Origin: Candidatus Gastranaerophilales bacterium | Lineage (GTDB): Bacteria; Cyanobacteriota; Vampirovibrionia; Gastranaerophilales; Gastranaerophilaceae | Length of the DNA stretch: 64,000 nucleotides | Direction: 5' to 3' | Assembly (NCBI GenBank): GCA_944325825.1 | Contig: CALVBP010000006.1 | Coordinates: 1-64,000, forward strand | Shown: one piece after another, positions 1 to 64,000 of the stretch | Layout: every line of letters starts with the position of its first letter | Numbering within the stretch: the stretch's first letter is position 1 | The notes under the pieces: model-generated | What the model was told of the DNA's origin: nothing | Seen by the model: the letters and a program-made list of their open reading frames with translations, nothing else | Databases searched by the model: none | Position numbers and translations under genes: made by a program

Positions 1-216
1 GTTTCATCTGATGTTTTATCAGCTACTTTAGAAATCATCCAAAAAACAGTTGCTAAAGGCAAAAAAGTTACTTTAGTCGGCTTTGGTACTTGGGAAGCTC
101 GTAAGAGAGCTGCTAGAACTGGCAGAAACCCTCAAACTGGTAAAGAATTGAAGATTGCTGCTAAAACAGTTCCTGCTTTCTCAGCTGGTAAAAACTTCAA
201 AGAACTTGTAAAATAA
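1..216 (+). CDS. hup: HU-family DNA-binding protein (3' part)
   Basis: The window opens inside this gene; 71 C-terminal residues are visible. They contain the HU/IHF beta-arm signature, with VTLVGFGTWEARKR followed by a GRNPQTG turn, which is the DNA-intercalating arm, and they end in a typical lysine-rich helix. HU is a dimeric nucleoid protein that bends DNA. A strong hairpin with a T-run follows the stop within 25 bases. The N-terminal dimerisation helices lie outside the window, so the exact paralogue (HU or IHF) cannot be decided, but the length and arm fit HU. Confidence 0.93.
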   Translation, partial: VSSDVLSATLEIIQKTVAKGKKVTLVGFGTWEARKRAARTGRNPQTGKELKIAAKTVPAFSAGKNFKELVK

Positions 217-236
217 TTAATTCTTGTTCAAGTTTT

Positions 237-275
237 AATCGGGGATGTTTCTTGTAAGAAACATCCCCGATTTTT
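237..275. terminator. Bidirectional intrinsic terminator
   Basis: A GC-rich stem (GGGGATGTTTC / GAAACATCCCC, six-base loop) is followed by TTTTTAT on the plus strand. It sits between the convergent HU gene and the phosphodiester glycosidase gene and can serve both. Confidence 0.85.
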
Positions 276-278
276 ATA

Positions 279-1505
279 TTACGAATTTAAAGTTACATTC
301 AGAGTATGCGACAATGGTATCCCTCCATATACTGCAGGTTTATTAACTACTTCGCCGCCAACATACATTACGGTGGAACCGCCGCCATCAAGGTTCATAG
401 CATTAACGCATCCGAATTCTTTCATTAAATTAGCTAGTTCCATTAATGTTAAACCTATAGAAGAACCCTCTCTGCCGTCAGCCGTTAATAAAATTAAATT
501 ATTATCCTTTGTATATCCTATTGCCGTCCTAGGATTTCTTCCTCCAATAGAACCTAATTTTTGAGCTGTCATATCAACAAAGATTTCATTATCCTTAACT
601 AAATACGGGCCTCCGCTTATTATATGATTTACACCTTTCCACTCCGGATTAATCTTTATATCTAATTTAAAACGCCGTGCTTTTGTAATGGAGTTGAGCT
701 TCTTCGCAGGACCAACAATTACAAATCCATCTTCCGGTATTTTACATCGGCCGCTGGATAATTTTAAAAGTTTTCCGTTTTGAATAACTAGCTGCATACC
801 ATATTTCGGAGTTGGCGGAGTATACGCGCCCCAATCCGGCGTATAAGCGATTGTATGCACTGACAACATTCTAGGCTGATTGACATTATCAATTTTTAGC
901 CCTCCTATATTAGTTTCCACAGTTGCGTTTAGTTTTACTCTTGCCATGTCAAAACCATTATCAAAAAATCCCATTGAAACCCTGTCATAAATTGGACCGG
1001 TATATAACTTACCGTTTATCATTAATGTCCCTAACGGAACACCCGTCTGAGGTTTAAAATATCCGCCGTTAATTGCTACAATTGCATTATTTTTTTGAGC
1101 GATAGTTGATATTTTTGATTTTGATGCAAGAGTTTGAGATGCTGTAGCCGGTTCAACGGATATATTACCATTTACCCCTTGTGATAGTTCAACGACATTT
1201 ATTCTAACGGGTCTGCCATTGTAATAACGAATCATTCTGACATGTTTAACACCTTTTTCAATTTCTGTAATTTTAGATGCCGGGTACTTTATTTCAATAT
1301 TTTCATTGAATGCAATTTCACGTTCTTTTTGTGTCATTCTCATATAACTCAATGATGGGGAGATGCCTGTCATACTACCCTGAGTTACACCCTTTGCAGT
1401 TATAAACATGTTTTGACTTAATATTAAACATATTGCAATACCTATACTTGCCGCGCTAACGGCCGTTTTCTCAATTCCTAAACGGGGTAATAATATTGTA
1501 TCCAT
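279..1505 (-). CDS. Membrane-anchored/secreted phosphodiester glycosidase (NAGPA domain)
   Basis: This 408-residue protein has one hydrophobic segment at about residues 14-34, which is a signal anchor or uncleaved signal, and then an NAGPA-type domain (family of N-acetylglucosamine-1-phosphodiester alpha-N-acetylglucosaminidase, often named exopolysaccharide biosynthesis related). Visible family motifs are INGGYF (145-150), PRTAIGYT, LLTADGR and the C-terminal NLDGGGS (371-377). Members cleave sugar-phosphodiester bonds or modify cell-wall and surface glycans outside the cytoplasm. The substrate cannot be inferred. The gene stands alone, convergent with HU, and its leader carries two hairpins. 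Confidence 0.8.
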   Translation of the reverse strand: MDTILLPRLGIEKTAVSAASIGIAICLILSQNMFITAKGVTQGSMTGISPSLSYMRMTQKEREIAFNENIEIKYPASKITEIEKGVKHVRMIRYYNGRPVRINVVELSQGVNGNISVEPATASQTLASKSKISTIAQKNNAIVAINGGYFKPQTGVPLGTLMINGKLYTGPIYDRVSMGFFDNGFDMARVKLNATVETNIGGLKIDNVNQPRMLSVHTIAYTPDWGAYTPPTPKYGMQLVIQNGKLLKLSSGRCKIPEDGFVIVGPAKKLNSITKARRFKLDIKINPEWKGVNHIISGGPYLVKDNEIFVDMTAQKLGSIGGRNPRTAIGYTKDNNLILLTADGREGSSIGLTLMELANLMKEFGCVNAMNLDGGGSTVMYVGGEVVNKPAVYGGIPLSHTLNVTLNS

Positions 1506-1771
1506 TGCTTTTTACCTATGATTAAAGTAACCGGATACCTTTTTTATTTGAGAGTGGTGTGGGGTTAGTAACACTCTGGCGGGGTAAATTATTAATTTAT
1601 TTACCGTCGCTATATTAAAATCTTTAAATTTTAAATGTACATTACGCTCTACTAATATTATACCATACACTTAATATTTCCACAACCCTTATATCGTAAT
1701 ACTTTAGAGCTATTTTTAAAATGGTGTTAAATACACTTAATCCATTTTTGTGTTTTTGTTAGAATAGATTT
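1506..1771. promoter_or_regulatory. Divergent intergenic region with hairpins and a plus-strand promoter
   Basis: This divergent spacer contains two small inverted repeats: AGAGTG/CACTCT (1551-1577) and GGTAAAT/ATTTACC (1583-1605). On the minus strand they would lie in the leader of the glycosidase gene. On the plus strand TAGAAT at 1760-1765 lies only six bases before the ATG at 1772, so the decarboxylase message could be leaderless. No ribosome binding site precedes that ATG. I recognise no known riboswitch here. Confidence 0.4.
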
Positions 1772-2797
1772 ATGGGATTAGTTTCATTATTAAAAAAGAA
1801 AAATAGAACAACTCTTTTTACCACACCAAGCCATGGACGGAAATTCTTTATTTTTCATAAATTTTATCAGTGGTACAAATACGACATTTCTGAAACAGAC
1901 ACCCATGACCCGCAAGAAGCTCTTAAACAAGCCGAACATAAGGCTTCTAAAATATATGGAACCCGATACACGAAATTCTTGACAAACGGCTCTACAAGTG
2001 GTGTTATTGCGGCAATAATCTCATCCGGAGTAAAAAAAATATTAATCTGGGATAAAGCACACCCGTGCCATAGAAATGGAGCAATACTTGCAGGCTGCCA
2101 AATTACAGAATATACACTTCCAATTAACGAAAAATGGGGAGCTGACATCGCAATTACACCTGCTAAAGTTAAAGAGCTTTTAAATAAATATCCGGCTGAT
2201 GGAATTATAATAACGACACCAACATATGAAGGCTTTGCTGCTAATATAAAAGAAATAAGTTTAATTTGCAAAAAGAAAAATGTTAAATTAATAGCAGATG
2301 AGGCGCACGGTGCACTTTATCCTTTTTCTGACGAGCTTCCAGAATCCGCAGTTAAATATGCGGATTACACTATTCAATCTTTACATAAAACAGCAGGGGG
2401 ACTGAATCCTACAGCCCTTTTACATTCAAATGATAACGACCCGGAAGAAGCTCTGTCAATGATAAATACCACCTCACCTTCTTACCCTTTACTGGCTACC
2501 ATAGAAGCTAACATAAACTTCTTAAATTCTAAAAAGGGAAGGAGAAAACTTGATAATCTTATTAAATTCATAAAATCTTTAAAATTACCTCAAGGAGGAG
2601 AGGATATTACAAAAATTCTTATAAAGAAAGAGGGCTTGACCGGATATCAACTTTCAGAAATTTTATTTGATAAATATAAAATTGAAGACGAAAAAACAAA
2701 CGAAGTTTCAACAATGTTATTATGCGGAATCGGGACGAGTAAACGAATGTTGATAAAGTTAAAAAAAGCTCTGGAGGAGATATATAGTGAAAAATAA
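1772..2797 (+). CDS. Orn/Lys/Arg decarboxylase-family PLP enzyme
   Basis: This 341-residue protein has the fold-type I major domain of the Orn/Lys/Arg decarboxylases. It has a TPSHGR segment (18-23) in place of the usual TPGHKG, FLTNGST (69-75) for phosphate binding, DEAHGAL (176-182) with the PLP-contacting Asp and His, and SLHKTAGG with Lys206 as the Schiff-base lysine. It lacks the long C-terminal region of Bacillus SpeA-like enzymes (about 480 residues), so it is a short form. The likely role is decarboxylation of an amino acid, possibly arginine or lysine, for polyamine supply, which fits speD 2 kb downstream. Substrate specificity is not visible. No Shine-Dalgarno sequence precedes the ATG. 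Confidence 0.78.
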   Translation: MGLVSLLKKKNRTTLFTTPSHGRKFFIFHKFYQWYKYDISETDTHDPQEALKQAEHKASKIYGTRYTKFLTNGSTSGVIAAIISSGVKKILIWDKAHPCHRNGAILAGCQITEYTLPINEKWGADIAITPAKVKELLNKYPADGIIITTPTYEGFAANIKEISLICKKKNVKLIADEAHGALYPFSDELPESAVKYADYTIQSLHKTAGGLNPTALLHSNDNDPEEALSMINTTSPSYPLLATIEANINFLNSKKGRRKLDNLIKFIKSLKLPQGGEDITKILIKKEGLTGYQLSEILFDKYKIEDEKTNEVSTMLLCGIGTSKRMLIKLKKALEEIYSEK

Positions 2798-3881
2798 TTT
2801 TGAAATATCCGAAAAAGAATTGAAGAAATTCAATTGGGGAGCTTTATTAATGGGATGGCTATGGGGCATCTTCAATGGAACCTGGATTACTTTAATTCAG
2901 CTGCCTTTGAGTTATATTCCTAAAATTGGTTGGATTTTTGGTCTGATATGTGCCATTGTATTCGGATTTAAGGGAAACTCCTGGGCTTATAAAAATAAAA
3001 AATTTGAAAATATTGAAGAATTTAATAAATATCAGCAAAAATTTATCTATGCCGGTGTAATAATGTTTATTATTACATTCTTCGTATCGTGGATAACCCT
3101 TAAAGGCTCAGCACTTATGCAGAGCGGAAACCCGCAAACAGCATCCTGCATAATTCAGCTTGCAATTATAGCTGTTATCAGTTTCTTCTGTTTTATAATC
3201 ATATATTTAATAAATACAAAAAAAGTTATTAAATTATTACTTAGATTGGGAGTTATAATCCTTGTTATTATTTTTGGAACGCTTCCCGTCTTAAACGGAC
3301 TAAGCTTAAGAGCATTGCAGCAAAATGAATACAGCGAAGCTGCCAGAATATATAAAATAATGGCAACGCTATCTATCAATCCTGTCAATAAAAATAAATT
3401 CTATAATTTAACAGCTGCCTGCTATATAGAGACAAAAGATATCAATAATATTATTAAATATTTTGAAAAAGCTGAGAATGCAGATAAAATAAACATAAAC
3501 CCGGAAAGCAGTATGCTTACTGACTTATATATAATCAAAGGCGATATACAAAAAGTAAAACAAAGAGATGATAGATATAAACTCTATGCTCTGAATTCAG
3601 ATTGGGAAAAGGTTATAGATGAAACTACCCCGGAAGTTGAGAACCCTCGAAAAGGAGTTGCTATTAACGGAGAAATATATGCACATTGGGATTATTATCT
3701 TGCAAGAGCAATCGCATACAGGAATTTGGGAAACTTAAAAGAAGCCGAAAACAATTTAGATTCAGCTCTTAAGACTTCTTCTCCGGCTCAAGCAGAATAC
3801 ATAAAAAATGCATTTAAAAACTATAAAAGGTATTTTAAAGATTATTTCGAGCAAATAAAAAGAGCTCTTGATGTAAAATAG
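2787..3881 (+). CDS. Membrane protein with DUF2628-like N-terminus and TPR-like C-terminus
   Basis: This 364-residue protein starts at GTG, with GGAGG nine bases upstream, and overlaps the decarboxylase gene by 11 bases, so the two are translationally coupled. The N-terminal 60 residues (FNWGALLMGWLWGIFNG, then further hydrophobic stretches) resemble DUF2628-type membrane domains. Further hydrophobic helices follow at about 90-110, 120-145 and 150-170. From about residue 180 the sequence is soluble and helical with tetratricopeptide-like pairs (AARIYKIMATL, YLARAIAYRNLGNLKEAENNLDSAL). The function is unknown. It is probably an inner-membrane scaffold. Confidence 0.6.
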   Translation: MKNNFEISEKELKKFNWGALLMGWLWGIFNGTWITLIQLPLSYIPKIGWIFGLICAIVFGFKGNSWAYKNKKFENIEEFNKYQQKFIYAGVIMFIITFFVSWITLKGSALMQSGNPQTASCIIQLAIIAVISFFCFIIIYLINTKKVIKLLLRLGVIILVIIFGTLPVLNGLSLRALQQNEYSEAARIYKIMATLSINPVNKNKFYNLTAACYIETKDINNIIKYFEKAENADKININPESSMLTDLYIIKGDIQKVKQRDDRYKLYALNSDWEKVIDETTPEVENPRKGVAINGEIYAHWDYYLARAIAYRNLGNLKEAENNLDSALKTSSPAQAEYIKNAFKNYKRYFKDYFEQIKRALDVK

Positions 3882-4352
3882 TTAAGTAATTTTTGATTTT
3901 AAATCAGCTTTTTTAGATGCGTTCACAGCGAGCGTATCACACCTTTCATTATAATCATGTCCGGCATGCCCTTTAACCCATATAAATTCAACTTTGTGAA
4001 GTTCTTTTGCTTTCAAAAGTCTTTGCCATAACTCAACATTTTTGACCGGAGTTTTGCCTGCAGTCTTCCACCCCTTTTTTATCCAACCCTCAATCCAATT
4101 ATTATTAAAAGCATCGACAACATACTTGCTATCAGAATAGATTGTCACTTCACAAGGTTTTTTAAGAGCTTCCAGTCCGGTAATTACAGCCAGTAATTCC
4201 ATCTGATTATTGGTAGTTAACATGTATCCTTCTGACAGTTCTTTTTCATGCTTAACCCCATCAGGATCCGTATAAACTAAAATGGTGCCATAGCCTCCGT
4301 TTCCGGGATTTCCGCTACAAGCACCATCAGTATAAATATTAACTTTTACCAT
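3882..4352 (-). CDS. rnhA: Ribonuclease HI
   Basis: This 156-residue enzyme cleaves the RNA strand of RNA-DNA hybrids (Okazaki primers, R-loops). All four catalytic acids are visible: Asp in [12 protein letters not shown], Glu in NNQMELLA, Asp in YSDSKYV and Asp in NERCDTLA. The WVKGHAGH loop carries the conserved His. The length matches E. coli RnhA. It lies one base downstream of the HEAT-like gene on the same strand and is convergent with the membrane-protein gene, with no gap. Confidence 0.95.
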
Positions 4353-4353
4353 A

Positions 4354-4635
4354 TTAAGCTGCTATACCTTTGATTTCAGAAATCAAATATTTTGCAACCC
4401 ATTCAAAATCTTTATTATCAGAAGCAGCTTTTTTAAGATATTCAACTGAAGCTTCGCCTATTCTTATAAGAGTCATCGCAACAACACCACGCTTAACCCC
4501 TCTGACAACCTGTAATTTATTTACAAGTTCCGGTACTACAGCAGAGCCTTGATTTACCAGAATGTTTTCTAATTTATTTTTTGTAGTATTATCTGCTGTT
4601 TCTAATTTACCAAGAATTTCTTCTACCAGTTGCAT
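4354..4635 (-). CDS. Small HEAT-repeat-like protein
   Basis: I placed the start at the ATG giving [11 protein letters not shown] because GGAGAT lies about six bases upstream. A longer reading up to 4779 exists, but its extra N-terminus is atypical and has no ribosome binding site. The 93-residue product is all-helical, with paired helices ([37 protein letters not shown]) like HEAT or armadillo repeats. No catalytic motif is seen. It is likely co-transcribed with rnhA. The function is unknown. Confidence 0.6.
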
Positions 4636-4925
4636 ATCTATATCTCCTTCAAATATTCTTTCAGTATTCACATTATATTCCAAAATTTTATTGAAACCCG
4701 ATTTCCTTACATAATCTTTATATCTTAAGGGGTAAATGTAAAAAAATGAAAAGCCGCTAAAATAGAAGCTAACCGGCACTATTCATATAAAAAATGTAAA
4801 TTTATATTAAGCTATCATTTAAAAAGTGTAAAAAATACATATTTTTTAATTTTTATAGTAAGATATTAAAGTTAGCAAAATTTGATTGGTGTAGATATGC
4901 ACCGGTAGAAAAGGAGGCACATGAA

Positions 4926-5387
4926 TTGGCAGTAATTGTTTCATCTTCAGTGGACGAGCTTGAAAGACAGCACTTAGACAAAGTTAATTTAGGACAACAT
5001 GTTCTTGCAGAGTTTTTTGAATGTGATTCAAATATTCTTAATAACATTGACAAAGTAGAAAAATATATGATTGATGCAGCTCTTGAATGCGGAGCTACCA
5101 TTGTTCAAAAATGTTTTCATATGTTTAACCCGTATGGTGTAAGCGGAGTCGTAATTATTTCTGAAAGTCATTTAGCGATTCATACCTGGCCTGAATTGGG
5201 TTATGCGGCAGTAGATTTATTTACATGCGGAACAAAATGCGATCCAAAAGTCGCATATGAATTCTTAAAAAAGATGTTTAATTCAAAAAAAGCTTCATTC
5301 ACTGAATTGAAACGAGGGATTATTGACAGAGAAACCCTCAAACTTGCCGAACAGCCGTTTGAAGTTGCTGAACAATTTGAAGATTAA
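4926..5387 (+). CDS. speD: S-adenosylmethionine decarboxylase proenzyme (class 1B)
   Basis: This protein makes decarboxylated SAM, the aminopropyl donor for spermidine. It is 153 residues long. The self-cleavage site is ESHLAIHTWPE, with Ser81 becoming the pyruvoyl group, and His86 and Cys101 (in LFTCGTKC) match the processing and catalytic residues of the Thermotoga-type enzyme. I chose the TTG at 4926 because AAGGAGG (4911-4917) is eight bases upstream. The ATG at 4921 is out of frame and stops after four codons. A UUCG terminator follows. No speE is in the window. Confidence 0.94.
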   Translation: MAVIVSSSVDELERQHLDKVNLGQHVLAEFFECDSNILNNIDKVEKYMIDAALECGATIVQKCFHMFNPYGVSGVVIISESHLAIHTWPELGYAAVDLFTCGTKCDPKVAYEFLKKMFNSKKASFTELKRGIIDRETLKLAEQPFEVAEQFED

Positions 5388-5416
5388 AAATAACTCCTTC
5401 GGGAGTTATTTTTTTA
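5386..5416 (+). terminator. Intrinsic terminator of speD
   Basis: A ten-base-pair stem (AAATAACTCC / GGAGTTATTT) is closed by a TTCG tetraloop and followed by a run of T. Confidence 0.88.
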
Positions 5417-5468
5417 CATAAAGTAACATTATTAGCAATTTTAAAGGAGTTTTTGTTTTATATATAGT

Positions 5469-8246
5469 ATGGTTATGAATGTAGGCAATGTTAGTCCGCT
5501 ATTATTCAAAAGCAATAAAAGTGTAGATAAACCGGACAACAAAAAAAATGAAACCCAAGAAATCAAGGAGTTGGCTAATGTCACTCCGGATTTTTACGTC
5601 AAAACTCCAATACCATACAAAAAAACCGGAACGGAAAAACTCCCTAACGGATTAGAAATTCACACATACAAACTCGCAAACGGATATAGGGTTTCAATTG
5701 TTCCTATGCAAGATTCTCCGGCAGTCGTAAAAAATTATGTAAATGTCGGCTCTATGAATGAAACCGATGATATAAAAGGTATTAGTCATTTTCTTGAACA
5801 CATGGCATTTAATGGTACCGAGGGAAACGACGGATACATAAAACTTGAGCAAGGCGACTCATTTTCAAAAGTTGATGAAATGGGCGGCTGGACAAATGCA
5901 AGTACGAATTATGCTATAACTGATTATGTAAACTCAACCCCGTTATTAGATGAGAAAGATTTAGAAACCCAAATAAAAATAATTGCGGCAATGACAGAAA
6001 ACCTAACCCTTTCTGATAAAATGATTGAAAAGGAAAAGTTTCCTGTATCGTCAGAAATTGATATGATTCTTGATAAACCGGAAACAATTGTTGTTGACCA
6101 AACCTTAAGAACCTTGTTTAACATAAAAAGCTCTGCCGATGAACTTGTCGGCGGAAGCGTTAAACATATCCAAAACCTTACCAGGAAGGATGTCTTAGAT
6201 TACTATAACAAATACTATGTTCCGGAAAATATGAATCTTGTTATTACAGGCGATGTAGATCCGGATAAAACAATTGAGCTTGTATCAAAAAACTTTAGAA
6301 GCACTAAAGAACGACAGGGGAATGTTTATGAGACAAAATTAACTCCCATTAACAGTACCGTCCGTAAAGATTTCATAAGCGACAAGGCTACTTCAGCCAG
6401 CGTTATGCTGGGTTTTGCGGGTCCAAAGAGTTCAGATGCAAGAGGTCAGATTTTATATAACATAGCCTGTAAGTATCTCGAATCTTCTGATGTTAATCTG
6501 AGAAACAGCTTATTAGAGCTTAACGCTGCCCCTGAAATCGGAATAGAAAAAATCAGTACAAATCCAAACAGTCCGTCATTGATATATTACACTTTTAACT
6601 GCGCTGATGAAAACGCAGAAAAGGCTCTTAAAATTATCTATAATAAATTAAACCGGATAGAGTCTATTAAACCCGACGAGCTTGACCGTATTAAAGAATC
6701 TCTTTTAATACTAAGAGATAATATTTTTAACAAATCTATAAACGTTAATACACTGGTTGGGCAAGCTGTTCTTGACGGGAATTTGGATTTTATAACCAGA
6801 TTTGATGAAATTCTTGAAGATATTAAGCCGGAAGAAGTTGATAGATTTATTAAACAATATTTTGATTTAAATAAAGCAGCAATTACACTTGTTCATCCGC
6901 AGAAACAAAATAATATTAGTTTTAAAGGAGCTTCAAGAAAACCTATTGACATGGAAAAAGTTTCGGTTGTAACCCTTGATAATAATATAAATACAACTTT
7001 TTATGAAACTAAAAGCTCTACCCCGCAATTCAATATTAATTTCTATTATGAAACACCTGCAAATTTAAAAACCGGCACAAAAGAACTACTGGATATTGTC
7101 CTCGGGATGGGAACAGAAAATCTCAATGAAAAAGAATTTAAAAAATATACTGAAAAAAATAACCTTAAGAATTATATAGGACTTGAAGAAGAAAAGTTAA
7201 TTTTAAAATGCAGTTCAAGCTACGGTAACTTTGAAAAAAACATTCAACTTGCAAAAGAACAGCTTTACAATCCGGCATTTACAGAAAGCAACCTGATTAA
7301 AGCAAAAAATTTACTGAAAGATACGCTTGAACGGGCCCCGAAAACGGCTGATGAATTGTATCTGGACAACGAATCTAAGACCAATCCGTTATACTCATCA
7401 AGAGATGCTATTCTTGAAAATTTAAATAATGTTACCCTCGAAGATTTGGAACATTTTTATGCTTATATTCTTAAAAATTCCTATGCTACAATATCTATGA
7501 GCATTCCTCACGGAGATAGCAAACTTAAAGATATTGCATTAAGCCAATTCAAAACATTAAAGGATGTTCAACAAAATACTCACAAAGTACAAAATGTATA
7601 TTCAGATAATAATAAAGTACAAGTACTCACCAAAGCTGTTCCATATTCTCAAGCAGATATATCAGAGACCTTTAAATATAAAAGAACGGACAGCCCAAAA
7701 GAATTTGCAGTTAGTAATATTATGAATATACTTTTATCATCTTCAAAAACAATAGGTTTATTTAACAATCTTAGAGAAAAAGAGCATCTGGCATATTCAG
7801 TCTATTCAAGCCTAGACAAATCAGGAAACAGCGGAGAATTATCTCTGCATATCTTAACAACAACAGATAATAAAGACAGCGGAGAAGTTCGGTATGAAAA
7901 TTTAAAAAAAGCAATTAACGGATTTAACCGACAGATAGAAGCTTTAAAGAATTCTGAATATACAGATATTGATCTGGAAAGCGCTAAAAAGACTTTAAAA
8001 GCGGAACTGCTAAATAAAGAAACACCCTCGTCAAAATTAAACGCTCTTGATAGAGGTCTCCGCTCTCAATTCGGTGTTGACTTAGACAACCAAATATTTA
8101 AAGCAATTGATGCTGTAACCAGAGAAGATATCCAAAATTTCGTTCAAAAAGTTTTCAAGAATCCGCCAATATACTCAATAGTTGCAAGTGAAAATACTCT
8201 TAATGCAAACCAAGCCTTCTTAGAAAATCTTAAGGATATAGATTAG
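5469..8246 (+). CDS. M16 (insulinase/pitrilysin) zinc metallopeptidase
   Basis: This 925-residue single chain has two M16 halves. The N-terminal half holds the inverted zinc motif HFLEH (His107, Glu110, His111) and a downstream SSEID Glu196 as the likely third ligand. The C-terminal half (from about residue 490) lacks that motif, as usual for the inactive M16 half. No classic signal peptide is present. The first 16 residues contain SPLLFKSN and the inter-half linker contains NNISFKGASRK, phrases resembling the N-terminal PSFxA motif of two other proteins here. AAAGGAG lies about 19 bases before the first ATG, so the true start is uncertain. The 3' end overlaps tyrA by 17 bases, convergently. 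Confidence 0.88.
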   Translation: MVMNVGNVSPLLFKSNKSVDKPDNKKNETQEIKELANVTPDFYVKTPIPYKKTGTEKLPNGLEIHTYKLANGYRVSIVPMQDSPAVVKNYVNVGSMNETDDIKGISHFLEHMAFNGTEGNDGYIKLEQGDSFSKVDEMGGWTNASTNYAITDYVNSTPLLDEKDLETQIKIIAAMTENLTLSDKMIEKEKFPVSSEIDMILDKPETIVVDQTLRTLFNIKSSADELVGGSVKHIQNLTRKDVLDYYNKYYVPENMNLVITGDVDPDKTIELVSKNFRSTKERQGNVYETKLTPINSTVRKDFISDKATSASVMLGFAGPKSSDARGQILYNIACKYLESSDVNLRNSLLELNAAPEIGIEKISTNPNSPSLIYYTFNCADENAEKALKIIYNKLNRIESIKPDELDRIKESLLILRDNIFNKSINVNTLVGQAVLDGNLDFITRFDEILEDIKPEEVDRFIKQYFDLNKAAITLVHPQKQNNISFKGASRKPIDMEKVSVVTLDNNINTTFYETKSSTPQFNINFYYETPANLKTGTKELLDIVLGMGTENLNEKEFKKYTEKNNLKNYIGLEEEKLILKCSSSYGNFEKNIQLAKEQLYNPAFTESNLIKAKNLLKDTLERAPKTADELYLDNESKTNPLYSSRDAILENLNNVTLEDLEHFYAYILKNSYATISMSIPHGDSKLKDIALSQFKTLKDVQQNTHKVQNVYSDNNKVQVLTKAVPYSQADISETFKYKRTDSPKEFAVSNIMNILLSSSKTIGLFNNLREKEHLAYSVYSSLDKSGNSGELSLHILTTTDNKDSGEVRYENLKKAINGFNRQIEALKNSEYTDIDLESAKKTLKAELLNKETPSSKLNALDRGLRSQFGVDLDNQIFKAIDAVTREDIQNFVQKVFKNPPIYSIVASENTLNANQAFLENLKDID

Positions 8247-9000
8247 CTCTAAATTCTCTTATTTTCTTTATCTGTGTTTTATAATCCCCGCTCAAGAGTT
8301 CATCCAAAGAAATTGAGAATTCTTCTATACTCTTTTTGATATTATCTTTATTTAAATCAACCATATCATCCGCCATTTCTGTATTTGATAAGGCAAGGCG
8401 GGTTGTATCTCTAAATCCGCTTGATGCCATTGCTTGAGCAAGCTTGTTTGATTGAACGGTCTTACACATTGCCTGTGCAATTACCATGGGCGCATGAGAG
8501 ATTAATGCTGCGGCTTTGTCATGTTCTTCAGGTGTTGTTATAATCACTTTTGCGCCAAGAGATTCTATAATTTTCTCCAGCGTTTCAAAACTATCATCAA
8601 TAAGCCCGTTAAGAGGGGTTATTACCCATTTAGCACCGTCAAATAATTCGGGAAAAGAATTTTCCCAGCCGCTTTTTTCTGTTCCTGCCATAGGATGAGA
8701 AGGAATGAAATTAAACTTGTATTTCTTCTTTGACACAAACCCTTTGAGACTGCTTACATCCGTAACTATAGTTGACTGAGGCAGAATTTTATTCAAATTG
8801 TCAAGAATATTTAGGACAGTATTCATAGGTGTGCAGATAAATACCAAATCACAGTTTTTTAATAAATTATAATCATCCGTAACATTCGCAACTCCGCTAA
8901 GCGTGCGAGAAACACCTATAACCTCATGTATATCAAGCTCATTTAACCTTTTAAAAATAGAGCCGCCAATAAGTCCTAACCCTACAACACCTATCTTCAT
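8230..9000 (-). CDS. tyrA: Prephenate/arogenate dehydrogenase
   Basis: This 256-residue NAD(P)-dependent enzyme of tyrosine synthesis begins with a Rossmann GLGLIGGS loop (7-14). It has the VTDVSSLKG and SHPMAGTEKSGW segments that are diagnostic for TyrA, where the His of SHPMAG is the catalytic hydride-transfer residue, and a helical dimerisation domain (HDKAAALISHAPMVIAQA). No ACT or chorismate mutase domain is fused. Its ATG overlaps the proA stop (ATGA), so it is translated after proA. Prephenate and arogenate specificity cannot be told apart from sequence alone. Confidence 0.92.
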   Translation of the reverse strand: MKIGVVGLGLIGGSIFKRLNELDIHEVIGVSRTLSGVANVTDDYNLLKNCDLVFICTPMNTVLNILDNLNKILPQSTIVTDVSSLKGFVSKKKYKFNFIPSHPMAGTEKSGWENSFPELFDGAKWVITPLNGLIDDSFETLEKIIESLGAKVIITTPEEHDKAAALISHAPMVIAQAMCKTVQSNKLAQAMASSGFRDTTRLALSNTEMADDMVDLNKDNIKKSIEEFSISLDELLSGDYKTQIKKIREFRANLYP

Positions 9001-10256
9001 ATCAAATCCTTATGAGTAAAACTTTTCCTGCCTTCAACATAATCTTTTACAATTTGTCCGCCGCCTTCAAGAGTATATTTGTATATTGTAAGTCCCTCTA
9101 GCCCGACAGGACCTCTGGCATGGGTTTTATTTGTTGAAATACCGACTTCTGCACCGAATCCGTATCTAAAACCATCTGCAAACCTTGTCGATACATTATG
9201 ATAGACACCGGCTGAATCAACAGCTGATAAGAAGTATTCAGCGGAATCCTTACTTTCAGTAATAATACCGTCTGTATGTCCGGAAGAATAAGTATTAATA
9301 TGATTTACAGCTTCTTCAACCGAAGATACAAATTTGTAAGCAAGAATCTTATCCGAATATTCTTTATGCCAGCTTTCAGGATTTGGAATAAGCATAATAC
9401 CTGCATCTTTTAGTTTATCAATTAATTCCTTTGCTCTTAAAAAATTGTTATGTATCAAAAGTGTTTCGACTGAGTTACAAGCACTCGGGTACTGTGTCTT
9501 GGCATCAATTATGATATTTAAAGCCTTATTAAAATCAGCGGACTCATCTACATACAGATGACATATTCCGTCGGCATGCCCCAGAACGGGAATTTTGGTA
9601 TTTTCTTTGATAAATTTCACAAGATTATTTCCGCCGCGAGGGATAATCAAATCAATATATTTATCACATTTTAACATTTCTGCTACATCATCACGTGTAA
9701 ACACCTGTGTTATAATACCCTCCGGCAAGCCTTCTACACAGGCAAGCGCTGAATTAATAACGCTCATAATAGCTTTATTTGTATTTACAGCCTCTTTTCC
9801 GCCTTTAAGAATAACTACATTTGATGATTTTAATGCAAGTGCTGAAATCTGCGAGATTACATCCGGTCTTGCCTCAAAAATTATCCCCAATACACCGATA
9901 GGACAGGAAATTTTCTTTAAAATAAGCCCTTTATCAAGTTCTCTTTTGAGAAGCAGCTTTCCGATTGGCTCCTCAAGTTTTGAAATATCAATAATGCCCT
10001 GAACCATATCCCGCATTTTATTTTCATCGAGCTTAAGCCTGCTATACAGAGATTGGGAAAGCTCCCCTCTATCAACCATTAAAGCAGCTTCTTCTAAATC
10101 CTTCATATTGGCTTCAAATATCATATCCTTATGCGAATCCAATGCCCTGGCCACTGCAAGTAATGCTTTATTTTTTATTTCAGAACTCAAAACAGCAGTC
10201 TTTTTCGAAACCTCTTTAGCTTTTTTCGCTATATTAAGAAAACTATTTTCTTCCAT
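8997..10256 (-). CDS. proA: Glutamate-5-semialdehyde (gamma-glutamyl phosphate) reductase
   Basis: This is the second step of proline synthesis, reducing glutamyl-5-phosphate with NADPH. It is an aldehyde-dehydrogenase-fold protein of 419 residues, with the catalytic Cys in YPSACNSVETLL (about residue 260), the IFEARPDV segment and the VILKGGKEA nucleotide-binding region. I moved the start six codons inside the longest reading frame because GAGGAG sits about seven bases before this ATG. It overlaps the upstream small gene by 14 bases and tyrA by an ATGA. No proB is visible. Confidence 0.93.
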   Translation of the reverse strand: MEENSFLNIAKKAKEVSKKTAVLSSEIKNKALLAVARALDSHKDMIFEANMKDLEEAALMVDRGELSQSLYSRLKLDENKMRDMVQGIIDISKLEEPIGKLLLKRELDKGLILKKISCPIGVLGIIFEARPDVISQISALALKSSNVVILKGGKEAVNTNKAIMSVINSALACVEGLPEGIITQVFTRDDVAEMLKCDKYIDLIIPRGGNNLVKFIKENTKIPVLGHADGICHLYVDESADFNKALNIIIDAKTQYPSACNSVETLLIHNNFLRAKELIDKLKDAGIMLIPNPESWHKEYSDKILAYKFVSSVEEAVNHINTYSSGHTDGIITESKDSAEYFLSAVDSAGVYHNVSTRFADGFRYGFGAEVGISTNKTHARGPVGLEGLTIYKYTLEGGGQIVKDYVEGRKSFTHKDLI

Positions 10257-10464
10257 TTCTGTACTCCTCAACAAGTCTACAGTACTGCATTCTTCTAAGA
10301 TTAATCATAGTAGAGAATTTTTTCTTTCTTAAATATTCTTGCAGAGATTTTACCGGTATGCTGTCAACTGCTGATGGCTGTTTAACAATAAACCCGGATA
10401 AATCCATAAAGGGGACTGCATTTCTGTAATCCATATAAGGATTTCGTCTCTCAAATTCTCTCAT
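10243..10464 (-). CDS. Small conserved-looking hypothetical protein upstream of proA
   Basis: This is a 73-residue basic protein rich in Arg and Tyr, with GGAG seven bases before the ATG. Its 3' end overlaps the chosen proA start, suggesting coupling. I recognise no domain. The two ends (MREFERRNPYMDYRNAV and LRRMQYCRLVEEYRNGRK) are charged and probably helical. Confidence 0.55.
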   Translation of the reverse strand: MREFERRNPYMDYRNAVPFMDLSGFIVKQPSAVDSIPVKSLQEYLRKKKFSTMINLRRMQYCRLVEEYRNGRK

Positions 10465-10650
10465 TTAAATCTCCATAAAAAACTGATTTGCGAACAAAAT
10501 TATATTAAATAAAAAGTAATCCCGCTACAATACAAAAAGCGAAAAATTTAAGAAATGTTTACGATTGGAAAGTATAACACAGAACAGTTGAAAAATTTTT
10601 ATATTGTTGGTATAGTTTTTAGGTAGAATAAAACTTACCCGATGATATAA

Positions 10651-10724
<74 letters not shown>

Positions 10725-10781
10725 ATTTTTTAAAAATTATTTCAGGATTATAATATATACATAAAATTAAATATATAAAAT

Positions 10782-10855
10782 CGGGACGTGGCGCAGCTTG
10801 GTAGCGTGCTACCTTGGGGTGGTAGAGGTCGCAGGTTCAAATCCTGTCGTTCCGA
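10782..10855 (+). tRNA. tRNA-Pro(GGG)
   Basis: Acceptor CGGGACG/CGTTCCG, anticodon arm CTACC-TTGGGGT-GGTAG with anticodon GGG, T-arm CAGGTTCAAATCCTG. CCA is not encoded. A T-run follows directly. Confidence 0.95.
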
Positions 10856-10958
10856 TTTTTTATATTATAAATAAATCATAGATTTTTATATTTCACTTTC
10901 AAGATATTTGTAATATAATCAGATTAGTAAACGCTGTAATTAAGAAGGGGAAGTGTTC

Positions 10959-11705
10959 GTGCCACAAATATCTGTTGTTATACCAACATTACAAAAGAAC
11001 AAGGAACTGTTAATAAATCTTCTTAACACTTTGGAAAAAGACAGCTGTGTGAAAGAAATCATTGTTATAGACAATTCTACAAAAGGGCTGGACTTTGAAA
11101 GTCCTAAAACACGGATTATAATTCCTCAGGAGAATTTATTTGTTAACCCGAGCTGGAATCTCGGGGTGAAAGAAGCAAAAAATGAGATTGTTGCACTGCT
11201 GAACGATGATATTATTATTCCGGAAGACTTTTGCGCAAGAATTGCGGAAAAGATGACTCCGGATATGGGCTGCGTAGGATATGGTACTGATAACATATTA
11301 GAGTCCAAAGAAATGACAGCCCCGCCTCAAAAAACCGAACTCAAACTTGAGCCTACAAAGGCAAGATGCCTGTACTGGGGTATTGCAATTTTCTTTTATA
11401 AATCATCTTATTATGAAATACCGGATGAATTAAAAATATATTGCGGAGACGATTGGATTTTTACACGAAATCAATGTAATAAACGGCAAAATTACATTGT
11501 TTGCGGACAAGATATCTATCATTACGGCAGCTTGTCCTCAAATGATAAGGGCTTAAACCCGATAGGGAAAAGAGATACCAGATTATTTAGAAAACTTACT
11601 TACAAATGGTGGCAGCACATATTAAATATAGAGCCGCTGTTTAGAGGAGTTCGGATAATCTTATTTGGAATTAAGATGTCATTTCATTTTAACGAAAAAC
11701 ATTAA
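10959..11705 (+). CDS. Family 2 glycosyltransferase
   Basis: This is a GT-A fold transferase of about 248 residues, with the N-terminal strand ISVVIPTLQKN, a nucleotide-binding Asp in IVIDNS and a metal-binding NDD in ALLNDDIII. The start is the second GTG, which gives MPQISVV, because AAGGGG lies eight bases before it and only two bases before the first GTG. It opens the glycan locus and is followed by an AT-rich spacer. The sugar donor is unknown. Confidence 0.82.
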   Translation: MPQISVVIPTLQKNKELLINLLNTLEKDSCVKEIIVIDNSTKGLDFESPKTRIIIPQENLFVNPSWNLGVKEAKNEIVALLNDDIIIPEDFCARIAEKMTPDMGCVGYGTDNILESKEMTAPPQKTELKLEPTKARCLYWGIAIFFYKSSYYEIPDELKIYCGDDWIFTRNQCNKRQNYIVCGQDIYHYGSLSSNDKGLNPIGKRDTRLFRKLTYKWWQHILNIEPLFRGVRIILFGIKMSFHFNEKH

Positions 11706-11760
11706 ATTAGGGTATGGAAAGGCTTTAGGTGTACGATTTTTTCAAAATGTTCTGAAATCT

Positions 11761-11779
11761 ATTTTATTTTATTTTATTT
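11761..11779 (+). repeat. Short ATTTT pentanucleotide tract
   Basis: Almost four tandem ATTTT units lie in the 159-base spacer about 90 bases upstream of the next glycosyltransferase. The tract may simply reflect AT-rich DNA. Confidence 0.5.
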
Positions 11780-11864
11780 GTGATATCATCAGTTATAAAT
11801 ATTATCCAATATTATATGTTTTTATATAATATCAGATAGATAATCGAATTATTTAAAGGATATT

Positions 11865-12707
11865 ATGGTTGCAAAAGTATCAATAATAACTGCGAGTTAT
11901 AACTACTCGGAATACATAAAAGAAACCATTGAAAGCGTTATAAAACAAACATGTCCGGATTGGGAAATGATTATTGTAGACGACGGTTCAACAGATGGCT
12001 CTGTTGATATTATTGAATCATATTGTAAAAAAGACAGCCGGATACAACTATATACCCACGAAAACAGACAAAATAAAGGGTTAGCCGAGACTTTAAAACT
12101 CGGAATAAGCAAAGCTCAAACTAACTGGATATGTTTTTTGGAATCAGATGATACTATTGTACCTGATTGTTTAGAAAAGAAACTAAAAATAGCAGAGCAG
12201 TATCCAAGTACAACTTTAATTTTTAATGACATTCATCAATTCGGCGACCAAAGCCTCTTAAAAAGTTATAAGAGCTACATCAGAAAACAAAAACATTATC
12301 TGAATAAAATAAAATTTCCCTCAAAACTGTTAGACATATACCAAAAAAAACAAATGAATATTATTCCGACATTTTCATGTGTTATGATAAAAAAAGATGT
12401 TCTGCAAACTCTGGATTTCAAATGTCCCGTAAAAAATATGCTGGATTACTATTTATGGCTGCAATTAGCCAAAAACCATGATTTTTATTATATTGACGAA
12501 AAATTAACTAATTGGAGAATGCATGGAAACAGCTATATAAATTCAGAAAAAAATTTATATACGGATTATTATAAGTTATACAAGAAAAGATTGGAATTTT
12601 TATATGATACAATTCCGTTAAATAAAACTTTTAGTCTGAATTTCCGGTATAAAAAAAGACGTATAAAAGAGTTTCTTAAATGTATGAAGACAAAGGTTTG
12701 CGGATAA
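11865..12707 (+). CDS. Family 2 glycosyltransferase
   Basis: This 280-residue GT2 enzyme has the canonical N-terminus VSIITASYN, EMIIVDDGSTDGS (UDP/dTDP-sugar binding), ESDDT as the DxD-type metal motif and a C-terminal WRMHGNSY segment common in polysaccharide transferases. AAAGGA lies four bases upstream. It is cytoplasmic or membrane-associated and transfers an unidentified sugar onto a growing surface glycan. Confidence 0.9.
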   Translation: MVAKVSIITASYNYSEYIKETIESVIKQTCPDWEMIIVDDGSTDGSVDIIESYCKKDSRIQLYTHENRQNKGLAETLKLGISKAQTNWICFLESDDTIVPDCLEKKLKIAEQYPSTTLIFNDIHQFGDQSLLKSYKSYIRKQKHYLNKIKFPSKLLDIYQKKQMNIIPTFSCVMIKKDVLQTLDFKCPVKNMLDYYLWLQLAKNHDFYYIDEKLTNWRMHGNSYINSEKNLYTDYYKLYKKRLEFLYDTIPLNKTFSLNFRYKKRRIKEFLKCMKTKVCG

Positions 12708-12743
12708 CAACATAAAATTTAGAGTATGAAAAGGGTATGAGTA

Positions 12744-13855
12744 ATGGAAAAGATATACGTAACAAGACCGCTACTTCCCGAAATCGATGAATACATCACA
12801 GAAATAAAGGAGATTTTTGAATCTCAATGGCTTACAAATATGGGGAAAAAGCATAGCGAACTTGAAAACACGCTCAAAGATGTATTAAAAGTTCCCAATG
12901 TATCTTTGTTTAATAATGGTACAATAGCCTTGCTAACAGCAATTAAAGCACTTGACCTGCCATACGGAAGCGAAATTATTACAACTCCGTTCACTTTTGC
13001 AGCAACTCCGCACTGCATAACCTGGAACGGCTGCAAGCCGGTATTTTGTGATATTGAGCCGGAGAGGATGACTATTGATGTTAACCGGATTGAGGAATTT
13101 ATTACTCCGAACACTTCTGCAATTCTCGGAGTGCACGTATACGGTTTCCCTTGTGATGTTGAAAAAATTGAAGAAATCGCAAAAAAACATAACCTGAAAG
13201 TCATATATGACGGAGCACATACATTTTCTACAGAAATTAACGGGCGTGGAATCGGCACATTTGGCGATATAACAATGTTTTCATTCCATGCAACAAAACT
13301 CTTTAATACTATTGAAGGAGGCTGCCTGACTTATAATGACGATAATCTGGTTCGTAAAATCTACAACTTAAGAAACTTTGGTATTCGTTCGCAGGAGATT
13401 GTCGAAGAAGTAGGCATTAACGGGAAAATGAATGAACTTCAGGCTGCGATGGGACTTTTGAACCTAAAAATTTATAAAGCTGAACAGGAGAAACGGGATA
13501 AAATTAAAAACTTCTATGATAAGAATATTGAAGGAATTAAAGGAATCCGACTACCTAAAATGTCTGATAATGTGACAAATTCATACCAATATTACCCGAT
13601 TGTGATAGAAGAAGATTATCCTGTTACAAGAAACAGATTGTATGATATCTTCAATGAACATGATATTTTGACCAGAAAATATTTTTACCCGGCATGCACA
13701 GACTATGACTGCTATAAAAACGATTTAGCGGTTAAGCTTGCAGATTTGCCGGTAGTAAATGACTTGAAAAATAAAGTGCTCTGTCTGCCATTTTACGGCA
13801 GCTTGACAGAAGAAGTCCTGAATAAAATAGTCGGTATCTTGAAAGGACAAAAATA

Positions 13856-13856
<1 letters not shown>
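12744..13856 (+). CDS. DegT/DnrJ/EryC1/StrS-family sugar-nucleotide aminotransferase
   Basis: This 370-residue PLP enzyme aminates keto-sugar nucleotides. It has FNNGT (phosphate binding), TPFTFAAT, YDGAHTF with the PLP-pairing Asp, and FSFHATKLF with Lys185 as the Schiff base. The C-terminal MNELQAAMGL is also typical. Together with rfbA and rfbB in the locus, the likely substrate is a dTDP-4-keto- (or 3-keto-) 6-deoxyhexose, giving an amino sugar that the neighbouring acyltransferases could acylate. The regiochemistry (VioA-like C4 or FdtB-like C3) cannot be read from the sequence. The next gene starts at its stop codon. Confidence 0.88.
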
Positions 13857-14599
<743 letters not shown>

Positions 14600-14627
14600 A
14601 ATTTGCAGCTTAGGAATAGAACAGAAT

Positions 14628-15872
14628 ATGGGTCAATACAAGAATAAATATAAAAATTTATTAAAAACAATATGCCTTTATTTAACACAACAGGCTTCAC
14701 AAAAAGAATTTTCGAGAGACCTGTTTCTGTTCTATTCACATTTACCTGCAAAACATTCATTTGGATTTCAGAGTGCGGAGAGTAATTACTATTTTGAAAA
14801 TATAGAGAGTTGTGCCAATTTATCATTAAGCAAAAAATCAGTGGAAGTTTCTATACCTTATTGTAGAGCTCTGCCGCAAAACAATGTCCTTACTTTTATT
14901 GGGAAACTAGCAAAATATGAGAACATCTTTCCTGGAGTTACTAATAAATTTTTACTTTACCATAAAATGAAACAATATCATGCAAAACTTGCGTATGGGA
15001 TATTTATAAATAACACCTATGCATACCTTCCAATTTTTGAAAAATTCCGAATTCCGTTTATTTTCGTCCTTTATCCAGGTGGAGGTTTTGGATTGAATAA
15101 TTATTACAGCGATAAAATGTTACAAGAAGTTTTTAGTTCAAAAATGTTCAGAAAAGTTATCGTAACTATGCCCGTTACAAAGAAATATCTGCTTGCAAAA
15201 GGCTTCTGTACAGAAAAGGATATTGAATACATCTACGGAGGTATTTGTCAGTTCAAAAGTGACCTTTCGGCACATAAATTTAAATATAAGCAAGATAAGG
15301 ACACTTTTGATATTTGTTTTGTTGCCCATAAATATTCTTCATTTGGAGAAGATAAAGGATATGATGTTGTTATAGAGACCGCCAAAATTCTAATTTCAAA
15401 AAACAAAGATTTTCACATCCATGTAGTCGGACCGTGGCACAAAAACATTATTGATATTGACGGATTTGAAGACAATATTCATTTTTACGGAGCGAGAAAC
15501 GGTAAATTTTTCCCGGAATTTTATCAAAGAATGGATATTTTTCTTTCTCCTAACCGAACTGATAGGCTCTTCTTAGGAAATTTTGATGGATTTCCCTTAG
15601 GAATTGAAGGGGCTGTTTCAGGAGTATATCTAATGTCGACAGACCCTCTAAACATGAAACCAGAAACGCCATTCAAAGACCTAAAAGCACCTGAAATCAT
15701 CAATACTAATCCAAAAGATGTTGCGGACAAAATTCTTGCAAAACTCTATAATCTTGATGAGTTTTACTATAATTCAAAACTTTTACAACAAAAAGCGATT
15801 GAAATTTTCAATCAAGATTACCAAATGGAGTTTAGACTTAATCTAATTAAAGAAATAGGGGGGATTAAATGA
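14628..15872 (+). CDS. Glycosyltransferase, GT-B (GT4-like)
   Basis: This 414-residue protein has a GT-B layout. A Rossmann-like N-terminal half contains FIFVLYPGGGFGLNNYY. A C-terminal half starts with FDICFVAHKYSSFGEDKGYDVVIETAKIL, followed by FHIHVVGPW and IHFYGARNGK, and a donor-binding region DIFLSPNRTDRLFLGNFDGFPLG ends with EGAVSG in place of the usual EA-x-A-x-G. The best match is family GT4 with an atypical C-terminal motif. Spacing to the next gene is a four-base overlap. Confidence 0.8.
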   Translation: MGQYKNKYKNLLKTICLYLTQQASQKEFSRDLFLFYSHLPAKHSFGFQSAESNYYFENIESCANLSLSKKSVEVSIPYCRALPQNNVLTFIGKLAKYENIFPGVTNKFLLYHKMKQYHAKLAYGIFINNTYAYLPIFEKFRIPFIFVLYPGGGFGLNNYYSDKMLQEVFSSKMFRKVIVTMPVTKKYLLAKGFCTEKDIEYIYGGICQFKSDLSAHKFKYKQDKDTFDICFVAHKYSSFGEDKGYDVVIETAKILISKNKDFHIHVVGPWHKNIIDIDGFEDNIHFYGARNGKFFPEFYQRMDIFLSPNRTDRLFLGNFDGFPLGIEGAVSGVYLMSTDPLNMKPETPFKDLKAPEIINTNPKDVADKILAKLYNLDEFYYNSKLLQQKAIEIFNQDYQMEFRLNLIKEIGGIK

Positions 15873-16435
15873 ACAACACCAGCTTTTATACAGAGGAAGA
15901 ATTAAAAAATCTCGGACTAAAATACTACGGCAAAAATGTAAAACTTTCAAGAAATTGTTCAATCTATAATCCACAAACAATCTCTATAGGTGATAATACC
16001 AGAATTGATGATTTTGTGGTGTTGTCAGGGAACATAACTATTGGTTCCTATGTTCATATTTCTTGTTTTTGTGGATTTTGGGGCGGTGCAGGAATTACGC
16101 TTGAAGATTTTACCGGGGTTTCAGGAGGAGGTCTTCTCTACAGCTGCAGCGATAATTTTTCCGGGGATTTTATGACAAATCCCTGTATCCCTGACAAATA
16201 TAGAGGGGTGCACTCTGCACCAATAATATTAAGGAAACATTCGATTATTGGCGCAAGAAGTATTGTTCTTCCCGGTGTTGAACTACAAGAAGGTACATCC
16301 GTAGGTGCAATGAGCCTAATTACAAAAACAACAAAGCCTTGGTCTATCTATACAGGCATTCCGGCAAGGTATCTGAAAGCACGGTCTAAAAAAATATTGG
16401 AATTAGAACAAAAATTTTTAAAAGAATTGAGATAA
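15869..16435 (+). CDS. Hexapeptide-repeat acyltransferase (CatB-like)
   Basis: This 188-residue left-handed beta-helix acyltransferase has CSIYNPQTISIGDNTRIDDFVVLSG coils, IIGARSIVLPGVELQEGTSVGAMSLITKTT, and the terminal IYTGIPARYLKARS that closes such helices. It probably acetylates a sugar of the glycan made here, using acetyl-CoA. Its ATG overlaps the stop of the preceding transferase. Confidence 0.87.
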   Translation: MNNTSFYTEEELKNLGLKYYGKNVKLSRNCSIYNPQTISIGDNTRIDDFVVLSGNITIGSYVHISCFCGFWGGAGITLEDFTGVSGGGLLYSCSDNFSGDFMTNPCIPDKYRGVHSAPIILRKHSIIGARSIVLPGVELQEGTSVGAMSLITKTTKPWSIYTGIPARYLKARSKKILELEQKFLKELR

Positions 16436-16445
16436 GGATATTTTT

Positions 16446-17447
16446 ATGAACAAATCACGTGTTACAATATTATGCTTAGCATACAATCACGCAAAATTTA
16501 TTAGACAGTGTCTGGACGGGTTTGTTATGCAAAAAACTAATTTTAAATTTGAAGTTCTTATCCATGATGATGCATCAACAGACGGAACGACTGAAATAAT
16601 CAAAGAATACGAAAAAAAATACCCTGATATTATAAAACCTATATACCAGACAGAAAACCAATTTTCTAAAGGAGTATCAATATTAAAAACATATTTATTT
16701 CCTAATGTCAAAAGCAAATACGTTGCACTGTGTGAAGGGGATGACTACTGGACTGATAAATACAAACTCCAAAAACAAGTAGATTTTATGGAAACACACC
16801 CGCAATATACGGGTTGTTTCCACCCTGTAAAAGTTATCTGGGAAGACTCTTCCCGCAAGCCATATATTTACCCATCCAAAACAAAAATGGGATGGAAAAG
16901 GGTAATTACAAAAAAAAATTTACTAAAAACCAACTATATACAAACAAACTCAGTTTTATACAAATGGTACTCTAATATAATTAACGAATTCCCTGACAAC
17001 ATCGCCCCTGAAGACTGGTATGGGCATCTACTGCATTCAACACAAGGGAACTTCGGGTTTATGTCTGATGTAATGGGTGTTTACAGAAAGCATTCCGGCG
17101 GGATATGGTTTGATGTGGAAAAAAGGCATTTAAAATTCGGGATAAAAATGGTCAAATTCTTTTATTGTGCCTATAAAAACATTTCAGGTAATTCCAAAGA
17201 ATATCTGCAAAATATCGCACTCCCCAATATTAAAAGCATTATGGATACTTACTATAAAAACGGTTATATTAAAGAACTCCTTGTACTTAAAGAAACATAT
17301 CCCGATTTATACGAAGCTGCTTTTAGAATCGGAACAAAAGAACATGTAAAATATAAAAAATATAGAAAAACTTCCACTTTATTTCTTATTATTTCTATTT
17401 TATTATTAATTCTAAACATAATCCAAGCTGTTCTGGGGGTATTGTAA
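16446..17447 (+). CDS. Family 2 glycosyltransferase with C-terminal membrane helix
   Basis: This is a 333-residue GT2 domain: VTILCLAYNHAKFI, FEVLIHDDASTDGT, and CEGDDYWTD as the metal-binding motif, which is typical of the WcaA-like and SunS-like branch. The last about 22 residues (LFLIISILLLILNIIQAVLGVL) form a hydrophobic helix that would anchor it in the inner membrane. The stop overlaps the rfbC ATG by one base. Confidence 0.88.
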   Translation: MNKSRVTILCLAYNHAKFIRQCLDGFVMQKTNFKFEVLIHDDASTDGTTEIIKEYEKKYPDIIKPIYQTENQFSKGVSILKTYLFPNVKSKYVALCEGDDYWTDKYKLQKQVDFMETHPQYTGCFHPVKVIWEDSSRKPYIYPSKTKMGWKRVITKKNLLKTNYIQTNSVLYKWYSNIINEFPDNIAPEDWYGHLLHSTQGNFGFMSDVMGVYRKHSGGIWFDVEKRHLKFGIKMVKFFYCAYKNISGNSKEYLQNIALPNIKSIMDTYYKNGYIKELLVLKETYPDLYEAAFRIGTKEHVKYKKYRKTSTLFLIISILLLILNIIQAVLGVL

Positions 17448-18004
17448 TGCCGTTTGAGTTTGAAAAACAAAAAATTGAAGATGTAATACTCGTTAAACCT
17501 AAAGTTTTTGGTGATAACAGAGGTTTTTTTCTGGAAAGCTATAAAAAATCGGATTTTGCAGCCAATGGTATTAATATAGAATTCAATCAAGACAATCATT
17601 CAAAATCTACAGCTCATGTCTTAAGAGGATTGCACTATCAGGCAAAACCATACGGACAAGCCAAACTGGTTAGATGTTCCAAGGGCCGTATTTATGATGT
17701 CGCAGTTGATATAAGACCCGAGTCAAAAACTTTCGGTCAGTATGTAAAAGTTGAATTATCAGAAGAAAACAAATTTATGCTTTTTATACCTGATGGTTTT
17801 GCACACGGTTTTGTTGTACTATCTGAAGAAGCGGAACTCCTTTACAAAGCAAGCGGCGAATACAACCCGCAAGCAGACAGGGGAATTCTATGGAATGACA
17901 AAGATATTAATATTGATTGGAATATAGATTTTGAACCTATTCTTTCAGAAAAAGATAGGGTTCAGCCCAAGTTTCGAGAAATTAACAAAGAGGAATTATT
18001 ATAA
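17447..18004 (+). CDS. rfbC: dTDP-4-dehydrorhamnose 3,5-epimerase
   Basis: This 185-residue cupin epimerises dTDP-4-keto-6-deoxyglucose to the L-lyxo form. Diagnostic segments are GDNRGFFLESYK, the FNQDNHSKS loop, the catalytic His in LRGLHYQ, VDIRPESKTFGQYV and the Tyr-bearing LLYKASGEYNP. It forms a tightly packed rfbC-rfbB-rfbA set with one-base overlaps. Confidence 0.96.
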   Translation: MPFEFEKQKIEDVILVKPKVFGDNRGFFLESYKKSDFAANGINIEFNQDNHSKSTAHVLRGLHYQAKPYGQAKLVRCSKGRIYDVAVDIRPESKTFGQYVKVELSEENKFMLFIPDGFAHGFVVLSEEAELLYKASGEYNPQADRGILWNDKDINIDWNIDFEPILSEKDRVQPKFREINKEELL

Positions 18005-18984
18005 TGACAACATTATTAGTTACTGGCGGTGCTGGATTTATCGGAAGCTGTTTTGTAAGACATGAGCTAAAAAAACATCCTGATTACAAAATTATCAATC
18101 TTGATGCTCTGACCTACTGCGGAAATATCGAAAATTTAAAAGATATTGAAAACAATCCTAACTATAGATTTGTACACGGAAATATCTGCGATAAAAAGCT
18201 TGTCAAAGATTTAATTTCCGAATGCGACTGTGTTATTAACTTTGCAGCAGAATCACATGTTGATAACTCAATTAAGCATCCGGAAATATTTATTGAAACT
18301 AACGTTCAGGGCACTTTAAGCCTTTTACAGGCAAGCAAAGAACTGGGGATTGAAAGATTCCTTCAGGTTTCTACAGATGAAGTATACGGGACATTAGGCA
18401 AAACAGGCTATTTTTATGAAACGACACCGCTTGCCCCAAACAGCCCGTATTCTGCAAGTAAAGCCGGCGCTGATATGCTTGTAAGAGCTTACAGAGAAAC
18501 ATACGGACTTCCTACATTGAATACAAGATGTTCTAATAATTACGGGCCTTATCAATACCCGGAAAAGCTGATACCATTCTTTATTTCTCAGCTTCTTAAA
18601 GGAGAAAAAGTTCCCGTGTACGGCGACGGATTAAATGTCCGAGACTGGCTCTATGTTTATGACCACTGCGAAGCAATTGATGTAGTTCTGCATAAAGGAA
18701 AAGTCGGAGAAGTCTATAATATTGGCGGACACAACGAGAAAACAAATTTGGAAATCACACATCTGATTCTTGATGCTATGGGAAAAGATGCATCCTCTAT
18801 AAAATATGTTGAAGATAGATTAGGACATGACCGGCGTTATGCAATTTCAAATGATAAAATAACATCAGAGTTAGGATGGCAGCCTTCCGTCACTTTTGAA
18901 GAAGGTATAAAAATCACAATTGATTGGTATCTCAATAATCAAGATTGGATAAAATCAATTGAGAATAAAAAAATTCTTGCATAA
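18004..18984 (+). CDS. rfbB: dTDP-glucose 4,6-dehydratase
   Basis: This 326-residue short-chain dehydrogenase fold enzyme converts dTDP-glucose to dTDP-4-keto-6-deoxyglucose. It has the NAD motif GGAGFIGS, the catalytic triad region STDEVYG and YSASK (Tyr-x3-Lys), and the RCSNNYGPYQYPEKLIP substrate loop. It is slightly shorter than E. coli RmlB. Its ATG overlaps the rfbC stop. Confidence 0.97.
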   Translation: MTTLLVTGGAGFIGSCFVRHELKKHPDYKIINLDALTYCGNIENLKDIENNPNYRFVHGNICDKKLVKDLISECDCVINFAAESHVDNSIKHPEIFIETNVQGTLSLLQASKELGIERFLQVSTDEVYGTLGKTGYFYETTPLAPNSPYSASKAGADMLVRAYRETYGLPTLNTRCSNNYGPYQYPEKLIPFFISQLLKGEKVPVYGDGLNVRDWLYVYDHCEAIDVVLHKGKVGEVYNIGGHNEKTNLEITHLILDAMGKDASSIKYVEDRLGHDRRYAISNDKITSELGWQPSVTFEEGIKITIDWYLNNQDWIKSIENKKILA

Positions 18985-19011
18985 ATTATTTAAGTATTTA
19001 AGGAGGTAATG

Positions 19012-19878
19012 ATGAAAGGTATCGTTTTAGCAGGAGGAAGCGGAACAAGATTATACCCGAGCACGATGGTCGTCTCAAAACAATTGCTTCCTGTCTATGA
19101 TAAGCCGATGGTTTACTACCCGATATCAGTACTTATGCTTGCCGGAATAAAAGAAATACTGATTATCTCAACACCTCATGATATACAAAATTTTCAAACC
19201 CTTCTCGGAGACGGTTCGCAATTCGGAATAAATTTCTCCTACAAGGTTCAGCCCAGTCCTGACGGTCTTGCGCAAGCATTTATTCTGGGAGAAGATTTTA
19301 TCGGAAACGACTCTGTTGCAATGATTCTGGGAGATAACATATTTTACGGGGCAGGTTTCTCAAAATCATTGAAAGAAGCAGCCCGAAGAACTGATGAAGG
19401 ATTTGCAACAATATTCGGGTACTATGTAAAAGATCCTGAAAGATTCGGAGTTGTCGAATTCGATAAAGATGGAAAAGCTCTATCACTTGAAGAAAAACCT
19501 CAAAATCCAAAATCAAATTATGCAGTTACAGGGCTTTACTTCTATGATAATAGAGTTGTAGATTATGCAAAATCACTAAAACCATCCTACAGAGGAGAGC
19601 TTGAAATAACAGACTTGAATAAAATATATCTTGAAAAGGGTAAATTACATACTGAGTTACTGGGCAGAGGTTTCGCCTGGCTTGATACAGGAACTCATGC
19701 ATCTTTACTTAAGGCCGGACAATATGTTCAGACAATAGAAGAAAATCAGGGCATTAAGATTGCCTGCTTAGAAGAAATTGCGTATCGAGTTGGATTTCTG
19801 GATAAAGATACAATCCAGCAAGGAGCCGGTAAATACAAAAATAACGAATATTTTTCATATATAAGAAATTTAAGATAA
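19012..19878 (+). CDS. rfbA: Glucose-1-phosphate thymidylyltransferase
   Basis: This 288-residue nucleotidyltransferase makes dTDP-glucose and is feedback-controlled by dTDP-sugars in known members. It has the N-terminal [14 protein letters not shown] signature, [14 protein letters not shown], the metal-binding Asp in ILGDNIFYG and [10 protein letters not shown] used the second of two adjacent ATGs because AAGGAGG is five bases before it and only two before the first. It ends the dTDP-sugar set; no rfbD follows. Confidence 0.97.
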
Positions 19879-19883
19879 AAAAT

Positions 19884-19915
19884 GGGGCGGGATTGAATAA
19901 ATCCCGCCCTATTAG
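19884..19915. terminator. Terminator between rfbA and the small heat-shock gene
   Basis: A perfect nine-pair stem, GGGCGGGAT / ATCCCGCCC. The minus strand has the better T-tract (ATTTTTTA), so it mainly serves the Hsp20 gene, but it lies directly after rfbA as well. Confidence 0.82.
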
Positions 19916-19934
19916 ATTGGATACTATTTAAGAA

Positions 19935-20390
19935 TTATTTTACGATTAGTTTTTTTATGTTACCTTTTTCGGCACTCAACTTAGGTGCATTTATAGACAG
20001 AATGCCGTGTTCAAGTTCAGCGGAAGTCTTTTCAACATCTATTTCCTGCGGGAAATAAACCGTTCTTGAAAATTCACCATACCTGAATTCTGATTTTCTA
20101 AAGCCTTTTGTATCTTCTTTATGTTCTTCTTCTTTCTTCGCATTAATTGTAAGGTGATTCTTATCAATATCAATATCTAAATCATCTTTCTTAACACCGG
20201 GTAACTCAGCCTTTACACTGTATTCTTTTTCAGATTCATGCAGTTCTACCGGCATTGCATATTTATCCATTTCTTCATTAAATATGTACTCAGGGAAAAA
20301 GCTGTCAAAATTTCTATTTAAGATAGAACTAATTTCATCATTTACTGATTTTATAAATCCGTCAGGTGATTTTTTAATTAAGAATTTCAT
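19935..20390 (-). CDS. Small heat-shock protein (Hsp20/alpha-crystallin family)
   Basis: This 151-residue ATP-independent holdase has an alpha-crystallin domain over about residues 50-150. It contains YSVKAELPGVKKDDLDIDI, FSRTVYFPQEIDVEKTSAELEHGILSINAPK (the A-x-x-x-n-GvL hallmark, here with Ile for Val) and a short basic C-terminal tail with IKKLIV as the dimer-patching motif. AAAGGAG precedes the ATG. I found no clear CIRCE operator upstream. Confidence 0.93.
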   Translation of the reverse strand: MKFLIKKSPDGFIKSVNDEISSILNRNFDSFFPEYIFNEEMDKYAMPVELHESEKEYSVKAELPGVKKDDLDIDIDKNHLTINAKKEEEHKEDTKGFRKSEFRYGEFSRTVYFPQEIDVEKTSAELEHGILSINAPKLSAEKGNIKKLIVK

Positions 20391-20503
20391 AATGTTCTCC
20401 TTTCGTTTTTAGTACCATCTACATTACTTTCAACAACTATATTATTACTCCATTATTTAAAAAAACTGTTATTTTTAACCAAAAATTAACAATTATGTGT
20501 ATA

Positions 20504-20547
20504 AAAAAAGAGATGCCATATGTTAATAATCATGGCACCTCTTTTTC
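20504..20547 (-). terminator. Terminator of the 82-residue protein gene
   Basis: A stem AGAGGTGCCAT / ATGGCATCTCT (minus strand, one mismatch) is followed by a T-run, directly after the small gene. Confidence 0.75.
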
Positions 20548-20563
20548 TAAAGATTGTATAAGA

Positions 20564-20812
20564 CTAATCTTCCATAGAAAGTCCTTCACTTTCTGTAGCG
20601 GATTCAATCAGTCTGTATGATAAATATGCACCCAGCGCTACCGCTTTTAAATCTATGTTTTCATCATATTTTGCAACTTCTAAAATTGCTGAATTAATTT
20701 CCGGATTTTCTTCTTTTAAGTATTGAACCATGCTTTTCCTCCAGGCCGTAACGTCCTGAAAGACTTCTGAAAAGATTTCTGATGATATTTCTTCTGTTAT
20801 AATAGGTAACAT
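20564..20812 (-). CDS. Small acidic hypothetical protein
   Basis: This 82-residue acidic, helical protein begins MLPIITEEISSEIFSEVF and ends ATESEGLSMED. GGAG precedes the ATG and a terminator follows, so it is a stand-alone transcription unit. No family is recognised. A hydrophobic stretch (LKAVALGAYLSYRL) is short and probably amphipathic. Confidence 0.6.
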   Translation of the reverse strand: MLPIITEEISSEIFSEVFQDVTAWRKSMVQYLKEENPEINSAILEVAKYDENIDLKAVALGAYLSYRLIESATESEGLSMED

Positions 20813-20882
20813 TCTTCTTCTCTCCTGCTTAATTATTTATATTATATCTTTTCTTTTGATTATGCTCAATACATTAAATATA

Positions 20883-22364
20883 CTATGAAACATGATTTAG
20901 ATGCCTTTTAGATTTTTTATTTTGTTTATTTTTACCCGTATCAAGCTGAACTTCACCGTCTGCGATATTTTTACCTATATATTTTTCCAAATCAGCCTTT
21001 GCCGCATTGAATTGATATAAAGAATTATAGTAAGTTAAAAGAGCATTTTGATATTGTGTTTGAGCTTCTTTCAACTCTACCGGATTCCCGACACCTACCT
21101 TATATCTGCCATAAGAAAGCTCATAGTTTTCTTTTGCCTGCTTCATTCCCAAGAAAGAAACCGGTATTGAATTTTTCTTTTCAAGCATTGCATAATAAGC
21201 TTGTTGAACTTCATAATAAATATTATTTTTTGTATTAATTGCATTAGCTTGTTCTTTTGAATATAATGCCTTTGCCTCTTTTATCTCATTTTTTATAAGC
21301 ATTCCGTTAATCGTAGGAAAATTTAAATATCCTCCAAAGTTATAACCATAATTGGAAACAAAAGTTCTTCCCCCGATTTGGTATTGTCCTTCAACGGTTA
21401 GTTGAGGAAAGTAGGATTTTTTTACAAGCTTAACATTCTGTCGAGCTTCTTCAACCTGCACTTCGGCTAAAAGGAATTCCGGGCGGGATTCCCTTGCAAT
21501 TTTCATGGCCTGGTCCAAGGTTATATCGCAAGGATTATATTTTAAATTATCTGAAATATTATATCTGTTAGCATAGGGCATACCCATTGTATTATTTAAT
21601 TTCGCCATTGCTATATCAACAGCATTTTCGGCTTGAATTAACAAAAGCTTAGCATTACTCAAATTAACTTCCGCAATTGTTACATCAACCTTTGGTGAAG
21701 TTCCGGCCTGATAAAATGCTTTTGCTTGATTATAAAACGCTTCATACCGTTCAACCATCTCTTCAGCTACTTTTTTTGCTTCAAGTGTATATTGCAAATT
21801 AAAATAAGCTTTTTTTACTTCGCAAACAACATCATTTACAGTCCCCGTTAAGGTAATTTTGTACCCTTGATTATCTAATTTTCTTATCGTAACCTGGTTT
21901 TGTGTTACTCCAAAGTCGTATAGCATTTGAGTAGCTGAAATTTGCCCGAGAACAAAGTAATTAAATATTAAATTCTGTCCTAATGCATCAGACAGCTGCA
22001 GCTGCTTAATTCTTGTATATCCTGTTTGCCAGCCAAACTGCGGGAAATATGCAGACCAAGCCTGTCTGATTCTTGCATCTGAGGCAAAGACATCCTGCAT
22101 TGCCGCTTGAATACGAGGATTATTACCGAGAGCGTATCTTAAACATTCTTCCAATGTAACATCCATCGTTTCCTCAATACCACCTTTAATAAGAATAGTA
22201 TCTTGATTTGAATCAATTTTGGGTTCTACATCTTTACTGTCAGGATATTCTTCCTTTTTTATTGTATTACCAATATTTTCATTAGGCGACTTGTGCCAGA
22301 ATGCCGCATAAGACACCTGTTGAAGCATTGATAATAATAGAAATATTATTAATATTTTTTTCAT
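20883..22364 (-). CDS. tolC: TolC-family outer-membrane efflux channel
   Basis: This 493-residue protein has a signal peptide (KKILIIFLLLSMLQQVSYAAF) and two OEP repeats, each starting with the family pattern: VTLEECLRYALGNNPRIQAA near residue 70 and ITLDQAMKIARESRPEFLLA near residue 275. Long coiled-coil helices (AKAFYQAGTSPKVDVTIAE, YKVGVGNPVELKEAQTQYQNAL) form the periplasmic tunnel. It is the last gene of the MFP-RND-TolC operon, starting right after the pump gene. The product would span the outer membrane and periplasm. Confidence 0.93.
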   Translation of the reverse strand: MKKILIIFLLLSMLQQVSYAAFWHKSPNENIGNTIKKEEYPDSKDVEPKIDSNQDTILIKGGIEETMDVTLEECLRYALGNNPRIQAAMQDVFASDARIRQAWSAYFPQFGWQTGYTRIKQLQLSDALGQNLIFNYFVLGQISATQMLYDFGVTQNQVTIRKLDNQGYKITLTGTVNDVVCEVKKAYFNLQYTLEAKKVAEEMVERYEAFYNQAKAFYQAGTSPKVDVTIAEVNLSNAKLLLIQAENAVDIAMAKLNNTMGMPYANRYNISDNLKYNPCDITLDQAMKIARESRPEFLLAEVQVEEARQNVKLVKKSYFPQLTVEGQYQIGGRTFVSNYGYNFGGYLNFPTINGMLIKNEIKEAKALYSKEQANAINTKNNIYYEVQQAYYAMLEKKNSIPVSFLGMKQAKENYELSYGRYKVGVGNPVELKEAQTQYQNALLTYYNSLYQFNAAKADLEKYIGKNIADGEVQLDTGKNKQNKKSKRHLNHVS

Positions 22365-25300
22365 TTAATCTTTATTCCTTAATTTAGCAATAAAAGCTGA
22401 AGTTTTTTCTTTCATAACATTTATTGATACAAAGAAAGCCGGAACCAGTATACTTCCTATAAATGCTACTGCAAGCATGCCTCCGAATACAGATACACCT
22501 ATAGAATGTCTGCTTCCCGCACCGGCACCATGCGCAAATACGAGCGGTAAAAGTCCGAGAATGAATGCAATATTTGTCATCATAACCGCTCTAAACCGCA
22601 GCTTTGCCGCCTGCATTGATGCATCAATATAGTTCATACCCTCTTTTTCCATTGCATCTTTTGCAAATTCAACAATCAAAATTGCTTGTTTTGTACTCAG
22701 ACCAATCAACATAACCAGTCCAACCTGTGCATAAATATCTAAAGCCAAACCTGATACATATTGGAAGAATAGTGCACCCAATAATGCAATCGGTGAAATC
22801 ATAAGAACTGCCATGGGCAATGTCCAGCTTTCATACAACGCTACCAGAAACAGATATACAAAGGTTAATGCCATTGCGAGAATAGGTCCTATTTGTCCTG
22901 AGGATTGTTGTTCCTGTAAAGAAGTTCCCGACCACGCATAACCCATATCTATCGGTAAAACCGCATCAGAAACCCTTTCCATTTCCGCCATGGTTTCACC
23001 TGAACTTACTCCGCTGGCTTGCGTTCCGTTAATGGTAATAGCCGGATACATATTAAATCTTTTTATTGAGTAAGGTCCTACAACATTTCTTAGACTGACT
23101 ACGGCTGTTAAAGGAACCATTTGTCCTCTTGTATTTTTTACATAAATTTTATTAACATCATTCAATGTTGAACGATAGGGAGCATCTGCCTGCATATAAA
23201 CACGATAAACTCTGCCGTACTTATTAAAGTCATTTATATAAGTTGAACCAAACTGTGCAGCCAGAGTTGAATAGATTTCTGAAATAGTGACCCCTTGCGC
23301 CATGGCTTTTTCGGCTTCTACGTCAACAATAATTTGCGGTAATGATGCCGTAAATGAAGTATACAAACTTGCAAATTCGGGGCTCTTACGTGCTTCAGCA
23401 AGAAGTGCAGTAGCTTCTTTAAATAATTCATCAGAATCTCTTCCGCCTTTATCAAGAAGTTGATATTCAAAGCCGCCGAAGTTACTCATACCCGAAATAG
23501 CCGCAGGCTGAGAAGTAAATGAATTAGCCTCTGTACATTTTGCCGTAATAGCGTTGACCTGTTTAATAATGTTATTTACAGACAAAGCTTTTGTCTTTCT
23601 TTCAGACCATGGTTTCAATTTGGTTACAATAAATGCAGTATTTTCTCCGGAGAATCCGTTTACTTGCATTATGCTTTCAACCCCCGGAATTTGAATAATC
23701 TGGTCTGTAATCTTTTGGGCAACCTCGCCGGTCCGGGAAAGAGTTGCACCGTCAGGAAGCTGAACTTGAGTAAAGAAAGCCCCTTTATCTTCATCAGGTA
23801 AAAATCCTGTAGGAGTTATCTTGAACATAACCAAAATAAACAATACAATACCTAATAAAACTTGCATTGTTCGTTTGGGAGACTTAACAAAAACATGAAC
23901 TATATCTAAATATTTTCCTCTTAAGCCGTTAAACCAATCTTCAAATTTTTGTATAAATTCAAAATCATTTTTAACATCTCCGGATTTCAATATTGTAGCG
24001 CATAAAGCCGGTGAAAGCGTAAGTGCGACAAGAGTTGAAAGACCTATAGATGTTGCAATACACACGGCAAATTGCCTAAACATTTGCCCTGTAATGCCAG
24101 ACATAAACGAGACCGGAACAAATACAGCCATCAAGACAAGAGATGTAGCAACAACAGCGCCAAATACTTCTTCCATAGTTATTTCTGTGGCTTCACGGGC
24201 ATTTTTACCATCTTGAATATGCCGTTGTGTATTTTCAAGAACTACAATTGCATCGTCTACAACCAGACCTACAGCAAGCACCAGCCCGAACAGAATTAAA
24301 AGGTTTATTGAAAACCCTAACAATGCCATAAATATAAACACACCAATCAATGAAACAGGAATTGCACAAAACGGAATCAAAGAAGCTCTGGCAGTGCCTA
24401 AAAACATATAAGTAACTGCGCTTACAAGAACAATTGCAAGAATAATTGCGCTGATTACTTCATGAATAGACTCTCTTACAAACTCTGTATCATCATACTG
24501 AACATGATAAACTATATCTTTAGGGAAACTTTTACTTAAAGTTTGCATCCTGTCTTCAATACGGTTTACCAAATCAATTGTATTTGCCTCCGGAAGCTGG
24601 GCTATTGAAATCATCGCACATTCGTTACCGCCGATAGTTGCCGAAGAAGAATACAGTTCGGCGCCTAATTCTACTCTGGCAACATCCTTGAGTAAAACAT
24701 TAGAACCATCAACATTAGATTTAACGACAATATTTTCAAACTCACTCACTTCTGCCAAACGACCTTTTGTCCTCAAGGTAAATTTCATCATCTGAGGGGA
24801 TTCCATAGGTTCAACACCTATATTACCTGCCGGAGTCTGTGTATTTTGTGCAGTAATAGCCGCACTTATATCAGAAGTTGAGACCCCTAAACTAGCCATT
24901 TTATCCGGTTTAAGCCATATTCTCATAGAGTAGTCGCCGGCACCGAATACATTTATATTTCCAACACCTTTTACACGAGCCAACTCATCCTTGACATACA
25001 TAGTTGCATAATTAGCTAAAAAGAGGGAATTATATGTACCGTTCGGGGATGTCAATGAAAGCATTAGACAGCCAGGTCCCCCTGTTGACTTTCTTACTGT
25101 CAATCCATAACGACGTACTTCTTCTGGAAGACGAGGTGTAACCAGCTGCAGTCGGTTCTGTACATTTACCAGCGCCATATCCGGATCAGTTCCGACTTCA
25201 AAAAACAGGGTCAGCTTATATGACCCATTTTGGGATTCAGAGGTCATATAAATCATATTTTCAATCCCGTTAAGCTGAAGTTCAACCGGGGCAGCAATTG

Positions 25301-25481
25301 TTGATGTGATTACATCGGAACTTGCACCGGCGTAGGTTGCGTTTACAATTACCTGCGGCGGTGTTATTGACGGATACTCCTCCAGAGGAAGAGTGGTCAT
25401 TGAAATCAGTCCCGCAAGTATTATAGCCAGAGAGATTACTATCGCAAATTTTGGTCTTCTTATAAATAAATTACCTGCCAT
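22365..25481 (-). CDS. RND-family (HAE1-type) inner-membrane efflux pump
   Basis: This 1038-residue AcrB/MexB-like proton antiporter has the expected architecture: TM1 (FAIVISLAIILAGLI), a periplasmic porter domain, TM2-6, the proton-relay pair in GLVVDDAIVVLEN (two Asp in TM4), a second periplasmic loop, and TM7-12 with the GLSTKQAILIVEFAKD repeat of TM10. The length matches AcrB. It would export hydrophobic compounds such as bile acids or antibiotics, though the substrate is inferred from the family only. It lies ten bases downstream of the adaptor gene, in the same operon as the TolC channel. Confidence 0.95.
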   Translation of the reverse strand: MAGNLFIRRPKFAIVISLAIILAGLISMTTLPLEEYPSITPPQVIVNATYAGASSDVITSTIAAPVELQLNGIENMIYMTSESQNGSYKLTLFFEVGTDPDMALVNVQNRLQLVTPRLPEEVRRYGLTVRKSTGGPGCLMLSLTSPNGTYNSLFLANYATMYVKDELARVKGVGNINVFGAGDYSMRIWLKPDKMASLGVSTSDISAAITAQNTQTPAGNIGVEPMESPQMMKFTLRTKGRLAEVSEFENIVVKSNVDGSNVLLKDVARVELGAELYSSSATIGGNECAMISIAQLPEANTIDLVNRIEDRMQTLSKSFPKDIVYHVQYDDTEFVRESIHEVISAIILAIVLVSAVTYMFLGTARASLIPFCAIPVSLIGVFIFMALLGFSINLLILFGLVLAVGLVVDDAIVVLENTQRHIQDGKNAREATEITMEEVFGAVVATSLVLMAVFVPVSFMSGITGQMFRQFAVCIATSIGLSTLVALTLSPALCATILKSGDVKNDFEFIQKFEDWFNGLRGKYLDIVHVFVKSPKRTMQVLLGIVLFILVMFKITPTGFLPDEDKGAFFTQVQLPDGATLSRTGEVAQKITDQIIQIPGVESIMQVNGFSGENTAFIVTKLKPWSERKTKALSVNNIIKQVNAITAKCTEANSFTSQPAAISGMSNFGGFEYQLLDKGGRDSDELFKEATALLAEARKSPEFASLYTSFTASLPQIIVDVEAEKAMAQGVTISEIYSTLAAQFGSTYINDFNKYGRVYRVYMQADAPYRSTLNDVNKIYVKNTRGQMVPLTAVVSLRNVVGPYSIKRFNMYPAITINGTQASGVSSGETMAEMERVSDAVLPIDMGYAWSGTSLQEQQSSGQIGPILAMALTFVYLFLVALYESWTLPMAVLMISPIALLGALFFQYVSGLALDIYAQVGLVMLIGLSTKQAILIVEFAKDAMEKEGMNYIDASMQAAKLRFRAVMMTNIAFILGLLPLVFAHGAGAGSRHSIGVSVFGGMLAVAFIGSILVPAFFVSINVMKEKTSAFIAKLRNKD

Positions 25482-25491
25482 TTTATTCCCT

Positions 25492-26697
25492 CTAGTTATT
25501 AGAACCTTTAATTTTATTAATTAATCTTATAAATATATTTGGTTTCTTTGCCTGATTAACCTGATTTTGCGGATTAGTATCAATGATACGTACGGGTTTC
25601 CCCGGAACTATTTTTTGCAAACCGCTCGTTACCAATTTATCACCCTTCTGAACCCCTTCGGAGATTAGCCACATACCATCACTGGTCTGCCCCATTGTTT
25701 TAATATAAACCATTCTCGGCAAACCTTCTTCATCAAGTATATACAGATAGCGACCTTCCTGATTTTCCTGAGTTGCACTCTGCGGCACAACAGGAATGTC
25801 ATCTTTAGCGTTTGAATAAATTATAATCCTTCCGTAATCACCTTGGATTAACTGATTATCAGGATTGGGAAATGTTGCTCTTAGAGTAATCGTACCTGTA
25901 GTTTCATCTATTTTGTTGTCATAAAAATCCTGAATTCCTTCTAATTCATATTTTTTACCGGTACTGAAGATAAATTCCACTTTTCTCTTTGCATCTGCAC
26001 TCTTATCAATCCTTACAAGCTCAGCGTAATCCTTTGCGTCGAGAGGAAATGTTACATACATGGGTTCAAAACTGTTTATAGTAGTAAGCGGTCCGCTTGA
26101 TGCCGTGACATAGTTACCGACGGTCACTGAAATAATACCTACTCTCCCGTCAACCGGAGATTTTACCTGAGTATAGCCCAAATTTCTTTCTGCATCTCTG
26201 TAAGCACTTGTAGCACTCTCTACCTGTGCTCTAAATGCATCCCTTTGCGAAAGGATATTATCATAATCTGCTCTTGCTATAAAATCTTGACTTACAAGTT
26301 CCTGATAACGTGCTAGTTGTTTTTCATAATATTCATACTGTGATTGAGCATTAGCTAAATTTGCCTTTGCCTGATTCGCTGAATATTGATATTCCTGAGG
26401 CTCAATTTCAAATAAGACCTGCCCGGCTTTAACGTAATCCCCTTCTTTGAAATAACTTTTTGTTAAATATCCGCTTATACGTGCAAGTATACTCACCCTG
26501 TACTTTGCAACTACACGTGCCGGAGATTCAAACTGTCTTACGACATTACGGGTGCCAACTTCTTCCACTGTAACAGCCGGAATGCTCATTTTAGCTTGCA
26601 TTTTTGCCATTTTAAACTTATCAATTTTAGATATTAAAGCCCTGCCTAAAATAAGCGCTAATACAATTATAACTATTATAATAATATTTTTTCTCAT
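25492..26697 (-). CDS. RND periplasmic adaptor (membrane-fusion protein)
   Basis: This 401-residue AcrA-like adaptor has an N-terminal hydrophobic anchor at about residues 4-20 without a lipobox Cys. The lipoyl halves are YKVGD-like (KEGDYVKAGQVLFEIEPQEY) and YTQVKSPVDGRVGIISVTVGNYV, around a coiled-coil hairpin rich in Gln and Ala. The beta-barrel and membrane-proximal domains end with KGDKLVTSGLQKIVPGKPVRI. It is the first gene of the efflux operon, with GGAGAG before the ATG. Confidence 0.94.
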   Translation of the reverse strand: MRKNIIIIVIIVLALILGRALISKIDKFKMAKMQAKMSIPAVTVEEVGTRNVVRQFESPARVVAKYRVSILARISGYLTKSYFKEGDYVKAGQVLFEIEPQEYQYSANQAKANLANAQSQYEYYEKQLARYQELVSQDFIARADYDNILSQRDAFRAQVESATSAYRDAERNLGYTQVKSPVDGRVGIISVTVGNYVTASSGPLTTINSFEPMYVTFPLDAKDYAELVRIDKSADAKRKVEFIFSTGKKYELEGIQDFYDNKIDETTGTITLRATFPNPDNQLIQGDYGRIIIYSNAKDDIPVVPQSATQENQEGRYLYILDEEGLPRMVYIKTMGQTSDGMWLISEGVQKGDKLVTSGLQKIVPGKPVRIIDTNPQNQVNQAKKPNIFIRLINKIKGSNN

Positions 26698-26772
26698 TCT
26701 CTCTCCAATGTCTTAAAAATTATTTGTTCAAATTTAAACATACTCAAAAAACGGCTCAAAGTCAAGTTTTAT

Positions 26773-27384
26773 TTAGTCTAAAACCTTATTTCCCTGAGGC
26801 ACTATCCCTTCATTTTGCTTGTATTTACCTCTTTCTATGTCATAGGTTACAATATCAGGCATATCGAGCTTTTTAACTTTATTGAGATATTTGCTCCTGT
26901 CCTTTTCTAAAGATTTTTTTACTTTATCTACTTCTAAAATGTTATATATCAAATACCTTTTTGCATATTGAAGCGCGACGCTGCCGCAAACAGGACTCTT
27001 TTCGTATTTAAAAATATTAAATTCAAGGATTATGGGCAATTTTGAAGAATCTATTAGAATAAAATCAATAAGAGATTGATTATTTTCTTCATCATTTACA
27101 ATAGAACATGGACAATTCATAGCGCTTAAATAATCATTCATATTTTTAGCATAGTCTATGGGAGAATATGCCGTCGGGAAATGATGCACTGCAACAAGTT
27201 CTGACCAGTTTTCATAATTTTCGCCATTTTTATAGTATTCATTTATATAACTTCCGGCTTCCGGCGATTTTGCACTATAATATAGCGTAAACTTATTACC
27301 GTTTAGTTTAAGGCTGGGCATAGCAGATGCTACAACAGGTAATAAAGCCAATATAAAAGCTGTTATAATAAGAAATCTCTTCAT
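26773..27384 (-). CDS. Exported hypothetical protein
   Basis: This 203-residue protein has a clear signal peptide (KRFLIITAFILALLPVVASA, cleaved after ASA). The mature part has two cysteine-bearing segments (NCPCSIV, SPVCGSVAL). It is followed by a Lys-rich helix and a KYKQNEGIVPQGNKVLD tail. It lies upstream of and parallel to the efflux operon, but with an unremarkable gap, so a link is not shown. No family is recognised. Confidence 0.6.
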   Translation of the reverse strand: MKRFLIITAFILALLPVVASAMPSLKLNGNKFTLYYSAKSPEAGSYINEYYKNGENYENWSELVAVHHFPTAYSPIDYAKNMNDYLSAMNCPCSIVNDEENNQSLIDFILIDSSKLPIILEFNIFKYEKSPVCGSVALQYAKRYLIYNILEVDKVKKSLEKDRSKYLNKVKKLDMPDIVTYDIERGKYKQNEGIVPQGNKVLD

Positions 27385-27426
27385 AACAATAAGGATAACA
27401 CATACAAATTATTTTGTGAATAATCC

Positions 27427-27645
27427 CTAACCTGCTATTGCCCGTTTTGCTAATAATGCAGGATCAGCAATAGCCGTTGTATACATAATATAATCTGCTG
27501 CCGGTGAAAAATATTTACGCATAGCTATACGGTTTGTTATTTTTTCATAGCAAACGACAGAATCAACATTATCCTTAATGTAGCCAGCAAAAATCCTTTG
27601 CTTGTGGGACAATTCATAGTCCTTCAAATTCTTGACGATATACAT
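27427..27645 (-). CDS. Small hypothetical protein
   Basis: This 72-residue protein starts MYIVKNLKDYELSHKQRIF and contains ADYIMYTTAIADPALLAKRAIAG. TATAAT on the minus strand (27654-27659) lies eight bases before the ATG, so the message would be nearly leaderless; only a weak AGGT lies between. Codon use resembles neighbouring genes. No family is recognised. Confidence 0.45.
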   Translation of the reverse strand: MYIVKNLKDYELSHKQRIFAGYIKDNVDSVVCYEKITNRIAMRKYFSPAADYIMYTTAIADPALLAKRAIAG

Positions 27646-27730
27646 ATACCTATATTATATATCATATCTATATCATTTTAAATAGTATTAACATAAAACT
27701 TTACATAATTTTTTATAGTATAATTTTATT
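27646..27730. promoter_or_regulatory. Divergent promoter region with -10 boxes abutting both start codons
   Basis: TATAAT occurs on the minus strand at 27654-27659 and on the plus strand at 27719-27724, eight and six bases from the respective ATGs. Neither gene has a good ribosome binding site. The -35 elements are not convincing. Confidence 0.5.
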
Positions 27731-28693
27731 ATGGCAGTTTACTTTTTTTACGGGGATGAAGATTTTAATATTGACCTTGAACTTGAGAAAATGAAGGCCA
27801 AGCTTAATCAGGATTTTATATCAATGAATTTTCAAGCTTTTGATAATCCTGAGTATCCGGAACTTATTACAGCTCTTCGATCGCAGCCCATGATGTTCGG
27901 AAATATGCTCGTTGTAATAAATGCTGAAAAGTATTTTCTTTCTAATAAAAACTTTTTTAATGACTCGGAATTAACAGATATTGAAGATGCCCTGAAAAAC
28001 AATCCGGAAACTCTTGATATTGTATTTACCCTCAAACTGCCGAGAGAAGAAAATAAAAAACCGGATAGCAGAAAAAAGTTGTATAAAATTTTAAATCAAT
28101 TTAATACAAAAGAATTTCCTGCGTTTAAAACCTACAAAACTGCGGAAATAGCAAACTGGATAAAGCAAAGGTCGAAGAAAAAAGAAATTATTTTAAATGA
28201 TGATGCCATAAATCTTTTAATTGAAAATATCGGAAACAACTTAAGAGAATTCGACGAAGAATTAAATAAGCTAAAATTACTGGCCTATCCTGAAAAAATT
28301 GTAACAAAGAAAATGGTTGAAGAAATTGTAATCTCCAATCAGGATTTATTTAATCTTGCGGAGCTCATTATGACAAACAGAAAAGACATGGCCCTTTTGG
28401 AATTTAAAAAACTCTTAGATAAGAAACATCCGCTTGAAATTTTATCTGCGCTGCAAACTATGATAAGGAAGTGGATTATTCTTAAAACTAAGGCAAATTT
28501 ACCCCCTTTTGAACTTTCAAAGCTTACAGGTCAGCATGAATTTGTAGTTAAGCAAACCCTTCAGAAGCTAAAGAGCACAAAAGCTTCGGACCTTGTAAAA
28601 TTAAAAGAGAATCTTTTTGAAGTAGAATACAAAATTAAATCTGCAGAATCTTTAGATATGATATCGGAGGTAGAGTGTGCGCTTATCAGATAA
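27731..28693 (+). CDS. holA: DNA polymerase III delta subunit
   Basis: This 320-residue clamp-loader subunit opens the sliding clamp. The N-terminal YFFYGDEDFNIDLELEKMK is typical of HolA (FhGdE-type). It is followed by the AAA+-like fold without Walker motifs and the C-terminal collar domain (LIMTNRKDMALLEFKKLLDKKHPLEILSAL). TATAAT at 27719-27724 is six bases upstream and no Shine-Dalgarno sequence is visible. It overlaps holB by 17 bases. Confidence 0.93.
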   Translation: MAVYFFYGDEDFNIDLELEKMKAKLNQDFISMNFQAFDNPEYPELITALRSQPMMFGNMLVVINAEKYFLSNKNFFNDSELTDIEDALKNNPETLDIVFTLKLPREENKKPDSRKKLYKILNQFNTKEFPAFKTYKTAEIANWIKQRSKKKEIILNDDAINLLIENIGNNLREFDEELNKLKLLAYPEKIVTKKMVEEIVISNQDLFNLAELIMTNRKDMALLEFKKLLDKKHPLEILSALQTMIRKWIILKTKANLPPFELSKLTGQHEFVVKQTLQKLKSTKASDLVKLKENLFEVEYKIKSAESLDMISEVECALIR

Positions 28694-29522
28694 ATATCCG
28701 TTTTTAACAAATTATTTTACACAAGCTCTAAGCAGTAATACCAGCCCGCTACCACAGAGTATTCTTTTCTACGGAAATGATTTGGAATCCCAATACGTAC
28801 TGGCAACTGAAATTGCAAGGTTGTTAAACTGCAAAGCAGATAAATCTGATAATTGTGATTGTCTTAATTGTAAATGGATAAAAGAAAGCTCTCATCCTGC
28901 TGTTATGACAATTTCCAGAATAGATAATAAACCTGAAGATGATGACTCAAAAACAGTTATATCAATCAAGCAATCAGCTTTGATAAAAGAAGCTCTAATG
29001 TCTGCATCCGAGTTTCACAGAGTATTTATATTCTGTGACAAAGATGAAGACGGAAAAATTGCCGGTTTAAACCGGAACAATTTTCAGGCTGAAACAGCTA
29101 ACTCTCTTCTTAAAATTATTGAAGAGCCGCAGCCAGGCGTAACATTTATTTTCTTAACCAGATATATTGATGACCTTCTTCCTACAATAATTTCACGTTC
29201 TCAGTGCTTTTTCGTTCCTTCGAAAGACAATGTTACATATGATTTTAATATTATAAAAGGATACTTTGAAAATTACTGGACTTTTGAAAGAAAAGATATC
29301 TTCGATATTTCCCAGAAGCTCACTAATCTTACAAAAGATTATACAGTAATTGAAATTTTACAGAGTATTCAAAATTACATTCTGTCTACACTAAAAGCAA
29401 ATCCACAAAAAACTGAATTTATAAACCATATCAAATTAACAGAAGAATCAATCGAACAGGCAAGACTGGGAATGAAACCGATTAATATCTTTGACAATTT
29501 GTGTTTGAAACTTATCACCTAG
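28677..29522 (+). CDS. holB: DNA polymerase III delta' subunit
   Basis: This 281-residue clamp-loader subunit starts at GTG, with GGAGG six bases before it, inside the end of holA. ILFYGNDLESQYVLATEIARLLNC replaces a functional P-loop, so ATP binding is lost, as is usual for delta'. The zinc-binding knuckle is C-x8-C-x-C-x2-C-like (NCKADKSDNCDCLNCKW). QAETANSLLKIIEEPQPGVTFIFLT is the sensor region and TIISRSQCF carries the SRC-type motif. Having the two loader genes side by side supports both calls. Confidence 0.93.
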   Translation: MRLSDKYPFLTNYFTQALSSNTSPLPQSILFYGNDLESQYVLATEIARLLNCKADKSDNCDCLNCKWIKESSHPAVMTISRIDNKPEDDDSKTVISIKQSALIKEALMSASEFHRVFIFCDKDEDGKIAGLNRNNFQAETANSLLKIIEEPQPGVTFIFLTRYIDDLLPTIISRSQCFFVPSKDNVTYDFNIIKGYFENYWTFERKDIFDISQKLTNLTKDYTVIEILQSIQNYILSTLKANPQKTEFINHIKLTEESIEQARLGMKPINIFDNLCLKLIT

Positions 29523-29895
29523 CTAAAGAAATACTTGTCATTCCGGAATTTCTTGCAACATCCATCAACTTCACAACCGCTCCATGATCGGAATTATCAT
29601 CAACCTGAATCAATAAACCATCCGGATATTCTTTGATATGAGATGTAATAAGAGCTTCTAAATCTGCCGTCTGAATTTCTTCTTCTCCGTAGAAGTACTT
29701 ATTATCAGAAGTTACTAGCATATTCATAATTTTGGAATCTTGCTGAACCTGCTGTTTATCCACAACTTCCGGCACTGCAAGATTTAGTCCTTGCTGATCA
29801 AGCATTGGAGCAATAACCATCATGATGATTAACAGAACCAGAAAAATATCTGTAAGCGGTGTAATATTTATCTCATTAAAACTGTCTCTCATCAA
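29515..29895 (-). CDS. exbD: ExbD/TolR-family biopolymer transport protein (copy 2)
   Basis: This 126-residue protein has one TM helix (TDIFLVLLIIMMVIA) with the functional Asp in ITPLTDIFLV and a periplasmic domain. It shares a nearly identical 20-residue N-terminal stretch with the upstream copy. It couples the proton motive force to an energy-transducing TonB- or TolA-like protein. It ends the operon and overlaps holB convergently by eight bases. Confidence 0.88.
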   Translation of the reverse strand: MMRDSFNEINITPLTDIFLVLLIIMMVIAPMLDQQGLNLAVPEVVDKQQVQQDSKIMNMLVTSDNKYFYGEEEIQTADLEALITSHIKEYPDGLLIQVDDNSDHGAVVKLMDVARNSGMTSISLAR

Positions 29896-30413
29896 TTACT
29901 CCAATCTTCATATTCATTATTTACAGGCAATGCACTATTTGATGTATAATTTGAAGTCTCTGTATTCTGAAGTTTTTCTTGAGCCTCTTCTAATTTTTTC
30001 TGGTCTTTTTTGTTTAAAGGTTCACCGGCTACAATCAACTTTTTATAATTAGCATCCTGTGCTGCATCCATTATATCCATTATAATAGAGCTTTTAGCCT
30101 TTTCATCGGCTTTTACAACGAGTTCAGCATCTTTTGAATCACCTTTTACAGCTTCTAAATCAGAGGTTAATGTCTCTACGGAAGAACGTTTCTCCCCAAC
30201 ATAAAGAGTTCCGTCTTTTGTAACAGATACCGTTATTTTACCTTGTTCAATTGAGTTTCCGCTATTGACCTCCGGTATAGTGATAGTATTATCAATAGAC
30301 TGGAATGTCGGCGCAACAACCATCATAATAATCAACAGAACAAGAAAAATATCTGTTAACGGTGTTATATTTATTTCTGTAAATAAAGCTTTTTTGCCTG
30401 TTTTTATACCCAT
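29892..30413 (-). CDS. exbD: ExbD/TolR-family biopolymer transport protein (copy 1)
   Basis: This 173-residue protein has TEINITPLTDIFLVLLIIMM, with the essential TM Asp, then a periplasmic domain and a C-terminal extension (KKDQKKLEEAQEKLQNTETSNYTSN) that copy 2 lacks. It sits 12 bases after exbB and overlaps copy 2 by four bases. The duplication is local and looks recent in the TM region at DNA level. Confidence 0.88.
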   Translation of the reverse strand: MGIKTGKKALFTEINITPLTDIFLVLLIIMMVVAPTFQSIDNTITIPEVNSGNSIEQGKITVSVTKDGTLYVGEKRSSVETLTSDLEAVKGDSKDAELVVKADEKAKSSIIMDIMDAAQDANYKKLIVAGEPLNKKDQKKLEEAQEKLQNTETSNYTSNSALPVNNEYEDWSN

Positions 30414-30425
30414 TATTTCACCTGA

Positions 30426-31073
30426 TTATAAAGCAACACTGGTTTTAGATTGTACAGCAGAATCTTCTTCTGAATCTACAAAACTTAAGAACAGAAGCTT
30501 AATTAACTGAAAGTCGTCTTCAAATCTTCTTACGGTAGATTGAAAAGTGTTGTAGCAAACTACAGCAACAATGGCAACTCCAAGACCAAATGCAGTAGCG
30601 ATAAGAGCTGAACCTATACCCATAGCAACCGCCGCAGATTGATTACCCTGTGAAGCTAAATCTTGGAATGTGTAGAGAATTCTTACTACTGTACCAAATA
30701 AACCCAGGAAAGGAGCAACACCTCCGATTGTTCCCAGAATAGTTAATCTGTGTTCAAGTTTTCTAGTCGCAAGAGCTGCCGCAATATCAAACGAACGGGA
30801 GAAACCGGCTTTTTGCTCTGAAAAGATTCGTACAGCTTCTTCAGTTACTTCACCAATTATTCCGCCGCATTGTACAGCAAGGTTTTGAGCCCCCATAAGA
30901 TTGTTTTTTACAAGCTCTTTTTGCAATCTTGGAATAAATTCAATAACATTTCTTTTGTTAGCATTATAAAATGCTGCTCTATCAATTGCTACCATTACTG
31001 TTAATATTGAGCAAATCAATATCGGCAATAACACCGGCCAATCTAACTGAATTGAATGTAATAATAAATCCAT
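30426..31073 (-). CDS. exbB: ExbB/TolQ/MotA-family proton channel
   Basis: This 215-residue protein has three hydrophobic segments (VLLPILICSILTVMVAI; the IGGVAPFLGLFGTVVRIL hallmark; GSALIATAFGLGVAIVAVVCYNTF). The GLFGTVxxI motif identifies the family. It forms the pentameric stator that works with ExbD. The upstream TonB-like and downstream ExbD genes make a complete energy-transduction operon. Confidence 0.93.
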   Translation of the reverse strand: MDLLLHSIQLDWPVLLPILICSILTVMVAIDRAAFYNANKRNVIEFIPRLQKELVKNNLMGAQNLAVQCGGIIGEVTEEAVRIFSEQKAGFSRSFDIAAALATRKLEHRLTILGTIGGVAPFLGLFGTVVRILYTFQDLASQGNQSAAVAMGIGSALIATAFGLGVAIVAVVCYNTFQSTVRRFEDDFQLIKLLFLSFVDSEEDSAVQSKTSVAL

Positions 31074-31103
31074 AATATTTCCCCTTTACCTTTTTATACT
31101 TGC

Positions 31104-32291
31104 TTAATACTTTGACGCTCCAAATACATTGTAATCAAATGTAAACTGGATATCTATACTTTGACCTCTAAAATCTGCCGGAAGAGGCCTAAACGGAGCG
31201 GTAAGCTCAACCGCTTTCATTGCTGCTTGATCTGCAGTCGGCAGTCCGGAAGATTTGTGTATTCTGCATGAAAGCAGCCTGCCGTCTTTTGCTATTTTGA
31301 ACAAAAGTACAACTCTTTTACTTTCATTACCTTTTGGAGGATCCCAATTTAGCTTAATTCTTCTTTGAAGTTCTCTCATGTACGGTCCGAAGTCCGGCTC
31401 TCTCAAAGCATCAATACCAGGAGCACCACCGCCTCCGCCCGGATTACCTATATTTCCCGTACCACCGGGTGCAGAACCTCTTGAAAGCTGGCCGCCGCCC
31501 CCACCTGTAGACGGAGATAGCGAAGGTCGTGGAGCATATGTTCCGGAGCTGGAAGGACTTCCGCTTGTACCGGAAGATTTTGGAGCCCCTGCCGTAGACG
31601 AGCCTCCAACCGGACCGGTTGATAAAGTTTTTCCTACAGGAGCACCTTTGGGTGCCGGCACTGTAAATGGCGTTGATGGTTTAGCAACAGGTGCCGGTGT
31701 AGACACAGGTCTCGCACTCGGTCTTGCTGTCGGAGGAGCTGGTTTTGCCTGAGAAGGCTTAGCCGCAGGCGCTGACTGTGGTTGTTGAACAACTTTTTTG
31801 GGTGCTTGCTGTTGAATTTGTTTTTGCACCTGTTTTTTTACGGTTTGTTGTTGTTTTTTAATAATTTTATTTGCACTTGCTGCTGCAGCAGAAGGCTTCT
31901 GTGCTTTTCTTGGTGCCGGTGATGGCATTGAAACCTTTCTTTTAGGGTCATTGACTCCCCCGCTTCTTGAATCAATATCAGCACGATTCTTTGTATTAGG
32001 GTCTCTGGGTTTTCCGGGTTTATCAACCAGAACAAATTCTATATCACGCTTTGGCTGGACTTTTGGTTTTCCGAACAAATCCAGATTTATTCCCATTAAT
32101 GCAAGCATAATTGAAACAAACCATATCAAAGCTACTACTGCAGGATGAAGAGCAGTAGAAATCATAAAAGAATTCTTGATAGGAATAACTTCAGGTTTAC
32201 TTGTAACAATAGAAGGGAGGGTGTAGGGTTTTAAGTCCTTATCATCCTCATCGTCCAGTATAAAACTTTTATTATTGTTTAGTAATGACAC
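31104..32291 (-). CDS. tonB: TonB/TolA-family energy transducer
   Basis: This 395-residue protein starts at GTG. A cytoplasmic stretch is followed by one TM helix at about residues 45-70 (STALHPAVVALIWFVSIMLALMG), a long Pro/Ala/Lys/Gln/Gly-rich spacer (about 120-300) that can cross the periplasm, and a C-terminal TonB domain (LLFKIAKDGRLLSCRIHKSSG, AAMKAVELTAPFRPLP). The S-S-G and A-PF-PLP signatures fit the TonB C-terminal family. No TonB-dependent receptor or Pal gene is in the window, so Ton and Tol roles cannot be separated. Confidence 0.88.
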   Translation of the reverse strand: MSLLNNNKSFILDDEDDKDLKPYTLPSIVTSKPEVIPIKNSFMISTALHPAVVALIWFVSIMLALMGINLDLFGKPKVQPKRDIEFVLVDKPGKPRDPNTKNRADIDSRSGGVNDPKRKVSMPSPAPRKAQKPSAAAASANKIIKKQQQTVKKQVQKQIQQQAPKKVVQQPQSAPAAKPSQAKPAPPTARPSARPVSTPAPVAKPSTPFTVPAPKGAPVGKTLSTGPVGGSSTAGAPKSSGTSGSPSSSGTYAPRPSLSPSTGGGGGQLSRGSAPGGTGNIGNPGGGGGAPGIDALREPDFGPYMRELQRRIKLNWDPPKGNESKRVVLLFKIAKDGRLLSCRIHKSSGLPTADQAAMKAVELTAPFRPLPADFRGQSIDIQFTFDYNVFGASKY

Positions 32292-32372
32292 TTTTTAATC
32301 TCTCTAAATTTACTCTTTATAGAATAATCCTTTAATATATTTTTTTTATTATCCTGTTGAATATTTACCCTG

Positions 32373-33128
32373 CTAATTTTCATAATAATATGAGGATGCG
32401 CTGACCGTAATCGGTTGGGTGAGTACAATTTCGACTACAGAATTTGCAGGAATTTCAGCATCAATTCCCCTATCCATAACGGATTTTACAAGACCTCCGC
32501 CTGCACCCACTGCAGTACCGAGGGCAGCTCCTCTTCCGATACTACCGCCGGAAAGAGCACCGAATACCAGCCCTGATAAAGCCCCCGCAGCAGAGCCGGC
32601 AGCCAAATCTTTTGCATATCCTTTCGTTACATCTAATTTAGTGCCTCCAAGCAAAATGCCGCTGTTATCGTCTGTTTTAATAACAGCTGAAATCGGAATC
32701 TGACTTCCGTTAGGAGTATATATTTGAGTAAATCTGATACTCAATTTTCCGTTCATACTTCCATGTTTAGCTTTAGAAACCTCTATTACAGTACCGTAAA
32801 TTGTACTGCCGGCAGGTGCAATAAGCCTGTTATTGTAGTAAAAATCGGAATCTAAAGCCATATTAACACTTTGTCCCAAACCGGAATATGCTGAAGAAAC
32901 AGGAGTTATTAACACAGCCTTCATATTAGTTCCGGCAGGAACCATGACAACGTTTCCTTGCAGAGTATTATTTTGAGGAGTATAAGTGAGAGGTTTTTGA
33001 GTATAGCCGCTATTATAAACCGGTATTGTCTGAGCCTGCTCATAAGAATAATTTGAGCCGGCGAAGGCTGTTCCGGAAACGAACATACTTATGCTCAAAA
33101 AACAGGCTGCAAACTTCTTATTTAACAT
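32373..33128 (-). CDS. Exported protein with VirB10/TrbI-like barrel and glycine zipper
   Basis: This protein of about 251 residues has a signal peptide (LNKKFAACFLSISMFVSGTAFA). I chose the ATG with GGAGG eight bases upstream rather than the TTG one codon earlier. The layout follows the VirB10/TrbI C-terminal domain: VPAGTNMKAVLITPVSSAYSG, LIAPAGSTIYGTVIEV, KLSIRFTQIYTPNGSQIPISAVI, a glycine-zipper segment (AAGSAAGALSGLVFGALSGG) and EIPANSVVEIVLTQPITVS. No other type IV secretion gene is nearby. The adjacent 33175-33753 gene is a paralogue. Confidence 0.62.
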   Translation of the reverse strand: MLNKKFAACFLSISMFVSGTAFAGSNYSYEQAQTIPVYNSGYTQKPLTYTPQNNTLQGNVVMVPAGTNMKAVLITPVSSAYSGLGQSVNMALDSDFYYNNRLIAPAGSTIYGTVIEVSKAKHGSMNGKLSIRFTQIYTPNGSQIPISAVIKTDDNSGILLGGTKLDVTKGYAKDLAAGSAAGALSGLVFGALSGGSIGRGAALGTAVGAGGGLVKSVMDRGIDAEIPANSVVEIVLTQPITVSASSYYYEN

Positions 33129-33174
33129 CAAAGAATCCTCCCCTTATAACATTTTATAATTTAAGAGATATTTG

Positions 33175-33753
33175 TCAATTAATTAAAGTATGAGACATAT
33201 TGATAGGAGCTGCTAGTACCATGGTTAAATTAGCACCGGCAGCAATAGTAACGTGTTCTCCCATTTTCCGTTCCGCACCCGGAACGTATTGTAATACACC
33301 CATCGCTCTGAACATCGTCCATCTTTGATAATGAGGGATTTTATTCCATTTTAGTGGCGGTGTCAGCTCTCCGCCGATTAAGTTATTATTAGGAGTATAA
33401 ATATATGCTTTTATAGGAATTTCAAACCCGTCAGAAAGGCACATTTTATTTATAAAAACTTTCATCGATGCATTTGTACCTTTTATCGGCTCATTTTTCT
33501 TTTCTATATAACCGCTGAGACTTGTACCCTTAGGAATTATATTAGATTCATACACATAAATATCAGTTGTTGTTATAAATTTTAGGGGTTCGCCTTCTTC
33601 ACAATATGCCGTTGAGAATTCTTGTAAAGACATTATTGGGATATTATATCCTGCCGGTATTTGAAATTCGTCATAACCACGCAGCTCAGAAGCAAATGCT
33701 GGGATAATTAATCCGTATATAAGCATTAATATTGAAACAACTCTTTTTATCAT
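33175..33753 (-). CDS. Exported paralogue of the VirB10-like protein
   Basis: This protein of about 192 residues begins MIKRVVSILMLIYGLIIPAFA (signal peptide). I placed the start three codons inside the longest frame because the first ATG overlaps a TATAAT box on the minus strand. It shares the order of segments with its neighbour: FQIPAGYNIPIMSL, NIIPKGTSLSGYIEKK, KVFINKMCLSDGFEIPIKAYIYTPNNNLIGG and a final IAAGANLTMVLAAPINMS. The glycine zipper is missing. It is probably a periplasmic or outer-membrane protein; the function is unknown. Confidence 0.58.
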   Translation of the reverse strand: MIKRVVSILMLIYGLIIPAFASELRGYDEFQIPAGYNIPIMSLQEFSTAYCEEGEPLKFITTTDIYVYESNIIPKGTSLSGYIEKKNEPIKGTNASMKVFINKMCLSDGFEIPIKAYIYTPNNNLIGGELTPPLKWNKIPHYQRWTMFRAMGVLQYVPGAERKMGEHVTIAAGANLTMVLAAPINMSHTLIN

Positions 33754-33760
33754 ACCAGCC

Positions 33761-33788
33761 ATTATACCATAAATTCTAAGTACTGTTC
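33761..33788 (-). promoter_or_regulatory. Promoter for the paralogue gene, -10 seven bases from ATG
   Basis: On the minus strand TATAAT (33761-33766) is preceded, after 17 bases, by TGAACA, which is four of six matches to the -35 consensus. Only seven bases separate the -10 box from the ATG at 33753, predicting a leaderless message. Confidence 0.5.
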
Positions 33789-34426
33789 ATCTCAGTTAAG
33801 TATTCTTTAACAAGATTTATCGGAATTGCAAACCCTATCCCGATATTTGAAATATTATTATCAGGGTTGTATATTGCCTGATTAATACCTATAATTTCTC
33901 CATTTTTATTTAAAAGAGGTCCGCCGGATGACCCCGGATTTATTGCAGCATCCGTTTGAATTCTGTTTTTTGCATAGTCAATTCTGGAAATAATTCCCTG
34001 AGTAAGAGTCCCGCTAAATCCAAAAGGATTTCCTATTGCAAGGACTTTTTGTCCTACTTTAATTTTCCCAGAATCTCCAAGTTTTACGGTTTTAAGCTCT
34101 GTCGGGACATTAATTTTCAAAAGAGCAATATCCTTATTTTCTCCAAGTTTTTTTATAACTTTTGCCGTATAATTCTGTCCGTTAGACATTGTTACTATAA
34201 CCGTTTTCCCGACGTCAACCACATGAGCGCTTGTTAAAATTATACCCTTCTTGTCAATTATACATCCGGTTCCGCAGGACATTCCGTCAGATATTTGAGA
34301 ATCTACACATACTATAGCAGGATTAATCCTTTCATATAGGGAAATGACAGCTTGTTCTTCTCTGTCAAATGCAAAGACAGGAGATGAAAGGCAAAACAAA
34401 AGAATTAATGAAAAAATTTTGTCCAT
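33776..34426 (-). CDS. Periplasmic trypsin-like serine protease (DegP-like, no PDZ)
   Basis: This 216-residue S1C-type protease has a signal peptide (DKIFSLILLFCLSSPVFA). The catalytic triad is visible: His in ILTSAHVVD, Asp in NKDIALLKI, and Ser in INPGSSGGPLL. The family's FGFSGTLTQGIISRID loop is present. The chain ends after the protease domain, so the PDZ domains of DegP or HtrA are absent and it is a protease-only form. Likely substrates are envelope proteins. Confidence 0.9.
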   Translation of the reverse strand: MDKIFSLILLFCLSSPVFAFDREEQAVISLYERINPAIVCVDSQISDGMSCGTGCIIDKKGIILTSAHVVDVGKTVIVTMSNGQNYTAKVIKKLGENKDIALLKINVPTELKTVKLGDSGKIKVGQKVLAIGNPFGFSGTLTQGIISRIDYAKNRIQTDAAINPGSSGGPLLNKNGEIIGINQAIYNPDNNISNIGIGFAIPINLVKEYLTEMNST

Positions 34427-34561
34427 ATTATTTACTCCGCCTCAATACTTAATCACCTGATAAAAAAACTCAATACCCTTTGGGGTAAAACCTATTCGCC
34501 TATTAACTTATTAACTATTCACTACTCACCAGCATCCCATGCTTCAATACAAACCTCATTC

Positions 34562-34590
34562 TTGTAATCATACAAAGTTTAATGTATAAT
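34562..34590 (+). promoter_or_regulatory. Sigma70-type promoter of ycf23
   Basis: TTGTAA, a 17-base spacer, then TATAAT (34585-34590). It lies about 40 bases before the ATG with its AAGGAG site. Confidence 0.7.
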
Positions 34591-34632
34591 GAACGGGACA
34601 ATATATACAATCAGCACAAAAAGGAGAGAACA

Positions 34633-35391
34633 ATGTCAAAGATTGAAAGTTTTAAAAACGCTTTAAATGAAAAAAGAGCTGTAAAGATTATTGCAGGTAT
34701 TGATAATTTTGATGCAGAAAAAGTTGCAAAAGTAGTTCTTGCTGCAGATAAAGCAGGCGCAAGCGCTGTTGATATCTGTGCTAATCCGGATATTATTTCA
34801 ATGGTTAAAGATTTAACTGACTTGCCGATATTTGTATCTTCAACAAAGCCGGAAGAACTCGCTCATGCTGCTATTTTGGGAGCAGATGCAATTGAACTCG
34901 GAAACTTTGATGCTCTGTACAAAAAAGGTATTAGTTTCTCTGCATCACAAGTTCTAAATCTTGTTAAAAGAACAATAGAACTCCTTGACGGCACAGATAT
35001 TTTCTTCTGCGTTACTATTCCGGGAGAATTAGAAATCGGCGAACAAATCGCTCTTGCAAGAGAACTTGAATCTATGGGTATAGATTTAATTCAGACTGAA
35101 GGACATTTCTCCAATGAAACACCTTCAAACGGTGTACGAGGACTTCTTGAAAGAGCAGAATTAACCCTTTCAAATACAATTGAATTAACAAGAAACATTG
35201 AAATCCCTGTTATGACAGCTACCGGCATTAATCCTACAACTGCATCATTGGCTTTTGCGTCAGGGGCTTCAGCAATCGGGTGCGGTTCATGCGTTAACAA
35301 ACTTGATTCTGAAATCTCAATGATTGCTGTTGCAAAGAATCTTGTTGAAATTGCAGACAGAAATGCTCAGTATGTTGTAGAACTTGTTTAA
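34633..35391 (+). CDS. ycf23: Ycf23/DUF561-family protein
   Basis: This protein of about 252 residues is predicted to form a TIM barrel. It starts at the ATG with AAGGAG six bases upstream; an earlier in-frame ATG overlaps the -10 box. Family-like segments include VKIIAGIDNFDAEKV, ASAVDICANPDII, IFVSSTKPEEL, AILGADAIELGNFDALY, DLIQTEGHF and VMTATGINPTTASLAFASGASAIGCGSCVN. Ycf23 is encoded by cyanobacteria and some plastids and its function is not established. Its presence is one of the strongest hints of the lineage of this genome. Confidence 0.85.
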   Translation: MSKIESFKNALNEKRAVKIIAGIDNFDAEKVAKVVLAADKAGASAVDICANPDIISMVKDLTDLPIFVSSTKPEELAHAAILGADAIELGNFDALYKKGISFSASQVLNLVKRTIELLDGTDIFFCVTIPGELEIGEQIALARELESMGIDLIQTEGHFSNETPSNGVRGLLERAELTLSNTIELTRNIEIPVMTATGINPTTASLAFASGASAIGCGSCVNKLDSEISMIAVAKNLVEIADRNAQYVVELV

Positions 35392-35406
35392 AAAGTAACT
35401 TGATAT

Positions 35407-35441
35407 AAAAAGAGCCGGAGAAAATTTTCCGGCTCTTTTTA
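35407..35441 (+). terminator. Intrinsic terminator after ycf23
   Basis: AGAGCCGGA pairs with TCCGGCTCT, extended by four A-T pairs and followed by TTTTTATTT. Confidence 0.9.
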
Positions 35442-35537
35442 TTTGTAACATTTATTCACAAATCGGACAATTTTTCCAAATAAATTGTGTTTATATAAAT
35501 GTAAAGTGTAGGTCTTAGATAAAGTAGGTGTTTTAAT

Positions 35538-35894
35538 ATGGTTAAACCCATATTCCTGAAATACAGCCGGGAGCATTTTCCTGCTGTAAAAAAAGATTTA
35601 AATAGTGTAGTTAAAAATATAGATACTATTAACTCTGTTTTTCAAAGAGATAATACAAGGGTTAGTATACAGAAACCCATTTCTATATTTACCCCTGCGC
35701 CTGCATATACTTACGGAAGTCAGGATTTAGTCTTTTTTGCTTCTCTGCGTTGTTCTATTCGTTCTTTCTTTGCAAGATACTTAAACTCTCCGACAAGTTC
35801 ATTAATCCAGTTTTTCCAATTTTCAGGATTACCTTCTAGTAGTTTTCTTATAGCTTTTATTGTGTCTACTCCATCTTGTGGGGAAATAGTTTGA
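35538..35894 (+). other. Questionable ORF, possibly a gene remnant
   Basis: The first about 60 codons (MVKPIFLKYSREHFPAVKKDL, then YTYGSQD) read like protein. The rest runs antisense through the well-supported gene at 35720-36055 and looks like non-coding sequence. No good ribosome binding site is present. It could be a truncated gene whose 3' part was lost, or chance. Confidence 0.25.
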
Positions 35895-36055
35895 AAAACT
35901 TTAACATCATATTCTAGGCACGTTAACAAATGCCCTGTAATAGTATTTCGACCATTGATTTCTTTTTTCGCTCTTTCCAGATACTTCATATTAACAGCCT
36001 GAAAAGAGGGCTGGTTATTATTTTTATTATAACTTGCGATAGGGTTGATATTCAT
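35720..36055 (-). CDS. Small protein with N-terminal PSFQA motif
   Basis: This 111-residue protein has AAGGAG five bases before the ATG. The N-terminus MNINPIASYNKNNNQPSFQA is low-complexity and polar and ends in a PSFQA motif, then a helical, charged body (YLERAKKEINGRNTITGHLL, WKNWINELVGEFKYLAKKERI) follows. A similar N-terminal motif (NPSFSA) opens the 218-residue protein at 41886-42542. No domain is recognised. Confidence 0.65.
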   Translation of the reverse strand: MNINPIASYNKNNNQPSFQAVNMKYLERAKKEINGRNTITGHLLTCLEYDVKVFQTISPQDGVDTIKAIRKLLEGNPENWKNWINELVGEFKYLAKKERIEQRREAKKTKS

Positions 36056-36130
36056 AAATACTCCTTGTTAATTATTTTTAACATGAATATTGCTCTTCTT
36101 CAATATTAAAAACAATTTTTATAAACAAAC

Positions 36131-36814
36131 CTAATCAACAAACCTAAATTTAATCAATGTCCAGATTGCCTGTAGACCATCTTTCCACCCGATTTTTTTA
36201 CCCTCGCTAAAAGCCCTTGCGTTATAAGAAATAGGGACTTCCATAAAACGAACTTTTTGTTTTAACACTTTCGCAGTAATTTCAGGTTCAAAATCAAATC
36301 TATTAGATTTAATATTTATATTTTTGATAAATTCTCTTTTAAATGCTTTATAACAGGTTTCCATATCTGTAAGTTTTGCACCGAACAGGATATTTGTGAG
36401 AATTGTGAGAGTTTTATTTGCAATAAAGCTCAGAAATAAAAAGCTTTTTGAATTTCTGTTATCAAGAAGCCGTGAGCCATACACAACATCTGCTTTATCC
36501 TCTTTAATTAACTGAACCAGGGGAATATAGTCTTCCGGATTATATTCCAAATCAGCATCCTGGATTATTATAATATCGCCGGACGCTTCTCTCATTCCTG
36601 TTCTTAGGGCTGCACCTTTTCCCATATTTTTTTCATGGTACAAGACCTTATAATTAATTCGGGAATACAACTCTCGAGTTCCGTCTGTTGAAAAATCATC
36701 CACAAGAATAATTTCCTTATCCAGACCAAAAGCCACTGCCTCCACCCTTCTTAACAATTCTTCTAATGAATCTTTTTCATTATAAACCGGTATTAAAATT
36801 GTTATCTTTTCCAT
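36131..36814 (-). CDS. Family 2 glycosyltransferase (dolichol/undecaprenyl-phosphate mannosyl- or glucosyltransferase-like)
   Basis: This 227-residue GT2 enzyme of the DPM1-like branch has ITILIPVYNEKDSLEELLRRV, IILVDDFSTDGT, NMGKGAALRTGM, the DAD metal motif in IIQDADLEYNPEDY, and KLTDMETCYKAFKRE. It has no membrane helix. Members load a sugar onto polyprenyl phosphate for use outside the cytoplasm. GAGGAA lies before the ATG. It is separate from the main glycan locus. Confidence 0.88.
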   Translation of the reverse strand: MEKITILIPVYNEKDSLEELLRRVEAVAFGLDKEIILVDDFSTDGTRELYSRINYKVLYHEKNMGKGAALRTGMREASGDIIIIQDADLEYNPEDYIPLVQLIKEDKADVVYGSRLLDNRNSKSFLFLSFIANKTLTILTNILFGAKLTDMETCYKAFKREFIKNINIKSNRFDFEPEITAKVLKQKVRFMEVPISYNARAFSEGKKIGWKDGLQAIWTLIKFRFVD

Positions 36815-36898
36815 AAATTCCTCGTAATAGTATTTGTATATATTGTACTTTTGTTATATATTATATAATAAAGCAAGGAATTTGCGAGAGAGGGTTTA

Positions 36899-38566
36899 AT
36901 GGCGCTGGAGAATTTTATTTACGAAACCGTTGAAGAAGTTCTAAAAGGCAAGTATGAAGAAGCCAGGGATAGTATTGTAAAACACAAAGAACTTTATAAT
37001 GACGATGCTGCAATTTGTTTCAGTCTGCTGGCTCTTAATGAATTTGTAAAAAAAGATTATAACAGCTATTACCAGATGATGAACGATGCAACATTTTTGG
37101 TTGAGCAATCAAAAGATACGCTTTCCAGCATTTTAAATGAACTTGTTCTAAGCTATGTAAATTTTTCAGAAAAAAACAGTACTCTTTATTCAATTAGCTA
37201 TAACAAGGCTCGAAAACTTGCAATAAAGAGTCAAAAAACATACTTTTTTGAAAAGATTAATTCTATGCTAAAATGTCCTCCGATAACACATTTAAGCACT
37301 CATGCCCAAGTAAAAGACCCGTTAATTGCACTTGTAAAAATAGGACAGGCTGTAGCAGCTGAAAAAGATATTGATGTTCTTATAAAAACTATTGCAGAAG
37401 AAACTAAAATTGCCCTCAATGCTGACAGATGCACGGTCTTCCTCTATGACAAGGAACATAATGAGCTTTACTCTAAAGTCGCTACAGGGCTTGATACAAA
37501 AGAATTAAGAATCCCTGCAGATAAAGGTCTCGCAGGCCATGTGGTTCAGACCGGAGAAACAATTAATATAAAAGATGCCTATAATGATAAGAGGTTTAAT
37601 CCGGAAGTTGATAAAAAAACAGGGTACAGGACAAAAACAATACTCTGTATGCCAATAAAAAATTTCAATCAGGACATAATTGGTGTCTTTCAGGTTCTGA
37701 ATAAATTTGATGAGACATTTACTATTGATGATGAAGACCTTTTGGTTGCAATTGCATCCAGTGCCGGTATTTCATTAGAAAACGCTCAGTTGTTTGAACG
37801 TCAGAAGAAGATGATTGAAGAACAGCAAATTATCTTCGACAGTTTTATTGAAACTCTCGCTTCCTCTATTGATGCAAGAGACAAAATTACAGCCGGTCAT
37901 TCAACCAGAGTAAAAATGTATGCAACTCTTATTGCTAAAGAATTTGGCATGGAAAAGAAAGATATCTACATATTAGAAAAAGCTGCTGCTTTGCATGATA
38001 TTGGGAAAATCGGCATAAGAGATTCTGTTCTTCAAAAAGAAGGGAAACTCACACCGGAAGAATATAAGCATATACAAAAACATGTTGAAATAACTCACAA
38101 TATACTTGAGAAGATTCATATGTCTGAAGATTTTCAACAAATCACAGAAATAGCTTGCTCTCATCATGAAAAATATGACGGAACCGGCTATTACAGAGGA
38201 TTAAAAGGCGAACAAATACCGTTTGGAGGCAGAATCCTTGCAGTGTCTGATGTTTTTGATGCAATTACATCAAAAAGACATTACCGTGATAAAATGCCTA
38301 TCGAAAAAGTTATAGATATTATTATGAAGGGTTCAGGTTCACACTTTGACCCTAATGTTGTTGATAAATTTTTAATGCTAAAACTCAGTAGAATTGTAGA
38401 AGTATTAATATCAGATACTTCTTCAAAAATAGATAAAAAAGATTATGAAACATTGGATAAATATAATCTACTTGATTTATATTACTCAATAGTTAATAAT
38501 TGTAGTAATATGCTGCTTCAAGTATTTAACAAATATTATGTAGGTGTAGATTTAGAACATGAATAA
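36899..38566 (+). CDS. GAF/HD-GYP cyclic-di-GMP phosphodiesterase
   Basis: This 555-residue protein has a helical N-terminal region (1-135), a GAF sensory domain (about 140-300: LNADRCTVFLYD, DKGLAGHVVQTGE, GVFQVLNKFDE) and a C-terminal HD-GYP domain with the metal-site HDIGKIGI (about 364-371), HHEKYDGTGY (about 420) and RILAVSDVFDAITSKRHYR. The signature tripeptide reads GYY instead of GYP. It probably hydrolyses c-di-GMP in response to a ligand bound by GAF. GAGAGAGGG precedes the ATG, and a TATAAT lies about 30 bases upstream. It overlaps the TPR gene by eight bases. Confidence 0.92.
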   Translation: MALENFIYETVEEVLKGKYEEARDSIVKHKELYNDDAAICFSLLALNEFVKKDYNSYYQMMNDATFLVEQSKDTLSSILNELVLSYVNFSEKNSTLYSISYNKARKLAIKSQKTYFFEKINSMLKCPPITHLSTHAQVKDPLIALVKIGQAVAAEKDIDVLIKTIAEETKIALNADRCTVFLYDKEHNELYSKVATGLDTKELRIPADKGLAGHVVQTGETINIKDAYNDKRFNPEVDKKTGYRTKTILCMPIKNFNQDIIGVFQVLNKFDETFTIDDEDLLVAIASSAGISLENAQLFERQKKMIEEQQIIFDSFIETLASSIDARDKITAGHSTRVKMYATLIAKEFGMEKKDIYILEKAAALHDIGKIGIRDSVLQKEGKLTPEEYKHIQKHVEITHNILEKIHMSEDFQQITEIACSHHEKYDGTGYYRGLKGEQIPFGGRILAVSDVFDAITSKRHYRDKMPIEKVIDIIMKGSGSHFDPNVVDKFLMLKLSRIVEVLISDTSSKIDKKDYETLDKYNLLDLYYSIVNNCSNMLLQVFNKYYVGVDLEHE

Positions 38567-40073
38567 AAAGACGAGAAAACTTCTAATAATATTTACAGCA
38601 CTCGTAGCATTCTCTGGATTAGGGGTATCTGCAGCAGAAAATGCAGCCGCTAAACCTCTGGCCCTTAGAGCTGAAACGAATACAGTGAATATGGAGATGG
38701 TTATCAAAGATAACTTTGTAAAAGCCAAATTTGCTTCTGCTGAAAACAGGTTCTTACAAGGGAATGTTAAAGCTTCACATGATGACTTTGCAGACCTTGT
38801 TTCAAGAGCGGTACATGATGATTATGTTTTTCTTGTCTATGGAATAAAAATGGCTGAATACGGTTTTTTCGACCTTTCTGATGCCTTGTTTAAAAGACTG
38901 GATACTAATAACTTCACTTCAAATTATGTTAAAGATATAAAGAAATTTTATTATCCTTCCGGCATGGTAGAACCTAAAGATTTAATATACTATGCCGATG
39001 CATATTCAAGTATTGTTTACAATAATATGGCAATAGAAACAACATCAGAACTCCTAAATAATTCCAATACTACTGACAGCGATTATAAAAATTATTTAAT
39101 TGCGCTTGGGTTTTACAAGTCAAACAATCTGCAACAAGCTTTAAAATACATTAATTCCGCAATTGTACAGAATGATAACAATATTAACTATAAAATTTTA
39201 AAAGCTAAAATATTGGCTGATTCCAACAAATCAAAACAAGCTGTTAAAGCACTGAAAGAAATAAAGAAAACAGAATTCTTAACAGTAGATTTTCAGGAAA
39301 AAATTCGTGCTATTGAAGAGTATGTAGAATACAAAATTGCCAAAGATGAGCCGCTTAAAGATTACCATTTATCTTACTATTATCATCTTCAAGGGAAAAG
39401 TCTCTTAGCAACAAAGGTTTTGCAGGCATCAATTTTACAAGCAAAGCAATATACACCGCAAATTTTCGGGCTACTGGGAAGAATATATTATGAATGTGAT
39501 GAACCTTTAAGAGCTCAAGAGTTTGCGCAAAGAGCTTATAAAGAAGATAAAAATACCTACCTCGCAGCACTTACATTAGCTGATATAAGCTATGATGAAA
39601 GAAAATATGAAGATGCGCTTAAATACTATAAGACCGCTAAAAAACTTTCAAAAGAGAATGATGCAGCTATCGGAATTGCAAAAACATATTTGGCTTTAGA
39701 AAATAATAAAAAATCTAAAAAATTGTATGAAAAATTATTAAAAAAAGACGGACTGGATGAGGATTTACTGATTGGTTCACTAAAGGTATTTCCGCAAAGA
39801 GCTGATGATTATCTTGCCAGAATTGCTTCGGTAGATATTTCTAATAATGAAATCTGGCTCGGATTAGCAAACCTTGCATTGAGAGACGGTAATGTTTCTA
39901 TGGCTGAAACATATCTAAACAATTCTTATTATATTGACGAAAATAACTTTAAATATTATTATTATTTAAGTTTAGTACTACGTGCTAAAGGAAATATAGA
40001 ACAGTCTAATCAATCACTTATCAGGTGCTCAAGATTAGATTCGGACTACGCATCAAAGGTCAATCTGGATTAA
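38559..40073 (+). CDS. Exported TPR-repeat protein
   Basis: This 504-residue protein has an N-terminal signal sequence (KLLIIFTALVAFSGLGVSAAE) and many tetratricopeptide pairs, clearest at about 175-215 (NYLIALGFYKSNNLQQALKYINSAIV) and 320-480 (PQIFGLLGRIYYECDEPLRAQEFAQRAY, KYEDALKYYKTAKKL). TPR arrays serve as protein-binding scaffolds. It is coupled to the HD-GYP gene upstream and followed eight bases later by a response regulator, so it probably belongs to a signalling operon. Confidence 0.82.
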   Translation: MNKKTRKLLIIFTALVAFSGLGVSAAENAAAKPLALRAETNTVNMEMVIKDNFVKAKFASAENRFLQGNVKASHDDFADLVSRAVHDDYVFLVYGIKMAEYGFFDLSDALFKRLDTNNFTSNYVKDIKKFYYPSGMVEPKDLIYYADAYSSIVYNNMAIETTSELLNNSNTTDSDYKNYLIALGFYKSNNLQQALKYINSAIVQNDNNINYKILKAKILADSNKSKQAVKALKEIKKTEFLTVDFQEKIRAIEEYVEYKIAKDEPLKDYHLSYYYHLQGKSLLATKVLQASILQAKQYTPQIFGLLGRIYYECDEPLRAQEFAQRAYKEDKNTYLAALTLADISYDERKYEDALKYYKTAKKLSKENDAAIGIAKTYLALENNKKSKKLYEKLLKKDGLDEDLLIGSLKVFPQRADDYLARIASVDISNNEIWLGLANLALRDGNVSMAETYLNNSYYIDENNFKYYYYLSLVLRAKGNIEQSNQSLIRCSRLDSDYASKVNLD

Positions 40074-40080
40074 AGTAACT

Positions 40081-40731
40081 ATGAAAAGTAATATTTTAAT
40101 AGTTGAAGATCATGAATTAACAAGGTTTGGTTTAAAGACAGCCTTTGAATCTTGTGATTTTATTGAAAACATTTATGAAGCTGAATCTGCCGAAAAAGCC
40201 CTCGAAATAGTTAAGAATACGGCTATTGATTTAGTTATTATGGATTTAGGACTTCCGGGAATGGATGGAATTGAAGCTTCCAGGCTCGTAAAAAGTCATA
40301 ATAGAGAAATAAAAATTGTTGTACTTACGTCTCATAATGATGTACAGGAAGTTTTAAACTGTTTAAAAGCCGGAGCTAATGCTTATTGTTCAAAAGAAAT
40401 AAATCCGATAAGACTAACTCAGGTTGTGCAATCAGTTCTGGACGGAGCTTCTTGGTTTGACCCAAGTATTGCTCATATTGTTCTTGAAGCAGCTTCAAAA
40501 TCATCTCAGACGCCCGAAAAGCCGCTTCCGGAAAAAGATTACGGACTAACTTCTCGTGAAACTCAAATTTTGAAACTAATTACAGAAGGTTATAGTAATA
40601 ATGAAATCGCAAATACCCTCTTTGTTAGTATAAATACCACAAAAGCACATGTTGCAAGTATATTACAAAAGCTGGAAGTTGATGACAGGTTACAAGCAGC
40701 GTTAAAAGCTTTAAAGGAAGGATTGGTGTAA
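40081..40731 (+). CDS. NarL/FixJ-family response regulator
   Basis: This 216-residue protein has a receiver domain with the phospho-acceptor Asp in LVIMDLGLPGMDG, the Thr in VVLTSHND and the Lys in YCSKEI, then a LuxR-type helix-turn-helix (LTSRETQILKLITEGYSNNEIANTLFVSINTTKAHVASILQKL). It is a DNA-binding regulator. No histidine kinase is nearby. Confidence 0.93.
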   Translation: MKSNILIVEDHELTRFGLKTAFESCDFIENIYEAESAEKALEIVKNTAIDLVIMDLGLPGMDGIEASRLVKSHNREIKIVVLTSHNDVQEVLNCLKAGANAYCSKEINPIRLTQVVQSVLDGASWFDPSIAHIVLEAASKSSQTPEKPLPEKDYGLTSRETQILKLITEGYSNNEIANTLFVSINTTKAHVASILQKLEVDDRLQAALKALKEGLV

Positions 40732-41358
40732 GTGGACGGAATAGCTTCAATCCTTGTTGTAGATGATAATCCCAAATTTCTTCAAGATGCACTTCCTATG
40801 TATGGATATGATGTTACTATAGCGAAAGACGGCTTGGAAGCACTCAAAATCCTATCAGAAAGTAAAGCCGGTTTTGATTTAATACTGCTGGATGTTATGA
40901 TGCCAAATATGGATGGATGGGATACCTTAAAAGCTATAAGAAAAAATAAAACGACCGAAAGAATACCGGTTATTATGATTACAGCAGTAAGTGAAGATCA
41001 AAAGGTCGTAACAGGATTAAAAATCGGAGCTGATGATTACATTGTGAAGCCCTTTGTCTTGCCAAATCTTCTCGCAAGAATTGAAGCCGTATTACGAAGG
41101 TCTAAATGGCAGCAAGAATCTCATCCGAAATCGGAAATCTCTTTAAACAGAGGAGCTAATATTGAAGCATTAACCCCTAAAGAGAAAGAAGTTCTTGCTC
41201 TGGTCGCAAAAGGAGCCAGCAATCAAGAAATAGCTGATAAATTATATGTACGAGATGTCACTGTAAAAACGCATCTTAACAGTATCTTTAAAAAGTTAAA
41301 AGTTACTAATAGGACTCAGGCAGTGTTGCTTGCAATCCAGATGAATTTGATTAGTTAG
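40732..41358 (+). CDS. Response regulator with LuxR-type output domain
   Basis: This 208-residue protein starts at GTG, one base after the previous stop, with AAGGAAGG about ten bases upstream. The receiver domain has Asp in LILLDVMMPNMDGWD, VIMITAVSED and YIVKPF. The output domain is a LuxR HTH (LTPKEKEVLALVAKGASNQEIADKLYVRDVTVKTHLNSIFKKL). It is a second regulator in tandem, more like the OmpR-type receiver in sequence but with a NarL-type DNA-binding domain. Confidence 0.92.
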   Translation: MDGIASILVVDDNPKFLQDALPMYGYDVTIAKDGLEALKILSESKAGFDLILLDVMMPNMDGWDTLKAIRKNKTTERIPVIMITAVSEDQKVVTGLKIGADDYIVKPFVLPNLLARIEAVLRRSKWQQESHPKSEISLNRGANIEALTPKEKEVLALVAKGASNQEIADKLYVRDVTVKTHLNSIFKKLKVTNRTQAVLLAIQMNLIS

Positions 41359-41367
41359 GAGATAAAA

Positions 41368-41889
41368 ATGAAATCAAAAGAAGAATTAGCAGAATTAGTA
41401 ATAACGGATATTTCAGCTTTTAATGAAGCAATGACCGGAGAAGCCGCAGATTTAACAGAAACAGACTTTTCAAATTCATCAATTGAGGGCGCTGTATTTA
41501 ACAATGCCGATTTAACATCTTCGTCCTTTTCAGATTCCCAGCTAACCGATGTTAAATTTATCAATTGCGACCTAACCTCTGTTGATTTTACAAGGTCAAC
41601 TATTGTAGAATGCAGCTTTAATGAATCCGTTTTAAATGGTACTGATTTCAGCTATTCTAAAGTTGACTACTGTAATTTTAATGAATCAGATATGGCAGGG
41701 GCCATTTTAAGGGAAGCTGATTTATCAACTTCAGATCTTTCTTCCGCTGATAACTTAAATGCATGCAGGTTTGATGATGAAACAGTATGGCCTGACAGTG
41801 ATTGTTTACCGGAAGATTTTGATTCCACTTATTCGGATGATTTATCATCTCTTAAAGATGATGATGACTTTGAACCATCTGATTATTAA
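41368..41889 (+). CDS. Pentapeptide-repeat protein
   Basis: This 173-residue protein has about ten A(D/N)LxX-type pentapeptides between residues 35 and 135 (ADLTSSSFSDSQLTDVKF, NCDLTSVDFTRS, ESDMAGAILREADLSTSDL), which fold as a right-handed quadrilateral beta-helix. The final about 40 residues are strongly acidic (DSDCLPEDF, SSLKDDDDFEPSDY). No Qnr-like loop is seen. The function is unknown. It is probably cotranscribed with the two regulators. Confidence 0.82.
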   Translation: MKSKEELAELVITDISAFNEAMTGEAADLTETDFSNSSIEGAVFNNADLTSSSFSDSQLTDVKFINCDLTSVDFTRSTIVECSFNESVLNGTDFSYSKVDYCNFNESDMAGAILREADLSTSDLSSADNLNACRFDDETVWPDSDCLPEDFDSTYSDDLSSLKDDDDFEPSDY

Positions 41890-42542
41890 ACAAGAAATTT
41901 AACCAGATTTAAATGCTTTGTATCGCCAGTTTCAGTATATTCCAGCTCATAGGGAAATTCTTGTAACTGTTCAGAAATTCTATGTTTGTTGCAAAACATA
42001 GATATGTATCTTGAGGGCTTTTTATCAGGCTTAAAGCCTAATTCTTCATATTTCGAAATTAATTCAAAAGGTCCGTCTGTAATTGCATTGAGATGAATTC
42101 CTTTCATATTTAGCTCTTGCGCATCTTTAAAAAGCTGATAAAACATCGTCTTTCTGAGAGATTTTATTCTTTCATTTATTCTTACTGGAATAGAGCATAT
42201 ACCGTCTAAATTAATTACATTGTAATCTTTCTGATATGTCATAATTCCACAAATTTTATCCAAAGACACAAAAATATAGCTTGTATTCTCATCCTTAAAG
42301 GCTTTGGTAATACAATAATTTAATATATTCTGCCACCTGTCTTGCATATTATTTGATAAATCCGGTAAAAGTTTTTTATACCTCACTGTTTCTGCTAATT
42401 TCTGCAAAAACGGACGGTCTCCTCTATAGAGTTTATACAAATCAATTTCCGTAAGCATATTATTAGTAAGGTTGCGGGTTTTTGCAACTTTAATTGCTGA
42501 AAAGGACGGATTAAAAGTAGTATTTAAAAAATCTATTTTCAT
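41886..42542 (-). CDS. GNAT-like protein with N-terminal NPSFSA motif
   Basis: This 218-residue protein begins MKIDFLNTTFNPSFSAIKV. The middle (SYIFVSLDKICGIMTYQ, LDGICSIPVRINERIKSLRKTMFYQLFKDA, KGIHLNAITDGPFELISKYEELGFKP) follows the strand-helix order of N-acetyltransferases, ending in the typical LGF. The acetyl-CoA loop (Q/R-x-x-G-x-G/A) is not recognisable, so activity is doubtful. The 3' ends overlap by four bases, convergently, with the pentapeptide gene. Confidence 0.55.
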   Translation of the reverse strand: MKIDFLNTTFNPSFSAIKVAKTRNLTNNMLTEIDLYKLYRGDRPFLQKLAETVRYKKLLPDLSNNMQDRWQNILNYCITKAFKDENTSYIFVSLDKICGIMTYQKDYNVINLDGICSIPVRINERIKSLRKTMFYQLFKDAQELNMKGIHLNAITDGPFELISKYEELGFKPDKKPSRYISMFCNKHRISEQLQEFPYELEYTETGDTKHLNLVKFLV

Positions 42543-42680
42543 ACACGTATATATAAATTACCCTATAAAAAGATTTTTTGTTTAATTGTAACAATTAATT
42601 TACAATTTCATACCCCCTTGTAATATTATCGGGTTTGGGTTAAACTGAATTTACACTGGTAGAAAGAAGGAAATATAATT

Positions 42681-42872
42681 ATGTCTAAACAATGTGAAGT
42701 ATGTGGTAAAAAACCGCTTAAAGCAGCTAAATTAACATTCTCTCATAAACAAATCGTAAAAAGACAAACTCCTAATTTACAAGAAATCAGAGTAAATGTT
42801 AATGGTCAAACTAAGAAAATGACAGTTTGTACTTCTTGCTTAAAAGCAGGTAAAGTTCAAAAAGCTGTTTAA
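42681..42872 (+). CDS. rpmB: Ribosomal protein bL28
   Basis: This 63-residue large-subunit protein keeps both zinc-type CxxC pairs (CEVCGKKP near the N-terminus and CTSCLKAGKV near the C-terminus). It also has LTFSHKQIVKRQTPNLQEIRV, diagnostic for L28. AGAAGG precedes the ATG and a strong terminator follows, so it is monocistronic. Confidence 0.96.
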   Translation: MSKQCEVCGKKPLKAAKLTFSHKQIVKRQTPNLQEIRVNVNGQTKKMTVCTSCLKAGKVQKAV

Positions 42873-42895
42873 TTTATGCTAAAAATTTTTAAATA

Positions 42896-42925
42896 AAAAG
42901 CCGGAACATAGTTCCGGCTTTTTAT
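42896..42925. terminator. Terminator between rpmB and leuS
   Basis: The stem AAAAGCCGGAAC / GTTCCGGCTTTTT has a three-base loop and runs of T on one side and A on the other, so it can act in both directions between the convergent genes. Confidence 0.9.
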
Positions 42926-45415
42926 TTATGCTTTTACTACTATATTCACAAGTTTTTTAGGGACAACGATAACTTTAACAATCTCTTTTCCGGTTGTTAA
43001 CTCTTTAACCTTATCGCTTGAAAGGGCTAATGATTTCAATTCCTCATTATCAGCACTTTCATCGGCCTCAAGCTTATCTTTAACCTTTCCGTTAACTTGT
43101 ACAACAAGAGTTATCTTGCTGGCTTTTGCAAGATTTTCATCCCATTCGCACCAAGGTTCATTATGGATTGAAGTTTCAAAGCCAAGTTCATGCCAGATTT
43201 CTTCCGAAAGATGTACGGTTACCGGAGCCATAAGCTTAATTAAAGATATTACCGCAAAACTGAATACATTTTTATCTTCCTGTGATAATTCAGTTTTCTT
43301 ACCCTTCCAGTCATAAATAGCATTGGTAAGCTCTCTATATTTTGAAATCACCGTGTTAAACTGAAAATCATTTGATATATCATTCGTAATACCTTTAATT
43401 GCCATATGAACGACTCGAACTAAATCATCATTTTCACGTGCAAGCGGAAAATTAAGCTTGTAATTTCTTGTTATATCAGAGAAATTATCACTTACTAATC
43501 TCCAAACCCTATTAAGGAATTTGTAGCAGCCTTCAACACCTGCATCAGACCAGTCAAAATCTCTTGCCGGAGGTGAATCTGAAAGAATAAATAATCTTGC
43601 GGTATCAGCTCCGTAATTTTCAAATATCTCATCCGGATCAACGGTATTTCCCTTTGATTTTGACATTTTAGACCCGTCTTTTAGAACCATACCCTGTGTT
43701 AACAGATTCTTAAACGGCTCATCAAAGCTCAACAAGTCCAAATCTTTAAGTGCTTTCGTAAAGAATCTTGAATATAAAAGATGTAGAATAGCATGCTCAA
43801 TACCGCCTACATACTGGTCTACCGGAAGCCATTTATCAACCAGCTCTTTACTAAACGGTTTATTACTGTTTCTTGCATCTGAATATCTTAAATAATACCA
43901 GCTTGAACATACAAAGGTATCCATTGTATCCATTTCTCTTCTGGCTCTACCTCCGCATACAGGGCAGGTTGTTTCTGCGAAAGTTTTAGATGTTGTTATC
44001 GGAGATTTCCCAACAACAGAAAAATCGACATCATCCGGAAGCATTACGGGGAGATTTTCTTCCTTTTCCGGAACTATTCCGCATTTATCACAATAAACTA
44101 CAGGAATTGGAGCTCCCCAGTATCTTTGTCTGGAAATCAGCCAATCACGTAACCTATACTGGGTTTTAAATTCGCCGAACCCGTTATTGACAGCTTTTTG
44201 TGTGATAGCTTTTTTAGCTTCCGTATTTTTCATCCCGTTAAATTCATTTGAATTTACAAGAACCCCTTCTTCAGTATATGCAGCATCTTTGCAATCAGAT
44301 GGGTTTTCCGTATTCTGTATAACCACTTTCATAGGTAAATTATATTTTTTAGCAAAGTCAAAGTCTCTTGTATCATGCGCAGGTACTGCCATAACAGCAC
44401 CTGTTCCATATTCAACAAGGGCATAATCAGCCGTCCAGAGAGGGAAGGTTTCGCCGGTGAACGGATTTATACAGTGTGTTCCTAAAGGTACACCGGTTTT
44501 CACTCTGTCAGTTGAGAGTCTTTCAATCTCTGTCATTTTACGAGCATTTGCTCTATATTCATCAACAGCTTGCTTATTTTCTTCGGTTGTTAATTTTTCT
44601 ATATCTTTGTACTCTGGTGCTACAACAAGATATGTAATACCATGCACAGTGTCTGGTCTGGTAGTATAGACCGGCACTTCTATTTCTTCCCCGGCTGGTG
44701 CATCAATAACTTTAAATCTTAAAATTGCACCTTCTGATTTTCCAATCCAGTTCGCCTGCATAGTCTTAACATTGTCTCCCCATCCATCAAGCATATCTAA
44801 ATCTTGAAGAAGTCTCTCAGCATAATCCGTAATTTTGAAAAACCATTGGGATAAGTATTTCTTTTCTACAATACTGTCACATCGCCAGCATTTACCGTCA
44901 ATAACCTGTTCATTAGCAAGAACTGTACCACAGCTTTCACACCAGTTAACAGCGGCTTCCTTTTTATATGCTAATCCTTTTTTATATAATTGAAGGAATA
45001 ACCACTGAGTCCATTTATAATAATCAGGCTTACAGGTTGTAACTTCCCTTTCCCAATCATAAGAAAGTCCGAGCATCTTGAGCTGTTTTGTCATATAAGC
45101 AATATTTTCATCTGTCCATTTTTCAGGATTTGCTCCATGTTTCATCGCTGCATTCTCAGCAGGAAGCCCGAAGCTATCCCAGCCAATCGGATGAAGAACA
45201 TTATATCCTTGTGCTTTCTTAAACCTTGCAATTACATCAGTTATTGTATAATTTCGCACATGCCCCATATGCAATTTACCTGAAGGATAAGGAAACATTG
45301 ATAATGCATAATATTTCGGCTTATCACTATTATCAGGGGTATGAAAAGCTCTATCTCTTTCCCAAATTGCCTGCCATCTCTTTTCTATTTCCTGCGGAAA
45401 ATATCCTTCTTTCAT
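42926..45415 (-). CDS. leuS: Leucyl-tRNA synthetase
   Basis: This 829-residue class I synthetase has the HIGH-type motif in PYPSGKLHMGHVRNY (residues about 38-52), the zinc-type C-x2-C pairs around CESCGTVLANEQVIDGKCWRC, the CP1 editing domain with TTRPDTVHG and AVPAHDTRDFDFA, and the KMSKS motif in GSKMSKSKGN. The C-terminal anticodon-binding and end domains are complete. Lengths and motif order match bacterial LeuRS. Confidence 0.98.
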   Translation of the reverse strand: MKEGYFPQEIEKRWQAIWERDRAFHTPDNSDKPKYYALSMFPYPSGKLHMGHVRNYTITDVIARFKKAQGYNVLHPIGWDSFGLPAENAAMKHGANPEKWTDENIAYMTKQLKMLGLSYDWEREVTTCKPDYYKWTQWLFLQLYKKGLAYKKEAAVNWCESCGTVLANEQVIDGKCWRCDSIVEKKYLSQWFFKITDYAERLLQDLDMLDGWGDNVKTMQANWIGKSEGAILRFKVIDAPAGEEIEVPVYTTRPDTVHGITYLVVAPEYKDIEKLTTEENKQAVDEYRANARKMTEIERLSTDRVKTGVPLGTHCINPFTGETFPLWTADYALVEYGTGAVMAVPAHDTRDFDFAKKYNLPMKVVIQNTENPSDCKDAAYTEEGVLVNSNEFNGMKNTEAKKAITQKAVNNGFGEFKTQYRLRDWLISRQRYWGAPIPVVYCDKCGIVPEKEENLPVMLPDDVDFSVVGKSPITTSKTFAETTCPVCGGRARREMDTMDTFVCSSWYYLRYSDARNSNKPFSKELVDKWLPVDQYVGGIEHAILHLLYSRFFTKALKDLDLLSFDEPFKNLLTQGMVLKDGSKMSKSKGNTVDPDEIFENYGADTARLFILSDSPPARDFDWSDAGVEGCYKFLNRVWRLVSDNFSDITRNYKLNFPLARENDDLVRVVHMAIKGITNDISNDFQFNTVISKYRELTNAIYDWKGKKTELSQEDKNVFSFAVISLIKLMAPVTVHLSEEIWHELGFETSIHNEPWCEWDENLAKASKITLVVQVNGKVKDKLEADESADNEELKSLALSSDKVKELTTGKEIVKVIVVPKKLVNIVVKA

Positions 45416-45430
45416 TTATTCCTCCATAAC

Positions 45431-45781
45431 CTATACATCCACATCGTCATCAGTTTCTGAATCAGGAGCATCCGGTTCAGCTACCGTTTTAGTTAATTTT
45501 TCATTAAGCTCCTGAAGGGTAATTGACTTATCCATCTTCTTTAAAGCATTCAGAACAGCTATTTTATAATCTGCATCGGCCCTATTTTTAGGATTATCCA
45601 TAATTTCACCGATTTTTTGTCCTAAAATTCCCATTACTACAACAGCAGGCACCATTATTGCTCCTGTCGCAATAACCGCGTGCAAATCAACAGAACCAAT
45701 TTTTACAAAACAAATTGTCCCTATAACCAACAGCGTAACCGCTATAAAAAAACTTCTTATGCTTTCAGTATACCCGCCCAT
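45431..45781 (-). CDS. Small inner-membrane protein with acidic tail
   Basis: This 116-residue protein has two hydrophobic segments (SFFIAVTLLVIGTICFV; HAVIATGAIMVPAVVVMGILG), then a charged helix (KKMDKSITLQELNEKLTK) and an acidic end (DSETDDDVDV). Its ATG overlaps the PilZ gene's stop, and it ends just before leuS. The flagellar-gene context suggests, but does not show, a motility link. Confidence 0.6.
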   Translation of the reverse strand: MGGYTESIRSFFIAVTLLVIGTICFVKIGSVDLHAVIATGAIMVPAVVVMGILGQKIGEIMDNPKNRADADYKIAVLNALKKMDKSITLQELNEKLTKTVAEPDAPDSETDDDVDV

Positions 45782-46371
45782 TATTTATTAAGATTCTCCA
45801 TATCTTTTTTCATACAGAACTGCACGAGAGTCATCTTGTCTATATTGCTCAAGTTAACAAATCTTCCTGATATTGTATAAAGACCGTTATCTCCTTTTTC
45901 AACACGTATTAATTGATATTTACATTTAATTTCCTGCTCATCACTTAGTTTAATTGTAACTTTGTACGATTTTTCAATATCAATATTTTCTTCTGTTTTT
46001 AACTTCATCCCCCCGGCGGATATGTCAAGAGTTCTTGCTTTATGAACTATATCCTCATATACAAGTTCAATATCCTCAATAAACTTAATACGGGTAAATT
46101 TACGTCTTTGCAGGAATCTGTGTTTTACAGGATTAGCAATTGAAATAACATTATTTTCCAACTCCTGAATATATGATTCAAAATAAAGATATCCGTTATC
46201 CGTGAGAGAATAGAAATCACATATATGATTTTTTATAAGCCCTTCCGGCTTATATTTAAGCTCCATTCTAAAGCCTTCCATTGAAACATCCAGAACTTTA
46301 CCCTTATTGGAGTTTTTAAAATCCTGTGGCACTATTGTTACCAATTGGTCTTTTTTTATAAGTTCTCTCAT
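45781..46371 (-). CDS. PilZ-domain c-di-GMP-binding protein (YcgR-like)
   Basis: This 196-residue protein has an N-terminal YcgR-type beta-barrel (about 1-95) followed by a PilZ domain. The c-di-GMP contacts are the arginines in FLQRRKFTRIKF and the D-x-S-x-x-G motif in LDISAGGMKL. It lies 15 bases downstream of flhA in the flagellar operon. In known bacteria such proteins slow the flagellar motor at high c-di-GMP; that role is inferred here. Confidence 0.88.
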   Translation of the reverse strand: MRELIKKDQLVTIVPQDFKNSNKGKVLDVSMEGFRMELKYKPEGLIKNHICDFYSLTDNGYLYFESYIQELENNVISIANPVKHRFLQRRKFTRIKFIEDIELVYEDIVHKARTLDISAGGMKLKTEENIDIEKSYKVTIKLSDEQEIKCKYQLIRVEKGDNGLYTISGRFVNLSNIDKMTLVQFCMKKDMENLNK

Positions 46372-46386
46372 TAGAATATCCTTTCT

Positions 46387-48495
46387 TTATCTTTTCGCCA
46401 ATTCCAGTTTTATCATTCCGACTGATTTTACTTTTACGTTCGGACTTATTTCATTATATGACATAATTGCAATTTGCGGATAAGTTCTTTCAACAAGTTT
46501 TCTAAACAAAAGCCTTATTGGTGATGAACAAAGAATAACTGGCTGATTACCCGTCGCAGTAATGGCCTTTTCAAGTTCAACATTCATTCTGTCAAATAAC
46601 GCTCTGGTAAATACAGGGTCGAGTGTCACGCTCTGTCCATCCGGACTTGCACCTTTAGCTATAGTATTTTCCACATCCGGAGAAAGCGTAATAACATAAA
46701 GCTCGCCTGTGTCTGCAAGATTCTGCTTGCAAATATTTCTGGCAAGTGCCTGACGAACATGTTCCGTTAAGAAATTCGGGTTCCTACTAACTTTAGCTTG
46801 CAAGCTTATTGTCTCTAGTATAGTTTTTAAATCTCTTACTGCGACACCTTCCTTTAAGAGGTTTTGAATTACAATCTGAACATCACCTATAGTAATATCC
46901 TTCATTATGTCATTAACATAATCTTCAGATACTTCTTTTTTAAGGTTATCAATAAGCTGTTGTATATCAAACCTTGATACAATTTCGTAAGCACATTTCT
47001 TTATAACTTCGGTAATGTGAGTCGAGATAACTGCAGAAGCCGAAACTACCGTATAACCGGACATTTCCGCCAAATCTTTATCTTTCGGTTCAATCCATAA
47101 TGCCGGCAACCCAAAAGCAGGCTCTATTGCGTGAATGCCATTTATAGTCAAATTTCCTACCGGGTCGCCTGCGCTCATTGCAAGATATCTTTCCGGATAG
47201 ACTTCCCCTGATTCTAAGGCAACCCCCTTAAGCTTAATTTGATACGAGTTAGGAGATAGTTGGAGATTATCTCGAACTCGTATTGACGGAAGAACAATAC
47301 CTAAATCAAGAGCCGTTTGTCTCCTTATTTGAGCTATTCTTTCAAGTAAATCACCGCCCATTTCCACATTAAGCAGTTGTACCAGCCTGTAGCCGACTTC
47401 TATTTCTATAGTGTCTACGTTTAAAAGTTCCATAACACTTTCTCTTGTAGCTTTTGCTCTTTTTTCTTTTTTTCCGAGCTTTTCCTGTTGCTCCAGTGCA
47501 ACCTTTTGTGCTTCAGCAGTCTGAACAAGCTCTTTTTTCTGTTTACTCTTAAGGAATGCGAATCCGCCTGTACATGCCGCAATCAACAAGAATGGAGCGG
47601 TCGGCATGCCAGGAACAACTCCGAGAAATGCAAGCAAGCCGGAAACAACACCCAAAACTCTAGGATCAGAAAACATTTCATTTTTAATGTCTTCTGATAA
47701 TGGTTCATCCTTTCCTGTTGCCCTTGAAACTATCAAACCGGTAGCTGTTGATATAAGAAGAGCCGGAATTTGCGAAACAAGCCCATCACCGACCGTTAAT
47801 ATTGTATAAGTTCCCAGAGCTTGTTGAACATTCATTTTCTGCTGCACTATACCGATAATTAAACCGCCGACAATATTAACAATAGTAATTACAATGCCCG
47901 CAGTAGCATCTCCTTTTACGAACTTGGAAGCACCGTCCATTGTACCGTAAAAGTCTGTTTCTCTTTCTAACTTACGTCTTCTCTCTTTTGCCTGATCTTC
48001 ATTAATAAGCCCTGAGTTCAAATCCGCATCTATACTTAATTGTTTACCCGGCATTTTATCCAAAGTAAAACGTGCCGATACCTCAGCAACACGGGTAGCA
48101 CCACCGGTAATTACCATGAAATTAATTAATACCAGAATACAAAATATAACAGCTCCAACAACATAATTTCCGCCGACTACAAATTCTCCAAATGAATTTA
48201 TAACATTTCCGGCTTCACCATAAAGCAGAATTAATCTCGTAGAACTTACGTTAAGACCTAGCCTGAACAGAGTCGCTATTAACAAAACTGTAGGAAATGA
48301 TGAATAATCCAGGGGTTCTTTTGTATATAAACATACCAGTAATATAACAATAGCGAGCGAAATATTTATTGTAAGCAATACATCAAGCAGCGGAGCCGGT
48401 AAAGGTATAACCATCATACAGACAATTACAACAAGACCTATCGCAAGAACGATATCGTTATTCTTTAGTAATTCTGATAACTTTATCAACCCCAT
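46387..48495 (-). CDS. flhA: Flagellar export gate protein FlhA
   Basis: This 702-residue protein has seven to eight TM segments in the first half with the FHIPEP-region signature (SSFPTVLLIATLFRLGLNVSSTRLIL), DKMPGKQLSIDADLNSG with conserved charged residues, and GDATAGIVITIVNIVGGLIIG. The large cytosolic C-terminal domain binds export chaperones (IEVGYRLVQLLN, PILCSSPIRLLFRKLVERT). The length matches the family. It is eight bases downstream of flhB. Confidence 0.97.
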   Translation of the reverse strand: MGLIKLSELLKNNDIVLAIGLVVIVCMMVIPLPAPLLDVLLTINISLAIVILLVCLYTKEPLDYSSFPTVLLIATLFRLGLNVSSTRLILLYGEAGNVINSFGEFVVGGNYVVGAVIFCILVLINFMVITGGATRVAEVSARFTLDKMPGKQLSIDADLNSGLINEDQAKERRRKLERETDFYGTMDGASKFVKGDATAGIVITIVNIVGGLIIGIVQQKMNVQQALGTYTILTVGDGLVSQIPALLISTATGLIVSRATGKDEPLSEDIKNEMFSDPRVLGVVSGLLAFLGVVPGMPTAPFLLIAACTGGFAFLKSKQKKELVQTAEAQKVALEQQEKLGKKEKRAKATRESVMELLNVDTIEIEVGYRLVQLLNVEMGGDLLERIAQIRRQTALDLGIVLPSIRVRDNLQLSPNSYQIKLKGVALESGEVYPERYLAMSAGDPVGNLTINGIHAIEPAFGLPALWIEPKDKDLAEMSGYTVVSASAVISTHITEVIKKCAYEIVSRFDIQQLIDNLKKEVSEDYVNDIMKDITIGDVQIVIQNLLKEGVAVRDLKTILETISLQAKVSRNPNFLTEHVRQALARNICKQNLADTGELYVITLSPDVENTIAKGASPDGQSVTLDPVFTRALFDRMNVELEKAITATGNQPVILCSSPIRLLFRKLVERTYPQIAIMSYNEISPNVKVKSVGMIKLELAKR

Positions 48496-48502
48496 AGTCT
48501 AA

Positions 48503-49582
48503 TTAACTTCCTCTCCTATTATTGTAAACGTATGCTAAAATTTCAGCAACTGCTACATACAGGTCTGATGGTATTATACCATCAATCGGTACAGAATTGT
48601 AGAGGGCACGAGCAACAGGTCTGTTTTCTACAATCGGTACATTATTTTGTTTTGCGATTTCTCTAATCTGAAAAGCCAGGTAATCAACCCCTTTCGCCAC
48701 AACAATCGGGGCCGGAGCTTTGGTTTTATCATACTGTATTGCTACAGCATAATGAGTCGGGTTTGTTACAACAACATCCGCTTTAGGAACCGCTGACATC
48801 ATTCTTTGACGAGCCATCTGCATTTGAATAGACCTGATACGGGCTTTAATCTTAGGATCTCCTTCCGTATCTTTATACTCGTCTTTAACCTCCTGCTTAG
48901 TCATTTTAATAGATTTTTCATATTCATACGTCTGATATTTTTTGTCTAAATACCCGAGAATTAACATTGCTAAACACATATTAATAAGCATGTTAATAAG
49001 TATAGACCCCACAATATGCAGAGCAATAGGGAGTTCAAGGCCAACAAGACCCATTAAATCTCCCTTTCTGCTATTTATTGCAGCATAACCGCATGCCGCA
49101 ACTACAACTATCTTGATTATTGATTTTGCGAACTCTACGAGAGATCTCGGTTGAAAAGGATTAAATATTCTTTTAGCATTTTCAAAAAGTCTTCGGGGAC
49201 TAAGATTTGTTAAATCGAATTTAGCTCTCTGCAGGGCAAAAACATGCCCTACATCCATTCTTACAACTATCACAGCTAATATAAAAAGTAAAACGAAGAA
49301 TGGTAATACAATCATGCCGAGATATTTAAAATAAGGGTATAAAAGCCCGACTATATCCGATATATCAATTGCCGCCGGATTAATATTCTCAAAAGTCTCT
49401 CGCAGCATAGCTTGTATATTGGAAAACATGTACTTTGCTAATACGACAAGAAGAGCTACTCCGCCTATCATAACAAGAGCGGATTCCATATCCTTACTTT
49501 TAGCGACATTTCCTCGTTCACGTTCTTTGGTTCGCCGTCGGGTCGTCGCTTCTTCGGTTTTTTCTGCTGCATCATTACTCAT
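48503..49582 (-). CDS. flhB: Flagellar export gate protein FlhB
   Basis: This 359-residue protein has an N-terminal KTEEATTRRRTKERERGNVAKSKD, four TM helices and a cytoplasmic domain with the autocleavage site in VVTNPTHYAVAI (Asn-Pro-Thr-His, about residue 272). It controls the switch from hook to filament export substrates. VKDEYKDTEGDPKIKARIR is also diagnostic. It is complete. Confidence 0.97.
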   Translation of the reverse strand: MSNDAAEKTEEATTRRRTKERERGNVAKSKDMESALVMIGGVALLVVLAKYMFSNIQAMLRETFENINPAAIDISDIVGLLYPYFKYLGMIVLPFFVLLFILAVIVVRMDVGHVFALQRAKFDLTNLSPRRLFENAKRIFNPFQPRSLVEFAKSIIKIVVVAACGYAAINSRKGDLMGLVGLELPIALHIVGSILINMLINMCLAMLILGYLDKKYQTYEYEKSIKMTKQEVKDEYKDTEGDPKIKARIRSIQMQMARQRMMSAVPKADVVVTNPTHYAVAIQYDKTKAPAPIVVAKGVDYLAFQIREIAKQNNVPIVENRPVARALYNSVPIDGIIPSDLYVAVAEILAYVYNNRRGS

Positions 49583-49615
49583 TTGTCATTAACAACCCTT
49601 TTTATTTTACCCACT

Positions 49616-50395
49616 CTAAAAAATTGCCGCAATCCTTGTCATAAATTGTTCTATAAGTACAGCAATATATTCTGCCATCGGCCGCATAAATATCAAGGAT
49701 AAAAGTAATCCTAAATAAATTTTAAGAGGAATTGATACCATAAATATATTCATTTGCGGCATCATTTTTGATGTAAATCCAAGCAATATATCAGTAATAA
49801 ATAGCACTGCAAAAATCGGAATAGCAATGCCTAAGCCGACTGCAAAGAGCTGCCCCGAAATTATTACTACCTGTTCAACCATGCCGGGAGTAAAATTAAA
49901 AACATATCCGGCCGGCAAAGTTTTAAAACTATTATATATAGCAGAAAATAACCATCTGTGAGCACCGAGTACTATAAACAGCATTGATGCAAGATATGTG
50001 TATGCCTGCGTTATAACAGGGGAGTTCCCTCCGGAAGCAGGATTTAACGCCTGGTCTGCAGATATACCCATTTGAATTGCAAAAGTATTAACCCCCAATT
50101 CAATACCCGCAAATAAAATATTTGCACAAAATCCTATTGCATACCCGATTAAAAACTCCTTAAACAATATAAGAGTTAATGCAGGAACCGAAGTAGGAGT
50201 TACAAACGAAGTATTCGCCTGTACTATCGGAAATAAGATAAAAGCTATAGCTGCGGCAAGCCATACCTTTATTTGGGTTGGAATAGGATATGTTGAAAAC
50301 AGCGGAGCTGAAGCAAACAGTCCTGACAATCTTGTAAATATTGCCATAAAAAGTATTATATTACCGACCGAAAATAACACATCCAGATTAAACAT
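49616..50395 (-). CDS. fliR: Flagellar export gate protein FliR
   Basis: This 259-residue membrane protein has about six hydrophobic segments and the family pattern ARLSGLF-like (FTRLSGLFASAPLFS), IQMGISADQALNPASGGNSPVI, and LLGFTSKMMPQMNIFMVSIPLKIYLGL. Its ATG overlaps the fliQ stop. It forms the central gate with FliP and FliQ. Confidence 0.95.
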   Translation of the reverse strand: MFNLDVLFSVGNIILFMAIFTRLSGLFASAPLFSTYPIPTQIKVWLAAAIAFILFPIVQANTSFVTPTSVPALTLILFKEFLIGYAIGFCANILFAGIELGVNTFAIQMGISADQALNPASGGNSPVITQAYTYLASMLFIVLGAHRWLFSAIYNSFKTLPAGYVFNFTPGMVEQVVIISGQLFAVGLGIAIPIFAVLFITDILLGFTSKMMPQMNIFMVSIPLKIYLGLLLSLIFMRPMAEYIAVLIEQFMTRIAAIF

Positions 50396-50670
50396 TAAAA
50401 TCCGCCTATAAGTTGAGGAATCATATCCATAAATTCATTCGTTGTAGTAATGAATACACTTATCATCCAGGGAAGAAGAAATATAAGCAGAATTACGCAA
50501 CCGACAATTTTAGGAACAAATGTTAAAGTTGATTCCTGTATCTGAGTAACGGTTTGAAAGACACTGACTATAAGACCTATTACAACACCTACAAGCAAAA
50601 TCGGCACTGACATTTGCAGGGTTAATATAAACATCTTCTGTAAAAGAGTTATAACTATATCTTGATTCAT
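50395..50670 (-). CDS. fliQ: Flagellar export gate protein FliQ
   Basis: This 91-residue protein has two TM helices (VPILLVGVVIGLIVSVFQTVTQIQESTLTFVPK is the family core, then GCVILLIFLLPWMISVF). It lies three bases after fliP and overlaps fliR by one base. Confidence 0.96.
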   Translation of the reverse strand: MNQDIVITLLQKMFILTLQMSVPILLVGVVIGLIVSVFQTVTQIQESTLTFVPKIVGCVILLIFLLPWMISVFITTTNEFMDMIPQLIGGF

Positions 50671-50673
50671 TTA

Positions 50674-51426
50674 CTACCTCACAAAACTATCAACAAGAGA
50701 TTTAACAACCAAATACCACCCGTCTACCATAACAAACATAATAAGTTTAAACGGCAACGCTATCATCGTAGGAGGAAGGAACATCATACCCATTGATACA
50801 AGTACACTTGAAACTACTATATCAATAACAAGAAATGGCAGATACACAACAAACCCTATCGTAAAAGCCGTCTTTAATTCGCTTAAGATAAATGCCGGCA
50901 GCAGCACATAAGTAGGAACATCGTTTTTGTTTTTTGGCTTTTCAATTTTTGCCATACGTACAAAAAGAGCCAGCTCTTTTTCGTGAGTCTGTTTAAACAT
51001 AAATGTTCTTATCGGCTCTATACCTCTATCCAAAGCTACTTGTTGTGTTATTTGATTATTCATATAAGGCTGGAGGGCCTTTTCATTAATTTCGTTGAAT
51101 GTCGGAGCCATTATAAAAAATGTTAAGATTAAGGCCAAGCTGGTTAAAACCTGATTCGGAGGTAATGTTGTTGTACCGATAGCTTGTCTTGTGATTGACA
51201 GAACAACTACAAGTCTTATAAAAGAAGTTGTCATAACCAAAATACTTGGTGCCAGTGTTAATATGGTCAACCAGATAAGAATCTGTAAACCGTTTGAAAA
51301 GTCTTGAGGAGTATTAGCCGTCTGTATACCAATGTTTATATTAGGGAAAGTCATTGCGGCAGAAGAAGGCAAAATACTCAACAGAATTCCGCCCAGTGTA
51401 AATCCCCACTTTTTAATATCTTTCAT
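50674..51426 (-). CDS. fliP: Flagellar export gate protein FliP
   Basis: This 250-residue protein has a cleavable signal (WGFTLGGILLSILPSSAAM) as in other FliP proteins. Its four TM segments include the conserved TSFIRLVVVLSITRQAIGTTTLPPNQVL and LLPAFILSELKTAFTIGFVVYLPFLVIDIVVSSVLVSMGMMFLPP. It is the first gene of the fliP-fliQ-fliR-flhB-flhA-pilZ series. Confidence 0.97.
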   Translation of the reverse strand: MKDIKKWGFTLGGILLSILPSSAAMTFPNINIGIQTANTPQDFSNGLQILIWLTILTLAPSILVMTTSFIRLVVVLSITRQAIGTTTLPPNQVLTSLALILTFFIMAPTFNEINEKALQPYMNNQITQQVALDRGIEPIRTFMFKQTHEKELALFVRMAKIEKPKNKNDVPTYVLLPAFILSELKTAFTIGFVVYLPFLVIDIVVSSVLVSMGMMFLPPTMIALPFKLIMFVMVDGWYLVVKSLVDSFVR

Positions 51427-51567
51427 ATTAATATTTCCTTAAAATCAACTACCCAAGAAGAGGCAAAGTACTCTTCCCCACTACATAGTACAATATATTG
51501 CAAGCAGTGGCAATCTGTTAAGATATATTAATAGTAAAAGCTGGAGTTAAAAATAGATTCCGTGAAC

Positions 51568-53151
51568 CTATCTTGATATACGTAAATGTCTGTTTTCACC
51601 TTCACCTATTGAAGTACTTTGAAGTCCGTATTGTTCGACAAGCTCATGCTGAAGTTTCCTAATCTGAGTATTTTGAGGTTCAAGCTCAATTACTTCCGCC
51701 CCATCCATAACCTGCTTTATAGCAGCCTTAACTTCATCCAGAGCATCTTCGGTTTCATCTTTATAGCCTGTATCATATTCATTATCATAAGGCTTTATAT
51801 CAAGAGCATCTTTCAAAACTTTTTGAATCTGCGCCATAGAGTTTGTTTTTACATAGAATATTTGTACTCTATATTCTTTAGCTGTATTCAATATCTTAGC
51901 GCCGCCTTTAGCAAAGTTTTTGTGTGCTATTACTATATCTGCATCTTCAATATTTCTTGTTATTTCCAGATTAAAATCCAGTCTTTCGATAAGTTTTTCC
52001 ACAATTGTTCTTGAAACCGCATATAAATAAACTTTTCTAAGAGGTTTGTTTTGTTCACAGTATTTTTGTCTTGAGAATGTAAAATTCATGCTATTTTCAT
52101 CACGGGTAACTGTTTTATCCTGAATTTGAAGAGGTTCTGATTCAACAGGCAACTCAGAGCTTGAAACATTCTCATTTTCGACCTTTCTGATTTCAGGTCT
52201 TATTGGCCATCCTCTGAGTATATAGTCAACAGCTTCAGCACTGTTTTTGTAAACGGCAAGCGTATTTCTATCTATAATTTCAATAACAACATCAAATGTA
52301 GGTTGCTTTTCTCTTTCTAATACTGTTTTTTGAGAAGCTCTCCTTTTTGCTTCATCATCACCCAATGTTACAGACTGGATTCCGCCTACCAAATCCGATA
52401 ATGTCGGGTTTTTTATAAGACTTTCGAGATTATTACCATGTGCAGTTGCAATAAGCATTACTCCTCGTTCCGCTATAGTTCTTGCAGCTTGAGCCTCGGC
52501 TTCCGTCCCTATTTCATCGACAACAATAACCTCAGGAGTGTGATTTTCTACAGCCTCAATCATTATGTCCTTTTGATATTCCGGTTGAGAAACCTGCATT
52601 CTTCTGGCTGAACCGACAGCCGGGTGCGGAGTATCCCCGTCTCCAGCTATTTCATTTGAAGTATCCACTATCACAACACGCTTGCCAAGTTCATCTGCCA
52701 CAAGTCTTGAAATTTCACGCAATTTTGTAGTCTTCCCAACACCGGGCGGTCCAAGGAAAAGAATACTTTTACCCTGGGTACAAATATCTTTTATACAATT
52801 TATCGTTCCAGTTACAACTCTGCCGATACGACAAGTTAATCCTACGACTTTTCCCTGCCGGTTTCTGATAGCACTTATTCTGTGCAATGTTCCGGGAATT
52901 CCTGTCCTGTTATCATGCGTAAATTCTTGTATATGTGAAGTAACACAAGAAATATCTTCATCATTCACAATATCACAATTCAATCGATCAATTTTCCCGC
53001 CGGCGTGGCGAATCTCCGGGACTCTTCCTATATCTAAAACAATTTCAATAACGTCATCTAACTGCTCATTTGACAGATTTGAGATAACTTTTTGGGGCAT
53101 AACGGCCAATAATCTTTCAAGGTCATTGTGGAATTGTAAATTACTTGTCAT
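51568..53151 (-). CDS. ycf45: Ycf45-type AAA+ ATPase with R3H domain
   Basis: This 527-residue protein has a SpoIIIAA-like/Ycf45 ATPase core with Walker A in LFLGPPGVGKTTKLREISR (about 133-150), VVIVDTSNEIAGDGD, ARRMQVSQP and Walker B in VIVVDEIGTEAEAQAA. An acidic linker and a C-terminal DNA/RNA-binding region with R3H features (about 460-527, ELVEQYGLQSTSIGEGENRHLRIS) follow. The family is shared by cyanobacteria, plastids and some Firmicutes; its function is not established, and single-stranded nucleic acid binding is likely. It is separated from fliP by 140 bases. Confidence 0.87.
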   Translation of the reverse strand: MTSNLQFHNDLERLLAVMPQKVISNLSNEQLDDVIEIVLDIGRVPEIRHAGGKIDRLNCDIVNDEDISCVTSHIQEFTHDNRTGIPGTLHRISAIRNRQGKVVGLTCRIGRVVTGTINCIKDICTQGKSILFLGPPGVGKTTKLREISRLVADELGKRVVIVDTSNEIAGDGDTPHPAVGSARRMQVSQPEYQKDIMIEAVENHTPEVIVVDEIGTEAEAQAARTIAERGVMLIATAHGNNLESLIKNPTLSDLVGGIQSVTLGDDEAKRRASQKTVLEREKQPTFDVVIEIIDRNTLAVYKNSAEAVDYILRGWPIRPEIRKVENENVSSSELPVESEPLQIQDKTVTRDENSMNFTFSRQKYCEQNKPLRKVYLYAVSRTIVEKLIERLDFNLEITRNIEDADIVIAHKNFAKGGAKILNTAKEYRVQIFYVKTNSMAQIQKVLKDALDIKPYDNEYDTGYKDETEDALDEVKAAIKQVMDGAEVIELEPQNTQIRKLQHELVEQYGLQSTSIGEGENRHLRISR

Positions 53152-53329
53152 GTTTATATAAAATGCCTTTCTGCTCTCGCATTTGGCTGCAAACTGTCTA
53201 AGCTATCTCCTACTTTTATTATATCATATTTTTACATTCATTTTAGTTGTTTGTCACTATTGTAAAGATATATTAAGCTTTGTTTTAGTGTCCACAATAC
53301 GCTTATTGAAAGAGTTTGAACGCAAATAA

Positions 53330-53352
53330 AAAAGCGGGTAACAAACCCGCCT
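53330..53352 (-). terminator. Terminator of the EF-hand-like small gene
   Basis: GCGGGT (53334-53339) pairs with ACCCGC (53345-53350). On the minus strand it is followed by TTTTTTATTT, just after the gene end at 53372. Confidence 0.82.
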
Positions 53353-53371
53353 TTAAAATACCTTATTCTTT

Positions 53372-53671
53372 TTATACTCCTGACTCGTTTTTATCCTTTA
53401 CTTTAGCCTGCTCTTCTTTTTCTGCTTCTTCGTCTTGAGTTTCTCTCTTCTGCTCCAGCTCTTCATTATACATTACTGCGAACTGTTCATACAATTCCGA
53501 ATCATCCAGTATTTCATCCAGTTCCAGATAATTATTTTCATCAACATTAGCTTCTGCATATTTATCGGCATCAACGCCGTATTTTTGAGCCTGATTCGCT
53601 GTCAGCTTATCTGAACCAATTGTTTTAATTATAAAGTTTTTCAGAACATTTGCATTAATATTGGTTGACAT
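53372..53671 (-). CDS. Small acidic protein with one EF-hand-like loop
   Basis: This 99-residue protein has a helix, then a 12-residue loop matching the EF-hand pattern (NVDENNYLELDE: N1, D3, N5, a central N in place of Gly, L8, E12), then a helix, and a Glu/Lys-rich coiled-coil tail (EELEQKRETQDEEAEKEEQA). The calcium-binding role is inferred. It has no signal peptide, and a terminator follows. Confidence 0.55.
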   Translation of the reverse strand: MSTNINANVLKNFIIKTIGSDKLTANQAQKYGVDADKYAEANVDENNYLELDEILDDSELYEQFAVMYNEELEQKRETQDEEAEKEEQAKVKDKNESGV

Positions 53672-53748
53672 AATTTGTCTCCTTATAGCTTATTCATCTT
53701 ACTTACATATATTAAAAGTATATAAAAAATAGCTAATTTCAGACCTTA

Positions 53749-53777
53749 TAAAAATTGTTACAAAAGTTAACAATTTT
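53749..53777 (-). terminator. AT-rich terminator overlapping the glmU stop codon
   Basis: AAATTGTTA (53752-53760) pairs with TAACAATTT (53768-53776). On the minus strand the hairpin overlaps the last codons of glmU and is followed by TTTTTATAA. Confidence 0.55.
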
Positions 53778-55044
53778 TCTTTACCCAGTTTGATAAAACT
53801 CTTAACGGAGCTCTTGTAATTGCTAAGGCCCACGCAGGTACATTCTTAGTAATAACACCTACTGCACCTACATTTGCACCTTCTTCTATTGTTACAGGAG
53901 CAACCAGTACCGAGTTTGAGCCGATTTTTGCATTATCTTTTATTATTGTTTTACTTTTTATTTTGGTTAAAGGATTATAATTTGCAGTTATTGTTCCGGC
54001 TCCGATATTAACGTTAGAACCTATTTCGCTATCACCCAAATAAGTCAGGTGGCAGGCATTTGTATGAGATTTTATTGTCGTCTTTTTAACTTCAACGAAG
54101 TTCCCGATTTTAACATAATCTTCCAGAACGACATCACCTCTTAAATGTGCAAATGGTCCAATTTTACAATGCGCTCCGATTTTATTTTTTCCGTTTATAT
54201 AGCAAGATGGATATATAACGGTGTCGTGTTCTATTTCTGTTTCAGGACTAATCCAGGTTGTTGAAGGGTCTATAATTTGAACCCCGTTTTCAAGATGTTT
54301 CCTTATAGTTCTTTCATTCATATATTTAGAAGCTTCGGCTAATTCAACTTTTGAATTTATCCCAAAGATTTCCTTCTTATCTTTAATGGTATAAATATTT
54401 GATTTTAAACCATTTTCGTTCGCCCATTTAACGATATCTGTTAAATAATATTCCCCCTGTGCATTATTTGTTTTTAAATTAGAAAAGGCTTGTTTGATTT
54501 TGCCCCAATTCAGACAATAAGCTCCTGCATTAATTTCTTTAATAGATATTTGTTCTTCTGTTGCATCTTTAGCTTCAACAATTGAATCCAACGAACCATC
54601 AGATTTTCTGATTACCCGACCCAGATTTGCGGGATTATCAAATATAGCACTCATTATTGTTAAATCATCACCTGATTCGGAATGAAATCTTATAAATTCC
54701 TTTAGAGAATCCGAAGTAATAAGAGGAATATCGCCGTTAAGAATAAGTACACTGCCTGTATAACTATTCAAATATGGTAAGACCATACTTACCGCATGAC
54801 CGGTTCCGAGCTGTGGTGATTGCAGAACAGTCTTTGTTTCCGGATAGTTTACTTTTAGATATTCTTCCACCCTTTCTGATTGATGTCCTACTATTACAAA
54901 TTGTTCTTCAACAAGCCCGGTTCCTTCAACCGCATCAAGTACATACCCTAAAAGAGTTTTATCAAAAATTGTATGCAAAACTTTAGGAGTATCCGATTTC
55001 ATTCTGGTTCCTTTTCCTGCGGCCATTATAATAGATTTAAGCAT
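53767..55044 (-). CDS. glmU: Bifunctional UDP-GlcNAc pyrophosphorylase / GlcN-1-P acetyltransferase
   Basis: This 425-residue enzyme makes UDP-GlcNAc for peptidoglycan and LPS. The N-terminal uridyltransferase half has MAAGKGTRMKSDTPKVLH, QLGTGHAVS and LILNGDIPLI. The C-terminal left-handed beta-helix acetyltransferase half has HLRGDVVLEDYVKIGNFVEVKKTTI, HLTYLGDSEIGSNVNIGAGTITANY and KIGSNSVLVAPVTI. It is about 25-30 residues shorter than E. coli GlmU, mainly at the C-terminus, but both active-site regions are complete. Confidence 0.95.
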   Translation of the reverse strand: MLKSIIMAAGKGTRMKSDTPKVLHTIFDKTLLGYVLDAVEGTGLVEEQFVIVGHQSERVEEYLKVNYPETKTVLQSPQLGTGHAVSMVLPYLNSYTGSVLILNGDIPLITSDSLKEFIRFHSESGDDLTIMSAIFDNPANLGRVIRKSDGSLDSIVEAKDATEEQISIKEINAGAYCLNWGKIKQAFSNLKTNNAQGEYYLTDIVKWANENGLKSNIYTIKDKKEIFGINSKVELAEASKYMNERTIRKHLENGVQIIDPSTTWISPETEIEHDTVIYPSCYINGKNKIGAHCKIGPFAHLRGDVVLEDYVKIGNFVEVKKTTIKSHTNACHLTYLGDSEIGSNVNIGAGTITANYNPLTKIKSKTIIKDNAKIGSNSVLVAPVTIEEGANVGAVGVITKNVPAWALAITRAPLRVLSNWVKKNC

Positions 55045-55213
55045 ATATTTCTCCCCTTACAAATACATAATAATTCTAACATAAAGAGAGAAAAATAAAT
55101 AAGTAATACCTGATAAAATGGTGAAAAATAAGTACAGCTATTAAAAAATCTTCACAAACCGTTTGCAATTTAAATATGTTTATTTTAGTATTACATCATA
55201 CGCCGATTTATAG

Positions 55214-55236
55214 AGAATGTGTTTTTCCCACATTCT
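55214..55236 (+). promoter_or_regulatory. Hairpin in the rpmG leader
   Basis: An eight-base-pair stem AGAATGTG / CACATTCT with a seven-base loop is followed by ATTTTAAAAAGG, about 85 bases before rpmG. It could be an attenuator or a folded leader. The rest of the 55045-55322 spacer is AT-rich without further clear signals. Confidence 0.35.
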
Positions 55237-55322
55237 ATTTTAAAAAGGTTAAAAGGGGTAAATTATACTGGCTACAGCCCCATAAAATAGCATTAAAAAT
55301 TAATCATAAAGGAACAATGAAA

Positions 55323-55490
55323 ATGGGTATCAAAGGTAAAAACGACAGAATGGTAGTTCTTGCTTGTGAAGATTGCAAGGAAAGAAATTACACTACAGTA
55401 AAAAATAAAAAGAACACAAAAGACAGATTAGAATTAAGCAAATACTGTCCGACTTGCAAAAAGCATACTACTCACAAAGAAACGAAATAA
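55323..55490 (+). CDS. rpmG: Ribosomal protein bL33
   Basis: This 55-residue protein is [19 protein letters not shown]... with two zinc-type CxxC pairs (CEDC and CPTC) and [20 protein letters not shown], typical of L33. I used the second ATG because AAAGGA is nine bases before it; the one at 55317, two codons earlier, is equally in frame. A longer upstream frame exists but is not needed. It lies upstream of tRNA-Trp and secE, the usual bacterial order. Confidence 0.95.
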
Positions 55491-55493
55491 GGC

Positions 55494-55548
55494 GTGAATC
55501 GTGAATCGTGAATCGGTTTCTGCGAATCACGAATTGCGAATCACGGTT
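55494..55548 (+). repeat. Heptamer (GTGAATC)3 and partial inverted copies before tRNA-Trp
   Basis: Three tandem GTGAATC units are followed by GCGAATCACG units (two copies). The blocks can pair imperfectly with each other. It lies between rpmG and tRNA-Trp. Confidence 0.7.
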
Positions 55549-55550
55549 TT

Positions 55551-55623
55551 GCGTCCTTAGTTCAGTTGGTAGAACGTCGGTCTCCAAAACCGGATGTCGA
55601 GGGTTCGAGTCCTTCAGGGCGCG
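55551..55623 (+). tRNA. tRNA-Trp(CCA)
   Basis: Acceptor GCGTCCT/AGGGCGC, anticodon loop CTCCAAA with anticodon CCA, T-arm GGGTTCGAGTCC. CCA is not encoded. It lies between rpmG and secE as in many bacteria. Confidence 0.95.
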
Positions 55624-55646
55624 ATTTATAAAATAGGATACAAATT

Positions 55647-55871
55647 ATGAACGACTCAATAGAAAATATAAAAAATAGTATAACCACTTATTTTAAAGGC
55701 GTACGCACCGAATGGGGCAAAATTACCTGGCCGGAAAAACACCAGGTTGTGGTTGAAACTTTTTTTGTTGTAGCCATCGTATTTGTATTTACAATATTTA
55801 TCTATATTGCAGATAAGATATTTGAATTCGGTGTCGACAGACTTGAACAAATTATACGAACACTACACTAA
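55647..55871 (+). CDS. secE: Preprotein translocase subunit SecE
   Basis: This 74-residue single-TM protein has YFKGVRTEWGKITWPEKHQVVVETFFVVAIVFVFTIFIYIADKIF; the EW-x-K-I-x-W-P segment before the helix is the family hallmark. It clamps SecY in the inner membrane. It lies after tRNA-Trp and 33 bases before nusG. Confidence 0.96.
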   Translation: MNDSIENIKNSITTYFKGVRTEWGKITWPEKHQVVVETFFVVAIVFVFTIFIYIADKIFEFGVDRLEQIIRTLH

Positions 55872-55904
55872 ACAATATGGAAGCTTTAATAAAGGGTAAG
55901 AATA

Positions 55905-56510
55905 ATGACTGAAAAAGACGAAAATATCGTAAACGAAGAAATTACGGAAGAATCAAAAGACGAAGCTAAAACTTCCGACAAAAAGAACCAAAAACGCTGG
56001 TATATTGTTCATACATATTCAGGTTATGAAAATAAAGTAAAGAGTAACCTTGAAAAACGTATTGAGTATATGAATATGGCTGATAAAATATTCAGAGTTG
56101 AGGTTCCGCAAAAAACCGTTACCCAGATTAAAGGCGGAAGAAAGCAAGAAAAAGAAGAAAAAATCTTCCCCGGATATGTTCTTGTAGAAATGATTATGGA
56201 TGAGGACAGCTGGTATGTTGTAAGACATACTGCAGGTGTTACAAAATTCGTAGGCTCTGCCAAGAAACCTATACCGGCTAAAGAAAGTGAAATTAAAAAG
56301 ATTATTCACCGTTCCAGCACGCAGACTCAAAAAGTTGAAATGGATGTTAAGGTTGGTGAAAAAGTCAGAATTATATCAGGACCGTTTGCAGAGTTTGTCG
56401 GTGACATTACAGAAGTTTACCCTGATAAAGCAAAACTTCGTGCAATGGTTTCTATCTTCGGACGTGAAACTCCGGTTGAGTTAGAATATAAACAAATTCA
56501 AAAATTATAA
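55905..56510 (+). CDS. nusG: Transcription termination/antitermination factor NusG
   Basis: This 201-residue protein has an acidic N-terminal extension, the NGN domain (WYIVHTYSGYENKVKSNLEKRI, EEKIFPGYVLVEMIM) and a C-terminal KOW domain (VGEKVRIISGPFAEFVGDITEVYPDKAKLRAMVSIFGR). It binds RNA polymerase and links to ribosomes or Rho. Confidence 0.97.
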   Translation: MTEKDENIVNEEITEESKDEAKTSDKKNQKRWYIVHTYSGYENKVKSNLEKRIEYMNMADKIFRVEVPQKTVTQIKGGRKQEKEEKIFPGYVLVEMIMDEDSWYVVRHTAGVTKFVGSAKKPIPAKESEIKKIIHRSSTQTQKVEMDVKVGEKVRIISGPFAEFVGDITEVYPDKAKLRAMVSIFGRETPVELEYKQIQKL

Positions 56511-56527
56511 TAAATTACACTAAATAG

Positions 56528-56559
56528 CGTGGAAGGGATAAAATCCCGTTAGTACCACG
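56528..56559 (+). promoter_or_regulatory. L1-binding-type hairpin upstream of rplK
   Basis: CGTGG pairs with CCACG, enclosing an internal loop AA opposite GTTAGTA, then GGGAT pairs with ATCCC. The GTGGAAGG and ACCAC sides resemble the L1 site in 23S rRNA. The ribosome binding site AAGGAG follows at once. Confidence 0.65.
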
Positions 56560-56572
56560 GAAGGAGAAAAAA

Positions 56573-56998
56573 ATGGCAAAGAAAGTAGTAGGAAAAATTA
56601 AACTGCAAATCGAAGCAGGTAAAGCTAATCCGTCACCACCGGTTGGTCCGGCTCTCGGTCAGCATGGTGTTAACATCATGGATTTTTGTAAGCAGTTCAA
56701 TGCTAAAACCGAATCTCAAGCAGGTTACATTATCCCTGTTGTTATTGACGTATACGAAGACAGAAGTTTTACTTTTGTTACTAAATCACCTCCGGCTCCG
56801 GTTTTGATTAAAAAGGCATTAAATCTTTCTAAAGGTTCTGCTGTGCCTAATAAAACTAAGGTAGCTGAAATTACCAGAGAACAGCTTGAAGAAATAGCTA
56901 AAATCAAGATGAATGACTTGAACGCTACAACTATGGAAGCAGCTGTCAACATGATTAAAGGCTCTTGCAGAGCTATGGGTGTTACTGTTAAAGAATAG
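56573..56998 (+). CDS. rplK: Ribosomal protein uL11
   Basis: This 141-residue protein has the N-terminal [34 protein letters not shown], the signature for L11, and the C-terminal rRNA-binding domain ([18 protein letters not shown]). It is part of the GTPase-associated centre. AAGGAG and the L1-like hairpin precede it. Confidence 0.98.
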
Positions 56999-57069
56999 GC
57001 GTAAGCCCGGTGCGTAGCCGGTGTTGATCTTCCCAAAGAGGCAGTAAAGCACAATAATGTAATTAAACA

Positions 57070-57098
57070 ATGGAAGGACTTTCGTCCGTTATCACCAT
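57070..57098 (+). promoter_or_regulatory. L1-binding-type hairpin upstream of rplA
   Basis: ATGG pairs with CCAT and GGAC with GTCC, with the same asymmetric internal loop (AA opposite GTTATCA) as the copy before rplK. AAAGGA follows directly. Confidence 0.65.
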
Positions 57099-57113
57099 GA
57101 AAGGAAAAGAAAA

Positions 57114-57839
57114 ATGTCAAAAGTAACTAAAAAACAAAAAAAGCTTCAGGAATTACTTGCTGATTTCACTCAGCCGGTAAGCGGACGTGAAGCATTAACT
57201 AAATTACAAGAAATATCCAAAGAAGTATCAAAGTTCAACGAAACAGTTGAATGTCACATGAGATTAGGTATTGAAGTAAAACATGCTGATCAACAGGTTA
57301 GATCAACTGTTGTACTTCCTGCCGGTTTAGGTAAAGAAGTTCGTGTCTGCGTTATTGCTAAAGGACCTAAGGTTAACGAAGCAAAAGACGCCGGTGCAGA
57401 TTTCTACGGAACAGAAGATATTATTGATAAAATCTCAGGCGGATGGTTTGAGTTTGATACATTAATAGCTACTCCTGACTGTATGGGTATGTTAGGTAAA
57501 TTAGGTAAAGTTTTAGGACCTAAAGGTTTGATGCCGAACCCTAAAACCGGTACTGTTACCTTAGATATAGCTAAAGCAGTTAAGGATGCTAAAGCAGGTA
57601 AAGTTGAATTCAGAGCTGATAAACAGGGTATGATTCACTGCCCTATAGGTAAAATCCAGTTCAGCAATGAAGATTTGGTTAAAAACTTCGGGACATTAGC
57701 AGAGGCCGTTTTAAGAGCTAAACCGTCTTCCGCTAAAGGAACCTATGTTAAGTCAGTTTATCTGACTACAACAATGGGACCAAGCATCAAGGTCGATTCC
57801 AAAAACCTTGCCGCCGAAGTTAAAGAAATTGTTGGTTGA
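57114..57839 (+). CDS. rplA: Ribosomal protein uL1
   Basis: This 241-residue protein has [30 protein letters not shown], the [31 protein letters not shown] signature and [25 protein letters not shown]. It forms the L1 stalk and, in bacteria studied, represses its own operon by binding an mRNA site. A terminator follows, so rplJ and rplL are not next to it. Confidence 0.98.
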
Positions 57840-57846
57840 TATTTAT

Positions 57847-57873
57847 AGCTGGCCTTACGGTCAGCTTTTTTTT
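57847..57873 (+). terminator. Terminator of rplA
   Basis: The stem AGCTGGCC / GGTCAGCT (one G-T pair) has a TTAC loop and is followed by eight T residues. Confidence 0.88.
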
Positions 57874-57875
57874 AA

Positions 57876-57916
57876 GAGAGCGGGTGAAAATGATGTAATC
57901 ATTTTCACCCGCTCTC
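57876..57916 (+). repeat. 19-bp perfect palindrome directly after the rplA terminator
   Basis: GAGAGCGGGTGAAAATGAT pairs perfectly with its copy across a GTA loop and is followed by CTTTTAAAT. It could be a second terminator, although such a long stem is unusual; it may instead be a mobile palindromic repeat. Confidence 0.8.
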
Positions 57917-57954
57917 CTTTTAAATCCGGATTGCGCCGTAATAATTTTACCTCC

Positions 57955-58028
57955 CCCCTCGGATTTATTCACTCAAACACGCTCTCGGCTCCGCCTTCCG
58001 CTATTGTTTCGTGAATAAACCCAAGGGG
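57955..58028. repeat. Palindromic repeat family P1, copy a
   Basis: Arms of 18 bases (CCCCTCGGATTTATTCAC / GTGAATAAACCCAAGGGG) flank a 38-base interior. The two arm mismatches are both A-C on the plus strand, and so G-U on the minus strand. Copy b is at 62224-62298. Confidence 0.85.
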
Positions 58029-58125
58029 ATGCCGACTTATCTTTTAACTTCACCCCGCACCCTTTTACCCATTTACCCCTAAAAGCTCAATTTATGGTAG
58101 AATTAAATAAAAAAGGAGATTAATT

Positions 58126-58407
58126 ATGAAAATCAGAGCAAGCCACATTTTAGTTGATACAAAAGAACAGGCAGAAAACCTTTTGCTTGATATTGAAAAC
58201 GGAGTCGCATTTGAAGACTTGGCAAAAGAATATTCTAAATGCCCATCAGGACGTAACGGCGGCGATTTAAGATGGTTCGGCAAAGGTATGATGGTTAAAC
58301 CTTTTGAAGATGCCGCTTTTGCACTCAAAAAAGGAGAAATTTCTAAGCCCGTAGAAACTCAATTCGGCTGGCACTTAATTAAACTCACTGATGTTGACGA
58401 GGATTAA
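58126..58407 (+). CDS. Parvulin-type peptidyl-prolyl cis-trans isomerase
   Basis: This 93-residue stand-alone parvulin domain has IRASHILVDTKEQAENLL, CPSGRNGGDLRWFGKGMMVKPFEDAAFAL and FGWHLIKLTDV, the catalytic core seen in PpiC/PrsA/SurA. It has no signal peptide, so it is a cytoplasmic PpiC-like form. AAAAAGGAG precedes the ATG. It lies 14 bases upstream of the aminopeptidase gene. Confidence 0.93.
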   Translation: MKIRASHILVDTKEQAENLLLDIENGVAFEDLAKEYSKCPSGRNGGDLRWFGKGMMVKPFEDAAFALKKGEISKPVETQFGWHLIKLTDVDED

Positions 58408-58421
58408 GTCCTGGAGAAATA

Positions 58422-59936
58422 ATGGATTACAATACCTTATTAGAGAATCTTGATATTGACTGCCTGCTAGTTAACTCAACTAACGAGTATTTAACAGAAT
58501 ATTCTGCACTTGATGAAAACGCAAGGTATACTTTAACGGGATTTTCCGGGTCTACAGGAGATGCTTTAATTACCAAAAGAGGAATATACCTCTTTGTTGA
58601 CGGCAGGTACCACACTCAAGCAGATATGGAGGCAAAAGAGGGTGTAAATATAATTAAACTTCAGCTCGGACAGAAACAGGATGATGAAATCTGCAAGCTT
58701 ATTAAGCCGGATGAAGTTCTCGGAATTGTATCTAAAAAGGTTTCACAAAGCAGATACGAAAAATTTCAGGCCAGAGTTAAAACTAGATTACTGATAAGTG
58801 ACCCTGTAAATAATTACACCTGCCATCATACCGAAGAACCCGTTGACTGCGGTTACGAGCCACGAGAATTTACCCCTGTAAGACCTACATTTATAACTAA
58901 CCTTGAAGAAGTTTCTTATCTTACCGGATTACGAGATTTTTCCGAAGACGGTTCAGCAAAAATATGGGGAAAATTATTTATTAACGGCGAAAATCAAATA
59001 CTTTTCAAAGAATCTTCCGATGAATTTTTGAAAAGCTTTGATAAAGAACTTATAGTTGATAAAAATTCAATAAATGCATATGACTACTCATTAATTAAAA
59101 ATCCTGTTCATAAGGTTTCGGAAGTAAAAATTCTTAAGTCAGTAAAAACAGATGCAGAAATTGAATTATACAAAAAGAATTTTGAAGCTACTGATAAAGC
59201 TGTAATGGCAATTCGCAGTTATATTGAGTCAAATGATAACCTTAGTGAATTTGAGATTGCCCGAAGGCTGAGAGAAGAGTTTATAAACTACGGAGCTGAG
59301 TCATTAAGCTTTAAATCAATTGTTGCTGTGGATAAAAATTCTGCATTAGCTCATTATTCAAAAAACGCAAAAGATGTATATTTAAAAGAAGGCTCTCTTG
59401 TTCTTATTGATTGTGGTGCTTACTATAAAAACGGTCTCGCAACAGATATAACAAGAGTTTTTGTAAAAGGTGAACCGTCAGAATTACAAAAACGAGTTTA
59501 TACAACAGTATTGAAAGCTTTTTTAAATGCTTATAATTGTCACCTCACCCCAGCCCTCTCCTCAAAGGAGAGGAAGGAAAAAATTACCGGATTTGAAATG
59601 GACACAAAAGCTCGCCAAATTCTTGATAACAAAATAGAAGGTTTCACCTTCTCACACGGGCTCGGGCACGGAATCGGAATTAATGTACATGAATATCCGC
59701 CGAATTTGAGTCAAAATGAAATAGCAAAAGTTGAAATTCTTGATAATATGTGTTTTACAATAGAGCCGGGGCTATACAATCCTGAACATTTCGGAGTACG
59801 GCTTGAAAATTCCTGCTACAGAAAAAACGGAAAAAATATTTCTTTTGTAAAAACAGGATATGAAGGGAAATTAATTGATTATACTCTTTTAAATGCACAA
59901 GAAAAAGAATGGCTCAAGGAGTTTGAAATTTTATGA
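58422..59936 (+). CDS. pepP: Xaa-Pro aminopeptidase (M24), with an in-frame repeat insertion
   Basis: This 504-residue protein has a creatinase-like N-terminal domain (YTLTGFSGSTGDALIT, FVDGRYHTQAD) and the pita-bread metallopeptidase domain. Its five metal ligands are two Asp in VLIDCGAYYKNGLATDITR, His in SHGLGHGIGINVHE, Glu in TIEPGLYNPE and Glu in VRLENSCYR. Residues about 373-386 (CHLTPALSSKERKE) are encoded by a 33-base palindromic repeat that matches intergenic copies at 62072-62107 and 62373-62412. The remaining sequence lines up with M24 enzymes without it. It releases N-terminal residues preceding proline. It overlaps the methyltransferase gene by four bases. Confidence 0.92.
   Translation: MDYNTLLENLDIDCLLVNSTNEYLTEYSALDENARYTLTGFSGSTGDALITKRGIYLFVDGRYHTQADMEAKEGVNIIKLQLGQKQDDEICKLIKPDEVLGIVSKKVSQSRYEKFQARVKTRLLISDPVNNYTCHHTEEPVDCGYEPREFTPVRPTFITNLEEVSYLTGLRDFSEDGSAKIWGKLFINGENQILFKESSDEFLKSFDKELIVDKNSINAYDYSLIKNPVHKVSEVKILKSVKTDAEIELYKKNFEATDKAVMAIRSYIESNDNLSEFEIARRLREEFINYGAESLSFKSIVAVDKNSALAHYSKNAKDVYLKEGSLVLIDCGAYYKNGLATDITRVFVKGEPSELQKRVYTTVLKAFLNAYNCHLTPALSSKERKEKITGFEMDTKARQILDNKIEGFTFSHGLGHGIGINVHEYPPNLSQNEIAKVEILDNMCFTIEPGLYNPEHFGVRLENSCYRKNGKNISFVKTGYEGKLIDYTLLNAQEKEWLKEFEIL
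59541..59573 (+). repeat. Palindromic repeat family A copy inside pepP
   Basis: CACCTCACCCCAGCC precedes a perfect eight-pair hairpin (CCTCTCCT / AGGAGAGG, three-base loop). It keeps the reading frame open. Reverse complements of the intergenic copies at 62072-62107 and 62373-62412 align with it. Confidence 0.85.
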
Positions 59937-60676
59937 AAATAACAAGTGTACACAATGAGCTTATAAAAGAAACCGCAAAATTACTACAAAAAAAATACAG
60001 AGATGAAACCGGATTCTTTATTATAGAAGGTTCGAAAGGAATTAATGAAGCTATACAAGCAGGACTTGATATTAAACAAATCTTCTTATCAGAACCAACC
60101 GAACAATATAACGGCTATAACCAGATAGAAGTGACAGAAGCTGTTATGGCAAAAATTACTGATACAAAAGCGCCGCCAAAAATTGCAGCTGTAGTAAAGC
60201 AGCCGGAACAAAACCTTGAAGAATTAAAAAACGTTAAAAAAGTAGCTCTTTTTGAAGGAATTAAAGATCCTGGCAATTTAGGCACAATATTGAGAACGGC
60301 AGCTGCATTTGAAATAGACGGAGTGATTCTTTTCGGCGATACAGTTGATATTTATAACCCTAAATGTGTCCGTGCAACTGTAGGAAATCTGTGGAAAACA
60401 AAAGTTTTTGAAATAAAAGATTTTGCGAAACTTGAAGCAAACTTCAAAGATTTTCAGAGGATTGCAACCCTTCCTTCAAAAGAGGCCATTCCGCTTAATA
60501 AATTTACACCTGAAGATAAAATTCTTGTAATGTTTGGCTCCGAAGCCGACGGACTAAGCGATAAACTTAAAAATTTCGCAACAGATAATATAACGATAGA
60601 AATGTCTTCTCGAGTTGAGTCTCTTAATTTAAGCATATCTGCCGGAATAATTCTTTATAATATATTTGAAAAATAA
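59933..60676 (+). CDS. SpoU/TrmH-family RNA 2'-O-methyltransferase
   Basis: This 247-residue protein has an N-terminal L30e-like RNA-binding domain (about 1-95) and a SPOUT knot: ALFEGIKDPGNLGTILRTAAAFEIDGVILFG (motif 1), MFGSEADGLSD (motif 2) and IEMSSRVESLNLSISAGIILYNI (motif 3). The N of DPGN, the G-E-A-x-G and the S-L-N-x-S are the SAM and catalytic residues. It methylates a ribose in tRNA or rRNA; the target is unknown. Confidence 0.92.
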   Translation: MKITSVHNELIKETAKLLQKKYRDETGFFIIEGSKGINEAIQAGLDIKQIFLSEPTEQYNGYNQIEVTEAVMAKITDTKAPPKIAAVVKQPEQNLEELKNVKKVALFEGIKDPGNLGTILRTAAAFEIDGVILFGDTVDIYNPKCVRATVGNLWKTKVFEIKDFAKLEANFKDFQRIATLPSKEAIPLNKFTPEDKILVMFGSEADGLSDKLKNFATDNITIEMSSRVESLNLSISAGIILYNIFEK

Positions 60677-60751
60677 TGCAGCGGGGAATCTCTTGTTGCT
60701 TATTATCCCGCTCATTACCTCTTTTCACTAATTTATCACTCATTTACCCCG

Positions 60752-60780
60752 AAAAAAAACCCCCGCTTACAGCGGAGGCC
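60752..60780 (-). terminator. Terminator of the flagellin gene
   Basis: Minus-strand stem CCTCCGCT / AGCGGGGG with a GTA loop, followed by eight T residues. Confidence 0.85.
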
Positions 60781-60798
60781 TTCAATTACGATATCACA

Positions 60799-61788
60799 CT
60801 AAATCAAGTTTAATGCTATACTTGGCGTTTGGTTAGCCGTAGATAGCAATGTTGCAGAAGATTGCTGCAATATTTGATACTTAATATAATTTGAAGCTTC
60901 TGTTGCTACATCAGCATCTTTAATTGATGAGTTAGCTGATACGATATTCTCCTTCTGTACACTTATTGCATCAACAGCTGATTCTACACGGTTCATATAA
61001 GCACCTATCAAGGTTCTTCTATCTGAAATATTTTCAATTGCATCGTCTATAAAGTATAAGAATTCACGAGCAGTAGAATCTGTTGTATAAACAGCATCGC
61101 ATATTGCCGTAATACAAGAAAGTGTTCCGTCTTCATAATCATCGGCAGCAAGTTCTGCGACTCTATCTGCCAGATGAGTCGTTGTTTCTTCTGCATTGGC
61201 TCTTTGATACCAGGTATCACTGGCTTGCCCGCCGGCAACAAAAATCGCAGTACACATTGCTGATTCAAAAAGTGAAGCGTCAAGATTAATAATATTCGGC
61301 AAACCAGCATTATTACTTACTTGAAGATTTACACCTTCTCCTGAGACAGCAGCATTGCTTGTACCATCTAAAAGCTGAATTCCGTTATAATCTATAACTC
61401 TGCAAAGACGATTAATTTCCATCATTCTTTGCTCAACTTCAGCTCTTATTGCCTGCATAGAAGAAGTACCATAAGTACCGTTTGCTGCCTGTTCGGTCAA
61501 ATCTCTTATACGCTGTAAGTAGCTTCCTACGATATCTAAAACACCTTCTTCCGTATCCAGAAGGGAAAGTCCCATTTCAGCATTAGATTCAGCAACATCA
61601 TAACCTGATATTTGAGCTTCCATTAAAGTTGATACTGCGGATCCGGCTGCATCGTCAGCACCTGAGTTAATTCTAAAACCTGTTGATAATCTCTCCATTG
61701 CAGTATTCATCCCTGCAGTTGCTTGAGACAAGTTCCTTTGAGCCGTCAATGCGGCAAGGTTCGTGTTAATCGTAATTGATGAAGTCAT
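60799..61788 (-). CDS. fliC: Flagellin
   Basis: This 329-residue filament protein has a conserved N-terminal D0/D1 region (INTNLAALTAQRNLSQATAGMNTAMERLSTGFRINSGADDAAGSAVS, then SYLQRIRDLTEQAANGT) and a C-terminal D1/D0 region (LIGAYMNRVESAVDAIS, IKYQILQQSSATLLSTANQTPSIALNLI). The central variable part is short. The LQRIRDLTEQ helix keeps the Arg, Leu and Gln positions important for TLR5 recognition in Salmonella flagellin. Four cysteines are present (LCRV, AMCTA, SCITAICD), which is unusual for a filament protein. Confidence 0.95.
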   Translation of the reverse strand: MTSSITINTNLAALTAQRNLSQATAGMNTAMERLSTGFRINSGADDAAGSAVSTLMEAQISGYDVAESNAEMGLSLLDTEEGVLDIVGSYLQRIRDLTEQAANGTYGTSSMQAIRAEVEQRMMEINRLCRVIDYNGIQLLDGTSNAAVSGEGVNLQVSNNAGLPNIINLDASLFESAMCTAIFVAGGQASDTWYQRANAEETTTHLADRVAELAADDYEDGTLSCITAICDAVYTTDSTAREFLYFIDDAIENISDRRTLIGAYMNRVESAVDAISVQKENIVSANSSIKDADVATEASNYIKYQILQQSSATLLSTANQTPSIALNLI

Positions 61789-62028
61789 AATTCAATCTCC
61801 TTTTTTTCTTCATTTCATCCTTGATAAATTACTATTCAATTTTAAATTTCAACATTAATAAGCTTGCGTAACAGAACCGCAAACAGCCTAATATCGTGTG
61901 ATTATCGGATTTATACCTTCACACTAATATACTAAGATATTTATATAAAGAATTAAATTCTCTTTAAGTTAGAACTTTCTCTACCTAAAGTATAAATTTT
62001 AGGTAATTATAAATATTCCCGCCAAATA

Positions 62029-62056
62029 GATACTTCGCTTACGCACAGTATGACGG
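62029..62056 (+). repeat. Repeat family P3, copy a
   Basis: A 28-base unit starting GATACTTCGCTTACGC and ending AGTATGACGG, with ATACT/AGTAT ends that pair. Copy b (63315-63342) differs at two positions. Confidence 0.8.
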
Positions 62057-62071
62057 AGGAAATAAACTTAG

Positions 62072-62107
62072 CTCCCTCCCCTGATTGGGGAGGGCAGGGG
62101 TGGGGAG
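62072..62107 (-). repeat. Repeat family A, intergenic copy 1
   Basis: CCCTCCCC pairs with GGGGAGGG, with a CAGGGGTGGGGAG flank. The reverse complement matches the copy inside pepP. Confidence 0.8.
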
Positions 62108-62161
62108 CCGTAAGTGACTGGTGAATAGTAATTGAGTTAATAAGTGATTGAGTGAATAAGA

Positions 62162-62201
62162 TGTTTGTATAACTTGTCACCCTGAACTTGATTCAGGGTC
62201 T
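62162..62201 (+). repeat. Repeat family P2, copy a
   Basis: TGTTTGTATAACTTGTC is followed by an eight-pair hairpin ACCCTGAA / TTCAGGGT with loop CTTGA. Confidence 0.85.
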
Positions 62202-62223
62202 ATCAATTTCAATATAAATATTT

Positions 62224-62298
62224 CTTGGAGGTTTTATTCTCTCAAACACCCTTCCGGCTTTGCCTCCCGCTATCGTTTCGAGAACAAAACCTCCAGAG
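62224..62298. repeat. Palindromic repeat family P1, copy b
   Basis: Arms CTTGGAGGTTTTATTCTC and GAGAACAAAACCTCCAGAG pair over at least 15 positions around a 38-base interior that matches copy a (57955-58028) at 31 of 38 positions. The one internal arm mismatch is A-C, and so G-U on the minus strand. Confidence 0.85.
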
Positions 62299-62372
62299 TA
62301 TCAAAATATATAAATGCCGAACACGACAGCAATATCATCATTTTCTGAGAAGAAAGGACATTGGTAAATCTT

Positions 62373-62412
62373 ACCCCCTCCCCTGCTCGGGGAGGACAGA
62401 GGTGGGGGAGGG
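62373..62412 (-). repeat. Repeat family A, intergenic copy 2
   Basis: CCCCTCCCC and CGGGGAGGA pair around a short loop, followed by CAGAGGTGGGGGAGGGG. It adjoins P4 copy a. Confidence 0.75.
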
Positions 62413-62413
62413 G

Positions 62414-62517
62414 CAATCACAGGCATTTTTCGGTAGAAAAATGCAGTAAAAAGTGTTTTTTCTTTCTTTGGGAGGGTTTCTTTCTTTTTGTATCGCAAGA
62501 AAAGAAAGAAATACTCT
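62414..62517 (+). repeat. Composite repeat P4, copy a
   Basis: CAATCACA is followed by the hairpin GGCATTTTTC-GGTA-GAAAAATGC, then TTTTTCTTTCTTTGGGAG and a second inverted repeat of TTTCTTTC/GAAAGAAA. Copy b is at 63092-63193. Confidence 0.85.
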
Positions 62518-62542
62518 GAATACCAACGGATGGGAAATAAGG

Positions 62543-62582
62543 TGTTTGTATAGCCTGTCATGCTGAACTCGATTCAGCATCT
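62543..62582 (+). repeat. Repeat family P2, copy b
   Basis: Same layout as copy a, with hairpin ATGCTGAA / TTCAGCAT and loop CTCGA. Two stem positions differ from copy a and both remain paired. Confidence 0.85.
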
Positions 62583-62822
62583 TACCAATGTAGCGTTATA
62601 CTTGGTTTCCGGTAAGATCCCGAAGGGGTAAATATAAGTTAGCAGGCTAGACCAACACAATAGTCCGCTTGGTATAAAAAATTCGGGATGACATCTTCGT
62701 TTATTCTCTTTTATATGTTCTTTTTGGTCACAATACATATCTTTACTCATTTTCCCGTTTTTGTATAAAATTATCTTTCTATCGGAAGAGGGCTTTGCAT
62801 TTCTTTTATTTAATTAACCCTT

Positions 62823-62869
62823 GTACTTTTCTTTTTCTTTATTTACGAGGCAAAGAAAAAGAAAAGTAC
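62823..62869. repeat. 18-bp perfect palindrome P5
   Basis: GTACTTTTCTTTTTCTTT and its exact reverse complement are separated by 11 bases. An additional A/G-rich copy (AAAAGAAAAAGAAAA) follows. Confidence 0.9.
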
Positions 62870-63091
62870 GAAAAGAAAAAGAAAACACGTATTGCTTTCA
62901 ATGCCCTTCGGGCATCATACGGGTTGTGCTTCGCACAATTTCTTAAGCTCGCTATTGCGGCTTTGCCGCACGCTCGCTATTGACACTTCACCCTCCAACT
63001 GTGAAAACCCCTCCAGGATTCCTAAGCTCACAAAGTTCGCAAAGGAATCCTACCCTCCCCGCCTTCCGCTTACGCTTCCCGGGGAGGATTA

Positions 63092-63193
63092 CAATCAGGC
63101 ATTTTTCGGTAGAAAAATGCAGCAGCACGGGTTTTTCTTTCTTTGGGAGCGTTTCTTTCTTTTTTCATCGTAAAAAAAAGAAAGAAATGCTCT
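63092..63193 (+). repeat. Composite repeat P4, copy b
   Basis: Same order of modules as copy a: CAATCA, the GGCATTTTTC/GAAAAATGC hairpin, the TTTCTTTCTTTGGGAG block and the GAGCGTTTCTTTC/GAAAGAAATGCTC inverted repeat. It is preceded by a CCTCCCC/GGGGAGG stem, as is copy a. Confidence 0.85.
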
Positions 63194-63314
63194 AAAGCTA
63201 CTTAAACATTGATAGATTCCGGTTCAGAGGCCGGAATGACTGAGTCCAATTCGTTATTCTGAGGCATTAGCCGAAGAACCGCAATGGTTGGGCACTTCCA
63301 CCCTTAGTCTTTGC

Positions 63315-63342
63315 GATACTTCGCTTACGCTTAGTATGACGG
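63315..63342 (+). repeat. Repeat family P3, copy b
   Basis: Identical to copy a at 26 of 28 positions. Confidence 0.8.
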
Positions 63343-63438
63343 TAGAAGGTAGGATGCGGTAAATCGTTGATTTACCGCATCCTACTTGAAAAGAAATAAC
63401 CTTAATGCTAAACTATAGGTCAAAAGAGGTATGAAAAA

Positions 63439-63642
63439 GTGACAGTCGAATTAACCAACGAAGAAATTGTAACAAAATTACTCTCCTCTAATGAAGTTAT
63501 AAAGCCTCAAAAGGGTAATTTTTATATTTCTAACCCTATGCTGGATACTTTAGGTGATTTTTTGCTTGATATAGAACCTGAATATCAAAAGCCTCCGTCA
63601 CTTGAGACAAAGGATACAAAATATATTTTTATAAAGCAATAA
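63439..63642 (+). CDS. Small hypothetical protein
   Basis: This 67-residue protein begins at GTG, with AAAGAGG nine bases upstream. The ATG at 63431 is out of frame and stops after three codons. The sequence (TNEEIVTKLLSSNEVIKPQKGNFYISNPMLDTLGDFLLDIEPEYQKPP) looks like a small alpha-beta protein. A terminator follows. No family is recognised. Confidence 0.5.
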   Translation: MTVELTNEEIVTKLLSSNEVIKPQKGNFYISNPMLDTLGDFLLDIEPEYQKPPSLETKDTKYIFIKQ

Positions 63643-63670
63643 AAAACTCCCTGTCGGGAGTTTTTTATTT
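63641..63670. terminator. Bidirectional terminator
   Basis: AAAAAACTCCC-TGTC-GGGAGTTTTTT lies between two convergent genes with T-runs on both strands. Confidence 0.9.
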
Positions 63671-64000
63671 TATGATTCCGGTGACCAATCTTTTATACTA
63701 TAGCCTTTGTGGTATGCATACTGCTGTAAATAATATTTATCTTCATATTTCTGAAGTACATATTCTTGTTTATCTTGATCACTTACGTAAATATATTCAC
63801 CATCATTTGTTTCTTTATATTTATAAGTAATATCTTTTTTATCGTGGATTACTATTATTTCTGGGTAATTACCGTTTTCAGCTTGTGTAATGCTTGAAAG
63901 TTGACCATCTGACTCAGTATCTCTGGTCATATTACTGGTGTCATGCGCTTTTACAACATCTCCGTCTTTAAGCTCACTGGAACCATCATAGTTTTCATAG
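63670..64000 (-). CDS. Hypothetical protein, 5' end beyond the window
   Basis: The frame stays open to the right edge, giving at least 109 C-terminal residues (from YENYDGSSELKDGDVV through YAYHKGYSIKDWSPES). It is rich in Tyr, Asp and Lys, with IIVIHDKKDITYKYKE and EYIYVSDQDKQEYVLQKY suggesting a beta-rich, possibly secreted domain. An internal ATG at 63930 is unlikely to be the start. No family is recognised. Confidence 0.55.
   Translation of the reverse strand, partial: YENYDGSSELKDGDVVKAHDTSNMTRDTESDGQLSSITQAENGNYPEIIVIHDKKDITYKYKETNDGEYIYVSDQDKQEYVLQKYEDKYYLQQYAYHKGYSIKDWSPES

Follow-up and report, generated by a model that had tools for sequence, protein, structure and literature searches.

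Palindromic repeats lodged in frame within protein-coding genes have been known mainly from Rickettsia, and the agent that spreads them has not been identified. The available portions of two reports describe these elements (RPEs) as occurring in unrelated protein genes, whose products are thought to be still functional (PMC10969869, PMC3733652), and the second of these also places some of the REP sequences that form REPtrons with RAYT within genes (PMC3733652). The DUF559 nuclease domain, as far as the accessible text of the respective papers goes, has been assigned to the EDxHD homing-endonuclease family in a cyanobacterium (PMC9403480), described as a domain of Vsr-like PD-(D/E)XK endonucleases such as VsrA of Caulobacter (PMC12907096), and reported as part of recombination hotspots in Legionella (PMC12308824). 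None of the passages cited here connects DUF559 with palindromic repeats or with insertion in frame and without splicing. Targeted literature searches, with most subscription journals outside their coverage, returned no paper that makes such a link for DUF559 or Vsr, and we regard the novelty of the DUF559–palindrome element described below as provisional. We favor, with moderate confidence, the reading that a palindromic insert in an M24 peptidase gene is a solo (non-autonomous) terminal palindrome of a mobile module encoding a DUF559 nuclease, with homing as the putative means of its spread.

The locus lies in the window, by which we mean the whole 64,000-nucleotide stretch analyzed (positions 1 to 64,000 of contig CALVBP010000006.1 from a Candidatus Gastranaerophilales bacterium), and comprises the following features:

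58422..59936, + strand: host gene, an ORF for an M24 metallopeptidase (aminopeptidase P-like) of 504 aa (Pfam Peptidase_M24, 1.8e-46; Creatinase_N, 9.7e-9)
59537..59582, + strand: in-frame insert from the ortholog alignment, codons ~373–388, net +12 codons; a solo palindrome copy, agreeing in 32 of 37 bases with the right end of DUF559 module L379
59543..59550, + strand: tail motif CCTCACCC; in full modules this side faces the nuclease ORF, and the same motif borders DUF559 ORFs in relatives
59555..59573, + strand: hairpin CCTCTCCT-CAA-AGGAGAGG, 8 perfect pairs
62063..62105, − strand: intergenic, reverse-oriented relative of the element (repeat family D4; pattern match at 62087–62102 with 2 mismatches)
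62365..62407, − strand: second intergenic, reverse-oriented relative (repeat family D4; 79% identical to the copy at 62063)

The original prediction held that a palindromic repeat is inserted in frame in the M24 gene, and the ortholog alignment bears this out with a net gain of 36 nt, or 12 codons, around the perfect eight-pair stem. Within the ORF, the sequence TTGTCACCTCACCCCAGCCCTCTCCTCAAAGGAGAGG occupies window positions 59537–59573, and residues 373–386, coding from 59538, are CHLTPALSSKERKE; folded as DNA, the hairpin has a z of −2.55, with 3 of 200 shuffles folding as well. Among the orthologs, some of them genus members and others taken from named records (mostly Candidatus Gastranaerophilales), the insert is carried by six genomes of the genus, namely the window genome (G000), G033, G035, G036, G040 and G042. 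The alignment shows it to be missing in the close relatives G048 and G054 and in the remaining aligned members of the genus, and distant homologs are without the insert residues. The AlphaFold model places residues 372–389 between helices 354–371 and 390–401, with a pLDDT of 64–69 for the insert block against a protein mean of 91, as would be expected of a flexible loop. The proposed location between helices agrees with the structure model, while the proposed distance from the metal ligands holds as counted along the chain: the motifs IDCG, TDIT, GHGIG, EPG and RLEN, which from knowledge of the family we take to supply the ligands, lie at least 26 residues away. About 12–15 host bases differ at the insert junction, and no clean boundary of the empty site could be drawn; a search by eye found no consistent target-site duplication at the M24 junctions, and no full nuclease module was seen at this site. 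In orthologs from other clades (L086, L089, L093, L095 and L103, L129) the same loop is enlarged differently (CFPCKEKGTASAV; MQGGEDAKRQSPLRG). Apparent same-family repeat hits on this loop in another clade were rejected, as L086, L089, L093 (of the same type as L095), L103 and L129 have no match to DUF559 termini, their best scores of 12–13 being at chance level. Upstream, at 57872–57920, a long terminator-like inverted repeat (GAGAGCGGGTGAAAATGATG..CATTTTCACCCGCTCTCC) lies right after the ribosomal protein L1 gene.

The insert belongs to a repeat family that is abundant in this genome. With up to three mismatches, the element core CACCCCAGCCCTCTCC has 53 copies in 1.85 Mb, as compared to 4 for a reversed-pattern control, and two matches in the window against 0.05 expected. 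Genomic copies were located by pattern search and then read as stretches, most of them sitting in repeat-rich intergenic tracts. The element had also been claimed to recur twice downstream in reverse complement; two reverse-oriented members of the same family are indeed present (at 62063 and 62365), yet they are diverged from the M24 copy, which makes "also occurs" a little strong. Two further in-frame copies were recovered from other ORFs of the window genome, in the genes for the BioA aminotransferase (L140, DTSSSRPSPQGEGA) and an M20 peptidase (L022, APHPDPLLKEKG), whose orthologs have the same loops either empty or holding other variants of the element; in relatives, it is found in the genes for LpxK, IlvD, HydF, a TIM-barrel protein and others. 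As read from its letters, the consensus GACACCTCACCCCAACCCTCTCCTCAAGGAGAGGGAG has zero stops in all three forward frames and encodes Pro/Ser/Gly/charged peptides, and the M24, M20 and BioA copies are each read in a different frame. The strict hairpin-plus-tail detector undercounts degenerate copies; even those in the BioA and M20 genes of the window genome escape it. Two element-bearing ORFs with no Pfam match (L239, L248) were left out of the gene count, and elements at the extreme 5′ end of the ORFs L155, L161, L165 and L218 were treated as upstream of the true start.

That the M24 insert is an ordinary loop indel with a chance likeness to the repeat, or an assembly error, might be argued from the varying length of this loop among distant relatives and from the inserts of another clade that do not match the element family. 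However, 32–36 of 37–38 bases match the element, the insert is common to six independently assembled genomes, and the excess of genome-wide copies over the control is as given above. We hold such an origin to be scarcely credible, the match statistics having already refuted it.

Some further observations concern the family and its surroundings. In the BioA orthologs L281 and L284 the element is reversed at the same loop where other genomes have forward copies, suggesting either that insertion occurred more than once or that the element was inverted. At G006:C19:14482-14862, an array of many copies with 60-base spacing adjoins a DUF559 gene. In the window, the intergenic tract downstream of the flagellin gene (61800–63430) has several unrelated repeat families crowded together, including an 85-nt GGCATTTTTCGGTAGAAAAATGC unit, a CCTGAACTTGATTCAGG unit and an 18-bp perfect palindrome at 62823–62869.

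As to the enzyme that goes with the element, its copy number across the genus is correlated with the DUF559 count (Spearman rho 0.49, p=3e-5, phylogeny not being corrected for), as against 0.17 (p=0.18) for the Y1_Tnp count. Two genomes count against a DUF559-based model: neither DUF559 nor Y1_Tnp was found in the element-rich window genome (95% complete, ~50 copies), and G042 (99% complete) has 27 copies with no DUF559 and two Y1_Tnp genes. A REP sequence mobilized by RAYT (a Y1 tyrosine transposase) would likewise be a short palindrome with many intergenic and occasional in-frame copies, and Y1_Tnp genes are present in 36 of the 65 genus genomes, G042 included. Against this, Y1_Tnp is missing not only from the window genome but also from the element-rich G040, G033, G064 and G061, and element copy number does not track it; none of the 20 Y1_Tnp loci examined has the element immediately adjoining, other repeats, often GTAG-tagged, being found there; and the aligned element copies have neither a GTAG nor a CGTC tag at the hairpin foot, where the tail is CCTCACCC. 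We therefore reject RAYT as the agent, given the lack of Y1_Tnp in the window genome and the different repeats flanking Y1_Tnp in the genus, and consider a REP origin unlikely. The RAYT-like genes at the genus Y1_Tnp loci (L453–L472) have inverted repeats of their own, often GTAG-tagged, and constitute a second palindrome–enzyme system in the same genomes.

The first lead toward DUF559 came from an in-frame copy (L157, in G009) next to a DUF559 domain within a radical SAM protein. DUF559 (PF04480), for which the closest solved chain is 3hrl, is found in 47 of the 65 genus genomes, and the full module has the layout [hairpin]-GGGTGAGG-(DUF559 Vsr-like nuclease ORF)-CCTCACCC-[hairpin]. Within 250 bp of DUF559, strict element matches are seen on the left at 8 of 30 loci, all in the "<" orientation, and on the right at 12, the nearest always being ">"; outside these flanks, the same 30 loci contain a single element copy in 66.6 kb. 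Judged by eye, most of the others among the 30 have variant palindromes in the same layout. An alignment test that presupposes no particular sequence recovered inverted flank pairs at a score of at least 14 at 21 of the 30 loci, as compared to 0 of 600 control positions and 9 of 480 in element-rich control loci. In G033 and G040, the M24 insert agrees in 36 of 38 bases with the right end of L379, a module of G033 whose nuclease frame has one internal stop (score 34, against 32 for the left end of L379), and the window copy is close to the same right end.

Many DUF559 matches lie within long stop-free frames. Those that were read are whole modules lodged in frame in HydF, PrmA, a radical SAM protein, a UvrD-type helicase and a TIM-barrel protein, and next to the nuclease lie peptides that the palindromes encode. 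In HydF, the module is positioned between the NKxD and SAKT motifs of the GTPase, and a single site has the palindrome alone in G016, G020, G006, G024 and G030 (some degenerate) and the full module in G001, G004, G005, G017, G025 and G026, while being empty in further genomes. The in-gene nucleases are under strong purifying selection, with an omega of 0.04–0.18 where computable (several dS values being saturated) and the core motif kept. In the DUF559 tree the enzyme-embedded copies make up a single clade separate from the intergenic ones (SH-aLRT 95), and host-site labels take 8 changes, the minimum possible, as compared to 23.8 if shuffled, with genome labels taking 46. Homing nucleases that are specific for their sites should cluster by site in this way, but vertical descent with loss would predict clustering too. 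As judged from the predicted proteins, enzymes appear to carry a nuclease domain of at least 100 residues in frame with no splicing machinery.

The last point bears on whether the full modules could be inteins with a DUF559/EDxHD endonuclease, the M24 insert being a degenerate remnant. Site-specific insertion into conserved enzymes would fit this, as would the available text of one report, where a section dealing with inteins places a DUF559 gene in the EDxHD homing-endonuclease family (PMC9403480). Nevertheless, Pfam scans of six host proteins and L157 returned DUF559 and the host domains but no Hint/intein domain, palindrome-encoded peptides lie on both flanks, and the solo insert is too short for splicing; with no Hint domain in these scans of the in-gene modules we reject the intein reading as very improbable. 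In one HydF protein (L374 of G004), the right flank of the module is expanded to a tandem peptide repeat (PLQGEGEDSI..) of several in-frame copies.

The M24 insert itself has a history of exchange. Along the gene, G040 and G054 are 89% identical outside codons 348–403 but 65% inside them (p=2e-10), whereas G040 and G036 are 92% identical within these codons as compared to 71% elsewhere (p=4e-8), and G040 resembles G033 there too. The exchanged tract is ~170 nt in length with the insert at its center, and a G036/G033-like donor of such a tract fits better than independent insertion in G040, which we reject. On these alignments, the insert has evidently moved between species via homologous recombination of a short tract, and the nuclease may have driven the transfer; the tract resembles co-conversion of flanks, but ordinary recombination leaves an identical trace. 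The original comparison to the RPEs was apt as regards a mobile in-frame palindrome, but missed both this transfer between species and the match to the terminal inverted repeat of the DUF559 module.

As a model, the module would spread as follows. The nuclease might nick or cut an element-free allele, or the palindrome itself, and repair off the element-bearing allele would copy the element with short flanks across, as in homing or gene conversion. Loss of the interior of a full module, or mobilization in trans, would then produce solo palindromes. The insert could persist in genes because its consensus is free of stops whichever forward frame is used, codes for Pro/Ser/Gly/charged peptides and lies in loops, so that the host protein would tolerate it unspliced.

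A second way to read the association reverses the roles: the palindromes would be independent RPE-like miniature elements of unknown agency, with the DUF559 genes as passengers that target or hitch-hike on them. The elements do far outnumber the DUF559 genes, some element-rich genomes have none, and the M24 insert spread through ordinary-looking homologous recombination. Passengers, however, would hardly be expected to show a fixed inverted orientation and tight placement at both sides of the ORF, a palindrome sequence particular to the DUF559 of each phylum, and nuclease lineages specific to host sites. We regard the passenger scenario as possible but distinctly less probable than a palindrome terminating a nuclease module.

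The association extends beyond the genus. We examined 20 DUF559 loci in records of Cyanobacteriota, Deinococcota, Alpha- and Gammaproteobacteria; some of the loci are related to one another and do not count as independent. Of these 20 loci, 11 have inverted flank pairs at p<0.01, several others have such a hairpin on one side, and the palindromes beside the genes differ between lineages. Similar solo elements are also present in Klebsiella, Escherichia and Methylobacterium records. On a Synechocystis sp. B12 plasmid (L411), a hairpin-flanked DUF559 gene is found where the BREX pglX methyltransferase gene is annotated as two pieces. Whether mobile elements made of a DUF559 nuclease and its cognate palindromes are a widespread class, a nuclease-driven counterpart of RAYT/REP that colonizes bacterial enzymes in frame and unspliced, is in our estimate an evenly balanced proposition. 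Were it true, it would account for CCCTCACCCC..CCCTCTCC-type palindromes scattered over several phyla and would provide a source of new protein loops.

More generally, palindrome and nuclease module together suggest a previously undescribed type of selfish element, one whose presence in genes is tolerated without splicing. With DUF559 as a candidate agent and an empty, solo and full series at one enzyme site, the spread of palindromes into genes becomes directly testable. The modules also offer a mobile context for DUF559, a common but poorly understood nuclease family, and in-frame nuclease domains without splicing bear on how proteins acquire new segments.

Set against the known systems, the element is like the RPEs in being a multi-copy palindrome in frame in unrelated genes, here M24, M20 and BioA, and LpxK, IlvD and HydF in relatives. 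The RPEs, as the available text describes them, are ~150 bp in length and fall in families with no named enzyme, whereas the present element is ~37–40 nt, comes from a different phylum and agrees in sequence with the termini of a nuclease module; because of the differences in size (~40 nt versus ~150 bp) and lineage, we file it as RPE-like rather than as an RPE. With REPtrons it shares an enzyme gene between inverted palindromes and many solo copies, but the enzyme is a DUF559 nuclease and not a Y1 transposase, there is no GTAG/CGTC tag, and the RAYTs of the genus have other repeats. VsrA of Caulobacter has the same domain as the modules, and is read in the available portion of its report as acting in mismatch repair, with no link drawn there to palindromic repeats or in-gene insertion (PMC12907096). 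The likeness to homing endonuclease genes (EDxHD or Vsr-like; in inteins, introns or free-standing) lies in the PF04480 nuclease encoded by the full modules (the window's solo copy encodes none), in site-specific nuclease lineages within conserved enzymes, with a HydF site that is empty, solo or full, and perhaps in the short tract exchanged at M24, which looks like co-conversion but could equally reflect ordinary recombination. In contrast to such genes, the modules lack a splicing element; their nuclease remains an in-frame part of the host ORF, and the palindromes on either side of it are found on their own as well.
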